Assembly: GCA_905182565.1 (NCBI GenBank)
Contig: CAJJCB010000017.1
Location: forward strand, 62,001 to 126,000
Length of the DNA stretch: 64,000 bases
Direction: 5' to 3'
Source: Acidimicrobiaceae bacterium
GTDB taxonomy: Bacteria; Actinomycetota; Acidimicrobiia; Acidimicrobiales; Poriferisodalaceae
The notes beneath the pieces are model-generated. The model was not told the origin of the DNA, ran no database searches, and saw only the letters and a program-made list of their open reading frames with translations. Position numbers and translations under genes: made by a program. This document shows positions 1 to 64,000 of the stretch, piece by piece. Each line of letters opens with the position of its first letter. The first letter of the stretch is position 1.

Positions 1-939
1 GTTCCAGGCGCGGGAGTAGGTCAAGGAGGAGCGCCGCTTTCAGGACTGCGTGCTATAGACCTCAGTTCTTTCATAGCAGGCCCAGTAATAACGAGACATC
101 TTGGAATGTTGGGGGCAGAAATTATAAAAGTAGAACCACCAAGCGGTGATTCGTTTCGAACTTTCGGGCCGATGTTCAATGGTTGGAATCAGTCCAAAAA
201 AGGAATTATTCTTGATTTGAAGACAGATAAAGACCAGAAACAGCTGCACCGTTTAGTCAATAAAGCCGATTTAGTAGTAGAAAATTTCCGACCAGGCGTT
301 GCCGAAAAATTAGGATGCTCCGCAGCGAAACTGCGTCACGAACAGCCAAATTTAGTTTTGGTTAAAAGCCCAGGTTATGGTGCCGACGAAGAAATGGCGA
401 AAGTCCCTGCTTTCGACCCTTTGTTGCAAGCATTGGGTGGCGTAATGGCAGCGCAGGGAGGAGCTGGGGACCCTGTGTTTCTATCCGTTCCAGTGCATGA
501 CGCGGCGACACCACTCATAGCAGCGTTTGGGGTCGTCGCTGCTTGGTTTCATCGGTCTAGAACGGGAGAAATCTTAACCGTGCATACCTCGTTGACACAA
601 ACCACGACGGCAGTTCAGATAGCAGAGTTTGTTAGCTACGAAGGTCGAGACCTTATTGAAACTGGCGGTTTTGATCACAAAGGAGAGTCGGATCTCAAAA
701 CATATATAGAGCTTGACGGTGATTGGTTTTGGCGCGAAAACGGTACAGATTTGCCTGTCGAGTTGAAAGGTTTTGTTGGTTCTTCAATTGCACGCGCCAA
801 TGGGCTAGTAGTTGAGCATGCAGAAACTGCGGGCTGGGGCCCACTTTCGCAGGTGGGACAGCTTATTAAAGGTGCGGGCGATCATCCATTTCGCGCTCCG
901 GGACTCGGTGAACACCAAGATACTGTTCTTTCGATGTAG
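1..939 (+). CDS. CaiB/BaiF family III CoA-transferase, C-terminal part (runs off left edge)
   Basis: Family III CoA-transferases move CoA between organic acids through a glutamyl/aspartyl-CoA intermediate. The frame is open to base 1, so the gene is partial. Seen: the family N-terminal motif LSGLRAIDLSSFIAGP near window residue 14, VENFRPGVAEKLG near residue 94, and FDPLLQALGG near residue 137, which holds the conserved aspartate. A glycine-rich stretch (VPGAGVGQGG) precedes the motif, which suggests this is the second domain of a two-domain CaiB fusion, a form common in actinobacteria. The domain ends about 300 residues in, shorter than the usual 380-400. The substrate cannot be read from the sequence. 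Confidence 0.85.
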   Translation, partial: VPGAGVGQGGAPLSGLRAIDLSSFIAGPVITRHLGMLGAEIIKVEPPSGDSFRTFGPMFNGWNQSKKGIILDLKTDKDQKQLHRLVNKADLVVENFRPGVAEKLGCSAAKLRHEQPNLVLVKSPGYGADEEMAKVPAFDPLLQALGGVMAAQGGAGDPVFLSVPVHDAATPLIAAFGVVAAWFHRSRTGEILTVHTSLTQTTTAVQIAEFVSYEGRDLIETGGFDHKGESDLKTYIELDGDWFWRENGTDLPVELKGFVGSSIARANGLVVEHAETAGWGPLSQVGQLIKGAGDHPFRAPGLGEHQDTVLSM

Positions 940-983
940 GGATTTGCTTTACGTCGTTTATAAAAGGATTTATTAAGTGCGGT

Positions 984-1811
984 TTATCCGGTTTTTGTAG
1001 CCGGGGCATTTGTTGTGTCTAACCAACCGGAAAGCAAGGCTGAGGTATAACCGCCATCGACTACTAAGTTATGCCCGTTAACCCAGCTAGATTCTCCTGT
1101 TGAGAGCCATTCGATGGCCTGTGCAATTTCGTCAGAGAACGCAGGGCGGCCAGCGTGGCTGATTACCCAATCCAAACGTTCATCTCCAATTTGCTTTCGA
1201 AACGTAGGCAAAAGGGGCGTTTCTACCGGGCCTGGGCTTACGACGTTGCACCTTATACCACTACCAAGCAGTTCTCCGGCTTGTCTCATAGTCCAAACGA
1301 TTACAGCTTCTTTGCTAAAAGAGTACGAATCGATACCGATAGAACTTTCTCGATCAAACCACCAAGACCGGGCATCCTCATCACTTAACGCCAGGAATTC
1401 CTTGTGGACTTCGATTCGCTGTTGCCACCCATTCCCAGAAATTGAACCCACGTTTACAATCGATGATCCAGGTTGGAGCCATGAAGCGAATGCTTTGCTG
1501 AGCTTGCGGACGGCCAATGTATTGACCTCTATAACTGAAGCAGAAGCAATGGTCCCTGGGACGCCAGCGACATTGATCAAGGAACCAGCTAGCGTCAAGT
1601 CGTACGAGGATTCTAGATTAGTGATTAGCGCGTTGACACTGGTTGGATTGCTTAGATCGCATCTCCAATGATCTAAAGAATGCAATTTACTCGAGCGTTC
1701 ATTTATGTCGATTGATACAACGTGATGCCCAGCAGATTCCAGCCGTTGGCAGAGAGCTAGTCCTATTCCTGAACAGGCCCCGGTGACGAAGATCGGTCTA
1801 ATTAGCTGCAT
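984..1811 (-). CDS. SDR-family NAD(P)-dependent oxidoreductase
   Basis: A classical short-chain dehydrogenase of 275 residues, expected to oxidise or reduce a hydroxyl/ketone group in the cytoplasm. Seen: the nucleotide-binding TGACSGIG at residues 10-17, NVAG at 80-83 (the usual NNAG with one change), catalytic Ser123, and YSFSK with Tyr163 and Lys167. The C-terminus carries the family's NLVVDGGY. It converges with the CoA-transferase gene 44 bp away and diverges from the metY gene. The arrangement resembles the 3-alpha-hydroxysteroid/coniferyl-alcohol dehydrogenase branch, but the substrate is not known. Confidence 0.9.
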   Translation of the reverse strand: MQLIRPIFVTGACSGIGLALCQRLESAGHHVVSIDINERSSKLHSLDHWRCDLSNPTSVNALITNLESSYDLTLAGSLINVAGVPGTIASASVIEVNTLAVRKLSKAFASWLQPGSSIVNVGSISGNGWQQRIEVHKEFLALSDEDARSWWFDRESSIGIDSYSFSKEAVIVWTMRQAGELLGSGIRCNVVSPGPVETPLLPTFRKQIGDERLDWVISHAGRPAFSDEIAQAIEWLSTGESSWVNGHNLVVDGGYTSALLSGWLDTTNAPATKTG

Positions 1812-1899
1812 TGAACAAATCTAGTTGCAATAGACCGACTAACGAGAAGTTGTGGGTAGCAACCACAAATTTATGAGTATTCTAAGACTTCGTTGCGTC

Positions 1900-1914
1900 T
1901 GCTAAGACTTAGCA
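1900..1914. promoter_or_regulatory. 15-bp palindrome upstream of metY (possible operator)
   Basis: TGCTAAG-A-CTTAGCA is a perfect inverted repeat around one base. Its core CTAAGACTT also occurs as a direct repeat at 1882-1890. It lies in the divergent promoter region between the SDR gene and metY, 90 bp before the metY start. A repressor or activator site is an inference; no known consensus was recognised, and no SAM riboswitch fold was evident by eye. Confidence 0.35.
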
Positions 1915-2003
1915 TTTGACGCTATTGCAATGACATCGTCTCTTCGAAGTATGAGATGAAGATTTCAGCCGTACGATTGGAATTACGCAAAAGGAGATTC
2001 TTT

Positions 2004-3299
2004 ATGGTTCAGCCTGAATTTATGGGTTTTGACACGTTGAGTTTACATGCCGGGCAAGAGCCAGATCCAACGACTGGAGCGCGAGCAGTTCCTATTTATC
2101 AAACAACTTCATACAGTTTCGTGGATAGTGAACAGGCAGCTGGCTTGTTCAATCTAGAAGAGCCAGGTCATATTTATAGTCGTATCTCAAACCCGACAGT
2201 GACAGTTCTCGAAGAACGAATAGCGGCTCTTGAAGGTGGAGTCGGCGCCGTCTGCACAGCTAGTGGAATGGCTGCATTCCATTTAGCTTGCGCAACGATA
2301 ATGAGTGCTGGTGATCATGTGGTGGCGAGCCGAAACATTTACGGTGGGACACACAACATGCTCAGTCTTACTATGCCTAGATTTGGAATCAACACAACGT
2401 TTGTTGACCCTCGAGATCCAACGGCTTGGAACAATGCCATCCGGCCGGAGACGAAGGTTCTTTTTGCTGAGACGTTGGGAAACCCTGGAATTGAGGTCCT
2501 AGATGTTGAAATGGTGGCGGCCATTGCTCACAAAAACGGTATTCCGCTAATGGTTGATTCTACTTTTAGCACTCCTTATCTCCTAAAGCCGATCGATTTG
2601 GGTGCAGACATAGTAATGCATAGTGTCACAAAGTTTATGGGAGGCCATGGCATTGCGCTCGGCGGCGTCGTAGTAGATGGTGGACGTTTCGATTGGGCCG
2701 AAAACGGCAAGTTTCCGACTCTTTCTGAGCCCTATGATGGATACCACGGAATTTCTTTTACTCAAGAATTTGGCCACCAGGCTATGTCTGTTAGAGCTCG
2801 CGCCGAAGGTCTTAGGGACTTTGGTGCCGCCATGAGTCCTATGAATGCCTTCCATCTGCTGCAAGGAATAGAGACCTTGCCGCTTCGTATGGATAAACAT
2901 GTAGCGAACACTGCCGCAGTTATTGATTTTCTATTAGCAAACGACTCCGTAGAGTGGGTGAGCCATCCCACGGTTGAAACGCACCCGGATTATGAGTTAG
3001 CGAAGAAATTATTCCCGAAAGGGTCTGGTGCGATCCTTAGCTTTGGGATTTCCGGCGGCCGAGATCGAGGGAAGAAATTTATCGAGAATGTAAAACTTGC
3101 TTCTCATCTAGCGAACGTCGGCGATGCGAAAACATTAGTAATTCATCCTGCGAGCACCACCCACCAGCAACTAAGCGCAGAAGCGCTTTCTGCTGCCGGT
3201 GTAAGCGAGGATCTGATCCGACTTTCTGTCGGTTTGGAAGACCCCAAGGATATTATCGCCGATCTTAAACAAGCTCTAAGAGCTTCGCAGAAGGGTTAA
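2004..3299 (+). CDS. metY: O-acetylhomoserine sulfhydrylase (PLP-dependent Cys/Met metabolism family)
   Basis: Makes homocysteine from O-acetylhomoserine and sulfide in methionine synthesis. The 431-residue protein has the family opening LSLHAGQEPDPTTGARAVP, the YSRISNPT motif, and the PLP-binding lysine at residue 210 in SVTKFMGGHG. The C-terminal segment with HPASTTHQQL and SVGLEDPKDI is typical of the MetY branch and separates it from cystathionine gamma-synthase. ATG at 2004 is chosen because AAGGAG sits 8 bp upstream; an in-frame ATG 48 bp earlier has no ribosome site. A hydrolase gene follows after 5 bp, probably in the same transcript. Confidence 0.95.
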   Translation: MVQPEFMGFDTLSLHAGQEPDPTTGARAVPIYQTTSYSFVDSEQAAGLFNLEEPGHIYSRISNPTVTVLEERIAALEGGVGAVCTASGMAAFHLACATIMSAGDHVVASRNIYGGTHNMLSLTMPRFGINTTFVDPRDPTAWNNAIRPETKVLFAETLGNPGIEVLDVEMVAAIAHKNGIPLMVDSTFSTPYLLKPIDLGADIVMHSVTKFMGGHGIALGGVVVDGGRFDWAENGKFPTLSEPYDGYHGISFTQEFGHQAMSVRARAEGLRDFGAAMSPMNAFHLLQGIETLPLRMDKHVANTAAVIDFLLANDSVEWVSHPTVETHPDYELAKKLFPKGSGAILSFGISGGRDRGKKFIENVKLASHLANVGDAKTLVIHPASTTHQQLSAEALSAAGVSEDLIRLSVGLEDPKDIIADLKQALRASQKG

Positions 3300-3304
3300 A
3301 GAGG

Positions 3305-4099
3305 GTGCAAATAAAGTTTCAAGGAAACATCGTTAATTTCGCAACGGGCGGAGTCGAAGTTGATGGAAAGCACCCTATTGTGCTTCTCGTTCATGGTGCC
3401 GGAATGGATCGAACGGTATGGAATCTCCAAACCCGCTACCTTGCGCATCACGGATATACGGCATTAGCAGTTGATCTTCCAGGTCATGGAGCCTCAACTG
3501 GTGAGCTAATTCCATCTATTGAGCAAATGGCTAACTGGTTAAGCGAAATTATAGAACACCTAGATATGGGGCCAGCCCGAGTCATCGGACATTCGATGGG
3601 GTCTTTAATCGGAATTGAGCTCGCCGCGAAGTCGCCGCTGAAAGTCGACCGGCTGGTTCTGATGGGCACAGCGTTATCTATGCCCGTTCATCCAGATTTA
3701 CTGCAAGCAGCAAAAAAGAATGAAGCTCTAGCACCAGACCTAATTACCTCTTGGTCGCTTGGAGCGAGAGCGCACATTGCCATGAATCCAGCGCCAGGTT
3801 TTTGGATGCGCGGGGGTAGCCAAGCATTATTGAGTCGAGCTGCAGATGGGGTTATATACAACGACTTGGCAGCATGTAATTCCTATCAGGCTGGTATTAG
3901 CCCATCGCTAATAACATGCCCTGTTACGATTTTTGTTGGTGACGAAGACAAAATGACGCCGCCGAAAGCCTCCTTGCTTTTAGCTGCAGAGATCGAGGAC
4001 GTGGAACTAATTCATTTAGGTCCAATAGGTCACATGATGATGAATGAGGCGCCAGCTAAAATTCGCCCTGCATTGTATTCAGTTCTTCAGGATCGGTGA
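3305..4099 (+). CDS. alpha/beta hydrolase
   Basis: A 264-residue alpha/beta hydrolase with oxyanion motif HGAG at 30-33, nucleophile Ser97 in GHSMG, an acid in GDEDKMTP (Asp213 or Asp215) and His243 in GPIGHMMM. The start is GTG with AGAGGG-like purines ahead, 5 bp after metY, so co-transcription is likely; a role with metY (such as removing an activated ester) is only inference. Oddity: the last six codons and the stop lie inside a repeat that recurs near 5000, so the present C-terminus (VLQDR) seems to come from, or to have been joined to, a remnant of another gene on the opposite strand. Confidence 0.85.
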   Translation: MQIKFQGNIVNFATGGVEVDGKHPIVLLVHGAGMDRTVWNLQTRYLAHHGYTALAVDLPGHGASTGELIPSIEQMANWLSEIIEHLDMGPARVIGHSMGSLIGIELAAKSPLKVDRLVLMGTALSMPVHPDLLQAAKKNEALAPDLITSWSLGARAHIAMNPAPGFWMRGGSQALLSRAADGVIYNDLAACNSYQAGISPSLITCPVTIFVGDEDKMTPPKASLLLAAEIEDVELIHLGPIGHMMMNEAPAKIRPALYSVLQDR

Positions 4100-4138
4100 C
4101 AGTATAAAACGGCCGTTCGTGTAGCCATAAAAATATCA
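4079..4138 (-). pseudogene. remnant copy 1 of an unknown gene's 3' region
   Basis: On the minus strand this reads VIFLWLHERPFYTVTDPEEL, matching VIFLWAHERPFCTRTEPEEL encoded at about 5000-5060. The nucleotide match is near-identical over roughly 60 bp and stops abruptly at about 4081, inside the hydrolase gene's 3' end. The downstream half of the unit (present at 4859-4998) is missing here. I do not recognise the parent protein. Confidence 0.6.
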
Positions 4139-4150
4139 CACCAAAAGCCA

Positions 4151-4856
4151 AGGTGTGTAAGGATTGAACGATGAAAGCCGACAAGCAAGCGATGGATGAC
4201 TTAGCTCATACCCTCGAAGTGATCCGTGAAGGCCTCGAACTGTTTGGCCAGAAGGCGTTGGGCTTTGACGAGGACACCGATCACTTGATTCGTCGAAGGA
4301 ATGAAACTTTGATGGCGCGCCTTCAACATGCCTATGACTGGAGGACCAGGTACTTCGAGCACCTTTTAACCGGTGGCGACAAGTTGACGCCATCGGACAG
4401 GTGGGCGATGCATCACGAGCATGTTCTCGTTATGCGGTTTGAGTCGCTTCTCACCGAGAACGATGTCGTCAATCTCCACTGTGAAACCTGCGACGACGGG
4501 TGTCAGCAGGTGGACCATGATCCGTCGAAGCATTCCAAGGAACCCAAACTGTTTGGCGAATGGACCTACGACCAGATCGTGGCTGAGCATGTTGGCCACA
4601 CCATGAGCATCCGCCGAGATGAAGCCCCAGAGGAGCGAGGTGTGGCGATGTTCGGTTTCGACATCGGACTGGATTGCGTGACCTGCGGAGCAGAGCGAGA
4701 GAATGGCTATGCAGTGTTCTCTGGTGAGGTCAGCGAGTGGTTCGATGATTGGTGGAACGGTTAGCGAATAGGGCAGACCCCTGCGCAGTCGTCGATGGCT
4801 TGACCGGTTTCGATTACTCCGCCCATTTGTCCTGCCTGTTTTCTAGGTGTGTAAGG
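4151..4856. mobile_element. one-gene insert bounded by a perfect 12-bp direct repeat
   Basis: AGGTGTGTAAGG occurs at 4151-4162 and again at 4845-4856, bracketing the 197-residue CDS. The bases left of the first copy and right of the second belong to the spacer between remnant copies. Joining them across one repeat copy gives a spacer that aligns with the intact spacer at about 5057-5082. That is the pattern of an insertion with a 12-bp target duplication. No terminal inverted repeats and no transposase or integrase were seen, so the mechanism is unknown. Confidence 0.5.
4171..4764 (+). CDS. hypothetical protein with paired cysteines, cargo of the insert
   Basis: A 197-residue soluble protein that I do not recognise. 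The N-terminal half is helical and charged. The C-terminal half has Cys104, Cys107 and Cys111 (CETCDDGC) and Cys169/Cys172 (CVTC), with many nearby His and Asp residues, which suggests zinc binding. It ends in a Trp/Asp-rich tail (EWFDDWWNG). No signal peptide or membrane segment. Base composition is GC-richer than flanking chromosomal genes. It is the only gene inside the 12-bp-repeat-bounded insert, so it may be cargo acquired by transfer. No function is proposed. Confidence 0.7.
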   Translation: MKADKQAMDDLAHTLEVIREGLELFGQKALGFDEDTDHLIRRRNETLMARLQHAYDWRTRYFEHLLTGGDKLTPSDRWAMHHEHVLVMRFESLLTENDVVNLHCETCDDGCQQVDHDPSKHSKEPKLFGEWTYDQIVAEHVGHTMSIRRDEAPEERGVAMFGFDIGLDCVTCGAERENGYAVFSGEVSEWFDDWWNG

Positions 4857-4858
4857 GT

Positions 4859-5060
4859 TTATGGCCAAGGTCCTTGGTTACCGTGTTGGGCAATAAAGTC
4901 AGCACCCCATTGCTGGGTGCGTAAAGCGTCTGTCAGTTTGTCGGTGCGGTAGAACAAATCACCAATTTGCCAACTGGTATCATCGTCAAGTCTTGTTTCG
5001 AGTTCTTCAGGTTCGGTGCGAGTACAAAACGGCCGTTCGTGTGCCCATAAAAATATCACA
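4859..5060 (-). pseudogene. remnant copy 2: 3' end of an unknown gene
   Basis: The minus strand encodes an uninterrupted C-terminal segment of about 66 residues, from VIFLWAHERPFC through TSWQIGDLFYRTDKLTDAL to GADFIAQHGNQGPWP and a stop at 4859-4861. The frame stays open further upstream, but homology among the copies begins at VIFLW, so the N-terminal part of the gene is absent. Copy 1 (4079-4138) matches its start and copy 3 (5083-5240) matches its end. The family is not recognised. Confidence 0.55.
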
Positions 5061-5082
5061 GGAAAACGAAGCCGTGCCGGGT

Positions 5083-5240
5083 TTACGGCCAAGGGCCTTG
5101 GTTTTCTTGCTGGTTCATGAAGCCGACGTCTCATTGCCGGGCACGTGCAGCTTCTGTCAACAGGTTTGTTCTGTAGCGCCCACACCGATTCCTGAAAACT
5201 GGATCTCATTACCAGTTTCGTTCAGCCCCAAGGGAGGCCC
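5083..5240 (-). pseudogene. remnant copy 3: decayed 3' end of the same gene
   Basis: Read on the minus strand in the frame of copy 2, this gives NW followed by two stops, then YRTNLLTEAARARQ, a stop, DVGFMNQQENQGPWP and a final stop at 5083-5085. It aligns with YRTDKLTDALRTQQ and GADFIAQHGNQGPWP of copy 2. Three in-frame stops show it is dead. The spacer between its stop and copy 2 aligns with the spacer interrupted by the 4151-4856 insert. Confidence 0.55.
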
Positions 5241-5270
5241 GTTGTTGAAGCGTTAGTTGTCCGATGATTA

Positions 5271-5293
5271 CAAGTAGCCCTTTTGGCTACTTG
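5271..5293. other. perfect 9-bp stem-loop in the scar region
   Basis: CAAGTAGCC and GGCTACTTG pair perfectly around a 5-base loop (CTTTT). No T-run follows on either strand, so it is not a standard terminator. It lies between the gene remnants and the HNH gene; its role is unknown. Confidence 0.4.
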
Positions 5294-5443
5294 CTGTCCG
5301 GTTCACTGTGGCCAGTCCTAAGTCCTGGGGATTTGGGTCTACTCATAATAAACAAAATTTCAAAGGCAGTACTTTTGGACTGGGCTGTGCACACAGCCTT
5401 CTCTGTAGCCCGTTCTCTACCAATAAGGGGGCCTTCTAGTTTT

Positions 5444-5916
5444 GACCCACCCCCGCTACACCTACCTACGCTGTGGCAAGGTCTCTATCCGGCGGGCCTG
5501 ATTCTCTTCAATTGTTTTATTACCGTGGCAAGGCTTGCATAGTATTTGCAGGTTTGTGTCTGTGTCTGTTCCACCGTTTTGCAATGCAAGCCTGTGGTCT
5601 ATGTGTAAGCCAGCAGCGGGGTAGAAGACCCTGCAATGGTTACAGCTTGCACCACTTTCTCGGTTGAGCTTCCGCCTGACACGAGCAGCAGCGCCACCAC
5701 CTTTGATCTTCGCTGTGCGAATTGCCACACTGCCTTTGTCCTAAACTTTTCTGCGCATACTTTCATGCCTCGGGCATCGAGTGTGGTCCGGTTGTGTTAG
5801 CGCTTGGCAATCAAGGCAGGGTCTAGGTAAAAACAATGTAATTAACTTTCATAGGGTTAACAGGAGATGGGGGCCGCTCCAATATTGAGGCAAGCTGCCG
5901 CCACGACCCACCCCCG
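5444..5916. repeat. 12-bp direct repeat (GACCCACCCCCG) flanking the HNH gene
   Basis: GACCCACCCCCG occurs at 5444-5455 and 5905-5916. Between the copies lies the HNH endonuclease gene and about 180 bp without a gene. The second copy merges into a CCCCC-GTTTTT-GGGGG hairpin (5911-5926). The repeat may mark the ends of a small HNH-bearing insert, but it is low in complexity and could be chance. Confidence 0.35.
5462..5728 (-). CDS. HNH endonuclease
   Basis: An 88-residue HNH nuclease of phage or mobile-intron type, expected to cut DNA with a metal ion. Seen: zinc pair Cys29/Cys32 (CNHC), the catalytic HIDH at 42-45, Asn59 in TDTNLQILC, the second zinc pair Cys64/Cys67 and the final CHGNK at 67-71. 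The basic N-terminus (KIKGGGAAARVRRKLNRE) suits DNA binding. Start is GTG at 5728; a TAG lies in frame 12 bp upstream, so the gene may be 5'-truncated. It stands alone between 12-bp direct repeats in a gene-poor region; no terminase or intron was seen beside it. Confidence 0.8.
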   Translation of the reverse strand: MAIRTAKIKGGGAAARVRRKLNRESGASCNHCRVFYPAAGLHIDHRLALQNGGTDTDTNLQILCKPCHGNKTIEENQARRIETLPQRR

Positions 5917-5966
5917 TTTTTGGGGGAATAGTTGCTCTACTGTTTATTTCCCTAAACAATCGCCAG

Positions 5967-6356
5967 GTGTTCAGATTGCAGAACTACTATCTGTTCATGC
6001 AAGACAACGACGGCAACACCATGATCAACCTGAAAAATATTGGTAACGGCATGATGATTGCGTCTTTCGTTCTGTTAGTCGCACTGAGTGGGCAATACCA
6101 GCCAGTACCAGATTGGGTTGTTCCGGCCCTGTTCGTTGGAGGATTTGTTCTGCTCATCGTCAACGGATCATTAGACAAAACTGACATTTCGAACGCCAGG
6201 TGGGTACCCGGTGAAATATGGCGCTCGCTGCACGACGCTTTGAGTCACCGCTCATTAGAGCTGTGTCAGCTTAAGTTGGTGTCGAAATGGGTCCTACACT
6301 GGCGCTTCGATTGGCGTCGAGACGGCTGTTCTCACCCGGGCTTACTGAGCGGATGA
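5967..6356 (+). CDS. small membrane protein, 3' part probably not native
   Basis: Residues about 27-66 form two hydrophobic segments (MMIASFVLLVALSG and VVPALFVGGFVLLIV) joined by a short loop, so a two-helix inner-membrane protein is plausible. After about residue 72 the sequence becomes irregular and Trp/Arg/Cys-rich (HWRFDWRRDGC) and looks like non-coding sequence read through. The original stop may have been lost. The start is unsure: GTG at 5967, ATG at 5997 and ATG at 6021 are in frame and none has a clear ribosome site. It ends 7 bp before the ABC exporter gene. Confidence 0.35.
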   Translation: MFRLQNYYLFMQDNDGNTMINLKNIGNGMMIASFVLLVALSGQYQPVPDWVVPALFVGGFVLLIVNGSLDKTDISNARWVPGEIWRSLHDALSHRSLELCQLKLVSKWVLHWRFDWRRDGCSHPGLLSG

Positions 6357-6363
6357 CCGGCGG

Positions 6364-9300
6364 ATGTTCTTTGATTCCAGACTTTGGGCACTAACTAAGG
6401 GGGCACGAGGCGCTGTCGCGCAAGCCGTAGTCATTGGTGTCGTGGCTTCGGTCACAGGCATAGTTCGACTTGGTTTGCTTGGGTGGTTGCTAGCCAAAGT
6501 ATTTAGTGGAGCGAATCTCAACGAGTTAGCGGGCCCCGCGATGGCTGTGGCGCTTGTCATGATCGCGCGCGGCGTGCTTGAACATTGGCGCAAAATGCTT
6601 GCACATCGCACCGCTGCCAGAGTGCAACTGGTACTTCGTAGCCAACTCCATGAACACGTTTTGCGGTTGGGCCCAGCTCAATTTGGGGACGTACGTACGG
6701 GTGAAGTTTTACTGTCACTGGTAGAAGGTGTTGAACAGTTAGAAGTTTGGTTTGGTGAATATCTCCCGCAGCTATTTGTTGCCTCGATCACTCCTCTGGT
6801 GATTTTCGCCATGTTGGCCCCTCTCGACTTGCCAGTCGCTGCCATCCTGATTGGTTTCGCACTGGTGACTTTGGTAGCGCCCTCCGCGTTTCACCGTTGG
6901 GACGCTGCTCGAAGCTTGCAACGTCAACAGGCATACAGTCTTTTTGCTGCTGACTTTTTGGACTCTCTACAGGGTCTAGCGACACTAAAAGCTTTCGGCC
7001 AAAGCGAAGAACGAGGCCGCACACTGGCAGAACGTGCCCACGACGTATTCAAGAGCACCATGTGGGTACTTGCCACTAACTCTTTAACTCGCGGCATCAC
7101 CGATACTGGGTTAGCGCTAGGAGCAGCCGCAGCGTTGGCGTTAGGTGCATACCGAGTGCAGGCCGGCGAAATGGAAATAGTGACACTGCTCATCGTGTTG
7201 ATGGCTGGCATCGAAGTGTTCCGACCCCAACGCGACCTGCGTGCGATGCTGCACAACGGCATGATGGGCCTCTCGGCTGCACAAGGCATCTTCAAGGTCT
7301 TCGACGTTGAACCCCAAATTCAGCAACCGACAACACCTGTGAAACTAACTGGCCCCGTTAACCCCCGACTGTCCTTTGAGAAAGTGGTATTCAACTACCC
7401 TGGCGCCGCCGAAGCAACGCTTACTGGTCTTGATGTTGAGGTTGCCCCCGGTGAACGAGTCGGAGTGGTCGGGTCAAGTGGCGCCGGTAAGAGCACCATG
7501 GTCAAGTTGTTATTGAGATTCCACGATCCCGACAGTGGTCGAGTCATGCTCGGCGGTCACGACCTCAGAAATTTGTCGAGTCAGGACCACTATGGAGCGA
7601 TCGCCGTAGTGTCCCAAGACACTTTTCTGTTCCACGGCACAGTGCTCGAAAATATTCGGTTTGGGGCTCCAGATGCGAGCATGGACGCTGTGGGTCAGGC
7701 AGCTCGTGATGCCAACGCACACGATTTCGTGATGAATTTGCCAAATGGTTACGACACCGTCATTGGTGAGCGGGGTATCCGTCTGTCGGGTGGCCAACGA
7801 CAACGCATAGCGATTGCTCGCGCGTTGCTAAGAGACGCGCCGATTCTGATACTTGACGAAGCTCTGTCCTCAGTCGATGCTGAGAACGAGGCGATTATCC
7901 AAGAAGCGTTGGATCGTCTTATGGCTGGGCGAACCACGCTTATCTTCGCCCATCGACTTTCCAGTGTGATCAGCGCCGACCGGATTCTCGTGCTTGACGA
8001 AGGCAATATCGTAGAATCCGGGACACATGGCGCGCTAATGGAAAATCGAGGGCGCTACTACGCTTTGATGGCTGACCAGTTGTCCCAACCAAACTTTTCC
8101 AACCCGAATGTGGCGGATCACACCAACAATGTCTCAGATGCATCTGAGGATTTACCTCTTGATGGTGGGGACCCCAACAACTCGGAGATTGTTCCCGCAA
8201 CCGGCCTTGGTTGGGTTGGCGCAGTACGTTGGCTTTTTAGCGAGATCCGTCCATGGCGCGGAAAGCTAGTAGCCACCTTCTTCTTCGGGGTCACGCGGGT
8301 TGCCGCGCTTATTAGCGTCGGAGTACTGAGCGCATTGGTAGTTGCCGCCGTCAAACGAAATGAACCCTTCGGAGGGTTACTCGTCGCTCTTGGTGTAGTC
8401 GCGCCGCTGGCGGGCATCTTGCATTGGTTGGAGTCTTGGATCGCTCACGATATGGCGTTCCGCATGTTGGCCGAAATGCGAGTAGCGCTCTACTCGAAGT
8501 TGGATCAACTCGCGCCCGCATATCTGGTGCGCAGACGTACAGGCGACATGGTCGCTATGGCAACACACGACGTGGAGATGGTGGAGTACTTCTTCGCTCA
8601 CACCGTGGCGCCTGCTTTCGTTGCTGTGCTTGTGCCTGCCTCAGTGCTGATCACGTTAGGTGTCTTGGGTTGGCCAATGGCCGTCGCTCTGGCGCCATTC
8701 TTAGCTGTTGTAGTCATCAGCCCCTTCTTATTGCGCCGCCGGCTCGACACCCTCGGCTCCGAGGACCGTGAAGCGCTTGGTGATCTGAATGCCTTTGTGG
8801 TGGACACCGTTCAAGGACTCGGCGAAGTTCTGGCATTTCAGCAGTCCGGAGCGCGATCAGAAGCCTTTTTGAAACGAGTGCAGCGTCACGTCGACACCCG
8901 CTTGCCCTTCTACCGGGACCTCTCTCGCCAAACAGCGGTGCTTGAGGTCGTTACCGGGCTCGGGGGGCTCGCTGTGGTCATAACCGGAGCGGGGCTTGTC
9001 TCGGCTGGAGATCTAGCTCCGACCACCCTCCCGTTGTTGACGTTGCTCGCTTTAGCTTGCTTCTTGCCAGTTGCTGAAATTGCTCACGTTGGGCGACAAC
9101 TCGCAGACACGCTCGGTGCCGCGCGACGTCTACACCAAGTGCACAACGAAGATGTGCCCGTAGTCTCGTCTGTAACGCCGGTGCCTCTCGACTCAGCTAA
9201 AGCCACCAACGCGGTCACCTTTGAGAATGTCGTGTTTAGCTATCCAGGTACTAAGACCGAGGCCCTATCAGGCGTGACTTTCAATGCGGCGGTAGGTACA

Positions 9301-9945
9301 AGCGTGGCGATCGTTGGACCATCCGGCGCCGGTAAGACGACATCTGCCCAACTCATCCTGAGATTCTGGGACGCAACCGATGGTCGCATTCTTCTGTTTG
9401 GAGAGGATCTTCGCTCATTAGATCTCGATGATTTGCGCGCCCATGTGGCCATGGTTAGCCAAGAAACGTATTTATTTCATGACACTCTTGCCCATAACGT
9501 CGCCATGGCGCGACCCGGCGCTTCAGAGACAGAACTGCGCACGGCCATTGAGCAGGCCTCATTGGGCGACTTTGTGGCAAATTTACCTCAGGGTCTCGAT
9601 ACTCAAGTCGGAGAGCGAGGCGTGCGCCTTTCGGGAGGCCAGCGTCAACGCGTGTCTATAGCGCGAGCGTTTTTGAAGGACGCCCCAGTGCTGGTGCTTG
9701 ACGAGGCCACCTCACATCTTGACGCAGTTAACGAAGCAGCCGTCCACAGTGCACTGCAGACGCTCATGCGGGGCCGGACCACGCTGATCATCGCTCATCG
9801 ATTATCCACAGTGCGTAACGCTACGCAGATTGTGGTGATGGACGCTGGCAGGGTCGTCCAAGTCGGGGACCACGAAACGCTTCTGAGCGAGGATGGTCTT
9901 TACTCCCGCCTGGTAGCTCACCAGCTCTCGGCTACCGCGACGTAG
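6364..9945 (+). CDS. fused CydDC-like ABC exporter (two permease-ATPase halves in one chain)
   Basis: 1193 residues: membrane domain 1 (about 10-310), nucleotide-binding domain 1, an Asn/Asp-rich linker near 575-640, membrane domain 2 and nucleotide-binding domain 2. Walker A motifs are at about 370 (GSSGAGKST) and 985 (GPSGAGKTT); LSGGQRQR signatures at about 474 and 1089; Walker B (ILILDEALS, VLVLDEATS) and H-loops (AHRLS) are intact in both, so both sites should hydrolyse ATP. The first half, with its EVWFGEYLPQL stretch and GLATLKAFGQSEE, resembles CydD, which with CydC exports glutathione/cysteine for cytochrome bd assembly. No cydAB is nearby, so another substrate is possible. GC is visibly higher (near 58% where counted) than in surrounding genes, suggesting acquisition. 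Confidence 0.85.
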   Translation: MFFDSRLWALTKGARGAVAQAVVIGVVASVTGIVRLGLLGWLLAKVFSGANLNELAGPAMAVALVMIARGVLEHWRKMLAHRTAARVQLVLRSQLHEHVLRLGPAQFGDVRTGEVLLSLVEGVEQLEVWFGEYLPQLFVASITPLVIFAMLAPLDLPVAAILIGFALVTLVAPSAFHRWDAARSLQRQQAYSLFAADFLDSLQGLATLKAFGQSEERGRTLAERAHDVFKSTMWVLATNSLTRGITDTGLALGAAAALALGAYRVQAGEMEIVTLLIVLMAGIEVFRPQRDLRAMLHNGMMGLSAAQGIFKVFDVEPQIQQPTTPVKLTGPVNPRLSFEKVVFNYPGAAEATLTGLDVEVAPGERVGVVGSSGAGKSTMVKLLLRFHDPDSGRVMLGGHDLRNLSSQDHYGAIAVVSQDTFLFHGTVLENIRFGAPDASMDAVGQAARDANAHDFVMNLPNGYDTVIGERGIRLSGGQRQRIAIARALLRDAPILILDEALSSVDAENEAIIQEALDRLMAGRTTLIFAHRLSSVISADRILVLDEGNIVESGTHGALMENRGRYYALMADQLSQPNFSNPNVADHTNNVSDASEDLPLDGGDPNNSEIVPATGLGWVGAVRWLFSEIRPWRGKLVATFFFGVTRVAALISVGVLSALVVAAVKRNEPFGGLLVALGVVAPLAGILHWLESWIAHDMAFRMLAEMRVALYSKLDQLAPAYLVRRRTGDMVAMATHDVEMVEYFFAHTVAPAFVAVLVPASVLITLGVLGWPMAVALAPFLAVVVISPFLLRRRLDTLGSEDREALGDLNAFVVDTVQGLGEVLAFQQSGARSEAFLKRVQRHVDTRLPFYRDLSRQTAVLEVVTGLGGLAVVITGAGLVSAGDLAPTTLPLLTLLALACFLPVAEIAHVGRQLADTLGAARRLHQVHNEDVPVVSSVTPVPLDSAKATNAVTFENVVFSYPGTKTEALSGVTFNAAVGTSVAIVGPSGAGKTTSAQLILRFWDATDGRILLFGEDLRSLDLDDLRAHVAMVSQETYLFHDTLAHNVAMARPGASETELRTAIEQASLGDFVANLPQGLDTQVGERGVRLSGGQRQRVSIARAFLKDAPVLVLDEATSHLDAVNEAAVHSALQTLMRGRTTLIIAHRLSTVRNATQIVVMDAGRVVQVGDHETLLSEDGLYSRLVAHQLSATAT

Positions 9946-10141
9946 CGGTTGGTTCGAGCGGCCGCGTGTGTCAACTCGTGAAGATAAGTAGGCTTTCAGT
10001 CAGAAAGATCTTGACGAGAAGCGGCAAGAAATTCAAGCACCTCCCTTGCTAAACGGAATTACAATAAGGATGGTTCATGGAAGTGGTAATGATTCATTCT
10101 GATGGTCATTAATAACTTTAAAGGCACACGCTGATAGAAGT

Positions 10142-10175
10142 AGGGACTGGGTGCCTCCGACAGCTCCCAGCCCCT
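10142..10175 (-). terminator. hairpin downstream of the truncated small-gene copy
   Basis: AGGGACTGGG pairs with CCCAGCCCCT (10 bp, one mismatch) around a 14-base loop. It occupies the same position relative to the gene remnant as the terminators at 38755 and 40666 relative to their intact copies. The T-run on the minus-strand side is weak. Confidence 0.45.
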
Positions 10176-10205
10176 TTATTAGATGAATTTCATTAGCTTC
10201 GACAC

Positions 10206-10310
10206 CTAGTTGGCAGTCATGAACTTCATATGAGCCATCATGTCAACTACTGGCTGAATGGTTGCGCTACCGCTTATAAGACCTGACTTCACCTTCGCGG
10301 TGTTCTTCTG
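10206..10310 (-). pseudogene. truncated third copy of the small 95-residue gene family
   Basis: The minus strand reads GLISGSATIQPVVDMMAHMKFMTAN and stops, matching GSATIQPVVDMKAQMERSTAN of the copy at 40711 and GSAIIQPVVDMRARMQVPTAN of the copy at 38800. About 27 C-terminal codons are recognisable; the first 65 or so are missing. The TAG stop and the following CACCTAG/TTGGCAGTC context are conserved in all three copies. Confidence 0.65.
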
Positions 10311-10509
10311 TTGATACCCGTAGGTAGATAGCTGCCCTTGATTTGTGCATTATGTCCATACCCTTCTAATCGTGGAACTTCCACTTTTTGTCCGGGAACT
10401 TTGGTTTTATTTTGATACCAATTCTTCAGTAAAATTTAATAATAAAAATGCATGAAGGATTTTTTGATGACATGATCAAGGTTTCAAACTTCTTCATGAA
10501 GGGGAGATC

Positions 10510-11037
10510 ATGGCAATAGACCGCTTTCCGGTCGAGGGTTCACATATTCTTATGTTTGCGCGTTCCATCGGAGATAGTAACCCGATCTATCAAGATGAAA
10601 ATTATGCGCAAAGTAGCGAATGTGGCTCAATTATAGCCCCGCCTACATTTGTGCAATCCAGTGCGCAGTTCGATCCAAACTATTTTTTGAGGCCAAAAAA
10701 TGGCCAAAAGTGGTTCGGTAGCGGAGGCACGGCATCAGGAACGTCGAACAGCAGCAAAGAAGCTAAAGAAACAGATTCAAAAGCTGGAGACAAAAAATCT
10801 GGTGGATCTGCAGGCGGGCTGCACGCAGAGCAACACTACACGTATCATCGACACCTAAAGCCTGGTGACGTGTTGAGTGCGGTCAATACACCTGGCGACA
10901 GTTGGGAAAAAGAGTCAAAGCGTGCAGGAGTGCTTAAGTTTAACGAAAGCATCACCGAGTATCGCGATCAAAATGGTGAGTTAGTTATCACAGCGCGCAG
11001 CGTAGGCGTAGTGACAGAGAAAGTGATTGAGAAGTAG
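10510..11037 (+). CDS. MaoC/FAS1-like hydratase subunit (HadA/HadC-like)
   Basis: A 175-residue hot-dog-fold protein of the FAS1-type dehydratase family, the non-catalytic or substrate-binding partner of (3R)-hydroxyacyl dehydratases. Seen: FARSIGDSNPIYQDENYA near the N-terminus, APPTFVQS at about 44-51, and the central-helix HAEQHYTYHRHLKPGDVL typical of these N-terminal MaoC domains. An unusual low-complexity Gly/Ser/Lys stretch of about 35 residues (about 70-104) interrupts the fold. GAAGGGGAG lies ahead of the ATG. The catalytic partner gene follows after 4 bp, so the two probably form a heterodimer. Confidence 0.8.
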   Translation: MAIDRFPVEGSHILMFARSIGDSNPIYQDENYAQSSECGSIIAPPTFVQSSAQFDPNYFLRPKNGQKWFGSGGTASGTSNSSKEAKETDSKAGDKKSGGSAGGLHAEQHYTYHRHLKPGDVLSAVNTPGDSWEKESKRAGVLKFNESITEYRDQNGELVITARSVGVVTEKVIEK

Positions 11038-11041
11038 GAAT

Positions 11042-11461
11042 ATGACACTCAAAAAACAAGACCTAACCATTGGCGATTCCTATTCGGAACTAATAGTCGA
11101 AGACCTAACACGAACTCAAATAGTTCAATACGCTGGAGCCTCTGGAGATTATAATCCAGTACACACAGACGAGAAGTTTGTCACTGAAGTTGCAGGTTAC
11201 CCAACCGTATTTGCTCATGGAATGTTAACCATGGGGATGACTGGCAGAATGGTTACCAATTACGTCGGAGACGGACAACTAACCTATTACGGCGTGCGTT
11301 TCGTCAACCAAGTTTGGCCTGGAGATACGTTGACAGCCAGAGCTGAGATCTCAGCAATAAGAGAGCAAGACGGTGGAACCCTGGTAGATCTGACAATTAG
11401 CACTACGAACCAAGACGAAAAGTTTGTACTGACTGGAAACGCAACAGCCCGAATAAGTTAA
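11042..11461 (+). CDS. MaoC-family (R)-specific hydratase, catalytic subunit (HadB-like)
   Basis: A 139-residue MaoC dehydratase. The hydratase motif YAGASGDYNPVHTD (30-43) supplies the catalytic Asp36 and His41, and FAHGMLTMGMTG follows as in HadB. It should hydrate or dehydrate (3R)-hydroxyacyl thioesters together with the preceding HadA/C-like subunit. ATG at 11042 is chosen over an in-frame TTG 15 bp upstream because AGTAGGA precedes it. A strong hairpin terminator ends this two-gene operon. Confidence 0.88.
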   Translation: MTLKKQDLTIGDSYSELIVEDLTRTQIVQYAGASGDYNPVHTDEKFVTEVAGYPTVFAHGMLTMGMTGRMVTNYVGDGQLTYYGVRFVNQVWPGDTLTARAEISAIREQDGGTLVDLTISTTNQDEKFVLTGNATARIS

Positions 11462-11507
11462 AAATAAGTCACTAACACGATGGCTTTCGCAAGTTACGGA
11501 TCACAAC

Positions 11508-11546
11508 TAATTCCGGCCTCGCTGCACAACCGCGAGGCCGGAATTA
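11508..11546. terminator. bidirectional terminator between convergent genes
   Basis: TAATTCCGGCCTCG (11508-11521) and CGAGGCCGGAATTA (11533-11546) form a perfect 14-bp stem with an 11-base loop. TTGCTTTTAA follows on the plus side. It lies between the MaoC pair and the acyl-CoA dehydrogenase gene, which converge here. Confidence 0.85.
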
Positions 11547-11563
11547 ATTGCTTTTAACCCTTT

Positions 11564-12850
11564 CTAACCTTTGGCTCTGCCGGCATACCCAAACAGTTTG
11601 CCAGCAACTTTTCGAATCTGGATCTCTTCCGCACCCTCTGTAATTCTGTAGCGTCGGTGATGGCGGTATATGTGCTCAAATGGCATATGTCTGCTGTAAC
11701 CATTACCACCGCAACTTTGCATCGCCCGATCGGCGGCATCGCAACAGAATCGATTACCTCTGTAGTTACACATTGCGACTCGGTCGGTTATTTCCATATA
11801 GTCAACACCTTCGTCCATCTGCCAAGCTGTTTTCCAAATAAGGGCCCTGATCATCTCAGCTTCCGTGTACAACTCAGCTAATGGAAACTGAATAGCTTGG
11901 TTTTGTGACAATGGCTTGCCAAAAGTCGTTCGGTTATTCACGTAATCGACAGCGGTGTCGATGCAATGTAAGCCGGCGCCGACCGAAGAAGCTGCTTGAC
12001 GAATTCGATTTTCATGTACAAACAACTGAGCGGTTTGAAGCCCACGCCCCTCATCGCCAAGAATGTCATCGTTCGATACTCGAACTTCAGTTAGTCGCAC
12101 GTGTGCATGATCAGTCGGCATGTTGAACGTCCACATGAACTCTTCGACTTTGAATCCAGGCGTATCTACCGGCACGATGAAACAAGTTATGCCATGTCCT
12201 TCACCGGGGTTACCAGAAGTCCGAGCAAAAATATAATCATGCGTTGCGTGGTGCAATCCCGTGTTCCAATATTTTTCTCCGCTGATAACCCACTCGTCAC
12301 CATCACGTGTGGCGGTAGTTTCCATCCAAGTAGCATCGGAACCATGCAGCGGTTCGGTTAGCCCGAAGCCTATTCTCGCAGATCCCTCCAACAATTTCGG
12401 AATCCACTGAGTCTGTTGAGCTTCGGTGCCGAACTTTTCCATCATTAAGACAGTTGGAAAATTCCCAATTATTGAGCTTTCGTTCTGCAAGTCATTGTGC
12501 AGACCCAAGCCTTTTCGTGCCAAGTGTTCACGAACAATTGCCATTCCTAAATTTGTGCCGTCCTTACCACCGAATCGTTTCGGTAAGTGCCACCGCAAAA
12601 ACCCTGCAGCGTCGGCTTCTCTTTTCATCCTTACAAGCAGGGTTTCCCACTCCTCGTTTGGAAGACCATCTCGTTCCCAGTCGGTTCTAGCATCCTCGCG
12701 ACGATGATCGAAGAACCGGATATTGTCATCTTCGTTCTCTATCGGTCTTATAACATCTTCTATAAAGAGATCTAGATCATCGAGTAGAGACTTGATGTCG
12801 TTGGGAATCGTAAAGTCCATGACAAATGAAGGTATACCGTCAGAGAACAT
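11564..12850 (-). CDS. acyl-CoA dehydrogenase
   Basis: A 428-residue FAD-dependent acyl-CoA dehydrogenase that introduces an alpha-beta double bond. Seen: GFGLTEPLHGSDATW (FAD/acyl-binding loop), ISGEKYWNTG, the RQAASSVGAG and NRTTFGKPLSQNQA region, and Glu405 in RITEGAEEIQ, the position of the usual catalytic base. An N-terminal extension rich in acidic residues resembles the ACAD10/11-like branch. The ATG at 12850 has AGGGAG five bases ahead; an internal ATG at 12820 is a weaker option. It is divergent from, and its 5' end may overlap, the selenoprotein candidate. Confidence 0.92.
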   Translation of the reverse strand: MFSDGIPSFVMDFTIPNDIKSLLDDLDLFIEDVIRPIENEDDNIRFFDHRREDARTDWERDGLPNEEWETLLVRMKREADAAGFLRWHLPKRFGGKDGTNLGMAIVREHLARKGLGLHNDLQNESSIIGNFPTVLMMEKFGTEAQQTQWIPKLLEGSARIGFGLTEPLHGSDATWMETTATRDGDEWVISGEKYWNTGLHHATHDYIFARTSGNPGEGHGITCFIVPVDTPGFKVEEFMWTFNMPTDHAHVRLTEVRVSNDDILGDEGRGLQTAQLFVHENRIRQAASSVGAGLHCIDTAVDYVNNRTTFGKPLSQNQAIQFPLAELYTEAEMIRALIWKTAWQMDEGVDYMEITDRVAMCNYRGNRFCCDAADRAMQSCGGNGYSRHMPFEHIYRHHRRYRITEGAEEIQIRKVAGKLFGYAGRAKG

Positions 12851-12851
12851 C

Positions 12852-13451
12852 TTGCTCCCTATTGTTGTTTGGTCAGACTTTATTTGACCTTGGTGTTACT
12901 TGGCGTGGGCCCGTGCGGCCCGTCTAGAAGAGCAGCATGACGTTGCTATTAGCTGGATGCCATATGAGCTTCATCCGGAGATTCCAGATGGTGGCCAGAT
13001 CAACAACAGAAGATTCACAGCGATTGCCAAATTAGCTGCCGAGATGGAATTACCGTTCCTGGCACCCAAAAAATTTCGACCAACTAGGCGAGCACACCAA
13101 GCAGTATTACTGATGGATTATATCAAGCCGGCGAATACGCCGTTACTGATGAACAGGATGTTCGAGGCGATCTGGGTTGAAGAATTAGATATCGAATCAC
13201 CCGAAATTTTATTTGAGCTAATGTCTGATTCTGAAATCCCCGCTGACGTAGTCCAGAGGGTAGTTCTAAGCGATGAACTTAAGCCGGCAATCGGCGTCTC
13301 TGTTAGGAAGGCTTTGGAGTGGGGGATAACCGGTACACCGAGCTGGGTGATAGACAACAAATTGATGGTGCCGGGTTTACAGGAAGACGATTTTTTCGAT
13401 CGCGTTATCGCTAAGCTCGCTGCGAATAGAGCCGAAACACTAGAGCGTTAA
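12852..13451 (+). CDS. DsbA/FrnE-like oxidoreductase, predicted selenoprotein (TGA as Sec at 12885)
   Basis: From GAAGAGC onward the protein is a normal FrnE/DsbA-family thioredoxin-fold enzyme: SWMPYELHPEIP, RRAHQAVLLMDY, and the cis-Pro motif GITGTPSWVIDNK. The fragment opening at 12900 lacks the active site. Reading in frame through TGA at 12885-12887 restores VVWSDFI-U-PWCYLAWAR, where homologues have DFxCPWCYLG, so TGA replaces exactly the first active-site cysteine (U12, C15). The length becomes about 199 residues, near the family norm. A GC-rich hairpin with a GU-bearing loop follows (see next feature). Start is uncertain: TTG at 12852 gives a natural N-terminus, ATG at 12819 is the nearest ATG; neither has a strong ribosome site and both abut or overlap the divergent acyl-CoA dehydrogenase gene. 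The alternative is a nonsense mutation or sequencing error. Confidence 0.72.
12885..12921 (+). promoter_or_regulatory. candidate bacterial SECIS element (UGA plus hairpin)
   Basis: After the TGA and a 19-base spacer, GGGCC (12907-12911) and GGCCC (12917-12921) form a perfect stem around the loop CGTGC; two wobble pairs (T-G, G-T) extend it below. The loop GU is at 12913-12914, 26-27 bases after the UGA. Bacterial SECIS elements are small hairpins within the coding region just after UGA with GU in the apical loop, and this fits. The stem is short, and it was judged by eye only. Confidence 0.55.
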
Positions 13452-13493
13452 ATGATTATTGAATTCAGACATATCTGAAGTAGTGTTCATCTT

Positions 13494-14744
13494 ATGCAGC
13501 CGACTTATTCAGACTCAGCTCAGGCATATCGTGAGCGTATCCAGTCCTTTATTGCCGAGCACCTACCGGCTAAGTGGGATGGTATTGGTTCGTTAACTGG
13601 CGACGCGAAAGCTAATTTTTTGAAAGATTGGCGCCAAGTTCTACGAGACAACCAGCTACTTGCAACCGTCTGGCCCACAGAGTACGGCGGCCCAGGTCTA
13701 TCTGCGTCTGAGAATGTCATCATTGCGGAAGAGTTCACTAAAGCAGGATTACCAACTGGTGGCTCTAACGACGGATTTGGCATCGGGATGGTTGGTAACA
13801 CGATCATTGAGTGGGGAACTGAAGATCAGAAAAAACACTATCTTCCAAGAATTCTAGAAGGAGATGATCTTTGGTGTCAGGGCTACAGCGAACCCGATGC
13901 CGGTTCTGACCTAGCGAATTTAGGTTGCAAAGCAGAGCTTGATGGAGACGAATGGATTCTCAACGGCCAAAAAATATGGACGTCTAACGGGCATCTAGCT
14001 AATTGGATTTTCGTCCTTGCTCGCACAACTCCAGAAAATGGTAAACACCAAGGCATCACGTTCTTTTTGTGCCCGATGGATCAGTCCGGGGTTGATGTCC
14101 GGCCGATCGTGAACATTGCTGGCCACAGTCATTTCAATGAAGTTTTCTTTTCAGATGCTCGTGTTTCAAAAAATAACGTGATCGGCGAAGTGAATGGCGG
14201 CTGGGCTGTTGCTATGACTTTGCTGGGTTATGAACGCGGCTTCGGGGCTACAACAACCTATTTTCGATATCGCGCTGAGCTAGATCGTTTAGTTGAAATG
14301 GCGCAAGCTCGTAAACGCACAAATGAGCCAGACATTCGGCAACGATTAGCTTGGTGTCATAGCAAGGTTGAGATAATGAGATGGCTAGGGCAACAAGTCT
14401 TAACGTCTTTCTTGAATGGAGAGCCACCAGGTCCTAAAAGTTCTATAGGCAAATTGAATTGGAGCGAATATCATCGCGAAGCAACTGAACTTGCCTTAGA
14501 TATTCTAGGTTCTGACGCCATGATTGTGGAGGGCGATGATCGACTAGCCGCCGGTCTTGGAGCCGCTGATGCTGGTACTCCGAACACATCTTCGGCATGG
14601 ATCAACAGCTTCCTTTCTGCTCGATCGGGAACGATTTATGCCGGAACAAGTCAAGTGCAAAAAAATATTATTGGTGAACGAATACTAGGTTTGCCAAAGG
14701 AACCTCGGTCAGACGAGGGCCCATGGAACGAAACCCCAAGGTAA
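13494..14744 (+). CDS. acyl-CoA dehydrogenase
   Basis: A 416-residue FadE-type enzyme. Seen: VWPTEYGGPGLS, WCQGYSEPDAGSDLA, LNGQKIWTSNGHLA, GHSHFNEVFFSDARV and the C-terminal TIYAGTSQVQKNIIGERILGLPKEP. The residue aligned with the medium-chain catalytic glutamate (before GTS) is Ala, as in subfamilies that carry the base on another helix, so chain length cannot be told. It overlaps the uridine kinase gene by 22 bp. Confidence 0.92.
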   Translation: MQPTYSDSAQAYRERIQSFIAEHLPAKWDGIGSLTGDAKANFLKDWRQVLRDNQLLATVWPTEYGGPGLSASENVIIAEEFTKAGLPTGGSNDGFGIGMVGNTIIEWGTEDQKKHYLPRILEGDDLWCQGYSEPDAGSDLANLGCKAELDGDEWILNGQKIWTSNGHLANWIFVLARTTPENGKHQGITFFLCPMDQSGVDVRPIVNIAGHSHFNEVFFSDARVSKNNVIGEVNGGWAVAMTLLGYERGFGATTTYFRYRAELDRLVEMAQARKRTNEPDIRQRLAWCHSKVEIMRWLGQQVLTSFLNGEPPGPKSSIGKLNWSEYHREATELALDILGSDAMIVEGDDRLAAGLGAADAGTPNTSSAWINSFLSARSGTIYAGTSQVQKNIIGERILGLPKEPRSDEGPWNETPR

Positions 14745-15349
14745 GTGTGCTCGTAGGAATAGCCGGTGGTTCTTGCTCAGGCAAAACTACTCTAGCCAGA
14801 AATCTACTCATCAAGTTTCCTAATTCATCTGCGCTACTTGCCTTTGACGACTATTACCATGACCTTTCTGAGATGCCAGTTAGCGCTCGTTCTCGAGTGA
14901 ATTACGATCATCCGGATTCACTCGATACTCAACTGTTTGTTACCCACCTAGAGGCTTTAGGCAAAGGTAATTCCATCGAAGTTCCAATATATGATTTTGC
15001 AACACACACGCGCCCTGGAGGGACGCACCAGTTACAACCTGCAGATGTCGTAATCGTGGACGGTGTCTTACTTTTAGCACTGCCTGAATGTCGCGAGTTC
15101 TTGGATCTAACAGTATTTGTAGACGCTCCGGAAGAGATTCGATTAGAGAGAAGGTTAGAGCGCGATGTCTCCGAAAGAGGTAGAGATGAAGCAGGTGTTC
15201 GAAGCCAGTTCACATCGAGCGTCTCACCGATGCATCAACTTCTTGTAGAACCAAGCCAACAGTATGCAGACCTTGTTGTGTCACACCCATTCCAGTTAGA
15301 TGCGGTAACAGAACTAGTGTGCGACCGTATCGAAGCCGCTACCAGCTAA
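14723..15349 (+). CDS. udk: uridine kinase-like protein
   Basis: A 208-residue P-loop kinase that should phosphorylate uridine/cytidine in pyrimidine salvage. Seen: GIAGGSCSGKTT with Lys21, FDDYYHDLSEMP near 42-53 (substrate loop), NYDHPDSLDT, PIYDFATHTR and the lid region ERRLERDVSERGRD, all in the order of uridine kinases. Two arginine-rich lid residues are present. It starts inside the 3' end of the preceding acyl-CoA dehydrogenase gene, so it is probably co-transcribed. Phosphoribulokinase relatives are the main alternative. Confidence 0.85.
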   Translation: MERNPKVSVLVGIAGGSCSGKTTLARNLLIKFPNSSALLAFDDYYHDLSEMPVSARSRVNYDHPDSLDTQLFVTHLEALGKGNSIEVPIYDFATHTRPGGTHQLQPADVVIVDGVLLLALPECREFLDLTVFVDAPEEIRLERRLERDVSERGRDEAGVRSQFTSSVSPMHQLLVEPSQQYADLVVSHPFQLDAVTELVCDRIEAATS

Positions 15350-15667
15350 GCATCATCAATATCTGAGTAGAGTCAAAGGCTTAAAAAATTCGTAGAACCA
15401 ATAAATCTTCGAAAGTTCTAGTTGATGACGTTTCGTCGCTGAGAAAGTTTCAAGCTGATTTGGTAGGCAACTATTGCTCTTTCAGACAAGGAAGGTACAA
15501 GCGATAACCCTTTGCTGCACCGTTACCTAACAGCGGGCATTAGTAATTAATTTGTTGATATGAGGATAATGAAGAGTTAACGATACGAGATCTTAATTGA
15601 GCTGTTTAGGTCATGAACTCTTACGCGGCTATTGAAGCGAAGTGCTAGGTGTAGCGGAAACTAAAAC
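15350..15667. other. 318-bp convergent intergenic region, nothing recognised
   Basis: All frames on both strands carry frequent stops. No hairpin with a T-run, tRNA or repeat was seen between the convergent uridine kinase and VOC genes. Confidence 0.5.
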
Positions 15668-16072
15668 CTATCGTTCAATAAATTCAATCCAATTTCCATC
15701 AGGGTCTTCTACCATTCCCACCCAAACACCTGGTCGAGCTTCGCGACGTTCCCATATGATTCGGGCGTTGGCGTTTCGGCACTCATCTAAGATGGGTTGA
15801 ACCTCTGTGACAGAAAGGGTGAAGTATCGAAGGCCAGTAGCAGCCATCATGCCACCGCTCGGACCATCACTAATGGGGGTCGTTGGTACTACAATTTTTA
15901 GCAAACTTTCACTTGCCCATAGGCGATGCATGAACTGAATCCCTAGCTTCTCCATACTAATTGAAGCCTCGAACTCCAATCCGATAACATCTCGATAGAA
16001 CGCAAGCATTGCATCACCATTACTTGTGACAATGCCCAAATCGAAACCTGATTTTGTAAATTTAGTGTTCAC
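15668..16072 (-). CDS. VOC/glyoxalase-family protein
   Basis: A 134-residue vicinal-oxygen-chelate fold protein. Seen: an opening beta-alpha unit with GDAMLAFYRDVIGLEFE and the closing EDPDGNWIEFIER, typical of glyoxalase/bleomycin-resistance proteins that bind a metal through His and Glu; the terminal Glu is present, but the N-terminal His is replaced (DLGIVTSN), so the metal set may differ. Start is GTG with GAGGAG upstream. It follows the DUF169 gene by 48 bp on the same strand. Substrate unknown. Confidence 0.82.
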   Translation of the reverse strand: MNTKFTKSGFDLGIVTSNGDAMLAFYRDVIGLEFEASISMEKLGIQFMHRLWASESLLKIVVPTTPISDGPSGGMMAATGLRYFTLSVTEVQPILDECRNANARIIWERREARPGVWVGMVEDPDGNWIEFIER

Positions 16073-16120
16073 ACTATGCTCCTCGTCTTCACTAACTTCA
16101 AATATAAGTGACCCTTGGGT

Positions 16121-16915
16121 CTAATAGCTTGCGCCTAATCCTGCTCGTGCATCGCTCTGTATCCCGTATGTCGGTATTGGGTATCTGAGACCGTTTTTTG
16201 CTAAAGCTTCCATACCCTCAATAGAAACCGCTAAATCTTCGGGTGAGATAGCCATTAGCAATTCATCTTCCATAACGCCGCCATAACGTCGTTCGGCAAA
16301 ACAGGGAATCGATAGACTTGGTTGTCCGGTTTGAAGAGCTCGACCCCAGCTATCTGCGCAAGCTGACTCGCCGACACAAGACCAGTCAAGTTTCTTGTAA
16401 TCACGCCACTGTAAACCGTTGATGAGGATAATCATTTGAGCGGGAGTGGCGTATATGAGACAAATATCTGGAGGGTTGAGCCGTTTCGCGTTTAAAGGCG
16501 AAACCGCCATTGCGGCGTATGTTCCGAATGGGACGCAGTCCATGGCATGTTGATGAGCTGAACTATCTTCGAGAGTTTCAAACCAAACGCCCTTCATTCT
16601 GTCGCCAGACAACCATTCATCGTCTTGTGGATGAAGACCTAGAACAGCACCGCATTGAGCACCGACAAGGTCGCTTTGGGTAATACCTACGGTCCAATTA
16701 AGACGCGCTGCCATCCCAACTATCTGATCAGTAGTATGGATCGAATCAGGACGGCGAATACGAGGTACTGCTTCCATCTCTTCAATCGTTCGAAAAAGCT
16801 TCATCCCTATAGGCGTCGTTCTTATTCGCAGTAGTGCTTGAAGGCGGGCAAGTAAACTATCCCACTCAATATCTGCGGTACGAACGTGCACCGGCTGTTC
16901 TTCGTTGTTATCCAC
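16121..16915 (-). CDS. DUF169 family protein
   Basis: About 264 residues matching the DUF169 family (function undefined; often near redox and archaeal/bacterial CoA genes). Seen: TTPIGMKLF near the N-terminus, GAQCGAVLGL, QMIILINGLQW, CVGESACADSWG and the family signature GGVMEDELLMAISPE near the C-terminus. Several conserved cysteines lie in the middle. GTG at 16915 is preferred over the GTG 12 bp upstream because GGGGGTAATT precedes it. It is probably co-transcribed with the VOC gene. Confidence 0.8.
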   Translation of the reverse strand: MDNNEEQPVHVRTADIEWDSLLARLQALLRIRTTPIGMKLFRTIEEMEAVPRIRRPDSIHTTDQIVGMAARLNWTVGITQSDLVGAQCGAVLGLHPQDDEWLSGDRMKGVWFETLEDSSAHQHAMDCVPFGTYAAMAVSPLNAKRLNPPDICLIYATPAQMIILINGLQWRDYKKLDWSCVGESACADSWGRALQTGQPSLSIPCFAERRYGGVMEDELLMAISPEDLAVSIEGMEALAKNGLRYPIPTYGIQSDARAGLGASY

Positions 16916-17056
16916 AATTACCCCCACTAATTAATGTGCACGCTATATCCGGAATGATTGATAACCAACCGTATTAGTAATTCTGGGACCTAGCAGCTAC
17001 TGAGCTTCGTTGTGTAGCGAAAGCAATTCGTTATTAAGGCCAGCTTCTATTTTTTG

Positions 17057-17242
17057 CTAAGTACCCCAAGTTATTCCAAAATCTTCATACATTTTTTCAG
17101 CACATATACCCTTCTGTATCCGATGTCCTGCCAAACGCTTTCCAACAGTCACTTAGGGATTCTCATCGCTCAGTTTCTGCATCGACTTGGCCCTCTCATC
17201 ATTTGAGGCAAAAATGGGCGCGAAAACGGCGTATGTTGTGTC
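17057..17242 (-). pseudogene. possible short gene remnant
   Basis: The minus strand reads VFAPIFASNDERAKSMQKL, then SDENP, a TAA at 17153-17155, and then VTVGKRLAGHRIQKG and KMYEDFGITWGT to a stop. The composition is protein-like on both sides of the single internal stop, but no start is present and no family was recognised. It fills most of the 370-bp gap between the DUF169 gene and the crotonase gene; the rest holds the divergent promoters. Confidence 0.25.
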
Positions 17243-17294
17243 CTAATATCTAGAACGCGCCATTAGCGCTTGATTTGTGTAAGGAGAATGTCAT

Positions 17295-18077
17295 ATGCAC
17301 GAGGGTTTAAGAGTGGAAATTCACGGAAACGTAGGGATGGTAATAATGGATCGTCCTCCTCATAACTTCCTTAACTTTCGTCAGATTCATGGGATTGCAG
17401 ACGCTCTAGAAGAACTACAATCAAATATGTCGATAGGTTGCGCAGTTCTAGCCGCAGATGGTAAGTCATTTTGTGCCGGAGCAGACTTCGCAGGTGATGG
17501 CGTTGGTGGCGGCGATGATGAGGTTGTTGGTGGCGATGCAACACTCGCCTTATACCAAGGTTCAGCGAGATTATTCGACGTTACGTTGCCAATCGTGGGA
17601 GCTATTCAAGGTCCCGCTATAGGTGGGGGCCTTGGTCTGGCAATGGTTCCTGATATAAGAATCACTTGCCCAAATGCCCGGTTTTCAGCAAATTTTGCTG
17701 CCTTAGGCATTCATCAAGGTTTCGGGATGAGCGTGACGATGCCTGCTTTATTGGGACCGTCTAGAGCAGCGCAAGTATTGTATTCTGCCAAGCGCTATAA
17801 AGGTGAGGAAGCTGTAGCAATCGGGTTAGCAGATGAGTGTGTAGCAAGTGAACTAGTGCGCGAGAGAGCTTTAGAAGTGGCAACTGATATTGCTAAGAAC
17901 GCACCGTTGGCATTGCGGGCCATAAAGTCAACTTTGAGACTAGGCCTAGGCGATGAAGTTAGAACAATTACACGACGCGAAGCAGAAATCCAAGCACGAC
18001 TATCTCACACTGAGGATGCCAAAGAAGGCATCGCATCAGTTGGCGAAAGACGCCCGGGAATTTTCAATGGTCGCTAA
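17295..18077 (+). CDS. enoyl-CoA hydratase/isomerase family protein (crotonase)
   Basis: A 260-residue crotonase. Seen: DRPPHNFLN, the first oxyanion loop KSFCAGADF and the second GAIQGPAIGGGLGLAM, which stabilise the thioester enolate. By alignment with rat enoyl-CoA hydratase, both catalytic glutamates are replaced (Ala in SANFAALGIH, Gln in RAAQVL), so simple hydration is doubtful and an isomerase, hydrolase or other crotonase reaction is possible. AAGGAG sits ahead of the ATG. It is followed after 95 bp by the esterase/acylase pair. Confidence 0.88.
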   Translation: MHEGLRVEIHGNVGMVIMDRPPHNFLNFRQIHGIADALEELQSNMSIGCAVLAADGKSFCAGADFAGDGVGGGDDEVVGGDATLALYQGSARLFDVTLPIVGAIQGPAIGGGLGLAMVPDIRITCPNARFSANFAALGIHQGFGMSVTMPALLGPSRAAQVLYSAKRYKGEEAVAIGLADECVASELVRERALEVATDIAKNAPLALRAIKSTLRLGLGDEVRTITRREAEIQARLSHTEDAKEGIASVGERRPGIFNGR

Positions 18078-18135
18078 TCGGACCTAACAAACTATTTGAC
18101 TTGAAGCTCTGTAAGCCTGGAACGTACCCGGAACA

Positions 18136-18146
18136 GTGACGGTCAC
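18136..18146. promoter_or_regulatory. 11-bp palindrome before the esterase-acylase operon
   Basis: GTGAC-G-GTCAC is a perfect inverted repeat 27 bp upstream of the esterase GTG start, a position suited to a repressor site. No known consensus was recognised. Confidence 0.3.
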
Positions 18147-18172
18147 CATATGGAATAAGAATAGAGAACATT

Positions 18173-19120
18173 GTGAGTTACAAACCCGATACAGCAGCCT
18201 TTATAGCTCAGTTGGAAGCAGCCAGCGCAGGGGCACCCAAGACACATGATTTAGAACCCTTCGAAGCGAGAAACGGTTACCGAGCTCTCGCTCACATGCT
18301 TGGGCCGGGGCCAGAGGTAGAAGGTGGTGTGTCTGAGTTCGTTATAGAAGAGCGAGATCTGGAGATTCCAGTTCGCGTTTATAAACCCAGCAAAAGCGAG
18401 AATCTACCAGTTCTGGTTTTTTTCCATGGCGGTGGGTGGGTCATAGGTGACCTAGAAACCCATGATAAAGAGTGTCGCCTTTTGTGTAACAACGGAGAGT
18501 GCATCGTGGTAGCAGTTGATTATCGACTTGCGCCGGAGCATATGTTTCCTGCGGCAGTTGATGATTGCTGGGCTGCTCTTTCTTGGGTGAAATCGAATGC
18601 AACATTATTTGGCGGCGATCCGGAAAGAATAGCCGTAGGCGGCGATTCAGCAGGTGGCAACCTTGCAGCTGTAATCGCCCTCCTGGCTCGAGATAATGAA
18701 CTTGATCTCCGCCTCCAGCTCCTCGTTTATCCAGCATCTGATGCCAGAGTCTGGCACCAATCTTATGATGAAAATGGTGCGGGGTTTTTCTTACCAATGG
18801 AAACAATGCGTTGGTTCTATAACCATTATTTACGAGAAAACATTGGTGGTGACCTAGCTGGCGATTGGCGTGTTTCCCCAGCAGCTGCGGCCAGCCATTC
18901 AGGTCTGGCACCTGCATACATAGTGACGTGTGAACGAGATCCGTTGCGCGACGAAGGCAACGAGTACGCAGAGCGTTTGAAGTCGGCGGGAGTTACTGTG
19001 ACACATCGACAGTTTGACGGTCAGCCGCATGTTCTCTTTCAACTGGCGAACCAAACTGAAGATGGTGCAAATCTACTAATCGAATGTGGTCAGGTTCTGC
19101 GTAAAGCCTTTGAGCTATGA
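18173..19120 (+). CDS. HSL-type alpha/beta hydrolase (carboxylesterase)
   Basis: A 315-residue hormone-sensitive-lipase family esterase. Seen: oxyanion motif FFHGGGWVIGD, DYRLAPEHMFPAA, nucleophile Ser159 in GDSAGGN, an Asp in CERDPLRDEG and His in GQPHVLF. It should hydrolyse short acyl esters in the cytoplasm. The start is GTG at 18173 and the stop overlaps the ATG of the next gene (ATGA), so it is translationally coupled to a penicillin-acylase-like protein; both may act on one ester/amide substrate. Confidence 0.9.
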   Translation: MSYKPDTAAFIAQLEAASAGAPKTHDLEPFEARNGYRALAHMLGPGPEVEGGVSEFVIEERDLEIPVRVYKPSKSENLPVLVFFHGGGWVIGDLETHDKECRLLCNNGECIVVAVDYRLAPEHMFPAAVDDCWAALSWVKSNATLFGGDPERIAVGGDSAGGNLAAVIALLARDNELDLRLQLLVYPASDARVWHQSYDENGAGFFLPMETMRWFYNHYLRENIGGDLAGDWRVSPAAAASHSGLAPAYIVTCERDPLRDEGNEYAERLKSAGVTVTHRQFDGQPHVLFQLANQTEDGANLLIECGQVLRKAFEL

Positions 19121-21327
19121 CTCTTGTAAAACGAGATAAATGGGGTATTTCACACGTATTCGCTGATAGTTCTGCAGCTGCTTTTGAAGCACAGGGGTGG
19201 GTGGCTGCCGATGATCGGATATGGCAGATGGAGTGGGATCGCCGTCGCGCTTTGGGTCGATGGTCCGAAATTGTTGGACTTGCAGGCGCCAGGGAAGATG
19301 CTTTTTTTAGGCGTCTAGGCATAGCTACGATTGCTAAAAATGATTGGAATAAGCTAGACACAGAAGCGAAGGAAATGACTCGCTCTTATGCGACAGGTGT
19401 TAACCGATGGTTAGACACGCACGTTAATTCTCTGCCCGCAGAGTTTGATTATCACCCAGAGGCACCCGAGCCTTGGGAGCCTTGGCATTGCGTAGCTGTC
19501 TATAAAGTGCGACATGTCTTTATGGGTACCCTTGACAGAAAATTATGGCGTGGGCATTTATTAACTAAGGCTGGGGTGGACATTACGCGTTCTTTTCTTG
19601 GCGACCCGAATGCTGATACCTCGATGCTTCCGCCGCAAAGCAATGAGTCATTAGATCTTTTAACAATGAACAACGAAATACTAAGTCATAATAAGATCGC
19701 TTTAGACTCCTTAAGCGCTATCGATGGCGGTTCGAATTCTTGGGCTTTAGATGGAAGCCGCACAGCTAGCGGCTTGCCTTTACTGGCTGGAGACCCACAC
19801 CGAACAATCGAATTTCCCAATGTGTACCACCAGTTTCATATGAAGTGTCCTGAATTTGATGCAATAGGAATGGGCTTTCCTGGAGTGCCCGGCTTTCCGC
19901 ATTTCGGTCATAACTCTAGTGTGGCATGGTGCATTACTCATGGAATGGCTGATGACACTGATGTCTTTATCGAATCCGACGACTTAGACGCGATCGAATG
20001 GAGCCCTGAGATTCTAAACATTAGAGATTCAGATTCTGTTGAAGTTTGGTGTGGCGCAACCGAACGAGGCCCAATCGTTTTTGGTGATCCATCTGATGGA
20101 ATAGCACTCGGTTTGATGTGGACGGGAATTTCAAATGTTGACACAACGTTTGAAGCCCTAACTCCAATGCTTAAGGCGAAGTCTTGCGAAGAACTTGAGT
20201 CGACAATGAAGTCATGGGTTATTCCGGTGAATAACCTTTTGTCTGCAGATGCAGGAGGGAACATTTCGTTCAAAGTGAGAGGAAGGGTAGTGGAACGAAG
20301 TATCGCTAATCGTTGGACTCCGGTAGCTGGAACTTCGGATGCTTCTTGGAGCGAGCACAATGAAGTTGCCTTCGATGACCTTCAGAGCTGGCGAAACCCA
20401 GCACATGGTTTTCTTGTAACTGCGAATAACAGGATCTCTGACCACGGACCTTACATTTCTCTCGACTTTGCAGGCCCGTCTCGGCATGACAGGATAGTTC
20501 AACTTCTGTCAGAATTATTTGATGCGACAGTGGAAGATATGACAAAAATTCACAAAGACGTGAAGTCCTTAGTGGCCCCAACGCTCATAAAGATATTTGT
20601 CGAAAATGCTGGAGATTGCCGGCACAGATTATCTGATGAGGCCATCGCTTTTTTGAATGATTGGGATTGCGAAGTCACGGAAAATTCAGTCTCTGCGACT
20701 ATTTATAACGTTATTCGGAGACGTTGGGCCGAAACCGTTGGTGAGCATTTAGGAGTTATGGCTCCTGAATTGGGTGCACCCGGGTGGCCATCCGCCCAAC
20801 AGGCAAGCCGAATGCTATTCGAATCTGCGACAGAGGTGCTTGTGAGCGGAGAAGTTCACCAGATCTTTGGTTTGGAGACTTCCCAAAAACTGACTCACGC
20901 TATTTCCTCTGCCATTGATGGATCTCTCGTAGAGCTGGAGGACCGGTGCGGTCCTCTCATGTCCGAATGGAATTGGGGGCGTGTTCACCGTATGGCTTCA
21001 CCACATCCATTAGCGACACAATGGGAACCTGCTCGTTCTCTTCACCCGCCTATGGATAGTTGTCCAGGCGATGGGGACACTGTGCGCTGCGGTGCAATGA
21101 CCCCAGAAACTGGAGAGCGAGCAGCGGCTGCCTCAGTTGCGAGATATGTCTATGACCTAGCAGATTGGGATAACAGCGGATGGGTCGTGCCACACGGTGT
21201 CTCCGGAGTCAGGGGATCTGGCAATGACCTTGGTCAAAGAGCTGCATGGCTAGCTGGTGAATTAGTACCGATGCTCTATTCGGACAAGGCAGTCGATGCT
21301 GGCATTAGCGACGTTTTCACTATCTAG
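19117..21327 (+). CDS. penicillin acylase family (Ntn) hydrolase, apparently cytoplasmic
   Basis: A 736-residue member of the self-cleaving N-terminal-nucleophile family that hydrolyses amide bonds of N-acyl compounds, including acyl-homoserine lactones and beta-lactams. Seen: RDKWGISHVFADS at the start of the alpha part, the GG-S206-NSWAL site where the beta chain would begin with Ser206, PLLAGDPHR soon after, and HNSSVAWCITHG. Periplasmic relatives start with a signal peptide; here the conserved alpha-domain motif begins within 8 residues of the start, so secretion is unlikely. It overlaps the esterase gene by 4 bp. Confidence 0.88.
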   Translation: MTLVKRDKWGISHVFADSSAAAFEAQGWVAADDRIWQMEWDRRRALGRWSEIVGLAGAREDAFFRRLGIATIAKNDWNKLDTEAKEMTRSYATGVNRWLDTHVNSLPAEFDYHPEAPEPWEPWHCVAVYKVRHVFMGTLDRKLWRGHLLTKAGVDITRSFLGDPNADTSMLPPQSNESLDLLTMNNEILSHNKIALDSLSAIDGGSNSWALDGSRTASGLPLLAGDPHRTIEFPNVYHQFHMKCPEFDAIGMGFPGVPGFPHFGHNSSVAWCITHGMADDTDVFIESDDLDAIEWSPEILNIRDSDSVEVWCGATERGPIVFGDPSDGIALGLMWTGISNVDTTFEALTPMLKAKSCEELESTMKSWVIPVNNLLSADAGGNISFKVRGRVVERSIANRWTPVAGTSDASWSEHNEVAFDDLQSWRNPAHGFLVTANNRISDHGPYISLDFAGPSRHDRIVQLLSELFDATVEDMTKIHKDVKSLVAPTLIKIFVENAGDCRHRLSDEAIAFLNDWDCEVTENSVSATIYNVIRRRWAETVGEHLGVMAPELGAPGWPSAQQASRMLFESATEVLVSGEVHQIFGLETSQKLTHAISSAIDGSLVELEDRCGPLMSEWNWGRVHRMASPHPLATQWEPARSLHPPMDSCPGDGDTVRCGAMTPETGERAAAASVARYVYDLADWDNSGWVVPHGVSGVRGSGNDLGQRAAWLAGELVPMLYSDKAVDAGISDVFTI

Positions 21328-21381
21328 AAATAGTCGATGGGCAGCAAAATTATTAGATCGTGTACTGCTTGGCATGTTCTT

Positions 21382-22518
21382 TTAAGCTTCAGGTGAATTA
21401 CTTATCTGAGGCTCTCGAGGGAGTCCAAGAATTCGTTCGCCAATTATATTTCTCTGGATTTCGCTAGAGCCGCCGGCGATTCGCATGCCTGGTGAATATA
21501 AGAGACGATCGGTAGCGTCGCTATTAAGCATTGACAAAGGTCCAAGAATCCTTGATTCGATCTGAGCTTCGTCGTAGCCGATTTCAGTATTAAGAAGCTT
21601 TGCTATCGGCGCCATCATCGGATCCGAGCCTCTTCCTTCCAAAAGGGATTGCAAACTGCGCCCTCTGGAAAGCAGCGAAGTTAAGGATTGACGGGTGAGC
21701 GAGTCAGTTTCTTTAGCATTACTAGTCATTGACTGCAGACGGCGACTAAGGCTTATAACGTCTGCGCTTCCTGCGCCAGATCGCTCATCTTCAAGGACAG
21801 TCATAGCGACTGACCAACCGCCATGTAAATCGCCGAGCAAAGCATTTTTGGGCATCAGCACGTCATCAAAAAAAACTTCACAAAACTCATGATCACCGGT
21901 CATTTGTTTCAGCGGGCGAACTTCAATACCAGGAAGGTTCATGTCTAATAAGAAAAAGCTTATGCCCTTGTGTTTGCTGGCCTGAAAATCTGTGCGAGCC
22001 ATAAGAATGCCAAATTGAGCAAATTGGGCATTCGATGACCAAACCTTTTGGCCATTTAGAACAAAATAATCACCATCAAGAATGGCTGAGCTTTGAAGTC
22101 CAGCAAGGTCGGATCCTGCGCCGGGCTCACTGAAAAGTTGACACCATAAGATTTCATTTTTCAATGTTGGGCGCAAGAATACTTTTTTTTGTTCAGGAGT
22201 TCCACACCGCATTATGGCTTCTCCAGCAAGTACTAAACCTTGCAAATTAAGATAAGGCGCTATCTCGGCCTTGGCGCACTCTTCATGCCAGACCACGCTG
22301 TGATCTTTCGAGAGGCCCATTCCGCCATGGTCAGTGGGCCAATGGACACCTGCCCAGCCCGAATCGTAGCAGTAGCGCTGCCAGCGCATAGCGTCTTGGT
22401 GAAATACCGGTGGCAAGATAGCTCCGTAAGCCGGGCATGCCTCACCAGATTCTTTAGCGACAGAAATGAAGTGGGCGCATTCGATTCTAAAAGCTTCCAG
22501 AGTGCCATCTTTTCCCAT
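21382..22518 (-). CDS. acyl-CoA dehydrogenase
   Basis: A 378-residue FadE-type enzyme. Seen: VHWPTDHGGMGLS, WCQLFSEPGAGSDLAGLQ, LNGQKVWSSNAQFA, GDHEFCEVFFDDV and the C-terminal GGSSEIQRNIIGERILGLPREP. The position of the medium-chain catalytic glutamate is Gly, as in the related gene at 13494. The two share motif wording with the gene at 51909, and are presumably paralogues with different acyl preferences. It converges with the acylase gene. Confidence 0.92.
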   Translation of the reverse strand: MGKDGTLEAFRIECAHFISVAKESGEACPAYGAILPPVFHQDAMRWQRYCYDSGWAGVHWPTDHGGMGLSKDHSVVWHEECAKAEIAPYLNLQGLVLAGEAIMRCGTPEQKKVFLRPTLKNEILWCQLFSEPGAGSDLAGLQSSAILDGDYFVLNGQKVWSSNAQFAQFGILMARTDFQASKHKGISFFLLDMNLPGIEVRPLKQMTGDHEFCEVFFDDVLMPKNALLGDLHGGWSVAMTVLEDERSGAGSADVISLSRRLQSMTSNAKETDSLTRQSLTSLLSRGRSLQSLLEGRGSDPMMAPIAKLLNTEIGYDEAQIESRILGPLSMLNSDATDRLLYSPGMRIAGGSSEIQRNIIGERILGLPREPQISNSPEA

Positions 22519-22696
22519 GACGTGACTTTAACGCCGTTAAATTAGGTGAACTGCAAACGGCACTAAATTCCAGAAAGTTTCAACATCCACTCAGCAACCA
22601 TGTTGGCTTTCTAAGAAACCTCTTTATTTTTCATGTGAATTTGATGCTGACTAAGCAAATCTGCAAGTGAATCGATCTTCTTAGTAAGCTTCCGTC

Positions 22697-22792
22697 ATGG
22701 GCTCAAGCATTTTCTCAGACAAAAATGGCAACATGGGCATTAAGCTTTTAATCGTCGCTGTTTTGATTTCGATAGTGATGTCGGTTCTGTAG
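22697..22792 (+). CDS. candidate 31-residue single-helix membrane protein
   Basis: ATG at 22697 opens a short frame with a polar N-terminus (MGSSIFSDKNGN) and one hydrophobic segment (LLIVAVLISIVMSVL) ending at TAG. The pattern suits a small membrane protein, but there is no clear ribosome site and nothing is recognised. It occupies the otherwise empty 315-bp gap between the acyl-CoA dehydrogenase and DUF3303-like genes. Confidence 0.3.
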   Translation: MGSSIFSDKNGNMGIKLLIVAVLISIVMSVL

Positions 22793-22833
22793 TCGCAGAA
22801 ACCAGCAACCACAGCTATCTCGCCAGGCAGTTG

Positions 22834-23124
22834 TTAGCCCTGTTTGGAATTGATCATCGAGCGTAGTTCAGCGTCGTCTTGGACGGGAGTGATTGTTGAA
22901 CTGATGAGATCACCCCAGTTGAATAGCCAAGCCTGAAGATCAGTAACCGTAGGCGAATCGCAAATTGCCCAGCCTTGTTCCCCTGCTGCGTCGTGCCAAC
23001 GACCTATCTGCTGAACGCTCCCACTGTCAGCTTCATCGTCCGCAACTGTCATTTGGCTAAAGTTTCCAAACGCTTCCATTTTCCTGTCTCGTGGCAGTTT
23101 CCAATGGATCATATATAAGGCCAT
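22834..23124 (-). CDS. DUF3303-like small protein
   Basis: A 96-residue protein with the ferredoxin-like layout of DUF3303: LYMIHWKLPRDRKMEAFGNF, QIGRWHDAAGEQGWAICD, and WLFNWGDLISSTITPV. The function of the family is unknown; the fold resembles dimeric alpha/beta-barrel proteins. ATG at 23124 is chosen because AAGGGGAAATC precedes it; the longer frame to 23196 has no ribosome site. Not related in sequence to the small repeated genes at 38.8 and 40.7 kb. Confidence 0.75.
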   Translation of the reverse strand: MALYMIHWKLPRDRKMEAFGNFSQMTVADDEADSGSVQQIGRWHDAAGEQGWAICDSPTVTDLQAWLFNWGDLISSTITPVQDDAELRSMINSKQG

Positions 23125-23542
23125 GATTTCCCCTTCGCTTTTCTTCAGAAAGTTAATTGTTACCTTGATGCAATTTGTTGGCTTTGATTTGGCCATTAGC
23201 GTAGCAGATGAAAAAAACCTAGATTCCCCATAGACACCTACTGGCTGAACATAACTTTCCGCAGCATTCAGAACGGCGTTTCAGCTAGGGGTAAGCGATC
23301 CGAGCTCAAGTCTGATTAAGTAAATGGTCGAACGGAAATGTAAGATTTCCGCTGAAGATTTATAGCTTTTGACACAGCTTAGACGCTTAAAATTTCTCGT
23401 AGGTTAGACAGACTCATTCGGCGAGTTGGCGAACATGTGATATTGCTGGTTTAAAACTTCGACGATGTCCATAAATTCCCCAAAATTATCTGATGTGTCC
23501 AGAGGAGCAGGGCATTCCGTTAGGCACAGTAGCCTCAAGTGC
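23125..23542. other. divergent intergenic region with a 7-bp hairpin
   Basis: Between the DUF3303-like gene and the peptidase. CGGAAAT (23333-23339) and ATTTCCG (23345-23351) pair perfectly around GTAAG. TTGACA near 23374 could be a -35 box, but the spacing to a -10 is poor. No gene was seen unless the peptidase starts at 23465. Confidence 0.4.
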
Positions 23543-24895
23543 ATGACTGATATCGCCCATACTGACAGCAGCCTTACGAATCAAACTGTAGAGCTTCTTC
23601 AGGAAATGATTAGAAATGCTTGCGTAAATGATGGTCAGAAAACGTCTGGCGAGGAAATTCGTAATAGCGACATGCTCGAAACGTTCCTTGAAGGTCCCGG
23701 CGTTGAGTTAGAACACTTTGACTGTTTACCCGGTCGGAGATCAATGGTGGCACGAATCCAAGGCACTGACCCAACGGCGCCAGCTCTCTGCCTGATGGGA
23801 CATACAGATGTAGTACCAGTGAGCCCAGATGGGTGGAGCAGGGACCCATTCGGTGGGGAATTGGTAGCCGGGGAGGTTTGGGGGCGAGGTGCTGTGGATA
23901 TGTTGAATTTAACTTCTTCGATGGCGGTGGCATTTCGCAATTCCATAAAAACTGGATTCCGACCTAAAGGTGATTTGGTGTATTTTGGGGTAGCAGATGA
24001 GGAAGCTGGGGGCACTTATGGGGCCAAGTGGATGGCTGAACATCATTGGGAGGCGATCAAGGCCGACTTTGTGTTAACCGAATTCGGAGGGTTGCCGACT
24101 GAGACACCAAATGGCAAGAAGCTAACGGTCGCTGCAGGCGAAAAGGGATTAGGTTGGCGCAGGTTGACCGTAAAAGGAACACCAGGTCATGGTTCTATGC
24201 CATTTGGTGCTGACAACGCTGTTCTGAAAGCTGCAGAGATTATTCGACGGCTAGGTGATTATCGTCCATCTCCAAAGTTAACTGAAATGTGGCAGCATCA
24301 AGTTTCGACTTTGAATTTGTCCGATGAAGTCAAAGCAGCGTTACTAGACCCCGAGAAGGTTTGGGAAACAATAGCTAGTCTCGACGCGCCCGGCCTAGCT
24401 GGGCACTTGCACGCCTGCAGCCATACGACGTTTTCGCCAAATGTTGTTCACGGAGGAGTGAAAACTAATGTCATTCCTGATGTTGTTGAAATCGAAGTCG
24501 ATATCAGAACCGCCCCTGGAGACAGCGACAATGTAGATGATCACCTCAGAGAGGCACTCGGTGAGCTATTCGACGAAGTGGAAATTAAACACATCCATGA
24601 TGATGCTGCCACCTTCTCTTCAACAGATACACCGATGTGGTCACTACTTCAAGAATTGATGCAAAAAGCTCATCCGGGCGCCGAGCTTATTCCATCCCTA
24701 ATTGTGGGGGCGACTGACGCTCGGTTCTACCGGGAAAAAGGCGCAATAGCGTACGGTGCAGGCCTATTTAGCGACAATGTGACTTCCTCGGAGTTCATGA
24801 CCCGGTTCCACGGTCACGACGAGCGAGTTGATGTTGACTCGCTCGCCCTCACCACCCAACTTTGGGTTGATGTGATACAAAACTTCTGGAAATAG
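23543..24895 (+). CDS. M20-family metallopeptidase (ArgE/DapE/carboxypeptidase G2 type)
   Basis: A di-zinc aminoacylase/carboxypeptidase of about 450 residues. Seen: metal ligands in GHTDVVPVSPDGW and GRGAVDM, the catalytic DEEAGGTYGAKW, a dimerisation/lid domain starting near GTPGHGSMPFGADN, and the final ligand in HGHDERVDVDSL. It should cleave N-acyl amino acids or dipeptides in the cytoplasm. The ATG at 23543 puts the first helix (TNQTVELLQEMIR) close to the N-terminus; an in-frame ATG at 23465 adds 26 residues of low character. No neighbour gives the substrate. Confidence 0.88.
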   Translation: MTDIAHTDSSLTNQTVELLQEMIRNACVNDGQKTSGEEIRNSDMLETFLEGPGVELEHFDCLPGRRSMVARIQGTDPTAPALCLMGHTDVVPVSPDGWSRDPFGGELVAGEVWGRGAVDMLNLTSSMAVAFRNSIKTGFRPKGDLVYFGVADEEAGGTYGAKWMAEHHWEAIKADFVLTEFGGLPTETPNGKKLTVAAGEKGLGWRRLTVKGTPGHGSMPFGADNAVLKAAEIIRRLGDYRPSPKLTEMWQHQVSTLNLSDEVKAALLDPEKVWETIASLDAPGLAGHLHACSHTTFSPNVVHGGVKTNVIPDVVEIEVDIRTAPGDSDNVDDHLREALGELFDEVEIKHIHDDAATFSSTDTPMWSLLQELMQKAHPGAELIPSLIVGATDARFYREKGAIAYGAGLFSDNVTSSEFMTRFHGHDERVDVDSLALTTQLWVDVIQNFWK

Positions 24896-24915
24896 CCTAT
24901 TGATTCCTTGGTTGC

Positions 24916-25602
24916 TTATTCACCTAGGCAACTTAGCAGTGGCGCGATGTGCGGAACAATACCAGACCGAAGAGACGTGACTATGTCGTTCTCGTCTACT
25001 TGCCAGATAACTCTTTTTTCAAGATCTTTTTTATCGACAGGGACATAGGAGATGTTGTCCCCGCTGGCAGATTCTTGAATACGTTCACCAAATGCATTCA
25101 TAATCTCAAGTTTGCTGGAGCCTAAGCCATAGCCCGATCGAGTTTTGATAGGTCCACTCAGAATTTCGATGCGAACCAGCTTCTCACCGTTAAAGATGAA
25201 AGACACCCCGACAGCTCCTGACGCCGGTGAGTAAGAGCGGCATGATTCAGAACCACCAGGCGAGAGAACAAAAGATACTCGCGCAGCTTCTTCAGCTTCG
25301 CTGAGGCTCATTCCGATAGCGACGGGTCCCAATCCTCCAGTCGACAGCGAAGCAGCGTTTGTTAAGAGGGGATCTATATTCTCAAGCTCAGTCGTAGACG
25401 TAGAACTTACCTGATCAGAAATGGTCGTTGTTGGTGATGGCTGCGTCGTCGTTGTCTGTTGAATAGTAGTAGCGGTCGTCGAGTTCACAGCAACACGCTC
25501 CTCTACCACGACCTGAGGTGTGTCATCGGAACAACTGATCAAAGCGAAGGCTGAGAGCAGTATAGAAAGAGAGACAACTCGGACTGGGCTAGAACTTCGC
25601 AT
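24916..25602 (-). CDS. predicted lipoprotein
   Basis: About 228 residues with a lipoprotein signal: basic MRSSSPVR, hydrophobic VVSLSILLSAFALISC and Cys24 as the lipidation site. A Thr/Ser-rich linker follows (about 45-80) that should extend the domain from the membrane. The C-terminal part (GLGPVAIGMSLSEAEEAA, VRIEILSGPIKTRSGYGLGSS) resembles small beta-rich domains found in actinobacterial surface lipoproteins, where the GIxxGMS motif is common. Function unknown. ATG at 25602 is preferred to one 45 bp upstream. It converges with the peptidase. Confidence 0.75.
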   Translation of the reverse strand: MRSSSPVRVVSLSILLSAFALISCSDDTPQVVVEERVAVNSTTATTIQQTTTTQPSPTTTISDQVSSTSTTELENIDPLLTNAASLSTGGLGPVAIGMSLSEAEEAARVSFVLSPGGSESCRSYSPASGAVGVSFIFNGEKLVRIEILSGPIKTRSGYGLGSSKLEIMNAFGERIQESASGDNISYVPVDKKDLEKRVIWQVDENDIVTSLRSGIVPHIAPLLSCLGE

Positions 25603-25811
25603 ACGCACCTGCAGACCCCGGGATAAGCACTTAATGACCAAGTGCATCGTTTAACTATGAGAGTACTTAATATTTAGGTACAACGGGTGTCGCCCTATAT
25701 TTGTTACGTCAGTCCTGCATTTGGGTCTATGATTTGAGAAGAGGCACTGTAATAGAAGCTAGTTGTCAGCAAGACATTGTTTTTTTAGGGCAAAGAAAGA
25801 GGCGCGATAAA

Positions 25812-27542
25812 ATGAGTGGCAGCGACACAAAATACGACCTTGTTATTAGAGGCGGCTCAGTGGTTGATGGAACAGGAGCACCATCGAGAATTGCAGACGT
25901 AGGCATCATTGGCGACCGAGTCGTCAAATTAGGTGTTGTGGAAGGCACCGGTGAAACCGAAATCGATGCAGTCGGGAAGCTTGTTACTCCAGGATTTGTT
26001 GATATCCACACTCATCTAGATGCTCAATTAGCATGGGACCCAATTGGCTCCAGTTCCTGCTGGCACGGTATTACATCTGTTGTAATGGGTAATTGTGGAG
26101 TGACCTTCGCCCCTGTCAAAACTGAGGACATCGAGTTCATCGCAGAAGTCATGGAGTCAGTAGAAGATATTCCCAAGGATGCTATTCTCGAAGGCCTTCC
26201 ATGGAATTGGCGGACCTACGGTGAATATCTGAATTTTATCGACTCAACTCCTAAAGGAATAAATGTCGGTGGCATGGTTGGACATGTAGCCGTGCGTTGG
26301 CATGTGATGGGAGAATCTAGCCTTGACGAAGAACCTGCCTCAGCAGAACAGATAAGTTCAATGTGCGAGTTAGTCGATGAAGCCATGACTGCGGGCGCAC
26401 TTGGTTTCTCCACATCTAGAACTTTGTTACACCGAACTCCAGATGGTAGGCCGATACCGGGAACATTTGCTGATGACGATGAGCTTTTTGCATTTGCAGA
26501 TGTACTTGGTGAACACGGCCGGGGAGTCTTCGAATCTGCTCCACGATTTGAGAAAGCCGGTGCAGACTGGGAAGGCCTCAAACATGAAATAGAAACTCTG
26601 GGCGAAATAACCCGGCGCAGTGGCCGACCATCAACGTTTGGATTGGTCTATAACGCAGTTCGTCCAGATATGAGCGATGTGGCTCTTAGGGCTGTGGAAG
26701 CTGAAAATGCCTCAGGCGCACAATTACGACCACAGACTACATGCAGGCCCATTGGTGTTGTACTTGGAATTCAGCACCGTACTCCCTGGGCACGCGCCGG
26801 AGTAACTTGGAGATCCCTTCGCGATATGAGTGTGGAACAGCGACTCGATACCATTCGGAACCCTGAACTGAGAGCAAGATTAATTCACGAAGGTAATAAT
26901 CCAGAAAAAGTGCATGGCAATGGAAGTGCCATGGTCGATCTCAGTCGCCTGTACCTTCTAGATGCAGAGAATCCTAATTATCGGGTTGGTCAAGAAGGAA
27001 CCCTGGAATCACTCGCGACGAAAGCTGGAATAAGCCCAGTCGAGTACTTTTTGAATGCAACTGATGAATCGAATGGTTCGGTCATGCTGAGCTTGCCAAT
27101 CCTTAACCAGGACTATGAAGCAATCGAAACAATGTTAGATCATGACTCGATCGTAATGGGACTGGCCGACGCAGGAGCACACGTTGGCCAGATCATGGAC
27201 TCCAGTCAGCCCACCTATTTTTTGAGTCACTGGGTTCGCGATACTGGCTATTTCACGCTTGAAGAAGGCATTCGGCGAATTACCTCTGATACAGCTGATC
27301 TGTTTGGTCTCAAAAATCGAGGGCGCCTCGTTGAAGGTGCATATGCGGATATTAATGTCATTGACTGGGATAAGCTTTCTCTCTCCGGCCCAGAATATGT
27401 TCATGACTTTCCGGGCGGCGCAGGAAGATACATTCAACGCGGGGCCGGATACGATGCCACAGTCGTGAACGGGGAACTATTTATGCAAAACGGTGAACAT
27501 ACCGGAGCCTTAGCTGGCGTTACTCTTCGCTCAAATGATTGA
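25812..27542 (+). CDS. amidohydrolase, D-aminoacylase-like
   Basis: A 576-residue metal-dependent hydrolase of the N-acyl-D-amino-acid deacylase group. Seen: DLVIRGGSVVDGTGAP, GFVDIHTHLDAQLAWDP with the HxH metal motif followed by Asp, MGNCGVTFAPVK with the Cys of this group, GALGFSTSRT, and the late DAGAHVGQIMD plus RGRLVEGAYADINVID. These point to hydrolysis of N-acyl D-amino acids or related cyclic amides. ATG at 25812 follows AGAAAGAGG; the longer frame from 25701 is not protein-like. Confidence 0.88.
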   Translation: MSGSDTKYDLVIRGGSVVDGTGAPSRIADVGIIGDRVVKLGVVEGTGETEIDAVGKLVTPGFVDIHTHLDAQLAWDPIGSSSCWHGITSVVMGNCGVTFAPVKTEDIEFIAEVMESVEDIPKDAILEGLPWNWRTYGEYLNFIDSTPKGINVGGMVGHVAVRWHVMGESSLDEEPASAEQISSMCELVDEAMTAGALGFSTSRTLLHRTPDGRPIPGTFADDDELFAFADVLGEHGRGVFESAPRFEKAGADWEGLKHEIETLGEITRRSGRPSTFGLVYNAVRPDMSDVALRAVEAENASGAQLRPQTTCRPIGVVLGIQHRTPWARAGVTWRSLRDMSVEQRLDTIRNPELRARLIHEGNNPEKVHGNGSAMVDLSRLYLLDAENPNYRVGQEGTLESLATKAGISPVEYFLNATDESNGSVMLSLPILNQDYEAIETMLDHDSIVMGLADAGAHVGQIMDSSQPTYFLSHWVRDTGYFTLEEGIRRITSDTADLFGLKNRGRLVEGAYADINVIDWDKLSLSGPEYVHDFPGGAGRYIQRGAGYDATVVNGELFMQNGEHTGALAGVTLRSND

Positions 27543-27560
27543 CTCAAATTTGATTTTGTG

Positions 27561-27576
27561 ACCGAAGTCGGTTTTT
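27561..27576 (+). terminator. weak intrinsic terminator
   Basis: ACCG-AAGT-CGGT followed directly by TTTTT, 19 bp after the amidohydrolase stop. The stem is only 4 bp plus a wobble, so efficiency is doubtful. Confidence 0.35.
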
Positions 27577-27606
27577 GGGGGGTCTTCCTCCGCTAACGTG
27601 CCAACA

Positions 27607-28077
27607 ATGGCAAATTCACCTGAAATGACGATCGATACAGAATTAACGTACCGAGTAACTCTTGGCACTAACAAGGGCAATATAGTTATGGATCTCGATC
27701 CTAAACTTGCTCCTATTACCGTAAATAATTTTATATCGCTAGCTCGCGATGGGTATTACACAGGGTTAACTTTTCATCGGGTTGTGCCAGACTTCGTGAT
27801 CCAGGGCGGATGTCCTGAAGGAAGCGGTACTGGTGGTCCGGGTTATCGGTTCGATGACGAACCCGTTACTGCCGATTACACTCTTGGAGCGCTAGCCATG
27901 GCTAACGCCGGGCCCAACACCAACGGGAGCCAATTTTTCATATGCATAGATGATTGCACCACGAAACTAGCCAAGTCTTATAACCATTTTGGTTTCGTTT
28001 CCGATGGAATGGATGTAGCGCTTTCCATAGGTGTCGGTGATGTAATGCAGACTGTTGAGATTGAAGAAATCAAATAG
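27607..28077 (+). CDS. peptidyl-prolyl cis-trans isomerase, cyclophilin type
   Basis: A compact cyclophilin of about 156 residues without a signal peptide, so cytoplasmic; it speeds proline isomerisation in folding. Seen: FHRVVPDFVIQGG with the catalytic Arg and Phe, GTGGPGYRFDDE, ALAMANAGPNTNGSQFFIC with Gln and Phe of the active site, and NHFGFV. The usual tryptophan that confers cyclosporin binding is absent, as in many bacterial forms. Start could be ATG 27607 or GTG 27598; no strong ribosome site decides it. Confidence 0.9.
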   Translation: MANSPEMTIDTELTYRVTLGTNKGNIVMDLDPKLAPITVNNFISLARDGYYTGLTFHRVVPDFVIQGGCPEGSGTGGPGYRFDDEPVTADYTLGALAMANAGPNTNGSQFFICIDDCTTKLAKSYNHFGFVSDGMDVALSIGVGDVMQTVEIEEIK

Positions 28078-28155
28078 TCTGACTGGGTAGTTCACTACTA
28101 TTTGGAAACAGTTTTCGTACCAAAAAGACTTAACAAAAAATAAATTGGGGGAGTA

Positions 28156-28953
28156 ATGAGCGAAGCAGTAGTTCTATACGAAGAAACAGACGGCGTAGCT
28201 ATAATTACGCTTAATCGTCCTGAGAGGTTGAACTCATGGACCGGCGAGCTGGGTACCGGGTATTTCAATGCCTTAGATACAGCGGCAGCCTCAGCATCGG
28301 TTAAAGCCATAGTAGTAACTGGGGCAGGGCGTGGATTTTGCTCTGGAGCCGATATGGATATGCTTCAGGGCATACAAGATCGGGGAGGTGAGGGCGAAGA
28401 GCGTCCGCAGCACCGCGATGAAAGACATGACTACGCACTCTCAATTCCGAAGCCGGTTGTCGCAGCGATAAATGGCGCCTGCGCCGGATTGGGATTTGTT
28501 CATGCGATGATGTGCGATATACGATTTGCTGCCGAAGGAGCGAAATTCACCAGCGCCTTCGCTCGAAGAGGTCTTATTGCAGAACATGGAGTGGCTTATA
28601 TGCTTCCCCGAGTAGTAGGCCCATCAAATGCTCTGGACATTCTTATGTCGGGTCGGGTCTTTCTAGCAGATGAAGCTAAAGAAATGGGCGTAGTCAGTCG
28701 GGTGCTTGCCCCTGAGGACCTTCTTTCGGCAACCGTCGAATATGCACGAGATCTCGGTAAATATAGCGCTCCATGGTCGATGGCTCAGATAAAGAAGCAG
28801 GTCTGGAACCAACTAGATCTGGCACGAACTGATGCACTAGCTGAGTCGAACGCACTGATGGTGGATTCACTTAAGCGAAACGATTTTAAAGAAGGAGTAG
28901 CTAGCTTTGTTCAAAAACGTGATCCAGCCTTTGAACCAGTCACTAAAAATTGA
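28156..28953 (+). CDS. enoyl-CoA hydratase/isomerase family protein
   Basis: A 265-residue crotonase with NRPERLNSW, the oxyanion loop GRGFCSGADMDML and AAINGACAGLGFVHAMMCD. It belongs to the branch with TSAFARRGLIAEHG, in which the first catalytic glutamate aligns with Phe and the second with Asp (ALDILMSGR); an acidic residue in IAEHG might stand in. The gene at 45689 is a near relative (GTAFVRLG). GGGGGAG precedes the ATG. Substrate unknown. Confidence 0.9.
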   Translation: MSEAVVLYEETDGVAIITLNRPERLNSWTGELGTGYFNALDTAAASASVKAIVVTGAGRGFCSGADMDMLQGIQDRGGEGEERPQHRDERHDYALSIPKPVVAAINGACAGLGFVHAMMCDIRFAAEGAKFTSAFARRGLIAEHGVAYMLPRVVGPSNALDILMSGRVFLADEAKEMGVVSRVLAPEDLLSATVEYARDLGKYSAPWSMAQIKKQVWNQLDLARTDALAESNALMVDSLKRNDFKEGVASFVQKRDPAFEPVTKN

Positions 28954-28972
28954 ATCTACTAATTTGTGTGTT

Positions 28973-28992
28973 GACTCAAGTGAGTCTATTTT
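28973..28992 (+). terminator. short terminator-like hairpin
   Basis: GACTC-AAGT-GAGTC followed by TATTTT, 20 bp after the crotonase stop and before the antiporter gene. Short stem, so a weak terminator at best. Confidence 0.4.
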
Positions 28993-29028
28993 AGCAGTTG
29001 CCCTATCTACTAACGCGTCTGGAAAAAA

Positions 29029-30642
29029 ATGACAAGCACTCTTGCCGCCTTTGCTGTGCTGGCTTGGCTTGCGTATATTGCTAGCAGGATGCTCGCTCGT
29101 CGCCAGCTTCCAGAAGTTGTTGCCTTTCTGCTTGTCGGTGCTCTGCTAGGCCCCTCAGGGATCGAACTGATTAGCCAAGATGAGCTAGTCAAGTTGCAGC
29201 CCATCACAGAGGTTGCTTTAGCCATTCTGATGTTCGTGATTGGTGAACGAGTTTCTACGCGCGCCTTGAAGGCAGCACGTTGGGCTCTGACAGCCGGCAT
29301 CGTCCAGTTTGGTGTAAGTGCTGTTGCAGTGTTTTTTGTTACTCGCGCAGCGGGCGCTGAGGAATCAGTAGCTTTAGTGCTTGCTGTGTTGGCTGGTGCT
29401 GGTGCGCCGATGACTGTTGCGCACGTGGTGAGCTCAGTTAAAGGCACAGGTGCTTATGGTACGGGGCTCGTTGGAACGCATGCAGTATCGGATGCGTTGG
29501 CCACCACGACTTTTGCTGCTGTGCTGCCGGTTGCTGCACTTCTTAGTGAACAAGATGCGGCTATCAGTTCTGCGTTGCTAGATTTTCTTCAACTAGGAAT
29601 TGGAGGAGCATTATTAGGAGTCGCCGGTGGTTGGCTAATTTCACGTATCGGATTTCAAATTGAGACATCGGGCGAATTATTACTTTTTGTGTTAGTCCAC
29701 ATACTTTTGGCGTGGTCGCTTTGTGAATGGCTGGGGAGCTCCTTGCCGTTAGCGGCCTTGGTGGCAGGTGCAACCGCAGCGTCAGTTTCAGCAGAAGCTT
29801 TTTCGGCGCGATTATTTCGTACTATAAAAAGTATCGAACAGCCTTTATACCTGCTGTTCTTTGGGCTCGCAGGTGCTTCCATTCATATGGATGACGTAGT
29901 AAACGTTGGCCTAGTAGGTGTTGCCTACGTATTGGTTCGTGTCGGTGGAAAGATAGTCGGTGGTCTATTAGGTGGAATGCTTGGCGGACTTCACTGGAAA
30001 ACAGCATTGCGTCTTGGAGTCAATTTGACTCCGCAGGCAGGAGTTGCTGTAGGTCTGGCTGTCTTGGCAAGCGAGACACTTGGGTCTGACGGATCCGAAA
30101 TAGCGACGGTGGTGCTGGGTTCTGTAGTGCTCTTCGAATTGATAGGTCCGTTATTGGTCGCAAGAGATCTTAAATCGATGGCAACTGGTGAAGATGATGC
30201 GGCTCCTTTAGACCACACTAACGTGCCCGTTCCAGCAAAAGTTTTACTTGCTTCGCCTATACCAATTGATATTCCGGAGTGGGTTATTGACTTAATGGCA
30301 CGTTGGCGTTCTTCGATCGTTATTTTTATGCCTGGCAGTGAGGATGATGATCGAGTGGCACGAGTGGTGCGGCTCTGCGACAGTAAGGATGTAGAGCATG
30401 AAATAAAATTCTTGGAGACCGAAAGTTTCACAGGTGCTGTCGCGCGAGCCCAAGCGGAAGAACATGCAGACATGGTGATCTTATTTTCCTCGCGTCCTAT
30501 GGGTCAAACATCACGCCTCGTTCTTTTCCCGGTTGAACGCATTAGCAGACAATTGTCAGTGCCAGTACTCAGTTTCCCAATAGTTACAGAAGGCCCGCCC
30601 GAGCCTGACTTAGAAACGAAAAAATGGCTTTGGAGAGGTTAG
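29029..30642 (+). CDS. Kef-type cation:proton antiporter (CPA2) with C-terminal USP-like domain
   Basis: A 537-residue membrane antiporter. About twelve hydrophobic helices cover residues 1-385, opening with the CPA2 pattern LPEVVAFLLVGALLGPSG and containing GTHAVSDALATTTFAAV and GVNLTPQAGVAVGLAV. After a linker, residues about 425-525 form a cytoplasmic domain resembling universal stress proteins (SSIVIFMPGSEDDDRVARV, EEHADMVILFSSRP) rather than a TrkA-N domain, so nucleotide control is plausible. It should exchange Na+ or K+ for protons. Its stop codon touches the stop of the convergent gene with no gap. Confidence 0.85.
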   Translation: MTSTLAAFAVLAWLAYIASRMLARRQLPEVVAFLLVGALLGPSGIELISQDELVKLQPITEVALAILMFVIGERVSTRALKAARWALTAGIVQFGVSAVAVFFVTRAAGAEESVALVLAVLAGAGAPMTVAHVVSSVKGTGAYGTGLVGTHAVSDALATTTFAAVLPVAALLSEQDAAISSALLDFLQLGIGGALLGVAGGWLISRIGFQIETSGELLLFVLVHILLAWSLCEWLGSSLPLAALVAGATAASVSAEAFSARLFRTIKSIEQPLYLLFFGLAGASIHMDDVVNVGLVGVAYVLVRVGGKIVGGLLGGMLGGLHWKTALRLGVNLTPQAGVAVGLAVLASETLGSDGSEIATVVLGSVVLFELIGPLLVARDLKSMATGEDDAAPLDHTNVPVPAKVLLASPIPIDIPEWVIDLMARWRSSIVIFMPGSEDDDRVARVVRLCDSKDVEHEIKFLETESFTGAVARAQAEEHADMVILFSSRPMGQTSRLVLFPVERISRQLSVPVLSFPIVTEGPPEPDLETKKWLWRG

Positions 30643-31545
30643 TTACTGCAGCTCGCTAAGAGCTGGGGAGATCGGCCAGCCTTCTACTCGTTGAGCGATC
30701 TCGGCTGAAGGCAAATCGGTAGGCCCATGTAGCAACTCCTTCATGAGGCCTGAAGAATTACATTCGCTGAGGTAACTCAGCACAGAAACTACCTGATCGG
30801 CGTCTTTCACTTCGTGCTGAAAGAGTCGAGGGAATTCACTCGGCCACACTTCAGCGACCCATATATCGCCTATCTGAGGCCTAGTTCCGAAACCGGTTTC
30901 AAACGGCCATATTTTGATTTGAGGGTGTCTTTCTTTCAAGGCGGTTAGCCAAGGCACAGCCATGAGAAATTGGCCTCCAACAGATCCAGGGTACGCCAAT
31001 TTCCAGGTTGACTGTATAGCTAAACTCTTAGAACGCATTAGTTGCTCACATAGTCGAAACTCCGGGATGCTTCTGTTACCCCAAGGGAAATTGGGTCGCG
31101 TTGCATGAAGCTCCGCATATGTCCGGCCATTCGGGTGGCCCCAAAACGGACCGCGACCTTGGCCAAGCAATGCGTTGAGTGATGAACCCGCTAGAAAGCG
31201 GTTATTTGAATTGTCTGGGCTGTCAGTCACTTTTGAATTTATAAGATTCCAAGTACCTCTCCAGGAAGTGTCAGACGCGCCAATGATCTCTTCGAATGGA
31301 CTGGGAAGACCAAGGCTTACGTCGATTGCAATTAGTCGCGAATGATTAGCGTTGGTTGCTCTAATAACACTGTCAATTTCGTTTCCTGCCTGAGTCCGAG
31401 TCGGTGGATTGCTTAAGCACGTGCGGTCTGAGATTTTGCTTACGATCCAGATACTGTCTTTGCCGACTGTTGGGCGGCTCGCTGAACTCCAATCAATAAC
31501 TGTGAGTTCATCAAAAATTTGATTCTGTCTATTACTATGCGTCAC
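30643..31545 (-). CDS. hypothetical protein, DUF429/RNase H-fold-like
   Basis: About 300 residues, no signal peptide or membrane helix. Its opening strand carries an acid and serine pair (LTVIDWSSASRP), followed by SIWIVSK and a second acidic strand RLIAIDVSLGLPSP, the layout of RNase H-like DUF429 proteins; motifs PFWGHPNGRTY, NFPWGNRSIPEFRLCEQ and IKIWPFETGF follow. Similar proteins sit beside molybdopterin and cobalamin genes in proteobacteria, but not here. GTG at 31545 is a guess: the longer TTG start would leave only 8 bp to the divergent crotonase gene. Confidence 0.6.
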   Translation of the reverse strand: MTHSNRQNQIFDELTVIDWSSASRPTVGKDSIWIVSKISDRTCLSNPPTRTQAGNEIDSVIRATNANHSRLIAIDVSLGLPSPFEEIIGASDTSWRGTWNLINSKVTDSPDNSNNRFLAGSSLNALLGQGRGPFWGHPNGRTYAELHATRPNFPWGNRSIPEFRLCEQLMRSKSLAIQSTWKLAYPGSVGGQFLMAVPWLTALKERHPQIKIWPFETGFGTRPQIGDIWVAEVWPSEFPRLFQHEVKDADQVVSVLSYLSECNSSGLMKELLHGPTDLPSAEIAQRVEGWPISPALSELQ

Positions 31546-31613
31546 AGTCAGCGTTCCAGGCAATTGTGGGAAAAGCGGCAAGCTAGTTAACGCTAACAAG
31601 CGAAGGATTGAAT

Positions 31614-32405
31614 ATGGCCAATCGAGTTACCCTCAAAGTTGAAAATGGTGTAGCTGATGTGCGGTTGAACCGCCCAGAAAAGCTAAATGCTTTAGATAAT
31701 GCCATGTTTCGCTCGTTGGTTGATACTGGTGAATTGTTAAAAAGCCGCACTGACGTCCGAGCGGTTGTTTTGTCAGGTGAAGGGTCGTCGTTTTGTTCGG
31801 GAGTTGACTTAGCATCATTTCAGAAAATGGCCTCATCAGATCCGGACGAAGCTGTTGAGCACAAATCTGAGCAGCGTATGACGCATCTAGGCCAACAGGC
31901 AGCATGGGTATGGCAAGAGATAGATGTACCGGTTATAGGAGCTATTGCCGGTCATGCGTTAGGAGGCGGATTTCAAATAGCGATGGGCCCAGACATTCGG
32001 TTAGTTCATCCTGAAACTAAATTGTCAGTATTGGAAATTCGATGGGGACTAACTGCGGACATGGGCGCAACCGTTCTCCTACCGCCGAATGTCCGGATGG
32101 ACGTGATGAAAGAACTCTATTTTACAGGAAAGATTGTTACAGGTATCGAGGCGGTAGAACTAGGTTTAGCAACTCGCGTGTCAGATAATCCCCACTCTGA
32201 AGCGATGGGGATGGCTCATGAAATTGCCGAAAAAAACCCAGAAGCGATTAAGCGAATGAAGAAGATGCTCAACGCCATTGAATCACAGGATGTTGCTAGG
32301 AGATTCGAGTCCGAGCGAGAGAATATAAACGCTCTGATTGGTTCTCCGAACCAGAAAGAGGCAGTTAAGGCCTACTTTGAAAAACGGGCACCGAAGTTCA
32401 GCTGA
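31614..32405 (+). CDS. enoyl-CoA hydratase/isomerase family protein
   Basis: A 263-residue crotonase that keeps both catalytic glutamates by alignment (VLEIRWG and MKELYFTG), with oxyanion loops GSSFCSGVDLASF and GAIAGHALGGGFQIAMG. It is the best candidate among the four crotonases of the window for a true enoyl-CoA hydratase. ATG at 31614 has GAAGG ahead; an in-frame TTG at 31608 is rejected. It leads a short plus-strand run with the phosphatase (35 bp) and exporter genes. Confidence 0.9.
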   Translation: MANRVTLKVENGVADVRLNRPEKLNALDNAMFRSLVDTGELLKSRTDVRAVVLSGEGSSFCSGVDLASFQKMASSDPDEAVEHKSEQRMTHLGQQAAWVWQEIDVPVIGAIAGHALGGGFQIAMGPDIRLVHPETKLSVLEIRWGLTADMGATVLLPPNVRMDVMKELYFTGKIVTGIEAVELGLATRVSDNPHSEAMGMAHEIAEKNPEAIKRMKKMLNAIESQDVARRFESERENINALIGSPNQKEAVKAYFEKRAPKFS

Positions 32406-32440
32406 TTGTATATTTCGATGGAGAGACTGGAGGCATATCT

Positions 32441-33217
32441 ATGAGTATTGAAGCGCTCATGGAAGAAGCGCGCGAGATAGCTGAGGCTGCCGGAGCACTT
32501 ACTCTAAAGTGGTATCAAAAAAATGACTTAGAAGTTAACTATAAGCTTGATGGTACTGAGGTAACAGAAGCAGACCGTGCGGCGGAAGCACTTATACGGG
32601 AGCAATTGCTTAAACATCACCCTGAAGATGCAGTCGTAGGAGAAGAACATGGCGGCAGTTTTAGTACGACAAACAGGACTTGGGTCATAGACCCAATTGA
32701 CGGGACCCGCGGCTTTGTTAAGGGAATACCTTTGTATTCGACGCTATTAGCATTGGTCGACGAAGAGGGTCCGCTGGTAGGCGTTATTCACTTGCCTGTC
32801 CTAGGTCTGACAATGGTTGCAGGACGTGGAAATGGATGCTGGCTAGGTGATCAGAGGTGTAGAGTTAGTGCGCACTCAGTGTTAGACAAGGCACTGATCA
32901 ACACTAGTAGCTACGAAACTTTCAGTGAACAAAACTTCGGTCACTTGAAAAAAAGTGGCGCAGTCATGCGAACATGGGGAGATGGTTACGGCTATTTTCT
33001 AGTGGCGTCTGGTCGAGCAGAAGCAATGGTTGATCCAGTCTGTTCAGTCTGGGATTTAGCGCCAGTCCCAATAATTATCGAAGAGGCAGGCGGCAAGTTT
33101 TCTAATTTGCTCGGAGAGTCAGGCTTAAAACTCGATCAAAGGTCGGACCATCTTGACGGGCTGGCAACGAACGGCTTAGTACACAATGAACTTTTGGCTA
33201 CCCTTGGGAAATCATGA
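32441..33217 (+). CDS. inositol monophosphatase family phosphatase (HisN-like)
   Basis: A 258-residue Mg2+-dependent phosphatase. Seen: TEADRAAEALIREQL, VGEEHGG with the metal-binding glutamate, the core DPIDGTRGFVKGIPLYSTLLAL and the late metal site WDLAPVPIIIEEAGG. The RGF after DGT is like histidinol-phosphate phosphatases of actinobacteria, so histidine synthesis is likely, though inositol-1-phosphatase cannot be excluded. No other his genes are nearby. It overlaps the next gene by 4 bp (ATGA). Confidence 0.85.
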   Translation: MSIEALMEEAREIAEAAGALTLKWYQKNDLEVNYKLDGTEVTEADRAAEALIREQLLKHHPEDAVVGEEHGGSFSTTNRTWVIDPIDGTRGFVKGIPLYSTLLALVDEEGPLVGVIHLPVLGLTMVAGRGNGCWLGDQRCRVSAHSVLDKALINTSSYETFSEQNFGHLKKSGAVMRTWGDGYGYFLVASGRAEAMVDPVCSVWDLAPVPIIIEEAGGKFSNLLGESGLKLDQRSDHLDGLATNGLVHNELLATLGKS

Positions 33218-34314
33218 GCAACGAAGAAAGCAAACTTAGTCCGCCGCCTTGGATAATTAAGGCAATTATTACAGGGCTTTCGTTGGCAGTTCTATTTGGT
33301 GCGCTTGTTTGGGCTGTTTTGCGTATTCGGTCTTTTATTATTGTCTTATTAGTTTCGTTGTTTCTGTCATTTGCTATAGAACCCGCTGTGAATTGGCTAG
33401 CAAGAAGAGGTTGGAGTCGGGGACTGGCTACGTGCGCAGTGTTTTCAATTATCTTCATTTCAGTTGTCGGTTTCCTAGCGGCTATGGGTGCAGTGCTTGC
33501 CGACCAGATTGGTTTATTAGTTAACCAAGCACCAGACTATATCGAACAGATAGAAGTTTGGCTTAACAACCAGTTCGGCGTGACCATAGAAACTGATGAG
33601 TTAATTGCAGAGTTCTCAGATGGTGGCTCAGCAGCAACGCTCGCCTCTAACTTTGCTGGCGATTTAGTGTCTATTGGAACTGCTGTGGTTTCAGCATTTT
33701 TTCAGTTACTCACACTCTTGCTATTTACGTTTTATTTAGTAGTCGATGGTCCCAAATTACGTCGCCTGATCTGTTCTGCATTGAATCCCAATCGACAGAT
33801 AATCGTGCTACGCGGCTGGGAGATCGCTATTGATAAGACTGGTGCTTATATTTATTCACGTGCTTTGCTAGGTATCGGCTCCTTTATTTTCCATTGGGTT
33901 GCTTTTGCTGCGTTAGGAGTCCCATTCCCCGTTCCTTTGGCTTTGTGGGTGGGTTTGATGTCTCAATTCGTTCCGGTAGTAGGTACTTACCTAGCTGCGA
34001 TTCTGCCGGTTCTAATAGCGCTTTTGAATGAGCCGATTACGGCTCTATGGGTGTTATTGGCGATTCTTCTGTATCAACAGGTTGAAAATTATTTATTTGC
34101 GCCGCGAATTACTGCTCAAACTATGAATATTCATCCGGCGATTGCTTTTGGTACGGTGATTATAGGAGGGTCGCTACTCGGAGTCGTTGGTGCACTATTA
34201 GCTGTTCCTGCAGCTGCGACATTCCAGGCGTTTGGATCTACGTATGTTAAGAGGCATGAATTGATCGAGTCGGATCTTCTCAATGAGGAAACTACGGAAG
34301 GCGACGAAACTTAG
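33214..34314 (+). CDS. AI-2E family transporter
   Basis: A 366-residue membrane protein with about seven to eight hydrophobic helices and the domain architecture of the AI-2E/PerM family: an N-terminal helix pair, a soluble segment around 90-145 (DYIEQIEVWLNNQFG), then PFPVPLALWVGLMSQFVPVVGTYL and a C-terminal VENYLFAPRITAQTMNIHP that is diagnostic. Members export quorum signals or ions; the substrate here is unknown. The start overlaps the phosphatase stop (ATGA), implying coupling. Confidence 0.88.
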   Translation: MSNEESKLSPPPWIIKAIITGLSLAVLFGALVWAVLRIRSFIIVLLVSLFLSFAIEPAVNWLARRGWSRGLATCAVFSIIFISVVGFLAAMGAVLADQIGLLVNQAPDYIEQIEVWLNNQFGVTIETDELIAEFSDGGSAATLASNFAGDLVSIGTAVVSAFFQLLTLLLFTFYLVVDGPKLRRLICSALNPNRQIIVLRGWEIAIDKTGAYIYSRALLGIGSFIFHWVAFAALGVPFPVPLALWVGLMSQFVPVVGTYLAAILPVLIALLNEPITALWVLLAILLYQQVENYLFAPRITAQTMNIHPAIAFGTVIIGGSLLGVVGALLAVPAAATFQAFGSTYVKRHELIESDLLNEETTEGDET

Positions 34315-34328
34315 TCGTTGCTATTGCT

Positions 34329-35756
34329 TTAACGAAAGTCTTCGCGCAGGGCAAGAGTAGCGGCGTGCCAGCCGCACATACCGTGCACGCCAGCGCCTGG
34401 CGGAGTAGAAGATGAGCAGATGTAGTGACCTTTAGGACCAAGTTTGTAAGGGTCGGGTGAGAGGAATGGCCGTCTGATTAGTTGCACTCCGGCCACAGAG
34501 CCACCAGTTATGTCTCCACCGTATAGGTTGGCGTTCTGATTGTAGAAGTCCGATGGCGTGTGAACATTTCGGGCTAATACTAATTTTTTGAATCCCGGAG
34601 CGAATCGCTCTAATTGGGCCTCGATGAGTGGCGTTGCATCCTCATCCCATCCAGTCGGAACGTGTCCGTATACCCAAGCGATGTGATTCCCAGGTGGACT
34701 GCGTGAATCGTCGATAATAGTGGGCTGAGATACAATCACAAATGGTTGGTTAGGCATTTGTCCAGCGCAAACGGCAGTATCGGCATGCAGAATCTCTTCA
34801 ATAGTTCCGCCGAGATGGACAGTGCCTGCTCTGCGACTGGGTTCGTGAGTAAATGGAAGGGGTGCTGATAGTGCGTAGTCTATTTTCCATGCGCCAGGCC
34901 CAGGCTTGATATTTTTTAGGCGCTTTAATCGCCTCGCAGAAACACCGTGAATTGGCTCTAATAGCTTTCCTGCAGCGTGTGATGTCACATCAAGGATTCT
35001 TACTTTGCTTGAAGGTAAATCAGCTAGCTTTTCGATACGGTGATTAGTTATAATTTTTCCGCCGTGATCCTCTAGGGCAAGTTGCAAGGCATTGATAACA
35101 CTTTGGCTTCCACCTTTTGCGATAGGCCATCCCGTGGTGTGAGCAAGGGTCAAAAATATATTTCCAAAGGCCGATGTGAAAAATCGGTTGACTGGGAGGT
35201 ATGCGTGAGCGGCGCAGCCAGCGAATAGAGCTCGAGCCTCAGCAGTCTTAAATAGCTTCGTCGTGAGCGTAGTAGCTGGAAGAACACCTAGAAGGCCGGA
35301 GCGGATCGTTGGAAAAAGATCAGCCGGCATTCGTAATAATGGGCCTAAAGAATGATTCTTGAATTTTGGCCAATCCGTAGTCAAAGAAGTTAGCAACTTG
35401 CGATAAGCAACTGAATCTGGTCCGAGTCCAGCTGCTGTTAAGCCCATATCCCTATAGAGTGTTGCCCCTTTTCCATGGTCGAGTGGGTGTGTGGCGACAA
35501 CCTGGTGATGTAACCATTCCAGGCCGTAACTCTCCAGCTGGAATTCATGAAATGCGGGACTTGCTACTGCGAATGGGTGAACAGCTGCCCCAAGGTCATG
35601 TTTGTATGAAGGTAACGTAGTTTCTACGGTCCGTGCTGCGCCTCCTATTGTCGCTTCGGCTTCGAAAACAGTTACTGATTTCCCTGCACGTGCAAGAGTT
35701 AACGCAGCTGCTAATCCGTTAGGCCCAGAACCGACTACGACAGCATCTAGCTCCAT
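34329..35756 (-). CDS. NAD(P)/FAD-dependent oxidoreductase, phytoene-dehydrogenase-like
   Basis: A 475-residue flavoprotein. Seen: dinucleotide motif VVGSGPNGLAAALTLARAGKSVTVFEAEATIGGAART at the N-terminus, RIEKLADLPSSKVRILDVTS in the middle (second FAD contact region), and the C-terminal GGDITGGSVAGVQLIRRP and STPPGAGVHGMCGWHAA, which is the CrtI/PDCD2-like flavin cap. The absence of crtB or other carotenoid genes argues against a phytoene desaturase; related actinobacterial proteins are uncharacterised. It overlaps the DUF4031 gene by 10 bp and is likely co-transcribed. Confidence 0.85.
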   Translation of the reverse strand: MELDAVVVGSGPNGLAAALTLARAGKSVTVFEAEATIGGAARTVETTLPSYKHDLGAAVHPFAVASPAFHEFQLESYGLEWLHHQVVATHPLDHGKGATLYRDMGLTAAGLGPDSVAYRKLLTSLTTDWPKFKNHSLGPLLRMPADLFPTIRSGLLGVLPATTLTTKLFKTAEARALFAGCAAHAYLPVNRFFTSAFGNIFLTLAHTTGWPIAKGGSQSVINALQLALEDHGGKIITNHRIEKLADLPSSKVRILDVTSHAAGKLLEPIHGVSARRLKRLKNIKPGPGAWKIDYALSAPLPFTHEPSRRAGTVHLGGTIEEILHADTAVCAGQMPNQPFVIVSQPTIIDDSRSPPGNHIAWVYGHVPTGWDEDATPLIEAQLERFAPGFKKLVLARNVHTPSDFYNQNANLYGGDITGGSVAGVQLIRRPFLSPDPYKLGPKGHYICSSSTPPGAGVHGMCGWHAATLALREDFR

Positions 35757-36322
35757 TCAATTCCCTCAACAATTTCTATAGTCGTATTAATGCCGCTAGA
35801 GCTTAAACGTGCCCAAGTGGTGTCATTATCAACGGTTTTTCTCTTGCATTCTCCGAGAGGTCCACTGATTATAAACGCCGCTTGATCGCTGCGCTGAACA
35901 ATAAGGACCTTTACTTTTATGTTGGTTAACTCCGGCGAAAATTCATTGAGTTGAATCACTAGCTGGCGAGAGAAACAGCGACTTGTGACTGAGCTAACTA
36001 TTAGGTCAGGTATCGAAGATCCTTCCACCTCTTGATCGCAGATAATGTTCCAATCCTCGAGGCGGTTTCTTCGTCTTAGTCCATTCGAGCGAATTGATTT
36101 GAGTAAATCACGACAACCTACAGCGGTGGCCCCGAGGTCGAGGGCATCATGGCGTTCTGATTCGTTGACGTCATAATGGTCACCCTGGAAACTAATACGA
36201 CGTTTGCCAAGCCGACTAGCGAAGTCATGTAGTTCGCGATATGAACTATCGGAAACCAGATGAGCCCATTTCTGTTCTCTCCAACTCCAGAGAGCACTGT
36301 CTACGAGGATCACCTTGTCCAC
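35747..36322 (-). CDS. DUF4031-domain protein
   Basis: A 191-residue protein. Residues 1-90 match DUF4031: VILVDSALWSWREQKWAHLVSDS, ELHDFASRLGKRRISFQGDHYDV and LKSIRSNGLRRRNR. The family is actinobacterial and of unknown function. Residues about 100-190 (SSVTSRCFSRQLVIQLNEF onward) look like a second, beta-rich domain that I do not recognise. The GTG start overlaps the end of the decayed mannosyltransferase gene, with which it was probably once co-transcribed. Confidence 0.75.
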   Translation of the reverse strand: MDKVILVDSALWSWREQKWAHLVSDSSYRELHDFASRLGKRRISFQGDHYDVNESERHDALDLGATAVGCRDLLKSIRSNGLRRRNRLEDWNIICDQEVEGSSIPDLIVSSVTSRCFSRQLVIQLNEFSPELTNIKVKVLIVQRSDQAAFIISGPLGECKRKTVDNDTTWARLSSSGINTTIEIVEGIEWS

Positions 36323-37400
36323 CTATCTGGCCAGCAGCATTATCTATAAGGTCATCGTAGCCGTGAACTAAGGAGCTCCAATTAAAAGATTCAACATGTT
36401 GGATCAGCATATTCCTATGTTCGTGGAGTCCAGACAGCGTCATTACTGGCAATGGAGCCAGCGATTCGTAAATATCACCGTAGTAGAGAAAGAAACCAGT
36501 TAGATGATCTGGTACAAGTTCGGGACAACTTGGTCGGTTTGGTAAGAGGGGAGGGACTCCGGGAGAAATCGCATCCACTACAGAAACACCAAAAAATTTG
36601 TGTCTAGAGGTAGACACAAGAGTATCTGCTGTCTGCGAATAGTTGATTGACGAATTTTTGGACTACTCGCCGCTCGTTGCAAGCCTGGGGCCGCTGTTTT
36701 TTTTAGCTTAAAAAGTTGTGCAGAGCCACTTCGTTCGACAGGACCGATCGCTATGACCGCGAAGTCGTAGTTGTTTAGGGGCAACTGCATTATGACGTTC
36801 ACGAACTTTTCGGGTTCTTTATCGGCTGCCCACCGATGGTTCCAAAGTATGCGATGTGGCCCAATTGCATAGTTGAGTCGAGCTTCAATAAGGTCTAGAC
36901 CGATCGGTAACGTATCAATATTGAAACCTCTCACCGCTTCAGTCGCGTTTCCAAGAAACAGTCCGTCAGCGAACTCAGGTAGAGCCTTGTCTAGAAGTTC
37001 ACGATGGTAGTTGTTAGCTACTAATCTGAGCGTGGAGGCCTCTATAGCATCGAAGTCGGTAGCTAGTAGCTCGTCTGCCGGCGGCCTTTAAAGTCCAGGA
37101 GTTTAAAAGAACTGGCCCTAATTGATATTCAAAATAAATAATTTCTTTCTAAGTAATGTGCCACTGCAGCCAATCACTCCAGCTAGGTCTATCGGGTGCC
37201 AGCAAGGATAACGTCTCGTGCCGAATAGCTTTTTGAAGCTGGTTGGAAAAAAAATGGTCGCGGATCGAAGCGATTTGCGCCAGCCTCCTTTAGGTCCTCC
37301 GAGAACAGAGATACTTTGCCCTGCTAGCTTGCTGCCACCCGATGCACCATTGAGCATGTGAACCTTCAAACCAAGGTTCTCTTAAAACTACATCTGCCAC
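36246..37400 (-). pseudogene. decayed tRNA-queuosine alpha-mannosyltransferase (QTMAN, DUF3524) gene
   Basis: The family sequence is recognisable in pieces that change frame. GTG at 37400 opens VVLREPWFEGSHAQW (family N-terminus), which hits a stop within 40 codons. LVANNYHRELLDKALPEF and RGFNIDTLPIGLDL follow near 36890-37010, then PHRILWNHRWAADKEPEKF, a hallmark of the family. Downstream, in another frame, come DTLVSTSRHKFFGVSVVDA and LLPNRPSCPELVP (36480-36620). At least two frameshifts plus stops and an apparent deletion in the 37000-37300 region make a working enzyme implausible. The enzyme adds mannose to queuosine in tRNA-Asp. Confidence 0.75.
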
Positions 37401-37426
37401 ATTGAAGAATAATTAAGTCTTAATCC

Positions 37427-38551
37427 ATGAATGGTTGTACCAATAGAAACTATACTTCGCTAGTGACTTTGGCGATATTTTTGGCTCGCGTAGCTCTATT
37501 GAGTGTCTGTTTTTTAGTTGTTTTAGGGACCCCGAGTACAGCTTCGAATCCCGGAACAGTAGAAAGCACGGGTGAACTTCTGCACTACGGCGATTTACGC
37601 TCAGCGAGCCCACCAAATCAAATGTTTATTGAGTCTGCTCCGAACGGTGGCGGTTATTGGATAGCAACACAAGAGGGTGTCATATCTGTTTTTGGAGATG
37701 CTGGTTCTTACGGTGATCTAGCAGAGATAAATCTTAATAAGCCGATTGTTGGGATGGGAAGCACGCCTAGTGGGCTCGGGTATTGGCTTGTTGCGTCGGA
37801 TGGTGGGATTTTCACTTTTGGTGATGCACAGTTTTTTGGGTCTGCACCCGGACAGAATTCGAATAGTGATTTCATCGAGATTCTTACGTCTCGTCTGACA
37901 AGTGGCTATGCACTGGTTTCGGCTACGGGCGAGGTCCTTAACTTTGGAGACATGGAACTTGAAGGGAGGAATAGTTGCTCGCTGACCCCAGTTGGATCGG
38001 CTTCCTCATCTGCAGGAGGTGTTCTTTTCTTAAGAGTTAATACTCAACCTGAAACGGGATCAATTACCGCTGAGTCCGGCCCTTTAGATAGCGAATTTCT
38101 TGACAATTTGTTAGACCATGCTCAGCAGTGTGAAACCGATTCTAGTGATCTAGTAGGATTTCTGAGCCCTGTAGCAGATGCCAAAATTACGTCATCATTT
38201 GGGCTACGTAATCATCCGATCTGGAAACAACCGCTATTTCATGGTGGTACAGACTATGTATCTGCTTCCGAAATATACGATGGCACTATAAATGCAGCCA
38301 AAACCGGAACAGTGGTTGGCGTGTTTGATTTGGTTGCCTACGGAAGAACAGTTGTTTTGGGCCATGGAAGTAAACTCGCTACTGTCTATGCCCACTTAAA
38401 AAACTCACAAGTCATTGTTGGGGAAGCTGTTGAGATCGGTCAAGTAATAGGACGAATGGGATCGACCGGCGCTTCGACCGGACCTCATTTACATTTTGAA
38501 ATTCGGGTTTCAGGGTTGGTTCGTAATCCAGCACCTTTATTGGATGAGTGA
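37427..38551 (+). CDS. secreted M23-family peptidase with N-terminal propeller-like repeats
   Basis: A 374-residue exported protein. A signal helix (SLVTLAIFLARVALLSVCFLVV region) is followed by repeats GGGYWIATQEGVISVFGDA and GLGYWLVASDGGIFTFGDA, a beta-propeller-like unit frequent in Acidimicrobiia surface proteins. The C-terminal LytM domain has the zinc motifs HGGTDY and HLHFEIR, with GHGSKLATVYAHL between. It should cut peptidoglycan cross-links at the cell surface, the repeats giving binding. Only two to three repeats are present, too few for a full propeller alone. Confidence 0.88.
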   Translation: MNGCTNRNYTSLVTLAIFLARVALLSVCFLVVLGTPSTASNPGTVESTGELLHYGDLRSASPPNQMFIESAPNGGGYWIATQEGVISVFGDAGSYGDLAEINLNKPIVGMGSTPSGLGYWLVASDGGIFTFGDAQFFGSAPGQNSNSDFIEILTSRLTSGYALVSATGEVLNFGDMELEGRNSCSLTPVGSASSSAGGVLFLRVNTQPETGSITAESGPLDSEFLDNLLDHAQQCETDSSDLVGFLSPVADAKITSSFGLRNHPIWKQPLFHGGTDYVSASEIYDGTINAAKTGTVVGVFDLVAYGRTVVLGHGSKLATVYAHLKNSQVIVGEAVEIGQVIGRMGSTGASTGPHLHFEIRVSGLVRNPAPLLDE

Positions 38552-38754
38552 TATATCGATTAGGTGGGTGATGGAGTTCTGCTGTCGGTGTGTCTGGAAC
38601 GTTGTTTAGTCAGCGAATGGATACTAGAACCTGGGACTATCAAATAATTTTGAGAACAAAGCCCAAACGGATTTAGTTGAAAGTGTTTGATTCCATTGGT
38701 AACCATACGGATTATGCGCTCGGTGGGCCAAGAAAAATTAAGGCTTGAAAATGA

Positions 38755-38783
38755 TTTGGGCTGGGTTTCTAGACCAACCCAAA
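38755..38783 (-). terminator. intrinsic terminator of small gene copy at 38800
   Basis: On the minus strand TTTGGGTTGG pairs with CCAGCCCAAA (one G-T wobble) around a 9-base loop, then TCATTTTC follows. It begins 16 bp after the stop of the 95-residue gene and is homologous to the terminator at 40666. Confidence 0.75.
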
Positions 38784-38799
38784 CCATTACCTTCGACAC

Positions 38800-39087
38800 C
38801 TAGTTGGCAGTCGGGACCTGCATACGAGCTCTCATGTCAACTACTGGCTGAATGATTGCGCTACCGGCTGGAATAATCGGTCGCATACCTTCCAACAAGT
38901 CTTCGTAGCTATCGGTTTCGACAATGAGAAAAAAGTCGTGGGCCGGCGGGTCAGTCCAAGCTCCAACAACTGTTATACCAGCAGTCTCTAGCGCTGGAAG
39001 AAGGGACCCAAATGTTGCTTGTCTTCGCTCTTCATCTCCTCCCGGGCACGTTGTTGGATCATGATGATGTTTGATGTGTAAAAGCAC
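38800..39087 (-). CDS. small repeated-family protein, copy A
   Basis: A 95-residue soluble protein that I cannot name. Layout: LLHIKHHHDPTTCP, TFGSLLPALETAGITVVGAW, DPPAHDFFLIVETDSYEDLLEGMRPI and GSAIIQPVVDM, the rhythm of a dimeric alpha/beta-barrel (ferredoxin-like) protein; a His-rich N-terminus with one Cys may bind metal. The second copy (40711) differs at about 20 of 95 positions. Start GTG at 39087 is chosen because it aligns with the ATG of copy B and has AAGGTGG upstream; the frame continues to 39198 without a better start. Confidence 0.75.
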   Translation of the reverse strand: MLLHIKHHHDPTTCPGGDEERRQATFGSLLPALETAGITVVGAWTDPPAHDFFLIVETDSYEDLLEGMRPIIPAGSAIIQPVVDMRARMQVPTAN

Positions 39088-39396
39088 AGGGTCCACCTTT
39101 GTGAGTTGATGGTCAGACTTTAGTCTGTGGGGAAGTCGTGGTGCTGGTTTGAGTGGTGTCTTCCCCATCTCAAAGTGGCACTGTCTTGCTACACCCATGA
39201 CGAGATCAAACTGACAGCAGCAGATGACGAAATGACACCAACGCAGTCTTTGGGGTTTTGATTAAATACGCAGTGAGAAACACAAGTTGTCACGTCTCCG
39301 AAACCGAAAACGGTGAAGCGAAAGGCCAGTATCTAGGTGTAGCGTTGCCTATCTAGACCCTGCTGTATGGTAAGAGCCAGGCACGAGGAGGAGAAC

Positions 39397-40296
39397 ATGA
39401 GCGACGGTCCCGCAATTACCACCTTTGATCGGGATGTGTCGGCAGCAGCAGTCGTGGCAGAGCTTGAGTCGAATGGCTGCGCTATTGTCGCAGAGCTCGC
39501 TGACGATGTCTGCATGCAGCGTCTCTACGCGGAACTCCAGCCCTATCTAGACGAAGCGCCATTTGGTCAGACCGAGTTCGCAGGGCGGACCTCGAGGCGA
39601 CGTAACGGGCTGCTTGCTAAGTCCGATGCATGCCGCGATCTAGCGATTGATCCACTAGTGCTTGCTGTCTGCGATGGGGTGCTTGGTTCATACTGTGTGA
39701 ACTACCGCCTGCATGTCACCTTACTTGTCGAGCTGATGCCGGGCGAGGTGCGTCAGGAGATGCACCGTGATGGCGGGATCTACCCCGTGCGGCACCCGGC
39801 GCCGCCGATGACACTTGCTGCATTCTGGGCCTACACCGATTTCACAGAAAGAAACGGGGCAACCCTCGTCGCCCCCGGCTCACACCGCTGGCTACATGAA
39901 CGCGAACCGGAGGCGCACGAGCTCGTGCAGGCGGTGATGTCGAAAGGGTCGATCCTCCTTTATACGAGCAGCGTCTGGCATGGCAGCGAAGCAAACCGCT
40001 CTGGTGATGTGCGCACCGGTATGGGACTCCATTACAACCTCGGTTGGCTCCGCCAGGAGGAGAACCAGGTACTCTCTTCTCCGCCAGACGTCGCACGACA
40101 CTTTCCCGAGCGGCTGCAACGCCTAATTGGTTATGATCTTGGTGGGCCGTACCTTGGCTTCGTGGAGCAGGGCAACCCGATCCAATTGCTTAGCGATGGC
40201 GATGGTGGCGACTTCGCTCGCACCGAACCGGAGCTTGACGCGCGCAGAGACACGATCGAGCCGATTCTGTTCGGCAACGTAAACGGTCCCCAGTAG
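39397..40296 (+). CDS. phytanoyl-CoA dioxygenase (PhyH) family protein
   Basis: A 299-residue Fe(II)/2-oxoglutarate dioxygenase expected to hydroxylate an acyl-CoA or small molecule. Seen: iron ligands His123 and Asp125 (MHRDGG) and His195 (HGSEANRSGDVRTG) with Arg206 as the likely 2-oxoglutarate contact. GAGGAGGAG precedes the ATG at 39397; the longer frame from 39367 lacks a ribosome site. GC is far above neighbouring genes (37 of 60 bases in one sampled line against 23 of 60 in a core gene), and it lies between direct repeats, so recent acquisition is likely. Confidence 0.88.
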   Translation: MSDGPAITTFDRDVSAAAVVAELESNGCAIVAELADDVCMQRLYAELQPYLDEAPFGQTEFAGRTSRRRNGLLAKSDACRDLAIDPLVLAVCDGVLGSYCVNYRLHVTLLVELMPGEVRQEMHRDGGIYPVRHPAPPMTLAAFWAYTDFTERNGATLVAPGSHRWLHEREPEAHELVQAVMSKGSILLYTSSVWHGSEANRSGDVRTGMGLHYNLGWLRQEENQVLSSPPDVARHFPERLQRLIGYDLGGPYLGFVEQGNPIQLLSDGDGGDFARTEPELDARRDTIEPILFGNVNGPQ

Positions 40297-40665
40297 CAAA
40301 CTTCAGCGCCAGTCACGGTTCCTTTCATGGTTTGCCCCGCCAAAGCCCGAACTCGTTATCTCGTTGGTCCGTTCTTTATAGTCCTGACATAGGAATTTAC
40401 TTTGGTTTCCTAGATCCATAATCACCCGCTCCGGTAGTGGACTAGCAGGCATGCTTGGATTGTGATTCCTTTCGCTCGTAGAGCTTAAATATCTTAAATA
40501 TTTGAGAAGGGCTATCCCGAATAATTAGCGTCAGGCTTTTCGTCGGTTGCCATTTGTTCTGATTAAGGCAGTTGTTGTCAACCGCTTTAAAGGTATGCGC
40601 ACAACTATGTCCTGAAAGATTAATGCGCTATCGCAGTGCTAAAAGATCTTGTTGATTAAAAATGA
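40297..40665. other. intergenic region after phyH, no gene seen
   Basis: AT-richer than the dioxygenase gene. It contains a local palindromic run (AAATATCTTAAATATTT near 40485-40505), but no coding pattern, tRNA or terminator with a T-run that I can support. Confidence 0.45.
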
Positions 40666-40694
40666 TTTGGGCTGATTATTTAGATCAACCCAAA
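40666..40694 (-). terminator. intrinsic terminator of small gene copy at 40711
   Basis: On the minus strand TTTGGGTTGAT pairs with ATCAGCCCAAA (11 bp, one T-G wobble) around CTAAATA, followed by TCATTTTTAAT. It starts 16 bp after the stop codon. Confidence 0.85.
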
Positions 40695-40710
40695 CCATTA
40701 GCTTTGACAC

Positions 40711-40998
40711 CTAGTTGGCAGTCGAGCGCTCCATCTGAGCTTTCATGTCAACCACTGGCTGAATAGTTGCGCTACCGACGGGAATAATCGGCGCCATACC
40801 TTCTAGCAAATCTTCGTAGCTATCTGTTTCGACAACAAGGAAAAAGTCATGACTCGGTGGATCAACCCAAGCTCCGACAACTGTGACACCAGCGGTCTGC
40901 AGTGCCGGAAGAAGTGACCCAAAAGATGCTCCTACCCGCTCCTTGTCTCCTGCCGGGCATGTCTTTTCGTCATGATGATGTCTGATGTGTAAAAGCAT
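40711..40998 (-). CDS. small repeated-family protein, copy B
   Basis: A 95-residue paralogue of the gene at 38800, with LLHIRHHHDEKTCP, SFGSLLPALQTAGVTVVGAW, DPPSHDFFLVVETDSYEDLLEGMAPI and GSATIQPVVDM. Changes are spread evenly and mostly conservative, and both frames are intact, so both copies appear to be kept by selection. ATG at 40998 has AAGGTGG ahead; a GTG 9 bp upstream is also in frame. It is a single-gene transcript by its own terminator. Function unknown. Confidence 0.75.
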   Translation of the reverse strand: MLLHIRHHHDEKTCPAGDKERVGASFGSLLPALQTAGVTVVGAWVDPPSHDFFLVVETDSYEDLLEGMAPIIPVGSATIQPVVDMKAQMERSTAN

Positions 40999-41417
40999 AG
41001 TGTCCACCTTTGTGAGTTAATAGCCAGACTCTACTGTGTGAAGGTTCCGGAAACCTGACTAAATTCTTGCGTCATAGGTACAGAAAAGCGTAACCATCAT
41101 TATAGAATTAGCCGCTCGTGTGTCGAAAAAGTTCACACGAGAGCCAAGCAGATGCATTGCTGTCACACGAGCGAGACTCAAAAATAAAGTTCTATTTGCC
41201 GAGAGAAATCGTTAGACAAAGATGTTGCATGCAGTGCTTTAAGGTAGGTTCCCAAAGTTCGGCTTACTGTTTGGGCTTTAACCATCTGGCCCGTTGTGAG
41301 CGCTCAACTGAGAGAAGCATCAGGTTTACAATAAATGTGGTTTCACGAAATGTTGCCGCTTAGACACTTTTCATTTATGTAATAAGAGAGCTCGCAGATT
41401 ACAACTATTGCGGCTCG
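40999..41417. other. 419-bp intergenic region with a three-arm inverted repeat
   Basis: CTCGTGTG at 41115-41122 can pair with CACACGAG at 41134-41141 or at 41164-41171, giving two mutually exclusive 8-bp hairpins. AGGTT-CCGGA-AACCT lies near 41042-41056. An open frame at 41118-41363 has no protein-like pattern or ribosome site and was not called. A regulatory RNA or leader is possible. Confidence 0.4.
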
Positions 41418-42095
41418 CTAAAAAGCTTCGAGGTGGTCAAGGACCGCGTCAATAAAGCCAAAGTTCTTAGGGGTTGCAAAGTGATCGCAACCGCGTAGTT
41501 CCGTTAAGACTGCATTACTTAGAGCGTCCAGCAGAGGATCAGCCGGTCCGGCGAAATCTTCGGTCCCAAGAACCACTCGAACTGGATGTGTGATCAATTG
41601 AAACTCTGATTCACCAAGCGGGTAGTGCTTGCGCCGCATGAAGGCTGCCAAGGCTTGCCCGTCTTGGTCGGCTTCAGTGGCATAGCGAGCAAAGGTCTGA
41701 GCATGCACATCACCGGGATCAGCTTCACCCTGTACGCCTTTCGCAATACGCTCGGCCTGAGCTTCATCTCTCTCAAACAAATTCCTGCCAACGCCAGCAA
41801 CGACTAGTTTCCCAAACTTATGAGGAGCGATGGCGGCCATACAAAGTAGAGTTCGTGCTCCCATCGAAAATCCGACTCCATCGATCGTACCTTCAGGTAG
41901 CTCATCGACCAGTTGTTGTTCCATCCCGGCGTAGGCTTTAGGGTCGTGATGCTTTATCGCAGTTCCATGTCCAGGAAGGTCAATGGCGATGACTTCTCGC
42001 CCTGCTTCTTGCAGCAAGTCGATTAGGCCGGTGGGTTTCCATGTAGATGAAACCGAACCTGTGAAACCGTGAAGGAGTAATACTGGATTTGCCAT
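41418..42095 (-). CDS. alpha/beta hydrolase (MenH-like)
   Basis: A 225-residue alpha/beta hydrolase: LLHGFTGSVSSTW (oxyanion loop), DLPGHG, the nucleophile serine in GVGFSMGARTLL, an acid in VLGTEDFAGPADP and His in GCDHFATPKN. The FSMG-A-R pattern and small size resemble MenH, but no other menaquinone genes are near, so a general esterase/lactonase is as likely. It is divergent from the AtuA-like gene across a region with a strong palindrome. Confidence 0.85.
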   Translation of the reverse strand: MANPVLLLHGFTGSVSSTWKPTGLIDLLQEAGREVIAIDLPGHGTAIKHHDPKAYAGMEQQLVDELPEGTIDGVGFSMGARTLLCMAAIAPHKFGKLVVAGVGRNLFERDEAQAERIAKGVQGEADPGDVHAQTFARYATEADQDGQALAAFMRRKHYPLGESEFQLITHPVRVVLGTEDFAGPADPLLDALSNAVLTELRGCDHFATPKNFGFIDAVLDHLEAF

Positions 42096-42220
42096 ACGAG
42101 TAGTCTGACAGAGCGGACCTCACCTTGCACAGGGTAAACAAGATCATGTAGCCGGCGAGTTGCTATATCTCGTTGAGTCCAACCGATGTCTGATCCGTTG
42201 GTTGCAATCAACAACCAAAA

Positions 42221-42240
42221 TAATCTAAAAATTTAGATTA
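42221..42240. promoter_or_regulatory. 20-bp palindromic operator candidate
   Basis: TAATCTAAA-AA-TTTAGATTA: two perfect 9-bp arms around two bases, 113 bp before the AtuA-like gene and 126 bp from the divergent hydrolase start. Size and symmetry fit a MarR- or TetR-type dimer site. No regulator gene is adjacent. Confidence 0.5.
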
Positions 42241-42352
42241 AGATGAGAACTTCATTCGGTTTATCGTCGAAACTTGTTTGGCGTCTGCGTTTGATAAGTT
42301 TTGGTGTCTACCGCAGTTAATGTTGGGGTTTTGGAAGGTGGTTCGGGACGAG

Positions 42353-44113
42353 ATGGCAACTAATCCAATAAGAGTGGCGAATTGCAGTGGTTTTTTCGGC
42401 GATCGATTATCAGCTGCAAAAGAGATGGTTGAAGGTGGTCCTATCGATGCGCTGACTGGTGATTGGTTGGCGGAATTAACGATGTTGATCCTTTCCAGGA
42501 TCCAAGCGAAATCCCCAGGAGGTGGCTACGCGCGGACATTTGTGACTCAGATGGAACAAGTGATGGGACAATGTTTGGATAAGGGCATCAAAGTAATAAC
42601 AAACGCTGGTGGCTTGAATCCGGAAGGATGCGCAGACGCTGTTCAACAGGTTGCAGACCGACTGGGCATTGCTCCTAAAATTGCTTATGTTGGTGGTGAT
42701 GATTTATCGAAGAGGCTTACTGACCTTATAGGTTCAGGTAATCGATTTAATCACCTGGACACTGGGGAACCGCTCGGAAAGCTAGCTGATCGAATCGTAA
42801 CTGCTAACGCATATATTGGGTGCTGGGGAATAGTCGAAGCGTTGAATCAAGGCGCTGATATTGTTGTGACGGGTAGAGCTACCGATGCGGCGGTCGTGGC
42901 AGGTCCAGCAGCTTGGCACCACCAATGGAAGCGTAATGATTGGGATGAATTGGCTGGCGCAATCGTGGCAGGCCATGTGATTGAGTGTGGAGCGCAAGCC
43001 ACCGGCGGTAATTATTCATTCTTTACTGAGGTCGAAGATTTAACTTATCCTGGGTTTCCTTGGGCTGAGATACACGCAGACGGAAGCACCGTAATCGGAA
43101 AACATGATGACACAGGTGGGGAAGTCTCAGTAGGAACAATTACCTCTCAACTGTTATATGAAATTCAGAGCGAGAGGTACTTGAACCCTGATGTTGTAAG
43201 TCGCTTCGACACTATCAAGCTGGAGCAGCTTGAAACAAACCGAGTGCTAATAAGTGGGACAAAAGGCGAAGCTGCGCCAGCCGAACTTAAAGTAGCGATG
43301 AACTATCAGGGCGGTTACCGAAATCAAATATCAATAGGTCTGACTGGTCTCGATGTAGAACAGAAGGCGGAGTTAATAGAACGGCAATTTTGGAATAGTT
43401 GCCCATACGAACCCGAAGACTATGAGTCCGTAGTGCGTAAATTCTTACCGACGAATAAGGCTAATCCTGCTACTAACGAGGAAGCTGTAGCGGTATATAA
43501 AATTATCGTCAAGGATCCTGATGAAATAAAAGTTGGACGGGCATTCTCCAACGCCGGTACTGAAATCGGTCTTTGCTCGATTCCTGGCATGTTCGGAACT
43601 GCAGGCGGCCCAGGACCTGGACAACCATTTGGGGTATTTTGGCCAGCGTTAATTGACTCTCAGCTAGTTCCAATGGACGTGGTGGTGAACGGTAAGCGCA
43701 CAGTTGTTGACAGCACCGGTATTATGTCAGCTGTTACTGTGGAGATACCTAAAATCGTGATCCCACAAGTCCCTGTGGGACCGACTAAAGACAGGCCACT
43801 TGGTGTAGTCTTCGGTGCTCGGTCTGGTGACAAGGGTCCGAATGCCAACCTGGGAATCTTTGCAAGATCGCCGGAAGCATACGCCTGGTTAGCTTCATTT
43901 TTGTCGATTGAAAAGCTTCAAGAGTTAATGCCGGAAGCCCGGGACAGACATATTGATAGATATAAGCTTCCAAATATATTGAGTTTAAACTTCATATTTC
44001 ACGGGCTTTTAGAAGAGGGCGTTGCGGCATCAACCCGTCAGGACCCTCAGGCCAAGGCTCTCGGGGAGTACCTGAGGGCTAAGGTCGTACCAATACCAGA
44101 ATCCCTTTTGTAG
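42353..44113 (+). CDS. AtuA-like (DUF1446) acyclic terpene utilisation family protein
   Basis: A 586-residue protein of the AtuA family, required for acyclic terpene (citronellol/geraniol) degradation in Pseudomonas but of unknown activity. Seen: the opening RVANCSGFFGDRLSAAKEMV, GKGIKVITNAGGLNPEGCA-like segment near 75, GADIVVTGRATDAAVVAGPA, and SVGTITSQLLYEIQSERYLNPDV. Residues about 455-580 form the AtuA-like C-terminal domain (PLGVVFGARSGDKGPNANLGI). No atuB-H carboxylase genes follow, but a FAH-family gene converges with it. ATG at 42353 matches the family N-terminus; upstream TTG/ATG starts give no family sequence. Confidence 0.85.
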   Translation: MATNPIRVANCSGFFGDRLSAAKEMVEGGPIDALTGDWLAELTMLILSRIQAKSPGGGYARTFVTQMEQVMGQCLDKGIKVITNAGGLNPEGCADAVQQVADRLGIAPKIAYVGGDDLSKRLTDLIGSGNRFNHLDTGEPLGKLADRIVTANAYIGCWGIVEALNQGADIVVTGRATDAAVVAGPAAWHHQWKRNDWDELAGAIVAGHVIECGAQATGGNYSFFTEVEDLTYPGFPWAEIHADGSTVIGKHDDTGGEVSVGTITSQLLYEIQSERYLNPDVVSRFDTIKLEQLETNRVLISGTKGEAAPAELKVAMNYQGGYRNQISIGLTGLDVEQKAELIERQFWNSCPYEPEDYESVVRKFLPTNKANPATNEEAVAVYKIIVKDPDEIKVGRAFSNAGTEIGLCSIPGMFGTAGGPGPGQPFGVFWPALIDSQLVPMDVVVNGKRTVVDSTGIMSAVTVEIPKIVIPQVPVGPTKDRPLGVVFGARSGDKGPNANLGIFARSPEAYAWLASFLSIEKLQELMPEARDRHIDRYKLPNILSLNFIFHGLLEEGVAASTRQDPQAKALGEYLRAKVVPIPESLL

Positions 44114-44143
44114 ATAAGCGGTGCATTAAAGATGTTGCGACTT

Positions 44144-44995
44144 CTAGATTAGTTGCGTATCTGGCTCTTGCACGCATGTATTGGTAAGGGTCCCGATGCC
44201 TTCAATAGTGATGGATACTTCGTCACCTGGTGCCAACATTCGGGGAGGGTCATAGTAGAGACCAACACCGGCAGGCGTTCCTGTTGCAATCACAGTTCCT
44301 GGTTCTAATGTGAACGCTGTGGAGAGGTGCGAAATGATTTCGTAACAATTGAAAATAAGATCGTTGGTATTCGAGTCCTGGCGTATTTCACCATTTACTC
44401 GAGTGGTCAAGCGCAACGCATGTGGGTCAAGTTCATCTGAGCTGACAAGCCAAGGCCCCATAGGACCGTGCGTGTCCCATGATTTTCCCATAAGCATAGT
44501 TGGGCTTGCCTTTTGCCAATCGCGAACACTTACGTCGTTCATGATCGTAAATCCTGCAATAACTTCATTTGCTCGGCTAACCGGGACATGGCGGCAGCGA
44601 CGTCCAATGACAATAGCGAGTTCTCCCTCGTAATCGACACGGTCCGGGGCAATGTTCGGTATGTGTATCGAGTCACCGTGGCCGACAACGCAGTTGTGAT
44701 GTTTCGTGAACACAACTGGCGTAGTCGGGACTTCACGGCCGCCTTCTTCAGCATGGGCCCGGTAATTCAGACCCACAGCTAATATGGCAGGCGGTGACCC
44801 AACCACGGGTAGGAACTTGGCATCGCTAAGTGCGCTTCTCCGTGAAGTAGGTATCTCAGCTAAGCGACCGTTGTATTCAGTTAGTAAATTTGGTAGGTCG
44901 GTGTGGCTTGTTTCCAGATCAACAAGTTCGTCACCTGCAACCGCTGCTAGGCGTGGTCCAGTGGAACTTTGATATCGAGCAATACGCATTATCAA
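44144..44995 (-). CDS. fumarylacetoacetate hydrolase (FAH) family protein
   Basis: A 283-residue FAH-fold enzyme that cleaves or decarboxylates beta-dicarbonyl/2-keto acids with a divalent metal. Seen: VGLNYRAHAEEGG, PVVFTKHHNCVVGHGDSI, DYEGELAIVIGRR with the metal glutamates, NDVSVRDWQ with the metal aspartate, and the late ATGTPAGVGLYYDP. The set matches ureidoglycolate lyase and 2-hydroxyhepta-2,4-diene isomerase homologues. It may act on products of the neighbouring AtuA-like pathway, but that is inference. Confidence 0.9.
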   Translation of the reverse strand: MIMRIARYQSSTGPRLAAVAGDELVDLETSHTDLPNLLTEYNGRLAEIPTSRRSALSDAKFLPVVGSPPAILAVGLNYRAHAEEGGREVPTTPVVFTKHHNCVVGHGDSIHIPNIAPDRVDYEGELAIVIGRRCRHVPVSRANEVIAGFTIMNDVSVRDWQKASPTMLMGKSWDTHGPMGPWLVSSDELDPHALRLTTRVNGEIRQDSNTNDLIFNCYEIISHLSTAFTLEPGTVIATGTPAGVGLYYDPPRMLAPGDEVSITIEGIGTLTNTCVQEPDTQLI

Positions 44996-45126
44996 ACTTT
45001 AGCGTGCCAAAAAAGGATGTGTAAGCAGAAACCCATCTTGTCGTTTTGCTCTCTCTCTGGCACTCTGTCTAGGAGCGGTTGTTTTCGTGGCTAAGCCGGC
45101 CTTGTCTAAGGAGTGGAATCTCAGCA

Positions 45127-45624
45127 ATGCGTGGTTCGAATGTCAAAGTTAGCTCTATTAGGGAGACTGTCACTGGATTACCTGATGAGCGGATCTTTGA
45201 AGTAATTTTGGAACGTAAGGTTGCGTTAGCAAGACGAACATTGAAGCCGTTGTCCATTGTTTTATTTAAGATTGACCGCTTCACTTCATTTGCTCTCTAT
45301 TTGCAGGAGCAAGCAATGAGGGTTTCATCGCGACTTGTTATTGCAACGCTACGCGACTCAGACACCGTGTGCCACGTTGGGCCGGGTGTGATTGGAGCTA
45401 TCTTAGATGAAACCTCTGAGAGTGGTGCCGTCTGGGCTGCTGATCGTATTCGCCGTGCTGCTCTAGACACTCCAGCACGCGATGTGGTTAGTCTTTCAGC
45501 CGGAGTTGCCTGTTATCCCTCACATTCCATGGATGCAACTGAACTCCTAACTTTAGGCGCCGCCGCATTGGAGAGCGCGCTAGTGCTTGGTCCAAATCGA
45601 ATAGAGGTTGCTACCATTTTTTAG
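45127..45624 (+). CDS. degenerate GGDEF-like domain protein
   Basis: About 165 residues with the diguanylate-cyclase fold pattern: TVTGLPDERIFEVILERKVALARR, LSIVLFKIDRF, then the position of the GG(D/E)EF loop, which here reads HVGPGVIGAIL, and a C-terminal VVSLSAGVACYPSH...ELLTLGAAALESA. The active loop is lost and the Mg2+ aspartate appears as IDRF, so it should not make c-di-GMP; a binding or scaffolding role is possible. ATG at 45127 is chosen; the longer TTG start at 45079 is weaker. It precedes a crotonase gene by 65 bp. Confidence 0.65.
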   Translation: MRGSNVKVSSIRETVTGLPDERIFEVILERKVALARRTLKPLSIVLFKIDRFTSFALYLQEQAMRVSSRLVIATLRDSDTVCHVGPGVIGAILDETSESGAVWAADRIRRAALDTPARDVVSLSAGVACYPSHSMDATELLTLGAAALESALVLGPNRIEVATIF

Positions 45625-45688
45625 CGATGGATATCTTTTGTTTGAGTACACCCAGAGGAGAAACGAGCGATGAATAAGGAGAAGCGAA

Positions 45689-46504
45689 ATGGATGCTGAA
45701 TATGAAAACGTGCTTGTTGATCAGCCGGTTGAAGGAGTCGCAAGGATTCTCCTTAATCGGCCGGAACGTCTTAATGCTCTGACCTATGAACTGGTTAACG
45801 ATATCCATAAAGCGTTAGAACTAGTTGATTCTGATCATGAGACTCGGGCAGTAATCATTACCGGTGCTGGTCGCGGATTTTGCGCTGGTTTAGACCTGAA
45901 CGGATTTGGAGCTATTCCGGGAACAGAAAGCTTTGGGCAACAGCAAAAAGGAATGGCGATTCAGCAATACATTGCTGAATTAGTTCACCACATGCGAGAT
46001 GTTCGACAACCAATAATAGCTGCAGTTAATGGAGCGGCTGCAGGGGGTGGCTTTGCGATCGCCTGTGCTAGTGATATTCGTTATTGCAGTGCCGGAGCTA
46101 AATTTGGAACAGCGTTTGTTCGATTAGGAATATCGGGTTGTGATATCGGCGTTAGTTGGCTGTTGCCGCGACTTATTGGTGCCTCGCGAGCGTGGGAGTT
46201 AATGTTAACTGGTCGCGTTTTCGATGCTGAAGAAGCCGACCGATTGGGTCTAGTTAGCAACATCACTTCGGCTGAAGACTTGTTGCCTCGCTGCTTAGCT
46301 GTGGCAGAAGAAATTAAGTCGAATAGTCCATTCGGTGTTTGGATGACTAAAGAGACCATGTGGTCTAATTTAGAGATATCAAGCTTACGAGCTGGTATTG
46401 ATATTGAGAATAGGACCCAAATTTTGGCAGCAGGGACTGAAGATAGTCGCCAAGCGATGGACTCATTTTTAGCTCACCGCCAGGTCCAATGGAAAAACCG
46501 CTAA
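45689..46504 (+). CDS. enoyl-CoA hydratase/isomerase family protein
   Basis: A 271-residue crotonase close to the gene at 28156: NRPERLNALT, oxyanion loops GRGFCAGLDLNGF and AAVNGAAAGGGFAIACA, and GTAFVRLGISGCDIG. The first catalytic glutamate aligns with Phe; the second is kept (RAWELMLTG). AAGGAG lies ahead of the ATG. A small DUF5522 gene follows after 16 bp, likely in the same transcript. Confidence 0.9.
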   Translation: MDAEYENVLVDQPVEGVARILLNRPERLNALTYELVNDIHKALELVDSDHETRAVIITGAGRGFCAGLDLNGFGAIPGTESFGQQQKGMAIQQYIAELVHHMRDVRQPIIAAVNGAAAGGGFAIACASDIRYCSAGAKFGTAFVRLGISGCDIGVSWLLPRLIGASRAWELMLTGRVFDAEEADRLGLVSNITSAEDLLPRCLAVAEEIKSNSPFGVWMTKETMWSNLEISSLRAGIDIENRTQILAAGTEDSRQAMDSFLAHRQVQWKNR

Positions 46505-46520
46505 CGAAGGTATTGACGTT

Positions 46521-46706
46521 TTGAAAGAGTCAGTTCCGTTGCCTGCAATAGTGGCTGAAGTGCATAGGCAAGCGGTAGAGGCCGGTGAAGATGGTTATAT
46601 CGACCCGCTTACTGGACTCTTTGTGTTCACATCTGGATACCACTTGGGTCGGGGTTATTGTTGTAACTCAAATTGCCGTCACTGTCCGTTCGAGGAGATT
46701 CAGTAA
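46521..46706 (+). CDS. DUF5522-like small cysteine-rich protein
   Basis: A 61-residue protein with the family pattern: GEDGYIDPLTGLFVFTSGYHLGRG followed by CCNSNCRHCPF, four cysteines and a histidine that suggest a small metal site. Related proteins sit beside diverse metabolic genes and have no known function. The start is TTG at 46521. Its 3' end overlaps the convergent gamma-glutamyltransferase gene by 7 bp. Confidence 0.75.
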   Translation: MKESVPLPAIVAEVHRQAVEAGEDGYIDPLTGLFVFTSGYHLGRGYCCNSNCRHCPFEEIQ

Positions 46707-48289
46707 CCAGCCACGCCTCCGGCCAAAGAGCGAGGATCTGAGGCACCTGCGAGCACATTCGCCTGTACATCAATCAAGTGGGCATGGCCAAATGCACTTT
46801 CGTATTCACCTAGGTATTGAATGTCATGCCCAAGCCCTTTAAGCGCTTTGGTATCGACCGTGTTATGTCCCTCTAGTTGCAGCACTAGGTCGCTTGCATT
46901 GGCCCAAGTATGGAATCCGCTTGGGTTAGTGCCAGCAAAGCGCCAGCGTGCTGCAGCTATCGCTTCGCCAGGTTCCTGTCTCGAATGAAGAAGTCGCGCT
47001 AAAAGCTGCAGGACTATTTGAGGTTGACTATCCCCGCCCATGGTCCCTAAAACTGCTCGAATGCTCCCATCAAGTCGTTGCACAAGCGCTGGGGCAAGGG
47101 TATGTGGAGGTCGACGACCAGGACCGTATTCAGCGCAGTGCCCCATCTGGGTAGAAAAACCAAGGCCGCGGTTATGGAGAGAAATTTTACTTTCAGGTAA
47201 AAATTCTAAAGCCCCCCAGCCAGAAGCGTTAGATTGAATTAGCGATACCGCCATTCTATTGCTATCGACTGCGTTCAGGTAGATAGTGTCACCATTGTTG
47301 ATACCAGATCCAATGTCTGACACAGAGTGCTTTGAAATAGCCTCTAATCGTGGGTTGAGTCGCTCGAATGATAAGAGCTCTTCAGGATCAGCGAACTCGT
47401 GAAGTACCTCGGGCCGGTCGTAGCCACTTTGTCGCACAGCCTCAGAAAGCAAATGAGTAAAGAGAGGATCATCTGGATCTTCGGGTAGGTCGAGTTGACT
47501 TGAAATCCAAGCGGCAGCAAGCGTTAAGTAACCTTGAGAGTTCGGGGGAACTGTCCAAATTCTATGCCCCCAAGCCTCAACTGAAATTGGAGTAACCCAG
47601 TCGCTTTGATTTCTCAGGAGATCATCTTCTGAGTATTCGCCGCGCCCAAATTCAACTAGCGATTTCCCTACCGGGCCCTCGTAGAATCCCTGTCTCCCGT
47701 CCTTGGCGATAGCTTCTAAAGTCTTTGCAACTCCGGGTCGAGTTATTAGATCGCCCGCGTTTGGTAATCCGTAGCGCATGTAATCTTCAGTATTAGCCAC
47801 ATTTCTAAGCAGCCGACAGGCAGTCGCGCATTGAGAGGAAATCGGGAATCCATTGAACGCAAGAGATATAGCAGGAGCAAGTACTTTTGCTAAATTTAAG
47901 CTGCCGAGTTCATTATTGATAGTAACCCAGCCATCCACGCACCCAGGCACTGGAATCGAACGTGGATCGTTATGAAACGGCATTTCTAGTAGGCCGTCTC
48001 GACGAAGAGTGTCAGGGTTTGCTCCGCTACCGGCCCTTCCGCTGGCATTAAGCGCTCGCGGAGGCTGCCCATCTTCGAAATGTATTAGGGCCCACAAGTC
48101 ACCACCCATTCCACACATGTGCTGACTCGTCACAGCTAACACCGCAGACGCAGCCACTGCAGCATCAGCGGCATTTCCGCCCTGACGCATGACCTCGATT
48201 CCTGCACCACTAGCTAAATGGTCAATTGAACAAACCATTCCTTGTGGCGCGTGCCTAGTTGCATATGGGGCATTCATGTAGTCAGGCAT
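46700..48289 (-). CDS. gamma-glutamyltransferase family protein
   Basis: A 529-residue Ntn-type enzyme that transfers or hydrolyses gamma-glutamyl groups, often in glutathione or peptide breakdown. Seen: GNAADAAVAASAVLAVTSQHMCGMGGD at the start, Thr335 in NGDTIYLNAVD at the predicted autocleavage site, and the late TMGGDSQPQIVLQLL. No signal peptide is visible, so it is probably cytoplasmic, unlike classical Ggt. It closes a minus-strand operon with the FAD oxidase (12 bp) and GDPD genes. Confidence 0.88.
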   Translation of the reverse strand: MPDYMNAPYATRHAPQGMVCSIDHLASGAGIEVMRQGGNAADAAVAASAVLAVTSQHMCGMGGDLWALIHFEDGQPPRALNASGRAGSGANPDTLRRDGLLEMPFHNDPRSIPVPGCVDGWVTINNELGSLNLAKVLAPAISLAFNGFPISSQCATACRLLRNVANTEDYMRYGLPNAGDLITRPGVAKTLEAIAKDGRQGFYEGPVGKSLVEFGRGEYSEDDLLRNQSDWVTPISVEAWGHRIWTVPPNSQGYLTLAAAWISSQLDLPEDPDDPLFTHLLSEAVRQSGYDRPEVLHEFADPEELLSFERLNPRLEAISKHSVSDIGSGINNGDTIYLNAVDSNRMAVSLIQSNASGWGALEFLPESKISLHNRGLGFSTQMGHCAEYGPGRRPPHTLAPALVQRLDGSIRAVLGTMGGDSQPQIVLQLLARLLHSRQEPGEAIAAARWRFAGTNPSGFHTWANASDLVLQLEGHNTVDTKALKGLGHDIQYLGEYESAFGHAHLIDVQANVLAGASDPRSLAGGVAGY

Positions 48290-48301
48290 AGGGACTTAGG
48301 T

Positions 48302-49681
48302 TTAGTCGCTTAACATGCAGTTAGGGTGCATGATGTTGTTGGGATCTAGCGCCTTCTTTATATTTCTGAAGAATCTTAGTTCATCACTTGTTCTATTTAA
48401 ATGAAGGTAACTTTTTTTGGCGATGCCGATTCCATGTTCTGCTGAGATACTTCCGCCGAGTGATGCAACGTAACCAAGTACCGCCGACTCAACAACGTTG
48501 GATGGCTCACTTCCGTCTATACCGACAACGTTTACGTGAACATTTCCATCACCTAGGTGTCCAAACAGGTAGGTCAACGAATTGGGATCCGCACGCTTTA
48601 CAACTTTGGGAATCTCATCAATGAACTTCTCTAGTCGAGAGAGGCCGATAGTCACATCGAGCTTGTGGGGAGTTCCTGTAACCGCAATTGCCTCCGTGAT
48701 TTGTTCGCGAAATTGCCATAGTTTACTTCGAGATCGGTCATCTGTGGCAACTGCAACATCCAAGATTGTGTCGCCGCAATTTTGTAAAGCCTGCTGAAAT
48801 TCTTCAAATGGATCAGTTCCAGACGCTACTTCAACAAGGAGCCATGCTTTGCCATTCGGGCCAATCGGTATCTGAGCTCCAATATGAGCTGAGACGAGAG
48901 TCATCGCGCTACTAAATATGGCTTCGAGAGCATGCAGCGATGGAAGCTTCTGCCTTAGACGCGTCGACACAGCAACAGCGTCGTGAACGCTCTCAAAAGC
49001 GATCAAGGCGGTAACTTTTTCAGTCAAGCGTGGTCTGAGTCGTAACCTAGCTTTTGTGATAATGGCTAATGTTCCTTCGCTGCCAGCCAGAAGGCTTGGG
49101 AGGTGATATCCGGTATTATCTTTTTCCAAGCCTTCAAGATGTTTGATCACGGTTCCATCCGACATCACAGCTTCAACACCAATTAGTTGTTCTCGCATGG
49201 CGCCGTAACGGAGCACGTTTATGCCACCAGCATTCGTGGCTATCATTCCTCCGATAGTGCAACTATCTCGGGCCGCTAGGTCTACGCCAATTTCAAAATT
49301 GTGGTCCCGAACATGCGCCTGAGTTTGGGCTAAAGTTGCCCCTGCACCCACGGTTACTTGGAGAGCTAGATCATCAACAGGCTCGAGCGTATTCAACCGT
49401 TTCAGTGATAATAAAACTTCTCTGCTCATGGGAATACTGCCGCCGACAAGTCCCGTATTGCCGCCCTGTGGGACGAGAGGAATAGAGTTTCTGTTGAGTA
49501 ACTCGACTACAGAAGCAGTCTCCTCAGTGTTACTAGGTCGTACAACAATTGGCGTTGATCCGACAAACCTCCCCGTCCAATCAACTGAATAGCCCGCGGT
49601 TAGGTCATTCTCAGTGAGAACGTGGTCATGTCCGACGATCTTTCGAAGTTCATTGGCTAATTCTGGAGAGGAGGCAATCAT
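48302..49681 (-). CDS. FAD-linked oxidase, D-2-hydroxyacid dehydrogenase type (GlcD/D2HGDH-like)
   Basis: A 459-residue flavoenzyme of the FAD-linked oxidase C family. Seen: the PCMH FAD-binding core VPQGGNTGLVGGSIP, SCTIGGMIATNAGGINVLRYG, LPSLLAGSEGTLAIITKARLRLRP, and the C-terminal FGHLGDGNVHVNVVG and AEHGIGIAKK with metal-binding histidines. The layout fits D-lactate, D-glycolate or D-2-hydroxyglutarate dehydrogenase acting without its own Fe-S subunit. It is related to, but distinct from, GlcD at 59465. Confidence 0.9.
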   Translation of the reverse strand: MIASSPELANELRKIVGHDHVLTENDLTAGYSVDWTGRFVGSTPIVVRPSNTEETASVVELLNRNSIPLVPQGGNTGLVGGSIPMSREVLLSLKRLNTLEPVDDLALQVTVGAGATLAQTQAHVRDHNFEIGVDLAARDSCTIGGMIATNAGGINVLRYGAMREQLIGVEAVMSDGTVIKHLEGLEKDNTGYHLPSLLAGSEGTLAIITKARLRLRPRLTEKVTALIAFESVHDAVAVSTRLRQKLPSLHALEAIFSSAMTLVSAHIGAQIPIGPNGKAWLLVEVASGTDPFEEFQQALQNCGDTILDVAVATDDRSRSKLWQFREQITEAIAVTGTPHKLDVTIGLSRLEKFIDEIPKVVKRADPNSLTYLFGHLGDGNVHVNVVGIDGSEPSNVVESAVLGYVASLGGSISAEHGIGIAKKSYLHLNRTSDELRFFRNIKKALDPNNIMHPNCMLSD

Positions 49682-49683
49682 GA

Positions 49684-50451
49684 TTAATCTCTTTCCTTTG
49701 GCCAGTCGCCACGGTTTGCTAAGACATCGAGGAGTAGCTGTGGCAGGTCAGTCATAATCCCGTCTACGTTAAGGTCCAGAAGATGAATCATCTCAGCCTC
49801 ATCATCTATGGTCCAGACATGGACAGCTATGTCGAGTTCGTGGCATTCTTCAATGAACTTAGGTGTAGCTAAAGAGATAGGCCCTTGCCTGATCGGAATC
49901 TGTGCGCATTGTGCGCTGAATTTACTTAAAGGTAATCCTGAGGATTTAAGTTTCATGCGAAGAATCTGAAAAGGCCCCATGCTGAGACACACGGCATCAC
50001 CAAATGCTTCTCGGAATGCTTTAAGTCTACGATCAGAAAAAGATCCAATACATACCCGGTCAAGCGCCTTTCCTAAACGTAACTCTTTGATGAGGGGCTC
50101 GACAGCCCCAGTCGATTTTGGATCGATATTGATATTCAACTCTGGAAAGCTACTCATCAAATCACTCAGTCGAACAATTGGCTCTTTTCCATCCACTCGA
50201 GCACTGGAAATCTCGGCCCAGGTCAACTCACTGACAAGTCCAATGGAGTTAGTGACACGATCAAGGCGATCATCGTGAAACGCAATTAGCACACCGTCAC
50301 TTGTTGCATGCACATCAGTCTCTACATACTGGTACCCAAGACTTACAGCGCCTTGAAATGCGGGCATGGTGTTTTCGGGCCAGGTTCCGGCCCCGCCGCG
50401 ATGTGCAATAGGAATCGGGGTCTTAACAGAAAGATACGGATGTCGGTTCAT
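49684..50451 (-). CDS. glycerophosphodiester phosphodiesterase
   Basis: A 255-residue TIM-barrel enzyme that releases glycerol-3-phosphate from lipid headgroups. Seen: IAHRGGAGTWPENTMPAF with the catalytic His, ETDVHATSDGVLIAFHDDRLDRVT with the metal and second catalytic His, LNINIDPKS, and the closing VHVWTIDDEAEMIHLLDLNVDGIMTDLP. No signal peptide is seen, so it is cytoplasmic. It leads the operon with the FAD oxidase (2 bp gap); those enzymes share no obvious pathway. Confidence 0.92.
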   Translation of the reverse strand: MNRHPYLSVKTPIPIAHRGGAGTWPENTMPAFQGAVSLGYQYVETDVHATSDGVLIAFHDDRLDRVTNSIGLVSELTWAEISSARVDGKEPIVRLSDLMSSFPELNINIDPKSTGAVEPLIKELRLGKALDRVCIGSFSDRRLKAFREAFGDAVCLSMGPFQILRMKLKSSGLPLSKFSAQCAQIPIRQGPISLATPKFIEECHELDIAVHVWTIDDEAEMIHLLDLNVDGIMTDLPQLLLDVLANRGDWPKERD

Positions 50452-50511
50452 AGTTGACTATCTTTTTTGGTTCGATCTAACATGATCTATTCCGAGTAAC
50501 ATTTGAGATTA

Positions 50512-51300
50512 ATGGATTCTACAAGTAATAATCTAGACGTTTTTCGTGATGCGGTGGATGCTAATCCTTTTAGGCTAGATATAGCCGCCTTTGCTATCTC
50601 GTCCTACGCCGGCGAGAATTCATTAGATATAGCTGAGGAGCTCATTCGGTTAGATGACCTAGCAGCATTAGTTACAGAACCAACGCTAGACGGGGTGTTC
50701 CGGACCCTTTGCCATGAGCAGGGTTTCAGAGGAGCGCAGACTAACTATTACGATGTTGAAAATAGTTATTTGGATCTAGTGATCGATCGGCGATGTGGAA
50801 TTCCGATAACTCTTTCTGTGCTTTTACTGGAAGTTGGACGGCGTGTTGGTGTGCCTCTATTTGGTGTAGGGATGCCAGGTCATTTTTTGGTAGGCGATCG
50901 AGTTGACAGAAACGTTTTCATTGATTTGTTTAATGGGGCTGTGCTCGATAGATACAAAGCTCAAGAGCTGTTTCATTCGATGAATCCGGATGTACCGTTT
51001 CAAGAGAATTATTTGGATGAGACTCCCACCGAGAGCATTGTTCTGCGAATGCTTAATAATTTGCGAATGATTGCCTATCGAAATAATAAAGCTAAGACTT
51101 TAATCAAGATATTAGAACTTATGATCCTCTTGGAGGACTGCCCGCTTGATGAGTTCTTTAAGTTGGCCTCGGCGCTAGAAGCAGTTGGTCGAATTGAGGA
51201 CGCTGCGCGATACTTAGAGAGCGCTGCTCTGCGATTCGGAGGAAGTGATGGAGATGAGCTCCGAGCCCAAGTTACGCGACTTTGGGCTCGTTTGAACTAA
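50512..51300 (+). CDS. SirB1/transglutaminase-like family protein
   Basis: A 262-residue protein of the SirB1 (transglutaminase-like plus TPR) group. Seen: RRCGIPITLSVLLLEVGRRVGVPLFGVGMPGHFLVGDR, the family core, with the helical repeat region at about 180-262 (EDCPLDEFFKLASALEAVGRIEDAARY). The catalytic Cys of true transglutaminases aligns with Cys in RRCGIP, so activity cannot be ruled out, but the family has no proven reaction. ATG at 50512 is preferred to the TTG at 50503. It diverges from the GDPD gene. Confidence 0.8.
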   Translation: MDSTSNNLDVFRDAVDANPFRLDIAAFAISSYAGENSLDIAEELIRLDDLAALVTEPTLDGVFRTLCHEQGFRGAQTNYYDVENSYLDLVIDRRCGIPITLSVLLLEVGRRVGVPLFGVGMPGHFLVGDRVDRNVFIDLFNGAVLDRYKAQELFHSMNPDVPFQENYLDETPTESIVLRMLNNLRMIAYRNNKAKTLIKILELMILLEDCPLDEFFKLASALEAVGRIEDAARYLESAALRFGGSDGDELRAQVTRLWARLN

Positions 51301-51320
51301 CAAGTAAATAAGGACTGTTG

Positions 51321-51875
51321 ATGATAGACCGCAAAATAAAACGTTGTCTTGGGCAGATGTCCAAAGGTGTTCAAGTAGTGGGGTCTGGACATAACGGGGT
51401 TCACCGACTTTACACATCTCATTGGGTCAGTCAGGTCGCATTCGAGGAACCAATCGTGATGGCTAGTGTGTCGCCAAAGCATGAAACGTATTCTCTGATA
51501 GTGGATAGTGGCCGCTTTACAGTGTCAGTACTTGCTGGGGATCAAATCGCAGAAGGTCAATACTTTAGTTATCCAGGACATAAGTTTAAGTATGCATTGA
51601 CTGAATTTGTTGAAGTTCGTGACGGTCTACCGTATGTTCCGAATTCGATAGCATGGCTAAACTGTGAAGTGTTTAAACAAACTTCCATGAGAGATCATGA
51701 GTTATTTTTTGCCGAAGTCACTGATGTCCGAGAGGGGCGATTAAAAGAAGACCCACTCGTGTATTCTTCTCTGCATGGATGGCGGATAGCTTCAACTCGT
51801 GCTCGGCAAAAAAATGTTTCGGTACGAGATCAGCTACTTGAGAAGTTAGCGAACAAAACTGGAGATGCTGGATAA
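51321..51875 (+). CDS. flavin reductase-like FMN-binding protein
   Basis: A 184-residue split-barrel flavin reductase domain protein: MSKGVQVVGSGHNGVHRLYTSHWVSQVAFEEP with the TSHWVSQVA stretch for FMN phosphate, VMASVSPKHETYSLIVDSGRFTVSVL, and a C-terminal HELFFAEVTDVREG. Members supply reduced flavin to monooxygenases or act as diflavin oxidoreductases. AAGGA precedes the ATG at 51321. It is followed after 33 bp by an acyl-CoA dehydrogenase gene, with which it may share a transcript. Confidence 0.85.
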   Translation: MIDRKIKRCLGQMSKGVQVVGSGHNGVHRLYTSHWVSQVAFEEPIVMASVSPKHETYSLIVDSGRFTVSVLAGDQIAEGQYFSYPGHKFKYALTEFVEVRDGLPYVPNSIAWLNCEVFKQTSMRDHELFFAEVTDVREGRLKEDPLVYSSLHGWRIASTRARQKNVSVRDQLLEKLANKTGDAG

Positions 51876-51908
51876 GTTCAGGTATCTGAATTAATTAGTG
51901 ATTTGAAT

Positions 51909-53126
51909 ATGAAAGAATTAACCATGGAAAATAAGATTTCAGATTCATCAGCAGAGAAGCATGTGGAGAAGCTGGTGGCACAGCTGCTTCAAGAAGCTGA
52001 TCCCAAAGGGAATCGGATTGAATTTTTGGGTAGGCAGTTCGATCTGGGACTGGCTTGGGTTCATTTTGATGAAGGTTGCGGCGGGTTAGGGGTTAGCCCG
52101 AAACTCCAAGCGAAGGTTTCAGCCAGCCTTGGTCGCGTTGACGCTCCAAGTTGCTGGCCAAGGAACCCAATCGGATACGGCATGTGCGGCCCTACCGTGT
52201 TTACTCATGGCTCAGATGACCAGAAGAAACGTTACCTCCGGCCGTTATTTACGACCGAGGAAATCTGGTGTCAACTGTTTTCAGAACCTTCTGCGGGCAG
52301 CGATGTTGCAGGGTTGACTAGTAAAGCCATTAAAGATGGAGACGAATGGATTGTCAATGGGCAGAAGGTCTGGACGACACTCGCTCATGTAGCCCGTTGG
52401 GGTTGTCTTGTCACACGAACTGACCCAGAAGCGCCTAAACACAAGGGGCTATCGTATTTCGTCGTAGATATGACAGATCCTGGCGTTGAGGTCCGGCCGC
52501 TACGTCAAATGACGGGCGACGCTGAATTTAATGAGGTCTATTTCACAGACGCTCGTATTCCGGACGAGGAGCGTCTTGGAGACGCCGGAGATGGTTGGCG
52601 AGTTGCCTTGACCACGTTGATGAACGAAAGAGTTGCCATCGGCGGTACGCAGGCTCCACGTGGGTCAGGCGCAATCGGTGAGGCTGTACAACTTTGGAAC
52701 GGCCTCGATTCTCACAAAAAAACTGTGAGCGCTAGAGACCAGCTAATGAAGTTGTGGGGTAAAGCTGAGACTGCGCGACTAACAAATATTCGAGCAGGTG
52801 AGAATCGAGTGAAGGGTGTTCCAGGGCCTGAAGGATCTACGGGGAAATTAGCTTTTGCGGAAAATAATAAGGAAATTTACGCATTCATGATGCAGCTACT
52901 TGGAGCTGATGGAATGCTTTATGGATCCTATGATGTTGAGCGTTCCTCAACTTCAATGAGTTCAAAGACACCTCAACAGGCGTTTCTTCGTTCAAGAGCA
53001 AATTCCATAGAAGGCGGAACGTCTGAAATCATGCGTAATATTCTGGGAGAGCGGGTGCTCGGTCTGCCAGGCGACGTTCGCACTGACAAAAAATTACCCT
53101 TTAACGAGGTTCCGCAGAGTATCTAA
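51909..53126 (+). CDS. acyl-CoA dehydrogenase
   Basis: A 405-residue FadE-type enzyme. Seen: WVHFDEGCGGLGVSPK, WCQLFSEPSAGSDVAGLTS, VNGQKVWTTLAHVARWG, GDAEFNEVYFTDARIP and the C-terminal EGGTSEIMRNILGERVLGLPG. The first 40 residues before the FAD domain are short and irregular compared with relatives. The start is unsure among TTG 51903, ATG 51909 and ATG 51924; none has a clear ribosome site. Confidence 0.9.
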   Translation: MKELTMENKISDSSAEKHVEKLVAQLLQEADPKGNRIEFLGRQFDLGLAWVHFDEGCGGLGVSPKLQAKVSASLGRVDAPSCWPRNPIGYGMCGPTVFTHGSDDQKKRYLRPLFTTEEIWCQLFSEPSAGSDVAGLTSKAIKDGDEWIVNGQKVWTTLAHVARWGCLVTRTDPEAPKHKGLSYFVVDMTDPGVEVRPLRQMTGDAEFNEVYFTDARIPDEERLGDAGDGWRVALTTLMNERVAIGGTQAPRGSGAIGEAVQLWNGLDSHKKTVSARDQLMKLWGKAETARLTNIRAGENRVKGVPGPEGSTGKLAFAENNKEIYAFMMQLLGADGMLYGSYDVERSSTSMSSKTPQQAFLRSRANSIEGGTSEIMRNILGERVLGLPGDVRTDKKLPFNEVPQSI

Positions 53127-53148
53127 CATCGATATCTCAGTTATTAGC

Positions 53149-53766
53149 CTATGAAAGCATCAACTCCGGTTTTCCCCGAAAGTGCGTTCGTTCATTGACG
53201 GATAAAACACTTCGGTGTCCGGCCGGAGATGCCAATACTCGTGTGACAGAAGTGTAATCAACATTAAATTTCATAAAATTTGTGGAACTGTACTGCAGGC
53301 AATGAGCAAGATAGGAATTGATGACGCCGCCGTGGCATACGATTCCGATAGTCTTGCCGGCGTTTTCACCGACAATTTCTTCGATTGCGGCCACGGTTTC
53401 GGTAAGAAAACGTTGAAGACGAGAATTTTTACTACTGTCGAACTCTGTATTCAGTTTCTCCCAGGCCACTCGGTCTTGCTCTTTCAAAATCTCCATTGGA
53501 ATATAGGATGTTGAGTTTTTATCGAATTCCGATAACCCTGTGCGGACCAGGGGAGTAAGGCCTAACGCAACGGCTAACGGAGCAACCGTCCCTAAAGCAC
53601 GTTTCATAGGGCTTACATAAAGGCCATCAATTTGTTCTTCTTGCAGCAGTTGCGCCATAGCTTGCGCTTGAGAATTACCAATTTCTGATAATGGAGGGTC
53701 TGCTGGTGATCCGTCCTCAGTAATTACGACTTGAGGTTGCCCATGACGAACGAAAATAAGTTGCAC
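53149..53766 (-). CDS. histidine phosphatase superfamily protein
   Basis: A 205-residue branch-1 histidine phosphatase. Seen: FVRHGQPQ with the phosphoacceptor His8, the GLYVSPMKRALGTVAPLA arginine, TGLSEFDKN with the acid, and IVCHGGVINSYLAH with the second catalytic histidine. Substrates range from phosphoglycerate and alpha-ribazole phosphate to small phosphomonoesters. It converges with the acyl-CoA dehydrogenase and is divergent from pyruvate kinase. Confidence 0.88.
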   Translation of the reverse strand: MQLIFVRHGQPQVVITEDGSPADPPLSEIGNSQAQAMAQLLQEEQIDGLYVSPMKRALGTVAPLAVALGLTPLVRTGLSEFDKNSTSYIPMEILKEQDRVAWEKLNTEFDSSKNSRLQRFLTETVAAIEEIVGENAGKTIGIVCHGGVINSYLAHCLQYSSTNFMKFNVDYTSVTRVLASPAGHRSVLSVNERTHFRGKPELMLS

Positions 53767-53852
53767 GCAACAAGCTTAAGTTATAGAACTGCAAATGTTG
53801 AATCGGTCATATTCTTATGTCCTGCTCACGGTTCATAGGTACCGTATTACTT

Positions 53853-55289
53853 ATGGCACGTCGTACGAAGATTATTGCAACGATAGGACCCGCTTCCGAG
53901 GATGCGAGCACATTACGTGCAATGATGCGCGCTGGTATGGATGTCGCTCGGATTGGTTTGGCACATGGTTCTTTAGACGACCAAGTAGAGAAGTACCGGC
54001 GAGTTAGGTCGGTTGCGAAAGAACTGAATCAGCACATTGGTATTTTAGTTGACTTGCCAGGCCCGAAGATTCGATGTGGTCGCTTCCCTGAGGGCGGAGT
54101 TGACTTAGCCGAAGACCAGGTCATCAAATTAGGAATTGGCGAGACCGTCAGCTCTAAAGAAGTTATATCGGTTGGATACGAATCGTTGCTCGGCGATGTC
54201 CAAGTTGGGGACAACCTTGCATTCGGCGATGGAAACGTGGTCGTGGTTGTCGAAGGACGATCGGGCGATTTTTTGGAAGCACGCGTCGTGCACGGCGGAC
54301 ATTTAGAGGGTAACCCGGGCATACATATACCCTCAGACCGATTGCGTTTGACCACTCCTACCGATCATGACCTTAAACTCCTCGATGTTTTCGTCGAACT
54401 CGATGCTGACATGGTGGCGGTTTCTTTCGTTCGTTCGGCACACGACATACGAAGACTTGGAGTAGAACCCACTCCACGTGGACCATTAATCGTGGCGAAG
54501 ATTGAAACAAAGGCGGCGGTTGAGAACCTAGAAGGAATAATTGAGGCATCTGGAGCCGTGATGGTGGCGCGCGGAGACCTTGGTTCTGAGACTGAAATCG
54601 AAGAGCTACCTCATTTACAAAAGCACATTATTCAGGAATGTGTGGCACTTGGCCGCCCCGCTATAACTGCGACACAGATGCTAGAATCCATGGTCACTGC
54701 GCCTATGCCTACTAGAGCAGAAGCTTCTGATATAGCAAATGCGGTGTTTGACGGGACCTCAGCAGTAATGCTTAGTGGTGAAACAGCGATCGGTCGTGAC
54801 CCTGAAAATGCAGTCGCAACGATGGCGCGTATCACTGAACGAGCCGATGAAAAATTTGATTATGAAGCTTGGGCAGAACATATCCAAGGAATTAGACGAA
54901 GGTCAAAAAATGATGCTGCGTATCTAAGAGTTACGGATGCGCTAACTATGGCAGCTGCTCGCACCGCTTCAGAAACTGACGCTAAAGCTATTATTTGCCT
55001 TAGTCGTTCGGGTAACACTGTACGTAGTGTCGCTCGGTTCCGACCCAAGGTTCCGTTGTTTGGAATGACATTTGATGACCAAACTGCGAACCAATTAACC
55101 TTGTCTTGGGGAACCCGCCCGATTATCTTTGAAGAACGAGATACTCCTGCGGCCACAGCGGCAGAAGCCCTAAGCACAGCGGCGCGCGTGGGGGCCGTCA
55201 GAAGTGGCGACACGGTTGTCGTTGTTTCAGGCTCTCGAGCCACAGACAGCAGGGCTACAGATACTTTGAACGTGCTGCAAGTTCCTTAA
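53853..55289 (+). CDS. pyk: pyruvate kinase
   Basis: A 478-residue glycolytic enzyme making pyruvate and ATP from PEP. Seen: RRTKIIATIGPAS at the N-terminus, RIGLAHGS near the usual NFSHG, VDLPGPKIRCGRF, the barrel motif IVAKIETKAAVENLEGII and VMVARGDLGSE, TQMLESM, and a C-terminal domain near 340-478 (SRSGNTVRSVARFRPKVP) that binds effectors. In the second motif, NFSHG reads GLAHG, so the Asn/Ser contacts are altered. ATG at 53853 gives the family start; an upstream in-frame ATG adds 12 unrelated residues. Confidence 0.93.
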   Translation: MARRTKIIATIGPASEDASTLRAMMRAGMDVARIGLAHGSLDDQVEKYRRVRSVAKELNQHIGILVDLPGPKIRCGRFPEGGVDLAEDQVIKLGIGETVSSKEVISVGYESLLGDVQVGDNLAFGDGNVVVVVEGRSGDFLEARVVHGGHLEGNPGIHIPSDRLRLTTPTDHDLKLLDVFVELDADMVAVSFVRSAHDIRRLGVEPTPRGPLIVAKIETKAAVENLEGIIEASGAVMVARGDLGSETEIEELPHLQKHIIQECVALGRPAITATQMLESMVTAPMPTRAEASDIANAVFDGTSAVMLSGETAIGRDPENAVATMARITERADEKFDYEAWAEHIQGIRRRSKNDAAYLRVTDALTMAAARTASETDAKAIICLSRSGNTVRSVARFRPKVPLFGMTFDDQTANQLTLSWGTRPIIFEERDTPAATAAEALSTAARVGAVRSGDTVVVVSGSRATDSRATDTLNVLQVP

Positions 55290-55298
55290 GCGGTGGTA

Positions 55299-56039
55299 AT
55301 GAATATGCAAATATTCGATGGGCTTGCTGTATATGAAATGAAACGAGATGGCCCTTGCGTGGTGTTCGTTCACGGCGCAATGGATAGGGCGGCTGGAATG
55401 ATTCGAACTGCCCGTTGCCTTCCGACTTGGAACACAATTCGATATGACCGCCGTGGCTATGGCCGCTCCAATGCCGATGCCGCTGAACGTGGGTTCGATG
55501 GGCAGGTCCAAGACCTACAAGAGACGTTGCCTAAACGTCCTTGCATTCTATTTGGGCATAGCTACGGCGGAGTTATTGCTATGGCGCTAGGAAGCATGAA
55601 ACCGCCGGAAGTTCTCGCTATTGTTTCGTACGAGGCGCCTCGAGCATGGGAACCTTGGTGGCCGCAAGCACCCGAAGATGACGTTGACCCAGGAGATGCT
55701 GCGGAATACTTCATGAGAAATTTGATTGGTGATCACAACTGGCTATCTATGTCACCGAGAATCCGTGAACAACATCGCGGCCAAGGTGAGTTAATGGTTC
55801 AAGAACTCAGATGGCAAGCGACTAGACGTTACGACCCGTCCCAAATTAATGTTCCGCTAGTCGTTGGTGTCGGTTCTGAATCAAACGAGCGTGCCCAAAG
55901 AGCTGCACGACTGACAGCGGCCGAGGCCTCGATGGGTACTCTTCAAAAAATTGAAGGGCTAGGTCATGGTGCGCCACAAACACATCCGAAACAAATTGCA
56001 GAACTTATCAAGAGTGTTCTAAAGCAAATCAGTCTCTAG
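55299..56039 (+). CDS. alpha/beta hydrolase
   Basis: A 246-residue alpha/beta hydrolase: VVFVHGAMDRAAG (oxyanion loop), YDRRGYGRSNADAA, the nucleophile serine in LFGHSYGGVIA, and a late GLGHGAPQTHP His. No sequence evidence fixes the substrate. It sits 10 bp after the pyruvate kinase stop and its 3' end overlaps the convergent small membrane gene by 11 bp. Confidence 0.85.
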   Translation: MNMQIFDGLAVYEMKRDGPCVVFVHGAMDRAAGMIRTARCLPTWNTIRYDRRGYGRSNADAAERGFDGQVQDLQETLPKRPCILFGHSYGGVIAMALGSMKPPEVLAIVSYEAPRAWEPWWPQAPEDDVDPGDAAEYFMRNLIGDHNWLSMSPRIREQHRGQGELMVQELRWQATRRYDPSQINVPLVVGVGSESNERAQRAARLTAAEASMGTLQKIEGLGHGAPQTHPKQIAELIKSVLKQISL

Positions 56040-56325
56040 AAAGAAGTGAACCTGTGGTTACGCGGTCGGCTCCACATAGCGGATTAGCAGGAATTTCAAC
56101 GGATTGACCAAAAAGTTGGCAGGAGCAAGAAAGTTGACATTCGCGCAACTCGGTTCGCTGGCCCCATAACAAACCGACTACGGAACCAATAATTAAGAGA
56201 AAAATCAGAAGAGTCCCAATTTTCTTTATGAGTCTTATAGCGAACAGCGCAGCGACCCCTAGAACAACAATTAAAAGGGTGTTCAAATTTTGTAAACGCT
56301 CGATGTTCAACCAGTCAGGAACCAC
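56029..56325 (-). CDS. small membrane protein with cysteine-rich tail
   Basis: A 98-residue protein with two hydrophobic helices (TLLIVVLGVAALFAI and IGTLLIFLLIIGSVVGLL) and a C-terminal stretch CQLSCSCQLFG...PLC containing four cysteines, which would lie outside the membrane core and may form disulfides or bind metal. Not recognised. GTG at 56325 is preferred; it converges with and overlaps the hydrolase gene. Confidence 0.65.
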   Translation of the reverse strand: MVPDWLNIERLQNLNTLLIVVLGVAALFAIRLIKKIGTLLIFLLIIGSVVGLLWGQRTELRECQLSCSCQLFGQSVEIPANPLCGADRVTTGSLLSRD

Positions 56326-56364
56326 TTAACGAATAATACGGGATTCTCTCTATAGAGTCTGGTT

Positions 56365-56805
56365 ATGCCTGAACAACCAATAAGTCTTTTTTCTAGCGGC
56401 CCACCGACAACAGTCATTTCGCTCCCGATACCTGAGGCGGCTATAGAACTATCAGATGCAAGGAATCAAAAACAAGAAGAGCGTAAATCTGCGATCGCCG
56501 TAGTTGTTGCTAATTGGCCTCGTTTTATAGATAGCTGGGTCGCCTTAGCAGAGGAGACCGATGATGTAATCGAACAATACGCGTATTTCAGAATTGCATA
56601 CCATCGAGGATTGGACACATTGAGAGGTTCAGGCTGGAAGGGAAGCGGTTATGTCCGCTGGTCCGAACCAAGCAATCATGGCTTTTTGAAGGCTGTACTG
56701 GGTTTGCAACGTAGCGCAGCTGCAATCGGCGAAGCTGATGAGGAAGAACGGTGTGCTCAATTTTTATTACAACTTGATCCGACTGGTATTCCTGAAAACG
56801 TGTGA
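56365..56805 (+). CDS. DUF3151 family protein
   Basis: A 146-residue protein that matches the actinobacterial DUF3151 family: GPPTTVISLPIPEAAIELSDARNQ, WVALAEETDDVIEQYAYFRIAYHRGLDTLRGSGWKGSGYVRWSE and HGFLKAVLGLQRSAAAIGEADEEERCAQFL. The function is unknown; the family is largely restricted to Actinobacteriota, which supports the taxonomic call. The stop overlaps the GTG start of mobA (GTGA). Confidence 0.9.
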   Translation: MPEQPISLFSSGPPTTVISLPIPEAAIELSDARNQKQEERKSAIAVVVANWPRFIDSWVALAEETDDVIEQYAYFRIAYHRGLDTLRGSGWKGSGYVRWSEPSNHGFLKAVLGLQRSAAAIGEADEEERCAQFLLQLDPTGIPENV

Positions 56806-57362
56806 ATATAACAGGCGCTATATTCTGTGGCGGTAAATCCACCAGAATGGGTACCGACAAGTCTGTTCTTGAGATCGCTGGAACGCCAATGTACCAGCGC
56901 GTTGAGATAGCTATGGTGGACGCTGGTGTAAGTGAAGTCGTAGCATTAGGCGGTTCAGACCTCATTAGCCTAAGAAGAATTGATGATTATGAATCAGGCG
57001 AAGGCCCCCTATCGGCTCTAATCGGTGGTTTGTCCAGCGAAGGGAGTTTGTTGGTGTGTCCGTGTGACGTGCCAGCAATCTCAGCTACTGGACTTAAGCA
57101 AATACTTACTAGGGCAACAGATATCGAAGCTATGGCAGTAATTGCTAAGTCAAATCGTTTGGAGCCATTAATTGGTTACTACAGTGGCGCTTGCTTACCG
57201 ACTCTGATTTCTGCTTGGATAGCGGGGACTAGAGCGCTTAAAGATGCGTTGAAATTATTGGCTTTTGAGACTGTGGATCTTGAAATTTCTGAAGTACTTA
57301 ACGTGAATAAGATGAGCGACTTAGAGTCGGCCAAAAGACAGCTTGGCTTAGATTTGCCATAG
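56802..57362 (+). CDS. mobA: molybdenum cofactor guanylyltransferase (MobA-like)
   Basis: A 186-residue nucleotidyltransferase that would attach GMP to molybdopterin for molybdoenzymes. Seen: GAIFCGGKSTRMGTDKSVLEIAG (the loop with GGxSxRMGxDK), YESGEGPLSALIGGL, VCPCDVPAIS and a C-terminal region comparable to MobA. Translationally coupled to DUF3151 by a GTGA overlap. No other molybdopterin genes are nearby, so a related pyrophosphorylase activity is a weaker alternative. Confidence 0.85.
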   Translation: MNITGAIFCGGKSTRMGTDKSVLEIAGTPMYQRVEIAMVDAGVSEVVALGGSDLISLRRIDDYESGEGPLSALIGGLSSEGSLLVCPCDVPAISATGLKQILTRATDIEAMAVIAKSNRLEPLIGYYSGACLPTLISAWIAGTRALKDALKLLAFETVDLEISEVLNVNKMSDLESAKRQLGLDLP

Positions 57363-57407
57363 ATGCTTTTGCTTGAAACCGTCAACTAACTAATTGGTGA
57401 GTTAACA

Positions 57408-57734
57408 TTGTGCTCCGTGGACGTTCCTGAGATATCGGTCAATGAGCTAGCGCAAAAGTTACTTAACGGTGCTTTTCTTATAGACGTGAGAGAGCTAGAT
57501 GAATGGATAGCTGAACGCGTCCCCGAAGTTCCTCTAATTCCATTAGATGAAATCACTGATCGTCTTGCGGATTTTCCTACGGACGGTGAAGTTTTCATCA
57601 TATGCAGGAGTGGAGCGCGCAGCGCCGCGGCATGCCAGTTCCTTCGTAGTAACGATGTAAACGCGATCAATGTAGCCGGGGGAACTCTCGCATGGATCGC
57701 TTCAGGCCAAGATGTGGCTTCGGGTCCTTCATGA
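57408..57734 (+). CDS. rhodanese-like domain protein
   Basis: A 108-residue single-domain sulfurtransferase-like protein: ISVNELAQKLLNGAFLIDVRELDEWIAERVPEVPLIP, and the active-site loop ICRSGARSAAACQFL with the catalytic cysteine and its CRSGxRS pattern. It could transfer sulfane sulfur to MobA-pathway or other partners. The start is TTG (GTG alternatives exist); the stop overlaps the RNase D start (ATGA). Confidence 0.85.
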   Translation: MCSVDVPEISVNELAQKLLNGAFLIDVRELDEWIAERVPEVPLIPLDEITDRLADFPTDGEVFIICRSGARSAAACQFLRSNDVNAINVAGGTLAWIASGQDVASGPS

Positions 57735-58990
57735 GTCACCGGACTCGACGAATCAATGGAAGTCAACCGCTGGAAACAGTGACCAAACGGTTAGTTGAAC
57801 AAGAAGACTCTTCTCGCGAGTCGTTTAAAGCTCCTAAGTTCGAATGGATAGACGAACAGAGTGTGTTCGATAACTTCGTTGAAGAGTTGACCAAATCAAG
57901 TCGCGTAGGTATCGATACTGAATTTCACCGCGAAAGGACGTACTGGGCAAACCTTGCATTAATTCAGATTGTCGGCGACAACGGTATCGCTCTCGTTGAC
58001 CCAGTTGCCGTTGATATCAATGGGCTTTCGCGTGTGTTAGATGGACCTGCAACTATTGTGATGCATGCAGCATCACAAGATCTAGAAGTTTTAGACCGAG
58101 CTTGTGGAATGATTCCGCGTCACATTTTCGATACTCAGATTGCAGCTGGGTTCCTCGGTATGTCAACTCCATCACTCGCATCTTTAGTTGAAAAATACGA
58201 GGGTGTTCAATTAGCTAAAGGCGACCGGCTAACCGACTGGTTCGAAAGACCGCTAACGGCTACGCAACAGGCGTATGCCGCTAGTGACGTGGCTTATCTG
58301 TTTTCCTTACATGATCAGATAACTGCGAATCTAACGCGTTTAGGGCGATTAGAGTGGGCCCTAGATGAGTGTCGAAGGTCGAAAGTCCCTAACAAGCCAA
58401 CGTTGACACCTGAACTTGCCTGGACCCGCATTAAAGAAGCTCGACACCTACGCGGTCAAGCTAAAGCAGTTGCGGCGTCGCTCGCTGAATGGCGGGAGCG
58501 AAAAGCGCAATCGAATGACATCCCACCTAGGTTTGTGCTTTCTGATTTGGCGTTAGTGGGAGTGGCTCAACAATTGCCGCGAGATGTCGAAAGCTTAAAA
58601 AAAATTAGGGGCCTTGATCACCGCTATCTTAAAGAAGGCGGAGCGAGTTCGATTCTTAATGCAGTAACTAAAGGTAGGGCGCTTAAACCCGAGGATGTGG
58701 CGACTCTCCCGAGCGATGACCGACCGGCATTGGGAAACGAACTAAAACCAGCTGTGGCATTAGTTTCTGCATGGGTTGCACAGCTAGCTAGAAACGAATC
58801 ACTCGACCCGGCGCTATTAGCAACTAAAGCAGACATTGTTGATTTCTTGAGTGGGGTAGCTGATAGCCGATTAAATAAGGGATGGCGCAGCGATTTAGTC
58901 GGTACGCGGATCCATAGTCTGGTTAACGGTGAAGCTGCTCTGGCTTTTGATCGCGAGATCGGATTGATTCTTGAAGCGCGGACAGTTTAA
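57731..58990 (+). CDS. rnd: ribonuclease D
   Basis: A 419-residue DEDD 3'-5' exoribonuclease for tRNA processing. Seen: Exo I GIDTEFHRERTYW with Asp62 and Glu64, Exo II HAASQDLEVL, Exo III YAASDVAYLFSLHD, and C-terminal HRDC-type helices after about 215 (LRGQAKAVAASLAEWRERKAQSNDIPP). The ATGA overlap with the rhodanese stop sets the start. It is followed by a 130-bp gap. Confidence 0.92.
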   Translation: MSHRTRRINGSQPLETVTKRLVEQEDSSRESFKAPKFEWIDEQSVFDNFVEELTKSSRVGIDTEFHRERTYWANLALIQIVGDNGIALVDPVAVDINGLSRVLDGPATIVMHAASQDLEVLDRACGMIPRHIFDTQIAAGFLGMSTPSLASLVEKYEGVQLAKGDRLTDWFERPLTATQQAYAASDVAYLFSLHDQITANLTRLGRLEWALDECRRSKVPNKPTLTPELAWTRIKEARHLRGQAKAVAASLAEWRERKAQSNDIPPRFVLSDLALVGVAQQLPRDVESLKKIRGLDHRYLKEGGASSILNAVTKGRALKPEDVATLPSDDRPALGNELKPAVALVSAWVAQLARNESLDPALLATKADIVDFLSGVADSRLNKGWRSDLVGTRIHSLVNGEAALAFDREIGLILEARTV

Positions 58991-59121
58991 ATTTTGTAAT
59001 AAATGAGACTTATTAAGCCAAGTTTGGGTTCAAAATCTGATAGAAAGAATATTGTGTTATTTGGACCCCATGGGTCTTGTAAGTGTAAAGTCTGTGTCGG
59101 TTAAGAGACGAGGAGCCGTCT

Positions 59122-59406
59122 GTGAAGAAGGGTCGTCATCGTCGCTACGAGGAAGCGCGGAAATTCCAGCGCGACAACGCAGCTGCGTTTTCTGTAGAAA
59201 ATTTTGATTTTGATGCCCCGGATCCTTTCTCGATTCGAGATCGTGAGAGCGGGTCATTTGACGACTCTTCAGAAGAGTCAACTGACGATATTTCTGACGA
59301 GGCATCAGATATCGAGGAACTTGATGAAGCGGATGATTATTCTGAACTAGCGGCTAAATATGCCGACTTTGAACCAACGTCGACTAAGAACGCTGACGCC
59401 AACTGA
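59122..59406 (+). CDS. small acidic protein of unknown function
   Basis: A 94-residue protein: basic head KKGRHRRYEEARKFQRDN, then an Asp/Glu/Ser-rich tail (DDSSEESTDDISDEASDIEELDEAD). The charge split resembles short regulatory or chaperone-like proteins in actinobacteria. ATG-free start: GTG at 59122 with ACGAGGAGCC ahead. It separates RNase D from the glc operon. Confidence 0.7.
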   Translation: MKKGRHRRYEEARKFQRDNAAAFSVENFDFDAPDPFSIRDRESGSFDDSSEESTDDISDEASDIEELDEADDYSELAAKYADFEPTSTKNADAN

Positions 59407-59464
59407 AGCTAGGCGTCGATATTGATAGGTGCGCTTTTGAGGCTCTTTCGGATCAGGTGACGTG

Positions 59465-60901
59465 ATGAGTTCTAAAAGAAAAAGAACTATATTCGATGAG
59501 TTGAAGGTTCTGCTCGGAAGCCGTACACGAGCTGATGAAATGGAGCTTCAACTCTATGGTAAGGATTCATCAGTTCTCAGCGGTGTTCCATCGACAGTGT
59601 GCTTCCCTGTAAATGTAGAAGAAGTTCAGGGCATCGTTAGTATCTGTAACCGCTTCCAGCGACCGTTCATTGCTAGGGGCTCGGGTACCGGGCTCGCAGG
59701 TGGCGCAGTGCCAATTGGAAATCCTGTAATTATTTCCACCGCGAAAATGAATAAAGTTCTAGAGATAGATCTCGAAGACCGAATTGCGTGGGTCGAGCCA
59801 GGTGTCTTGAACCTCGACTTAAGTAAAGCCCTTTCGGAGTTTGGCTTTCATTTTGCTCCAGATCCGTCTAGTCAACAAGTATGTTCAATAGGCGGGAATG
59901 TAGCTAATAACAGTGGCGGGCCGCACTGTCTAGCCTATGGCGTAACCACTTCGCACGTGCTAGCCGCTGAGGTTGTGCTTCCAAACGCAGAGGTTGTGAC
60001 CCTTGGCGGAATAGACCCGGAGCCAAAAGGATATGACTTACGAGGCTTGTTCATTGGCTCCGAGGGAACAATGGGCATTGCGACCAAAGTAGCTGTCCGA
60101 TTGACTCCCAACCCTCCGGATGTGAGAACCCTCCTGTTAGATTTTGCTGATGTTAGTGACGGTGCCTTAGCAGTATCAGCCATTATAAATGCTGGTATTA
60201 TCCCAGCGGCGTTAGAGATGATGGATCACAACGCTATTGGAATAGTCGAAGCATTTGTTCACGCCGGCTATCCGGTTGAGGCCGCAGCGGTGCTTTTAGT
60301 CGAACTCGATGGCCTGAGTGGTGGAGTTGAAGCCGCAGTCCAAACAATCAACGATGTAGCAAAAATCCACAATGCCGGCTCGGTGCGAGTAGCGAAAGAT
60401 GAGACGGAACGAGCGCTGTTATGGAAAGGTCGAAAGAACGCTTTCGGAGCGGTAGCTAGAATCAAACCTGATTACTACCTCCACGACACTGTTGTGCCTA
60501 GGTCTAAGCTTGTAGAAGTCCTAAATCAGGTTTACCAAATCGCCGATAAATACGAGCTCATCGCAATCAATGTCTTCCATGCCGGTGATGGAAATCTTCA
60601 TCCGATTTTGGCTTATGATGCCAGAGAACCAGGAATCCTGGAAAGAGTTCATTCAGCGGGTGATGAGATCATAAAGGCATCAATGGAGGCCGGGGGAGTT
60701 TTGAGTGGCGAGCACGGTATCGGCCTTGAAAAACGCGACTTCATGCATCTACTTTTTTCAGCGCACGATATGTTCACTCAGGATTTAGTTCGCGAAGCCT
60801 TCGACCCGCAGGGATTAGCGAACCCTATGAAGGTATTGCCATCGGGCTCACGGTGCAGTGACAGCTTCAAGCAAAACTTACCTGAAGGTGTGTGGGTGTG
60901 A
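59465..60901 (+). CDS. glcD: glycolate oxidase FAD subunit
   Basis: A 478-residue FAD-linked oxidase subunit that oxidises glycolate to glyoxylate. Seen: ARGSGTGLAGGAVP, SSQQVCSIGGNVANNSGGPHCLAYGVTT, LRGLFIGSEGTMGIATKVAVRL, FHAGDGNLHPILAYD and GVLSGEHGIGLEKR. It is the first gene of a coupled glcD-glcE-glcF run, giving strong context for glycolate rather than another D-2-hydroxy acid. ATG 59465 (GTG just upstream) is the start. Confidence 0.92.
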   Translation: MSSKRKRTIFDELKVLLGSRTRADEMELQLYGKDSSVLSGVPSTVCFPVNVEEVQGIVSICNRFQRPFIARGSGTGLAGGAVPIGNPVIISTAKMNKVLEIDLEDRIAWVEPGVLNLDLSKALSEFGFHFAPDPSSQQVCSIGGNVANNSGGPHCLAYGVTTSHVLAAEVVLPNAEVVTLGGIDPEPKGYDLRGLFIGSEGTMGIATKVAVRLTPNPPDVRTLLLDFADVSDGALAVSAIINAGIIPAALEMMDHNAIGIVEAFVHAGYPVEAAAVLLVELDGLSGGVEAAVQTINDVAKIHNAGSVRVAKDETERALLWKGRKNAFGAVARIKPDYYLHDTVVPRSKLVEVLNQVYQIADKYELIAINVFHAGDGNLHPILAYDAREPGILERVHSAGDEIIKASMEAGGVLSGEHGIGLEKRDFMHLLFSAHDMFTQDLVREAFDPQGLANPMKVLPSGSRCSDSFKQNLPEGVWV

Positions 60902-61800
60902 ACCTAGGAACAATTGAGCGACAAGAATTTGCTGAATCGGTTGCTGGTTCAGATTTAGTGACTGTGGTTGGTGGCAAAACTCAATGGGATGTAGGGGGAA
61001 CCATTGACCCCAATGCAAGAGTGATTTCCGCTCCAGTTGGAATTTATGATTACACGCCCTCGGAGATGACCCTTCGCTGTGGCGCTGGCACGACTGTCGG
61101 TGAGATTCAGGACACATTAGGTGAACACGCTCAAATGCTTCCAGTCAACGCCGAACGTGGATCGACCATCGGGGGCATATTGGCCGTGGGTAGAAGTGGT
61201 ATCAGACGACTTCGCTATGGAGCTGTTCGGGACTACTTGCTTGAGTCATGGCACGCAGACCATGAAGGCAAGCTAGTCAAGTCTGGTGGCCCGACTATCA
61301 AAAATGTTTCTGGTTATGACCTCTGTCGTCTATTAGTAGGCTCATTAGGAACCTTAGGTTTTTTGGCAGAGGTAACTGTGCGAAGTCTGCCAATCCCGCC
61401 GTGCTCTCGATGGATGACCGGCGTTTGTGACCCATTTGACTTACAAAGCAAGCTGTATCGTCCCTCTTGTATTTTGTGGAATGGCAATCAAGTTTGGGTG
61501 CTGCTCGAAGGGCACCCTGTCGATGTGGAGAGGGAAGCTAATATTACTGGACTTTCAGAATGCTCTGGTCCGCCAGTTCTTCCTTCTGCAGGACGCCTGT
61601 CTTTGAGACCGAAGTTGCTCAGGGAATTGCCACAGATGTACAAGCAAGATTGGCTCGCGGAAATTGGTGTTGGATTGGTTCATCTGTCAGAACCTATAAA
61701 GAATGATCAAAGTAGCCTCTCTGCCGTGACAGTAATGCGTGATATTAAAATCCGTTTGGACCCGACTGGGCGCTTGAATCCGGGACGAGAGGTATTCTGA
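60898..61800 (+). CDS. glcE: glycolate oxidase FAD-binding subunit
   Basis: A 300-residue FAD-binding partner of GlcD, lacking the C-terminal FAD-oxidase domain. Seen: RCGAGTTVGEIQDTLGEHAQMLPVNAERGSTIGGILAVGRSGIRRLRYGAVRDYLL and the FAD loop LCRLLVGSLGTLGFLAEVTVR. It should form the GlcDEF complex. The GTG start overlaps the glcD stop (GTGA); its own stop overlaps the glcF ATG by one base. Confidence 0.88.
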   Translation: MNLGTIERQEFAESVAGSDLVTVVGGKTQWDVGGTIDPNARVISAPVGIYDYTPSEMTLRCGAGTTVGEIQDTLGEHAQMLPVNAERGSTIGGILAVGRSGIRRLRYGAVRDYLLESWHADHEGKLVKSGGPTIKNVSGYDLCRLLVGSLGTLGFLAEVTVRSLPIPPCSRWMTGVCDPFDLQSKLYRPSCILWNGNQVWVLLEGHPVDVEREANITGLSECSGPPVLPSAGRLSLRPKLLRELPQMYKQDWLAEIGVGLVHLSEPIKNDQSSLSAVTVMRDIKIRLDPTGRLNPGREVF

Positions 61801-62972
61801 TGGGCAAGACTTTCGACTTATCGCTAGGTATTGATGCAGATTCCCTTGCATCGTGTGTCTCTTGTGGTTTGTGCTTGCCGCATTGTCCGACATATCGAGT
61901 TAGTCAAGAAGAGACGGCTTCACCAAGAGGCAGAATTGCGTTAATGCGTCAGGTCGAATCGACAGGTGTTGCCGATGATACCTTCACTGATTTTATGGAT
62001 GAGTGTATTCAATGTCGAGGCTGTGAAACAGCTTGTCCATCTGGAGTTCCATTTGGTTCAATGATGGAAACAACACGTGAGGCACTTGCGGACCAGACAA
62101 AGTACCAACCGAAATATCGGAGACTGGGCTATTCTATCTTAGGAATGCCTAGGGTCCTATCGATAGGATCTCGTCTAATTGCTGTCTTTCAGCGGTTACG
62201 AATAATTCCTTCACGTTTGGCGCTTCCTAAAATCCCACTTCGTCAGACAAAATTGAAGGCAAGTGGAGATGATGTCTGGCTTTTTACGGGTTGTATTATG
62301 GACGCCTGGATGCGCGACACGCACGCAGCAGTGAAACGAGTAGTCGAAAGTACCGGAGCAGGGGTTCGGTTGCCTGGGAACGACGCAGGGTGCTGCGGGG
62401 CGCTTCACGTTCACGCCGGTTTGACTTTAAAGGCAAAGAAACTGGGCAACAAAGTGATGACTGCTTTCCCTGGCACGAATCCAATACTGGTTGACTCGGC
62501 AGGATGTGGAGCACAACTAAAAAATTATGGCCACCTGCTTGGAACGATGAAGGCAGAGGCATTTAGCGCCCGAGTGTTCGATGTGCATGAATGGCTCGCT
62601 GAGAATCTAGAGAAGTTACCGAAAATCAAGAGTAATGAAGCACCAGTGATAGTTCAGGATCCATGCCATTTAAGACATGTGCAACGTTCGCACGAAGCCG
62701 TCCGTCTGGTTATGAACCGCTACATTGAAACAATCGAGCTCGATGATGATGGTCTCTGTTGTGGAGCTGGAGGCGCGTATTCAAGTCTTCATCCAGAAAC
62801 AGCTGCCGCAGTTCGGAGCAGGAAATTAGAGTCAATCGACAGGAGTGGTGGTAGAAAAGTAGTGAGCGCTAATCCGGGTTGTATGCTCCACTTGCAGCAA
62901 GCAGGCGTTTCTGCTCAGCATCCACTTGAGCTAATTGACTCGATTATCACAAGGGCGATGAATAGTGAATGA
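61800..62972 (+). CDS. glcF: glycolate oxidase iron-sulfur subunit
   Basis: A 390-residue subunit with two 4Fe-4S motifs, CVSCGLCLPHCPTYR and CIQCRGCETACPSGVPFG, and two CCG cysteine-rich domains (GCCGALH, GLCCGAGGAYS) as in electron-transferring heterodisulfide/glycolate subunits. It should pass electrons from GlcDE to quinone. Coupled to glcE by a 1-base overlap. Confidence 0.93.
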   Translation: MGKTFDLSLGIDADSLASCVSCGLCLPHCPTYRVSQEETASPRGRIALMRQVESTGVADDTFTDFMDECIQCRGCETACPSGVPFGSMMETTREALADQTKYQPKYRRLGYSILGMPRVLSIGSRLIAVFQRLRIIPSRLALPKIPLRQTKLKASGDDVWLFTGCIMDAWMRDTHAAVKRVVESTGAGVRLPGNDAGCCGALHVHAGLTLKAKKLGNKVMTAFPGTNPILVDSAGCGAQLKNYGHLLGTMKAEAFSARVFDVHEWLAENLEKLPKIKSNEAPVIVQDPCHLRHVQRSHEAVRLVMNRYIETIELDDDGLCCGAGGAYSSLHPETAAAVRSRKLESIDRSGGRKVVSANPGCMLHLQQAGVSAQHPLELIDSIITRAMNSE

Positions 62973-63177
62973 AAAATTAGACGCCATCAGCGACCAGCTA
63001 AGGGTAATTTCTGAGGATCTAGCCGATATTGCAATTGAAGCACTGCGCGAGGCTATCGACGATAAGGACTTCTCGGGGAAACGGCCTGAAGTCGAAAAAC
63101 GTGTCACCAGAGCAAGAAGAGCCGTCGACAAAGCTGCTGGCATATTAAATGAATCGTCAGAGTCATCAAACTTCTAG
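62965..63177 (+). CDS. small coiled-coil protein of the glc operon
   Basis: A 70-residue acidic/basic helical protein (LDAISDQLRVISEDLADIAIEALREAIDDKDF, then KRPEVEKRVTRARRAVDKAAGIL) with heptad-like spacing but no known family. GTG start, overlapping glcF by 8 bp, so it is almost certainly co-transcribed; it might assemble or regulate the oxidase complex, which is inference. Confidence 0.6.
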   Translation: MNEKLDAISDQLRVISEDLADIAIEALREAIDDKDFSGKRPEVEKRVTRARRAVDKAAGILNESSESSNF

Positions 63178-63207
63178 CAACTGGCCTAGCGAATTAGCTA
63201 TTGCGGA

Positions 63208-64000
63208 TCAGACGCTATCTCCTAGAGCATTTACCGGAATTAGCTTGCGGTCTGTTGGATTATCAGCTGTTAAGGTTGGTTCACTTATGACTTGCGGGGC
63301 GCCGTCGGCTTGGCCATACCCCGTGGTGCGTTGTCTGAGCTTTCGACCAATTGGCTCTACAATCGCCCTAAAATCGCTCTCCACTAGACCCTGACCATGC
63401 TGTGCCCCAGCAGCACGGCTAATGTTTTCATCCATAAGCGTTCCTCCAAGGTCATTAGCACCAGCGTTGAGGATCTGCTTTGCTCCAGCGGGTCCGAGTT
63501 TCACCCAAGAGATCTGAATATTGTCGATTAAACCCGCATATGCGATTCGACCAACAGAATGCATGAGAAGAGTTTCTCTGAATGTAGGACCGCGCCGTGC
63601 TTGTCTTTGCAGATAAATAGGGCTGGCCATGTGAACAAAAGGCAACGGGACAAACTCTGTGAATCCACCGGTTCGCTTTTGTACATCACGCGTACGAATT
63701 ATGTGGTTGGCCCAATGGATAGGGTTTTCAATGGACCCGAACATAATCGTAATATTTGAGTGCAACCCAATAGAGTGAGCTGCCTCGTGGCACTCTAACC
63801 ATTCATCCGTTGAAATTTTATCAGGGCAAAGAATCGTTCGGACATCATCATCGAGTACTTCCGCAGCTGTACCTGGAAGCGATTTTAGTCCTGCTTCTTT
63901 TAGTCGAATCAAATACTCAACTAGAGACTCGCCGAGTCTCTTTGCTCCCTCAATAACCTCGAGAGCTGTGAAACCGTGGAGGTGCATATCCGGCACAACA
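63208..64000 (-). CDS. fbiC: F420 biosynthesis FbiC/CofH C-terminal region (runs off right edge)
   Basis: The window holds the C-terminal domain of the 7,8-didemethyl-8-hydroxy-5-deazariboflavin synthase that builds the coenzyme F420 chromophore. Seen: DMHLHGFTALEVIEGAKRLG, LKEAGLKSLPGTAAEVLDDDVR, ECHEAAHSIGLHSNITIMFGSIENPIHWANHI, and GGTLMDENISRAAGAQHG. The radical-SAM cysteines of this half lie upstream, outside the window, so CofH versus the fused FbiC cannot be settled. F420 supports the actinobacterial assignment. Confidence 0.85.
   Translation of the reverse strand, partial: VVPDMHLHGFTALEVIEGAKRLGESLVEYLIRLKEAGLKSLPGTAAEVLDDDVRTILCPDKISTDEWLECHEAAHSIGLHSNITIMFGSIENPIHWANHIIRTRDVQKRTGGFTEFVPLPFVHMASPIYLQRQARRGPTFRETLLMHSVGRIAYAGLIDNIQISWVKLGPAGAKQILNAGANDLGGTLMDENISRAAGAQHGQGLVESDFRAIVEPIGRKLRQRTTGYGQADGAPQVISEPTLTADNPTDRKLIPVNALGDSV

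Follow-up and report, generated by a model that had tools for sequence, protein, structure and literature searches.

The window, by which we mean the whole 64,000-nucleotide stretch that was analysed, contains on its forward strand a reading frame (12819-13451) that is crossed by an in-frame TGA at 12885. Taken as selenocysteine (U), this codon gives a protein of 210 residues, in which read-through of TGA 12885-12887 produces ...VVWSDFI-U-PWCYLAWAR... and continues up to the TAA at 13449-13451. The product carries one PF01323 (Pfam DSBA) domain (E=3.4e-26; 92.6 bits against a gathering score of 25.6), nearly whole, which agrees with the claim of the earlier note that the TGA sits at the first Cys position of a CPWC motif and that reading through it restores a full-length protein. 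Both the UxxC redox motif and the cis-Pro of the DsbA-like (PF01323) family are present: the TGA specifies the first active-site residue of UPWC, the TGT at 12894-12896 (+) the resolving Cys, and the codon at 13338-13340 (+) the cis-Pro of the TGTP motif, which faces the active site. In the numbering of the 199-residue form, the invariant residues are D9, U/C12, P13, W14, C15, R21, and P163 (alignment A3), the last two codons named corresponding to C15 and P163. Ordinary annotation takes the first in-frame start past the TGA and yields a 183-residue ORF without the active site; routine annotation would thus shorten this gene, or overlook it. Among the other read-through TGA frames across the window, judged by eye, we found no further convincing selenoprotein.

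An acyl-CoA dehydrogenase gene (11564-12820, reverse strand) lies divergent to the TGA-containing gene, and a second one (13494-14744, forward strand) follows it, both assigned from their Pfam domains. The divergent dehydrogenase is found in every family locus examined, and the marine clade retains the downstream one, as do the Cys-containing relatives L063 and L064. Also nearby are two MaoC/FAS1-dehydratase-like hydratases, a uridine kinase, a glyoxalase-superfamily gene, and a DUF169 gene. Between the divergent genes is a symmetric promoter-like box, AAGGTATACCGT (12829-12840), which places a −10-like element of the form TANNNT on both strands (TACCGT on the forward and TACCTT on the reverse); the marine-clade copies have it upstream in the conserved form CGAACGTATACCGTC. 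Each element is located 8 nt from a start codon, the ATG of the acyl-CoA dehydrogenase on one side and, on the other, the codon aligned with the ATG or GTG of homologues, and the box may serve as a shared bidirectional, probably leaderless promoter. The ATG at 12819, from which the earlier note started the gene, is a doubtful start: it is upstream of the box and overlaps the start of the divergent gene, and the start codon of homologues aligns with 12849. In the window's genus this position reads ATC, followed by TTG. Because of the distance between the box and the homologues' start codon, translation would more plausibly begin near 12849-12854, at AUC 12849 or UUG 12852, giving a gene of 12849-13451.

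To follow the TGA codon across relatives, we surveyed homologues in 397 genomes of the order Acidimicrobiales and scanned the genome contigs. The sister species (86% protein identity) has the same TGA, as do all members found of the window's family, a marine lineage of the Acidimicrobiales (Actinomycetota), at 42-60% identity; 27 of these sequences differ from one another after the TGA. In more distant Acidimicrobiales the aligned codon is TGA or TGC, and in phyla farther away it is TGC or TGT, with AGC (Ser) in a few remote matches. When the protein is aligned with its Cys homologues, Cys sits at the TGA column. Relatives do not have TGAs scattered at other positions; the TGA is at exactly this codon and nowhere else, and no further in-frame stop occurs among the family copies analysed. 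Since the same aligned codon is TGA in every family member found, its presence is not due to chance. Downstream of the TGA, dN/dS against the sister species is about 0.076/0.384, and this sequence is under purifying selection. One could still take the TGA for a genuine nonsense mutation or a base-call error, given that ordinary annotation reports a shortened ORF and that the relatives, and probably also the window, stem from metagenome-assembled genomes. Such an origin is scarcely credible when many genomes assembled independently share this TGA, no second in-frame stop accompanies it, and dN/dS is low after it; the conservation of the TGA across the family already refutes a pseudogene or base error.

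The earlier note had suggested looking for selA, selB, selC, and selD in the same genome, and all four were found in the host genome (2.65 Mb, 95.6% complete). SelA (2.6e-97) is directly followed by SelB (1.4e-80), a tRNA-Sec with a TCA anticodon (65.5 bits) was detected by both Rfam and ARAGORN on the same contig, and SelD has its own TGA within GUACK and is thus a Sec-containing SelD. A mycothione-reductase-like gene lies about 1.4 kb from selD (G000:C12:21547-25248; L014, L095), with 606 bits against a cut-off of 636. Of the 35 genomes that encode the protein, 25 have the TGA form and 10 the Cys form; selA is present in 24 of the former and 2 of the latter (Fisher p=1.6e-5, with related genomes treated as independent, and with the form in 5 of the 35 taken from the in-frame stop count instead of from codon reading). 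No selA was found in the fragmented assembly of one genome with the TGA form, G198. A genome-wide reassignment of UGA, or its misreading as Cys or Trp without selenium, would likewise restore the protein by read-through. Nevertheless, TGA terminates an ordinary gene in the window (18173-19120), several family copies of the Sec-containing DsbA-like (Sec-DsbA) gene themselves end in TGA, and the genome has a dedicated tRNA-Sec together with SelA, SelB, and SelD. We consider this explanation highly improbable, and recoding of UGA to another amino acid was rejected on the use of TGA as a stop and on the Sec machinery.

Selenoproteins of bacteria are recognized by a SECIS hairpin just downstream of the UGA with a G early in its small loop, and such a hairpin was found here (12905-12923, forward strand). 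Its core stem pairs 12907-12911 with 12917-12921 around the loop CGTGC (12912-12916), and the outer pairs are partly formed. In the fold GGGCC-CGUGC-GGCCC, the G is second in the loop, and the element begins 20 nt after the UGA, with 19 bases between, so that the position and sequence are those given in the earlier note. In 22 sequences of the family, pairing within the seven-pair helix reaches 92.9%, versus 30-51% in slid registers, and in six sequences one G-C pair is swapped for A-U on both sides. Since most columns are nearly invariant, covariation was not above that of column shuffles (57/500 and 164/500). Synonymous diversity along the gene is the stronger test and gave a clear signal: its all-family profile has its lowest point downstream of the TGA at the hairpin. 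In the marine clade, codons +6 to +12 have the lowest value (0.38, rank 1 of 181 downstream of the TGA), and in the second, separate Sec clade within the order codons +4 to +10 do (0.09, rank 1 of 185), whereas the Cys clades show about 0.9-1.0 at the position of the hairpin; genus g2 is too uniform for a synonymous constraint to be distinguished. Folding energy is weakly better than in synonymous shuffles (mean z −0.70, and −0.27 for the Cys forms), the relative L025 is without the consensus stem, and Rfam SECIS_1 gave no match over the host genome, nor in the controls. A constraint that is present in Sec clades and absent in Cys clades is what would be expected of a bacterial SECIS, and this pattern favors the interpretation of the hairpin put forward in the earlier note.

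On a maximum-likelihood tree, which has several long branches and an arbitrary root, five changes of the Sec label are required, and well-supported branches make at least three of these unavoidable. The homologue L040 (1489-2118) has the Cys form, yet its hairpin still has the sequence seen in its Sec relatives and its genome still encodes selA; it is likely a recent Sec/Cys switch. Separately, a second, distant Sec-DsbA is encoded at L007:8937-9563 on the reverse strand (G000:C26:408936-409562), with UPWC, TGA, and a similar hairpin with the loop CGUGC. It has matches in 25 of the 39 family genomes, 24 of these with TGA. It lies ahead of egtB and egtD in the window's genus and, among the loci seen, in no other, and we draw no functional link to ergothioneine from this.

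With regard to the protein itself, an AlphaFold2 model built from 41 homologues (pLDDT 95.7, pTM 0.90) gives a DsbA/FrnE fold with high confidence, and Deinococcus FrnE is its nearest match. The top Foldseek matches are the D. radiodurans FrnE structures 5CO3, 5CNW, and 5XWH (TM 0.81-0.85; the closest with E=5e-12 and TM 0.81), followed by S. coelicolor SCO1869, a kappa GST, and an HCCA isomerase, with Rv2466c weaker; the sequence search also points to FrnE as the closest PDB entry. The translation of about 200 residues has no C-terminal Cys, and as the C-terminal tail of FrnE is absent we call the protein FrnE-like and not FrnE proper. Taken together, these observations make it very probable that the gene of this uncultured marine actinobacterium encodes a functional selenoprotein, cytoplasmic and of the DsbA-like/FrnE group, with UGA read as Sec in UPWC. 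The sel genes, the alignment with Cys homologues, the single TGA position, and the Sec-only constraint on the hairpin all support the functional UxxC redox enzyme proposed in the earlier note. Sec insertion itself and the activity of the enzyme are inferred, and so are its reductase direction, its electron donor, and a role beside acyl-CoA catabolism. A cytoplasmic location would fit a translation in which no signal peptide is visible. SelB would recognize the hairpin about 20 nt past the UGA and deliver Sec-tRNA-Sec, and translation would go on to give a thioredoxin-fold enzyme of roughly 200 residues with a UPWC active site. The selenolate would then attack a disulfide, sulfenylated, or thiolated target, the neighboring Cys would resolve the selenenyl-sulfide, and a low-molecular-weight thiol or a reductase would regenerate the enzyme. 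In NCgl2478 the first Cys is nucleophilic and the second is resolving (PMC8280269), and by analogy the attack is probably made by Sec. The genome has mycothione-reductase-like and MshC-like genes, both below curated cut-offs, which suggest that the host may use mycothiol.

It is also conceivable that Sec is inserted but that the protein acts in an acyl-CoA pathway as an isomerase, a transferase (HCCA isomerase or kappa-GST-like), or a partner protein, and not as a general disulfide reductase. The fold is common to HCCA isomerases and kappa GSTs, and the pairing with acyl-CoA dehydrogenases and MaoC-type hydratases is conserved; however, the intact UPWC and cis-Pro favor thiol-disulfide chemistry, and the closest matches are the FrnE disulfide oxidoreductases. 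We regard such a role as unlikely. A redox function could itself be tied to the neighborhood: the Sec-DsbA of this marine actinobacterial family might be the selenium-dependent redox partner of an acyl-CoA degradation module, co-expressed with the acyl-CoA dehydrogenase from one symmetric bidirectional promoter. We put this forward tentatively, as a possible but rather doubtful role. If true, the supply of selenium would directly affect the use of lipid or steroid-type carbon.

Finally, we compared the gene with known systems. DsbA-like selenoproteins with UxxC (COG2761) were described in 2005 from nine Sargasso Sea sequences (PMC1088965), and a 2026 review lists a "DsbA-like protein form 1" with PF01323 and UxxC (PMC13188914). 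The window's gene falls within these published definitions and belongs to a kind known since 2005: the domain, the UxxC, the SECIS-like hairpin after the UGA, and the marine source are all as here. The comparison was made by description, and those are metagenome sequences, whereas for the present gene the lineage of the host, the Sec machinery, the neighboring genes, the conservation, and the switching between Sec and Cys can be seen. Among the papers of the searched library that mention both selenoproteins and Acidimicrobi- taxa, none, judged by title and abstract, deals with this subject. What is new is the lineage, the family-wide conservation, the Sec/Cys switching, and the conserved pairing with a divergent acyl-CoA dehydrogenase across a symmetric promoter-like box. 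This provides a genome-resolved host and a gene context for a class whose known members come largely from marine metagenomes, and a selenocysteine-using lineage of marine actinobacteria in which one enzyme has changed between its Sec and Cys forms. The best PDB match in both structure and sequence, D. radiodurans FrnE (5CO3, 5CNW, 5XWH), has in common with our protein the W-S-D-x-x-[CU]-P-W-C and cis-Pro regions, but it has Cys in place of Sec, about 20% identity, and a chain of 260 residues versus about 200. FrnE has a C-terminal extension with further Cys, as the title of its C239S entry and its length of 260 indicate. The actinobacterial cytoplasmic DsbA-type mycothiol-dependent reductases NCgl2478 and Rv2466c belong to the same fold class, and Rv2466c was found by Foldseek; nevertheless, Rv2466c is a much weaker structural match (TM 0.59), and both are Cys enzymes.
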